A stretch of DNA of 8,090 nt from Candidatus Desantisbacteria bacterium CG1_02_49_89. Lineage in GTDB: Bacteria > Desantisbacteria > UBA1551. Position numbers and translations under genes: made by a program. This document shows positions 1 to 8,090 of the stretch, in pieces. The DNA lies in contig MNUP01000115.1 in NCBI GenBank assembly GCA_001871075.1, positions 1 through 8,090 on the forward strand, read 5' to 3'. The notes under the pieces are model-generated. The model had not been told where the DNA came from. It was given only the letters and a program-made list of their open reading frames with translations, and searched no databases. The first letter of the stretch is position 1. Each line of letters opens with the position of its first letter.

Positions 1-150
1 CCGCATTTGAGGATATTACCGGAATTCGAATATAACGAAAGAACGTTCCTGGAATCACCCATTGATGTCCTCTGGGCCGCTTCTAAAAACAGCCGTTTTG
101 CCGCGCGCAGGGATGAGCTGAAGATAACGGAGACGCGGAAATATCCTGTT

Positions 151-297
151 ATGGCGGATATCAGGATAGAGTGTATGGTCTGCGGGAAAGAATTCATTTT
201 CAACGGCGGGGAGCAAAAGTGGTATAAAAAACGCGGATTGAGCCAGCCAAAACGATGTCCGGATTGCCGGGAAAGGGTGCCTGGACCGGGTATGTAG
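151..297 (+). CDS. Small zinc-ribbon protein (zf-trcl-like), 3' end possibly frameshifted
   Basis: Two CxxC pairs, CMVC and CPDC, flank a conserved-looking core containing CGKEF, a GGEQ turn, WY and KRCPDCR. This matches the 'probable zinc-ribbon' family of small bacterial proteins, which bind one zinc ion and have no established function. I chose ATG 151 because family members usually begin only a few residues before the first CxxC (here MADIRIEC). The SD there is poor. The same frame is open back to base 1, with a TTG at 7, so a longer N-terminus or a partial upstream gene remains possible. In another frame, bases 3-35 read AFEDITGIRI and then stop, which could be the tail of an upstream gene. 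The frame ends at TAG 295-297 soon after the second CxxC, while a protein-like tail continues in the -1 frame (see 282-356). The domain call is solid; the gene limits are not. Confidence 0.6.
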   Translation: MADIRIECMVCGKEFIFNGGEQKWYKKRGLSQPKRCPDCRERVPGPGM

Positions 298-356
298 GTG
301 ATAAGGAAGTTCTTGACGAGATCGCAAGGATTGAAAAGAAATTGTTTGCCGGTTGA
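282..356 (+). other. Possible frameshifted C-terminal tail of the zinc-ribbon gene
   Basis: In the -1 frame relative to the zinc-ribbon gene, bases 282-356 read WTGYVGDKEVLDEIARIEKK followed by LFAG and TGA. It is a charged, helix-like tail of the kind that often follows a zinc ribbon. The frame-1 product instead ends in the low-information VPGPGM. I see no canonical slippery heptamer at the junction, so a single indel (mutation or assembly error) is more likely than programmed frameshifting. Chance is not excluded for a 24-codon run. Confidence 0.3.
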
Positions 357-369
357 ACGATATGTCACA

Positions 370-384
370 TGTCAAGACCTGACA
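370..384. repeat. Short inverted repeat TGTCA-N5-TGACA
   Basis: A perfect 5-bp inverted repeat lies just after the zinc-ribbon gene, preceded by a further TGTCA copy at 363-367. From memory only, similar ATGTCAAGACCTGAC strings occur between genes in many uncultivated bacterial genomes, sometimes near IS200/REP-type transposases. It may therefore be a remnant of a dispersed palindromic element. No transposase is visible here. Confidence 0.35.
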
Positions 385-421
385 CCTAAGTTTTTGGGTC
401 TACGTCTCTGGGTTCATAAGT

Positions 422-447
422 GTGGTTTTTTCCTGTGGTTTTTTCCT
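422..447 (+). repeat. Tandem direct repeat, 2 x 13 bp
   Basis: GTGGTTTTTTCCT occurs twice in perfect tandem (422-434 and 435-447). The last T of the second copy is also the first base of the -35 box of the promoter for the ATPase gene, so gain or loss of a copy would change the sequence immediately upstream of that promoter. It could be a replication-slippage product or a binding site. Confidence 0.8.
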
Positions 448-475
448 TGACAAAATTGATATTCTAGTGTATAAT
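447..475 (+). promoter_or_regulatory. Consensus sigma70-type promoter for the AAA ATPase gene
   Basis: Perfect -35 TTGACA (447-452) and perfect -10 TATAAT (470-475) are separated by the optimal 17 bp. Transcription should start near 482, giving a leader of about 50 nt before ATG 532. ATAATT (471-476) and AATTAT (484-489) form a 6-bp inverted repeat centred near the start point, which might be an operator, though the DNA is so AT-rich that chance is plausible. CTATATTA is tandemly duplicated in the leader (500-515). Confidence 0.85.
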
Positions 476-531
476 TATATAAGAATTATTAAGTTGTTTC
501 TATATTACTATATTAAAATTATGAGGTTAAA

Positions 532-1848
532 ATGAGGCAAAATTTAAATAAATCCCTTTTTCCAAGAAAAGCGCTTGAGAATATAGTAAAATTTTTAGAT
601 ACCGAAGAAGTAATTGTTCTTATTGGCGCAAGGCAGGTTGGAAAGACCTGTATTATGCGGCTCCTGCAAAATGAATTGAGAAAAAGAGGCATTGATGAAA
701 AAATAATTCATTATTTCGATCTTGAGGACACCTCTCTGCTTAAAATTCTAAATGCGGGACCAGAAGAATTTTTAAGGTATTTAAGCAGCTTAGGCGCGGA
801 TATTTCAGGCAATCTGGTTGTGTTTATAGATGAAATCCAGTATCTGGATAATCCGTCAAATTTTATTAAACTGTTAAGCGACCACCATAAAAACATAAAA
901 CTGGTTGTATCTGGTTCCTCCACGTTTGACATAAGAAAGAAATTTAAGGATTCTCTCGCGGGCAGGAAGATCGTTTTTGAAATTTTTCCGCTTGATTTCC
1001 AGGAATTTCTTCTTTTCAGAGGTGAAAAAATCCTATACGATCTGCTGCTGAGAAACAGCTTTGAAAAAATATACAGGGAAAAAATCAAGCCGGATTTCGA
1101 AGAATTAAAATTTCACTCTGAAAAATTCAAAAGACTTATAGACGAATTTATTGTGTATGGCGGATATCCTAGAATTGCGCTTGAAAATAATAACGGAAAA
1201 AAAATCACATATCTTGCCGAAATATACAATACCTACGTAAAAAAAGACATTAAGGATCTTATGCGCATTGACAACCCGGCGGCATTCAATAACCTTATTA
1301 AAATACTCGGGCTGCAGGCAGGCGATTTGATGAATTATGACAATACCTCCATAGATCTGAGGATGGCAAGGCCTACCCTGGAAAGATACCTTTTTATACT
1401 TAAAAATACATTCATCATTGAGATCCTCGCGCCTTATTTTACAAACAAGCGGAAAGAAATAGTCAAGATGCCTAAAATCTATTTTTTTGATAACGGTTTA
1501 AGGAACGCGGCTATTAACAATTTTCTGCCGGCTGATTCAAGGACAGACACCGGTGTTCTTGTGGAAAACTTCGTATTTTCGCAGCTTATAAAGAATCTCA
1601 GGGATTTAGAGGAACTCCATTTCTGGAGGACACAGTCTAAGAATGAAATTGATTTTATAATCTCGGGCCAAAATCCGGTTCCGGTAGAGGTCAAATATAA
1701 ATCATTTAAATTTCCCGCTGTTCCCAGGGGAATGAAATATTTTCTTAAGAATTATCTGCCTCCCCGCGGGTTTGTGTTAACAAAGGATTTTTTCGGAATG
1801 AAAGAGGAAGAGGGCAGGCCTATTTATTTTCTGCCCGTGTGGATGTAG
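532..1848 (+). CDS. AAA-family ATPase with DUF4143 (PD-(D/E)XK-like) C-terminus
   Basis: This 438-residue protein is a predicted cytoplasmic P-loop ATPase of the large, poorly characterised AAA_14/DUF4143 group. Walker A is GARQVGKT (32-39). Walker B is LVVFIDEIQYL (95-105, D100-E101). A sensor-like strand LVVSGSS follows at 124-130. The C-terminal part carries E345, D374 (NEID) and E386-x-K388 (PVEVK), the usual nuclease-fold signature of DUF4143. The length is normal for the family and the gene looks intact. The start is supported by GAGG at 523-526 with a 5-nt gap. It has its own consensus promoter and is much more AT-rich than the genes downstream (14 of 60 G/C at 541-600), consistent with horizontal transfer. 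These genes often stand alone; roles in toxin-antitoxin-like or defence functions have been suggested, but none can be assigned here. Confidence 0.93.
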   Translation: MRQNLNKSLFPRKALENIVKFLDTEEVIVLIGARQVGKTCIMRLLQNELRKRGIDEKIIHYFDLEDTSLLKILNAGPEEFLRYLSSLGADISGNLVVFIDEIQYLDNPSNFIKLLSDHHKNIKLVVSGSSTFDIRKKFKDSLAGRKIVFEIFPLDFQEFLLFRGEKILYDLLLRNSFEKIYREKIKPDFEELKFHSEKFKRLIDEFIVYGGYPRIALENNNGKKITYLAEIYNTYVKKDIKDLMRIDNPAAFNNLIKILGLQAGDLMNYDNTSIDLRMARPTLERYLFILKNTFIIEILAPYFTNKRKEIVKMPKIYFFDNGLRNAAINNFLPADSRTDTGVLVENFVFSQLIKNLRDLEELHFWRTQSKNEIDFIISGQNPVPVEVKYKSFKFPAVPRGMKYFLKNYLPPRGFVLTKDFFGMKEEEGRPIYFLPVWM

Positions 1849-1865
1849 AAAAAAATTTGGGGGTC

Positions 1866-1878
1866 AGAGGGACGCCCT
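1866..1878 (+). promoter_or_regulatory. SD of the GH116 gene within a small hairpin
   Basis: AGAGGG (1866-1871) lies 7 nt before ATG 1879 and is the likely SD. AGGG (1868-1871) can pair with CCCT (1875-1878) around a 3-nt loop, so the SD could be partly hidden in the mRNA. The stem is only 4 bp, so the effect is speculative. I see no convincing promoter in the 30 bp between the ATPase stop and this start. Confidence 0.4.
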
Positions 1879-4785
1879 ATGTTAAAATCAATTAAATTAG
1901 CGTTCTTCGTTCTGGCAATCCTCATCCCCGCGGCGTCATTCTGCCAGTTCTCCGAGACCACCGGCGTTATAACGTCTGCCAGGTGGAAGAGCGGGGTGCC
2001 GCTGGGGGGGATCGGGTGCGGCAAGATAGAAATGCTGACCGACGGCGGTTTCGGCAATTTCTCCGTTAACCACAACTGGGACCGGCCCACGGGTATCGTG
2101 CGGGGCGCGTTCTTTGCCGTGTATGCCGGTGACGGCAATACCGGAGCTGCCAGGGTCCTGAAGCTCAGGTCTGACAGATACCAAAACACTACGATGATCG
2201 ACAGCGTCACGTATTTCGGCAGGTTCCCTGTTGCTGAACTGAATTTTTATGATCCGCTTCTTCCCTTAGACATTTCCCTTGAAGCTTTTTCCCCGCTCAT
2301 CCCCAATAATATTAAGGATTCAAGCCTTCCGTGCGCTTTGTTCAATTTTACCGTCACAAACAGATCCGATAGGCCTCTGGACGCAGCCCTGCTTTTTTCA
2401 ATGGAGAACCTTATCGGGTGGGGCGGAAGGAAAGGGAAGGCCTGGGATTCCAGGGACGGCAACAAGCAGGAGATCCTGGACACCGCGCAATTTTCCGGCC
2501 TGCTCTTTACGACCTCCGGGTCATATGAAGGCGAGAGCAAAAACGTCCTCGGCGAATACCTCATTGCCGTCCAAAAAGAGCCGGACCTGCGGGTAACGTA
2601 TTGCCAGAACTGGGACGCGGGCGCGAAGGCGGTTTCGTTCTGGGATTCTTTTGCATTATCAGGTATCCTCACCGATATGCAGGAAAATGGTCCTTCTCCT
2701 GCAGGCGCGGTCTGCGCGAAAATAAGGCTGAAGCCCAAAGAACAGCGCAGGCTCTCTTTTGTATTCGTCTGGCATATGCCTTTCCAGGTCAGCCAGTACC
2801 GGGAAAAAACCTTCACGGGCAATTTTTACGGTTCTAAAAGGGACGTTTACAATGCCTTTGACGGAAAGCAGGCAACCCGGTGGTCTAACGGCTACCCCAA
2901 AGTTCCCGGAGAAGCCTTTTTATTCGGGCTGGGAAGAGCTGAGACCATAACAAAAGTGGTGTATGACACCAGATCCTCCCCGAACGATTATCCGGAAGGT
3001 TACATCCTTGAAGTTTCGCTTGACGGCGTTTCCTGGCAGAAGGTAAAGCAGGCAGACGCAAAAGAAGCCTCAGGGCAGCAGCAGGGCGGGCTCCTTGAAA
3101 TTGCTTTCAGCCCGGCCTGCGCGAGATACATAAAGATAACCCAACTCGGTAGGTCCTTTTCATGGTTCTGGTCGATCCACGAAATCTCGGTTTACAACAA
3201 TATTGAAAAGATCGATTTTAAGCCTGAGGACCCCAAAGCGCTCCTGCAGAAAATAGAATATAGGACTGTAACCGCTGACAACAGCCATTATTACGCGAAT
3301 TATTTCAGCGGCGCGCCTTCCATCGCCGGATACGCGCTTGAAAATAAGGACCGCCTGCTCGCGCAGACGAAAGAATGGCAGGACCTGGTTTTCAGGTCCA
3401 CCCTTCCTTTCTGGCTCAGGCTCAAGCTCATAAACTGCGCGTTCCCGATGTACGCCAATACCGTCCTTACAAAAGACGGCAGGTTCTCGGTGCTGGAAAG
3501 CCCCATTGATATGGGAGGAGCGCTGGGCACGATGGACCAGAGGATGGCGGCGCACGCATTTTACACCCAGATATTCCCTGAGCTTGATAAGAGCGAGCTG
3601 GAACTCTTCGCAAAGTGCCAGCCTGATGACGGGCAGATCACGCATTTCTGCGGCAATGTCCACGAAGTCGTGGGCAGCGGAGAAGTCGGGTACGGCACCA
3701 CGGGATGGCCTGACCTTTCCTGCTCCTGGATAATGCAGGTATTAAAGCTTTACCGCTGGACAGGAGATGCGGATTTCCTTAAAAGAATGTACCCCCGCCT
3801 GAAAAAGGCGGCTGCTTTCTTGAAAAGCGCGGACCAGGACAGCGATTTCATCCCTGAAGGCGGGTCAACTTACGATTACGAAAACCTGCCAAGGGGCGCG
3901 TTCATTTATTCGGCGTCCTGCTATCTGGGCGCCCTGAACGCAGCGAAAGCAGCGGCAGAAGCGATGGGGGACGCGGAATCAGCAGAAGCCTACGCGAAGG
4001 ATTTTGAAAACGCGCGGAAAAGCGTGATCGATAATATGTGGAACGGGGCGTATTTCATAAAATGGTGCAGCCACGCGACAGGAGAGAAAAACGTGAATTC
4101 GTTCATAGCCCAGTTCGCGGGCGACTGGCTCTCGCGCCTGTGCGGGACAGGCAGGACGATCCCCGAAGAATACACAAACCCCGCAGTGAAATACCTGCTT
4201 GCCACCCACCTGGATTCTTTCTTTCCTGTTCCGCCTATGGAAGTAAAACCGAACGGAAAGCCCGCGGTTGAAGCGTGCTATATGCTCCAGCACGAGCCGT
4301 ACCTCGGAATGGAAGCGATATACGAGGGTTTCGTTGACAAGGGCCTGGAAGTGATCCGCAGGGTGTTCTACGTCTCCTGGGTCAAGACCAAAAATCCCTG
4401 GTGCCAGTCCCTGGCATACAGCCTGCGGGGCGAACAGGGAGGGTTGATCTCATATATGACCTGCCCCACGACCTGGCACGTGCTTAACGCCCTGAGCGGC
4501 ACTACCCTGGACATAAACGCGGGCATGCTCTGCGTGCGCCCGCAGCTGTTTTCCGGGTCCGGGGAGCTGCATATGCCTGTCTTCTTCTCCAATTTCTGGG
4601 TCTGGCTGGATTTTGTTCCTTCCCGAAGGCGCCTGACTCTCACGATCATTAAAATATTTTCCGATAAGCCTATGGAGCTTTCAAGGGTTGTTTTTTCCGA
4701 AGACCTGCCTCCCGTGAACCTGAAAAAAGTTTTTAAGGTTGAAGCGGGTTCTGTTTTAGATCTTTCCGGTTATTATATCTGGTAA
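1879..4785 (+). CDS. Secreted GH116-family beta-glycosidase with inserted F5/8C domain
   Basis: This 968-residue enzyme belongs to the family of GBA2 (bile-acid/non-lysosomal glucosylceramidase) and of bacterial and archaeal beta-glucosidases and xylosidases. Residues 1 to about 22 are a Sec signal peptide (K-rich start, hydrophobic core, ASFCQ); F before the Cys makes a lipobox unlikely. The GBA2_N hallmark is at 38-70 (SGVPLGGIGCGK to NHNWDRP). Residues about 318-440 form an F5/8 type C/discoidin-like domain (AFDGKQATRW, YILEVSLDGVSW, ARYIKI, HEISVYN) interrupting the N-terminal half. The catalytic (alpha/alpha) domain follows from about 500. By analogy with GBA2 E527/D677, E540 (VLES) is the nucleophile and D666 (STYD) the acid/base; D553 matches a conserved sugar-binding Asp. 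The 126-residue spacing resembles that of the Sulfolobus enzyme SSO1353 (335/462) more than GBA2. Its substrate is likely a beta-glucoside or beta-xyloside, but which one cannot be read. The gene is intact and probably heads an operon. Confidence 0.92.
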   Translation: MLKSIKLAFFVLAILIPAASFCQFSETTGVITSARWKSGVPLGGIGCGKIEMLTDGGFGNFSVNHNWDRPTGIVRGAFFAVYAGDGNTGAARVLKLRSDRYQNTTMIDSVTYFGRFPVAELNFYDPLLPLDISLEAFSPLIPNNIKDSSLPCALFNFTVTNRSDRPLDAALLFSMENLIGWGGRKGKAWDSRDGNKQEILDTAQFSGLLFTTSGSYEGESKNVLGEYLIAVQKEPDLRVTYCQNWDAGAKAVSFWDSFALSGILTDMQENGPSPAGAVCAKIRLKPKEQRRLSFVFVWHMPFQVSQYREKTFTGNFYGSKRDVYNAFDGKQATRWSNGYPKVPGEAFLFGLGRAETITKVVYDTRSSPNDYPEGYILEVSLDGVSWQKVKQADAKEASGQQQGGLLEIAFSPACARYIKITQLGRSFSWFWSIHEISVYNNIEKIDFKPEDPKALLQKIEYRTVTADNSHYYANYFSGAPSIAGYALENKDRLLAQTKEWQDLVFRSTLPFWLRLKLINCAFPMYANTVLTKDGRFSVLESPIDMGGALGTMDQRMAAHAFYTQIFPELDKSELELFAKCQPDDGQITHFCGNVHEVVGSGEVGYGTTGWPDLSCSWIMQVLKLYRWTGDADFLKRMYPRLKKAAAFLKSADQDSDFIPEGGSTYDYENLPRGAFIYSASCYLGALNAAKAAAEAMGDAESAEAYAKDFENARKSVIDNMWNGAYFIKWCSHATGEKNVNSFIAQFAGDWLSRLCGTGRTIPEEYTNPAVKYLLATHLDSFFPVPPMEVKPNGKPAVEACYMLQHEPYLGMEAIYEGFVDKGLEVIRRVFYVSWVKTKNPWCQSLAYSLRGEQGGLISYMTCPTTWHVLNALSGTTLDINAGMLCVRPQLFSGSGELHMPVFFSNFWVWLDFVPSRRRLTLTIIKIFSDKPMELSRVVFSEDLPPVNLKKVFKVEAGSVLDLSGYYIW

Positions 4786-4791
4786 TTCAAT

Positions 4792-5862
4792 ATGGAACGC
4801 ACAGGATACGCTGACCTGCCTTTGCACGGGGGCAAATGCCCCAGGTGGCTTTTCCAGAGGATGGAAAAGCTGGCAAGGGTGCTCAGCGAAATAATCGTTT
4901 ACGAGTTCGGGCCGGCAGAGCTGCTCGCGCGGCTTTCAGACCCGTTCTTCTTCCAGGCGCTGGGCTGCGTGCTGGGTTTTGACTGGCATTCAAGCGGGGT
5001 CACGACAACGGTCTGCGGCGCGCTGAAAGAAGGGCTGAAGGACGCGGGAAAGGACATGGGGATCTTTGTGGCAGGCGGAAAAGGCGGGACATCCCGCAAA
5101 ACGCCTGCAGAGATAGACGCTGCCGGCAGGTACCTTTCTATTGACGCTTCAAAGCTTATTTACGCCAGCAAAATGTCAGCGAAAGTTGACAATACCGCTT
5201 TGCAGGACGGGTTCCAGCTGTACCACCACTGTTTTATATTCACGAAAGACGGAAGATGGACCGTTGTCCAGCAGGGGATGAACGACACGGTCCACAAAGC
5301 CCGCAGGTACCACTGGCTGGGCGAGGCAGTGAAGGATTTCGTGAACGAGCCGCACTCAGCGATATGCTGCGACACGAAAACTGAAGTGCTGGACCTGACC
5401 GCTTCTGAAAGCGCTCAAGCCCGGGACACCAGCGCTGAGCAGGCGCGCAGGAATCCTGACGCGGTCCTGGAAGAACTGAAAAAGATCCAGAGCCTTGCGA
5501 TGCCCCAGCGCCATCCGGTATTAAAGGAAGATATTAATCCGGACCGGCTTTACAAAACTTTCATAAAGACCTACGAGCGCCAGCCCCAGAATTTCGAGGC
5601 GCTGTTAAGCATAGAAGGAGTAGGGCCCAAGACAGTAAGGGCGCTTGCTTTGATATCAGAGCTTGTTTACGGCTCTGCCGCAAGCCGCAAGGACCCGGCG
5701 CGGTTCTCTTTCGCGCACGGCGGCAAGGACGGGTTCCCTTTCCCGGTTGACAGGAAGGTTTACGACCGCTCGATACAGATACTGCGCTCCGCGCTTGACA
5801 AGGCGAAGCTTGATGACCGCGAGAAACTCGGCGCTTTCCGCCGCCTGCAGGCCTGGAAATAA
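4792..5862 (+). CDS. DUF763 family protein, function unknown
   Basis: This 356-residue protein is recognised by the family's conserved start (MERTGYADLPLHGGKCPRWL), the core block LSDPFFFQALGCVLGFDWHS with TTT and GALKE, the GGKG-SRKTP segment (95-105), YHHCFIFTKDGRWTVVQQGM (144-163) and FSFAHGGKDGFPFPVD (305-320). Residues about 270-292 (LLSIEGVGPKTVRALALI) form a helix-hairpin-helix motif, which usually contacts DNA. The family is found in archaea and some bacteria and, as far as I know, has no established activity; a nucleic-acid role is an inference. No signal peptide or membrane segment is seen, so it should be cytoplasmic. It starts 6 bp after the GH116 stop and has no recognisable SD, which suggests translational coupling. 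The ATG is fixed by the family's N-terminus. Confidence 0.9.
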   Translation: MERTGYADLPLHGGKCPRWLFQRMEKLARVLSEIIVYEFGPAELLARLSDPFFFQALGCVLGFDWHSSGVTTTVCGALKEGLKDAGKDMGIFVAGGKGGTSRKTPAEIDAAGRYLSIDASKLIYASKMSAKVDNTALQDGFQLYHHCFIFTKDGRWTVVQQGMNDTVHKARRYHWLGEAVKDFVNEPHSAICCDTKTEVLDLTASESAQARDTSAEQARRNPDAVLEELKKIQSLAMPQRHPVLKEDINPDRLYKTFIKTYERQPQNFEALLSIEGVGPKTVRALALISELVYGSAASRKDPARFSFAHGGKDGFPFPVDRKVYDRSIQILRSALDKAKLDDREKLGAFRRLQAWK

Positions 5863-5887
5863 ATGCGCCTGGCATATGAGGTGAACT

Positions 5888-6739
5888 ATGTTGTACTTCT
5901 CTCATTATTCCGCAAAAAAGTGGTTGTACTCTCCTGAGTTACCATTCAATATTGTCAGGGTCCATCATCCCGAGGGCCATCCTGTTCATACACATGAGTT
6001 TTTTGAAGCCGCGTATGTTCTCAAAGGCAGGGCTATGCATATAGTGAATGGAAAAAGGTCCCCGATTTCCAAAGGCAGCATGTTTCTGCTTAATCCGGAG
6101 GAATCGCACGGGTATGAAGTGAGCACCGGTTACGGAATTGAAATAATAAACCTGTTTATAATGCCCTCGGTTTTCAATGATTCTGAATGCCTCAAGCCTT
6201 TTTATAATCCCCTTAGACACAGCCTGCATCTTGAAGGTATTGAAAATATCAAGATCCAGGAACTGTTAGACATAATGCTGAATGAATTCGTCCATAAGCG
6301 GTGGGGCTATAGGCAGATAATAGTGGCTCATCTTGTTGAGCTGCTGGTAACTATAAATAGAATATTTGAACAACAAGAAAGGGAAGAGAGTCTTGGAAGC
6401 CTGAGCGATTTAAAGAAACAGGCTATCCGGTCTGCCATCAGGTACATTGAGTCAAATTACAAAGAACCTTTCAGGCTGAATGATATAGCACAAAGGGCGC
6501 GTTTGAGCCCGAACTATTTTTGTGAAGTCTTCAGGAAGCTTATGAAAAAAACTGTAATTGAATACCGCAACGAAATGAGGATAAGAGAAGCCTGCCACAT
6601 GATAAGAGCTTCTTCCTGCAATATTACCTCGCTATGTTTTGAAATGGGTTTTAATGACCTGACCCATTTTGAAAGAGTCTTCAAAAAGCACACGGGACTG
6701 TCACCGCGGGATTATAGAAAACAATTAGATTTTTCGTAA
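5888..6739 (+). CDS. AraC-family transcriptional regulator with cupin sensor domain
   Basis: This 283-residue protein has a cupin-type ligand-binding N-terminus: H31-x2-H34-x-H36 and E40 line up with the usual cupin pocket, followed by GSMFLLNPEESH (63-74). Its C-terminus carries the AraC double helix-turn-helix: HTH1 about 197-218 (LNDIAQRARLSPNYFCEVFRKL) and HTH2 about 246-277 (ITSLCFEMGFNDLTHFERVF, then HTGLSPRDYR, the family signature). Such proteins typically sense sugars and activate sugar-use genes. The start is ATG 5888, with GAGGTGA at 5878-5884. It lies 25 bp behind the DUF763 gene and may share its transcript. Its base composition is lower in G/C than the two preceding genes. A direct repeat over its stop codon may be its binding site. 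Target genes (the GH116 operon, the secreted protein downstream, or both) are inferred from position only. Confidence 0.93.
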   Translation: MLYFSHYSAKKWLYSPELPFNIVRVHHPEGHPVHTHEFFEAAYVLKGRAMHIVNGKRSPISKGSMFLLNPEESHGYEVSTGYGIEIINLFIMPSVFNDSECLKPFYNPLRHSLHLEGIENIKIQELLDIMLNEFVHKRWGYRQIIVAHLVELLVTINRIFEQQEREESLGSLSDLKKQAIRSAIRYIESNYKEPFRLNDIAQRARLSPNYFCEVFRKLMKKTVIEYRNEMRIREACHMIRASSCNITSLCFEMGFNDLTHFERVFKKHTGLSPRDYRKQLDFS

Positions 6740-6762
6740 AATAATCCTAAATCGTAAAATAA
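6734..6762 (+). promoter_or_regulatory. 11-bp direct repeat, candidate AraC-type operator
   Basis: TCGTAAAATAA occurs perfectly at 6734-6744 and 6752-6762, an 18-bp period that puts both copies on nearly the same helix face. AraC-family proteins commonly bind direct repeats next to the -35 region. The second copy ends 23 bp before a possible -10 box, and the expected -35 position holds no good hexamer. The first copy overlaps the stop codon of the regulator gene. The function is inferred. Confidence 0.5.
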
Positions 6763-6785
6763 GCCGAGTATTTTTAAGAATTTAA

Positions 6786-6791
6786 TATACT
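6786..6791 (+). promoter_or_regulatory. Possible -10 box (TATACT) of an activator-dependent promoter
   Basis: TATACT matches TATAAT at 5 of 6 bases and is in an AT-rich stretch; TAATAT at 6783-6788 is an alternative. The sequence 17 bp upstream (GCCGAG) is not a -35 box, as expected for a promoter that needs an activator. If used, transcription would start near 6795-6798, right at the SD of the mini-ORF, which is tight; read-through from the regulator gene is an alternative source of this leader. Confidence 0.35.
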
Positions 6792-6807
6792 ATAGAAAGG
6801 AGATAGA

Positions 6808-6825
6808 ATGGGTGCGGGTAGTTAA
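6808..6825 (+). CDS. Five-codon leader ORF (MGAGS)
   Basis: ATG-GGT-GCG-GGT-AGT-TAA lies 5 nt behind a near-perfect SD (AAAGGAGAT, 6796-6804), by far the best SD in the window. The ORF is too short to make a protein in the usual sense. Its GCGGGT segment (6814-6819) can pair with the 5' arm of the terminator downstream, so ribosome occupancy here could affect RNA folding. A 1-frame-shifted reading (6809-6856) encodes WVRVVKETRTVSRSN and then TGA, so a frameshifted remnant of a small gene is also conceivable. Confidence 0.35.
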   Translation: MGAGS

Positions 6826-6870
6826 GGAGACAAGAACAGTTTCCCGGTCAAATTGAAAACATAAACCCGC
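6814..6870 (+). promoter_or_regulatory. Candidate antiterminator competing with the terminator
   Basis: GCGGGT (6814-6819) is complementary to ACCCGC (6865-6870), which is also the 5' arm of the terminator stem (its other partner is GCGGGT at 6887-6892). The two pairings exclude each other, the classic layout of attenuators and riboswitch expression platforms. Inside the loop, TTTC (6840-6843) can pair with GAAA (6855-6858). I do not recognise a known riboswitch consensus. The competing stem is 6 bp against 10 bp, so terminator formation would be the default. Confidence 0.35.
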
Positions 6871-6898
6871 TCTAACGAATATCTGAGCGGGTTTTTTT
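6863..6898 (+). terminator. Rho-independent terminator
   Basis: A perfect 10-bp stem, AAACCCGCTC (6863-6872) with GAGCGGGTTT (6885-6894), encloses a 12-nt loop and is followed by a run of seven T (6892-6898, overlapping the stem end). It is strong on the + strand. It either ends the GH116-DUF763-AraC transcript or acts as an attenuator in the leader of the secreted-protein gene at 6929. Confidence 0.9.
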
Positions 6899-6899
6899 A

Positions 6900-6925
6900 T
6901 TCAGCCGAAGGCGCTGAAGAGGTGA
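6900..6925 (+). promoter_or_regulatory. Hairpin abutting the SD of the secreted-protein gene
   Basis: TTCAGC (6900-6905) and GCTGAA (6913-6918) form a 6-bp hairpin with a 7-nt loop, ending immediately before the SD GAGGTGA (6919-6925). GAGG ends 6 nt before the ATT at 6929, an optimal distance, and no ATG, GTG or TTG lies at that spot. This SD position decides the start chosen for the downstream gene. Confidence 0.55.
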
Positions 6926-6928
6926 AAA

Positions 6929-8090
6929 ATTAAAAAGATATTTTTTCCGCTATTTCTGGGGTTTACTATGGCCTGCATTTTTTCTCCGTTGCATGGCCTT
7001 GCGCAGACTGTATCCGAGACTGATTCCTATTTTACAATCGCTGAGTCGTGCATGCCGGCTGACGGCATATCCACGCGGACTATCTCAGTTTACATCAAAG
7101 CCGCCACCCAATACAGCCCTTTATCCGGCAGACAGGTAACTCTGTACAGCAGCCGCGGTCCTGCAAGCGATACCGTTGTAATGATAAATGCCATTACAAA
7201 TGCCAATGGCCAATGCACCGGCCGGATCAGTTCAGCCTTTCCAGGCGAAGTCAATATTTACGGGATATGCGATACCGCGACTATAACCGAGAACTTAGTT
7301 ACAAACTGTTCTTTTGAAACAGGCGGTATCACAAGTGTTACCGGCTGGACCCTGGGAACAAACCACGGGCGAAACGTCGCCGCTTTCAAGTCCGGAAATT
7401 ATTCCCTGAGGTCTATATTTGCAGGCGCAGGAGGCACATCCAGTTATCCGACCAATCTTTTTGCTCTTGAACCCCACTCATACTACAGGCTGAAAGGCTG
7501 GATACGGGACGCGCAGACCGCAGGCAATGCCTATTTTGATGTCAATGATCTAAGTTATGACCTCATGTTGGGCGTGGTGAAGGATAACACCTGGCGTTAT
7601 ACTGAAGGGGACTGGAACAGTTATGCAAATTTCTCAGGGAGAGTCAGGTGCGTGACTGACGGCACTCCTGCCGGAACCGTATATTTTGATGCAATGCGTT
7701 TTTACAGGATTCCAACACTGACATTCCTGCCTGTTAAAGAAATCCCGATAGCGATTCAGGCAGAATCTACTGATATCAGGCATCTGGGCGGAGGATATGC
7801 AAGCAATCCGTCCAGAACCGGAGGCGTAAGCTCAGTTATTTGGGGCACCTTCTGGTGTTTTTATGGCGACAGTGAAAGGCTTATTGTATACTGCAGGGTT
7901 CCTCAGGTCTGGACCGGATTTGAGACTCAGTGGTTCAAAGTTTCAGTAAATGCTGTCGCTATGTATAACACGGCAAATATGGCTGTTTCAATAGACGATG
8001 CAAATACACAGTACTTCGCAGTTAACACAGCTACTGTGACGGTTTACACAACCAATACTTTCAGCCTGTCAGTCGGTTTTCATAAACTTG
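6929..8090 (+). CDS. Large secreted Big_1/carbohydrate-binding-like protein (3' partial), ATT start
   Basis: The frame is open from the TGA at 6923-6925 to the window end; 387 codons are seen. Read from ATT 6929, it begins with a full signal peptide: KK at 2-3, a hydrophobic core (IFFPLFLGFTMACIF) and GLA before Q26. ATG 6968, with a weak GGGG upstream, would leave only MACIFSPLHGLAQ, without positive residues. Residues about 29-118 match a bacterial Ig-like Big_1 (invasin/intimin) domain: DGIST at 45-49, then SGRQVTLYSSRG, TNANGQCTGRISS at 90-102, and PGEV. Residues about 122-261 look like a CBM_4_9-type beta-sandwich (NLVTNCSFETG, GWTLG, GNYSLRS, and VYFDAMRFYRIP at the end). From about 275 a third region (IQAESTDIRHLGGGYASNPS) loosely resembles CBM6/CBM35-type modules. 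It is probably exported and binds glycans or surfaces; no catalytic domain is seen in this part. It may be regulated by the adjacent AraC-type protein and the leader terminator. Confidence 0.8.
   Translation, partial: MKKIFFPLFLGFTMACIFSPLHGLAQTVSETDSYFTIAESCMPADGISTRTISVYIKAATQYSPLSGRQVTLYSSRGPASDTVVMINAITNANGQCTGRISSAFPGEVNIYGICDTATITENLVTNCSFETGGITSVTGWTLGTNHGRNVAAFKSGNYSLRSIFAGAGGTSSYPTNLFALEPHSYYRLKGWIRDAQTAGNAYFDVNDLSYDLMLGVVKDNTWRYTEGDWNSYANFSGRVRCVTDGTPAGTVYFDAMRFYRIPTLTFLPVKEIPIAIQAESTDIRHLGGGYASNPSRTGGVSSVIWGTFWCFYGDSERLIVYCRVPQVWTGFETQWFKVSVNAVAMYNTANMAVSIDDANTQYFAVNTATVTVYTTNTFSLSVGFHKL

Follow-up and report, generated by a model that had tools for sequence, protein, structure and literature searches.

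A putative ATT start codon for a large secreted-protein gene in a Candidatus Desantisbacteria draft genome

Standard gene callers are blind to ATT starts. We describe a putative case at the end of the window, the whole stretch of 8,090 nt that was analysed, which forms the beginning of the 11 kb contig C2 in a draft genome of 2.48 Mb and 150 contigs. The gene for a large secreted protein found there is, in the reading that we hold with moderate confidence, translated from the AUU codon at position 6929. To our knowledge, few AUU starts outside infC have been documented. In the present gene, a conventional call would cut the signal peptide and lead to the mis-annotation of the protein as non-secreted. 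If the start is real, this gene and hflX are examples of ATT starts from an uncultured lineage and show that such starts can be revealed from sequence by the combination of an intact signal peptide, in-frame stops and the position of the Shine-Dalgarno (SD) site; if the base is an error, the case exemplifies how draft genomes of uncultured organisms create apparent rare starts. All features of the window are given on the plus strand.

The start-codon site and the signal peptide

The bases around the proposed start read GCTGAA-GAGGTGA-AAA-ATT-AAA-AAG-ATA-TTT-TTT-CCG. The ATT codon (6929-6931), in frame with the signal peptide, is preceded by GAGG (6919-6922) and then by the six bases TGAAAA, an arrangement that the original prediction had described and that is seen directly in the sequence; a spacing of 6 nt is common in this genome. 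The SD site extends to GAGGTGA (6919-6925), a 7-nt anti-SD match. Based on about 1.33 Mb of stretches (54%) sampled from the same genome, a match of at least 7 nt to AAGGAGGTGA stands at usable spacing before 0.18% of background codon positions and before 42 of 532 (8%) ATG-started genes, and the SD before ATT 6929 exceeds chance. The last three bases of this site form an in-frame stop, TGA 6923-6925, which closes the secreted-protein frame upstream and thus precludes an earlier start, while the first in-frame ATG, GTG or TTG is the ATG at 6968-6970, 13 codons inside the frame; the lack of a canonical start at the proper place, as originally claimed, is borne out by both. At normal SD distance, ATT 6929 is the sole NTG or ATN codon in all frames, and GAGGTGA has no canonical partner in any of them, the GTG at 6922 lying inside the SD and in another frame. 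A search for an SD-sequestering hairpin over the ATT gave a fold no stabler than those of shuffled sequences (z = 0.40).

A translation begun at ATT yields (I/M)KKIFFPLFLGFTMACIFSPLHGLA-QTVSETDSYF, in which a KK n-region is followed by a hydrophobic core and a GLA-Q cleavage site, the cleavage being predicted by eye; the Sec signal peptide spans 25 codons (6929-7003). The translation agrees with the original prediction, which had called for a complete signal peptide from ATT and for its halving by ATG 6968: a start at the latter leaves MACIFSPLHGLA-Q, with half the hydrophobic core and without the basic n-region. Among paralogues whose N-terminus can be recognised, the nearest are encoded on contigs C10 and C83 of the same genome. 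The C10 paralogue has a canonical start, at a TTG or at codons further upstream, and its alignment with the ATT-started protein (39% over 121 aa, E 5e-20) begins at residue 2, covers the signal peptide and goes on into the mature domain; it is loose inside the signal peptide itself, as expected for such sequences. The C83 paralogue, cut by the contig edge within the signal peptide, has the mature N-terminus in common with the window protein. Because the C10 homology extends through the signal peptide, and because ATG 6968 lacks both an SD and an n-region, a protein start at or very near 6929 is well supported. The alignment of homologues, which had been proposed as a check on this position, gave a partial answer: the start of the nearest paralogue (C10) does not align with ATG 6968, and no orthologue for start comparison was found in 59 relatives, in 2 genomes of the phylum or in two scans of a collection of genome contigs. 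Only paralogues were found, and these have other starts.

The gene, its surroundings and its leader RNA

The window holds the 5′ part of the gene (6929-8090), identified from Pfam matches and from the continuation of the contig across 6 N. The frame runs past the window end at 8090 into this scaffold gap (C2:8091-8096), beyond which a WbsX/GH99-like domain (PF14307, 73.2 bits) and a further Big_1 domain are encoded in an open frame of 975 aa. Continuity across the 6 N is something that we infer, and the gene most likely continues beyond the gap into the WbsX/GH99-like domain and this other Big_1 domain. Its N-terminal part matches Big_1/invasin-D3 weakly, under the Pfam cut-off, and the middle part is unnamed. 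About forty related stretches are found in the genome, many within giant proteins. Upstream neighbours are a GH116-like secreted protein, a DUF763 protein and an AraC-type regulator. We regard the product as a large secreted protein that is probably carbohydrate-active.

The AraC gene and the start are separated by a leader (6786-6905). It opens with a promoter-like TATACT (6786-6791) that has a poor -35 element, followed by the strong SD AAGGAG (6797-6802) and a five-codon mini-ORF, ATG GGT GCG GGT AGT TAA (MGAGS, 6808-6825), the two together spanning 6797-6825 and having a putative function. A terminator-like hairpin, AAACCCGCTC/GAGCGGGTTT followed by a T run, lies at 6863-6898 (6863-6894 on a narrower delimitation), some 30 nt before the ATT. 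In the fold of a truncated leader, an antiterminator-like pairing of 6810-6819 with 6865-6873 (6810-6873) is exclusive with the terminator and overlaps the mini-ORF, this pairing being weak (z = -1.27). The leader is a possible transcription attenuator, and the terminator-like hairpin could just as well terminate transcription of the AraC gene. An Rfam search of the leader returned nothing near a gathering score, and no second copy or homologue was found in its own genome. The Big_1 paralogue on C10 is immediately preceded by a c-di-GMP-I riboswitch (RF01051; C10:5701-5778, 38.6 bits, gathering 35), and three more riboswitches of this class are found on contigs C114, C23 and C133. Given the riboswitch upstream of the C10 gene, at least one member of this paralogue group is likely to be controlled by its leader RNA.

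ATT starts elsewhere in the genome and rival explanations

Several other genes of this genome bear on the use of ATT. The infC gene has an ATT start behind AAAGGGGGTGA, and in one same-order genome ATA is found at the homologous place, both in agreement with the rare start codons for which infC is known; the genome encodes IF3. An ATT behind AGGAG is found at hflX (C29:9204), where the conserved first beta strand is included only from ATT and would be deleted by a start at the first canonical codon, a TTG. As homologues in other phyla have this strand shortly after the start (e.g. MNK-EKVVIVGV), hflX probably starts with ATT. The same probably holds for a 729-aa secreted WbsX-like protein (ITKRIFIMLLVLFAFTVSGVAE...) on contig C135 (L104 1725-3914, minus strand), whose ATT stands behind GAGGTGAGGGGG with no better start available. 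The infC, hflX and C135 starts make ATT plausible as a working start codon in this organism. A codon-blind test for an excess of ATT behind SDs did not reach significance (3/48 vs 41/2098, p = 0.07), most of its hits being ORFs that arise by chance or codons next to real starts. A DUF362-like membrane-anchored protein on contig C25 (L110, minus strand; ITIKKKYLVV) lacks an ATG, GTG or TTG over 59 codons and may start with ATC or ATA; its SD is weak.

It is possible, although in our judgement rather unlikely, that the true or ancestral start is an ATG at 6929 and that a single G-to-T change produced T 6931, either as an error in the assembly consensus or as a recent point mutation of a gene that is decaying or varying neutrally; the original prediction had named a sequencing error of ATG to ATT as the main alternative. 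With ATG, the site would read GAGGTGAAAA-ATG-AAA-AAG, a start of the ordinary type in this genome. The sequence comes from one draft assembly in 150 contigs, with a scaffold gap 1.16 kb further on, and other genes of the same families carry frame breaks or an in-frame TAG. Signal peptide and body are in different frames on contig C21 (L006) and apparently also on C116 (L097), and an in-frame TAG lies within the WbsX domain on C143 (L163); among these related large secreted proteins, either the genes are broken or the assembly is in error. A scan for out-of-frame signal peptides gave two doubtful hits and missed C21 and C116, so it yields no error rate. Against an altered base, the region is single-copy, and paralogue mixing is therefore unlikely; the intact, conserved infC and hflX of the same genome show ATT; and the remaining reading frame is intact up to the gap.

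The frame breaks near the signal peptide in related genes, together with the frequency of homopolymer indels among errors, also speak for a start at the GTG just upstream (6922), with one extra A in the run 6925-6929 arising from a sequencing indel or a real frameshift. As the sequence stands, GTG AAA AAT TAA (6922-6933) is in another frame and joins that of the gene only with one A fewer, in which case GTG AAA ATT AAA AAG would yield MKIKKIFFPLF, with AAGG (6908-6911) at a usable distance. We consider this very unlikely: an indel is required, the strong SD GAGGTGA overlaps the GTG and would go unused, and AAGG is a common 4-nt match, present at 19% of background positions. Least probable of all is translation from ATG 6968 with the upstream codons as untranslated leader. 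This first canonical in-frame start would be the choice of a gene caller limited to ATG, GTG and TTG, but, besides its missing SD and the truncated signal peptide that it leaves, the homology with C10 reaches upstream of it and the strong SD at 6919-6925 would have no partner.

For initiation at AUU 6929, which we prefer, the strong and well-spaced SD GAGGUGA would position the 30S subunit at the codon, and initiator tRNA would pair with AUU despite the third-position mismatch, giving a product that begins fMet-Lys-Lys and carries the full Sec signal peptide. A strong SD offsets the mismatch between the third position of AUU and the initiator anticodon, and IF3 counter-selects such complexes, which should keep output low. 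Initiation at this site would accordingly be expected to be weak and disfavoured by IF3, and expression may be low or IF3-dependent, the original prediction having pointed to low or regulated expression. We infer both the use of AUU 6929 by ribosomes and the correctness of the base. A broader proposal, which we regard as distinctly doubtful, is that the lineage uses ATT starts unusually often (infC, hflX and at least two large secreted WbsX/Big_1 proteins), that these genes form a set responsive to IF3, and that the choice of start codon serves to keep the level of costly, secreted glycosidase-like proteins low, here with an upstream transcription attenuator in addition.

Comparison with known rare starts

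The infC gene of E. coli, which encodes IF3, has an AUU start. The infC genes of E. coli and of the present genome, and that of the same-order genome with its ATA, resemble the secreted-protein gene in having a strong SD and no canonical start at the proper place, and differ in that they encode an autoregulated translation factor and have a conserved rare start, whereas the present gene encodes a secreted protein. The view of E. coli infC as the known example of ATT initiation, taken in the original prediction, proved too narrow, since rare starts are documented for pcnB, cvfC1, ccpN, citZ and S. aureus infC (PMC13009471) and, in the form of GTC, for sigR (PMC5472188).

The AUU start of E. coli pcnB (Binns and Masters 2002, as cited in PMC13009471) is, on the account given there, alike in being a chromosomal AUU start outside infC, where it limits pcnB expression; according to the same account, it differs in that the product is a cytoplasmic enzyme and the start was demonstrated by experiment. 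In Streptomyces, sigR has a GTC start repressed by IF3; the likeness is a rare start of a kind that ordinary gene callers misplace, and the differences lie in the other codon, the sigma factor that it encodes and the demonstrated repression by IF3 (PMC5472188). In S. aureus, cvfC1 starts with AUU, and ccpN, citZ and infC start with AUA; AUU and AUA starts behind extended SDs give about 10% of AUG expression in poor medium, and ccpN reaches up to 30% of AUG expression in rich medium (PMC13009471). As in the present gene, the rare starts of cvfC1 and ccpN stand behind an extended, strong SD (PMC13009471), but they are backed by ribosome profiling and reporters and are conserved among relatives, whereas the present start is predicted from sequence. 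Cases of AUU or AUA initiation behind a strong SD are thus already documented, and the present gene probably adds another.
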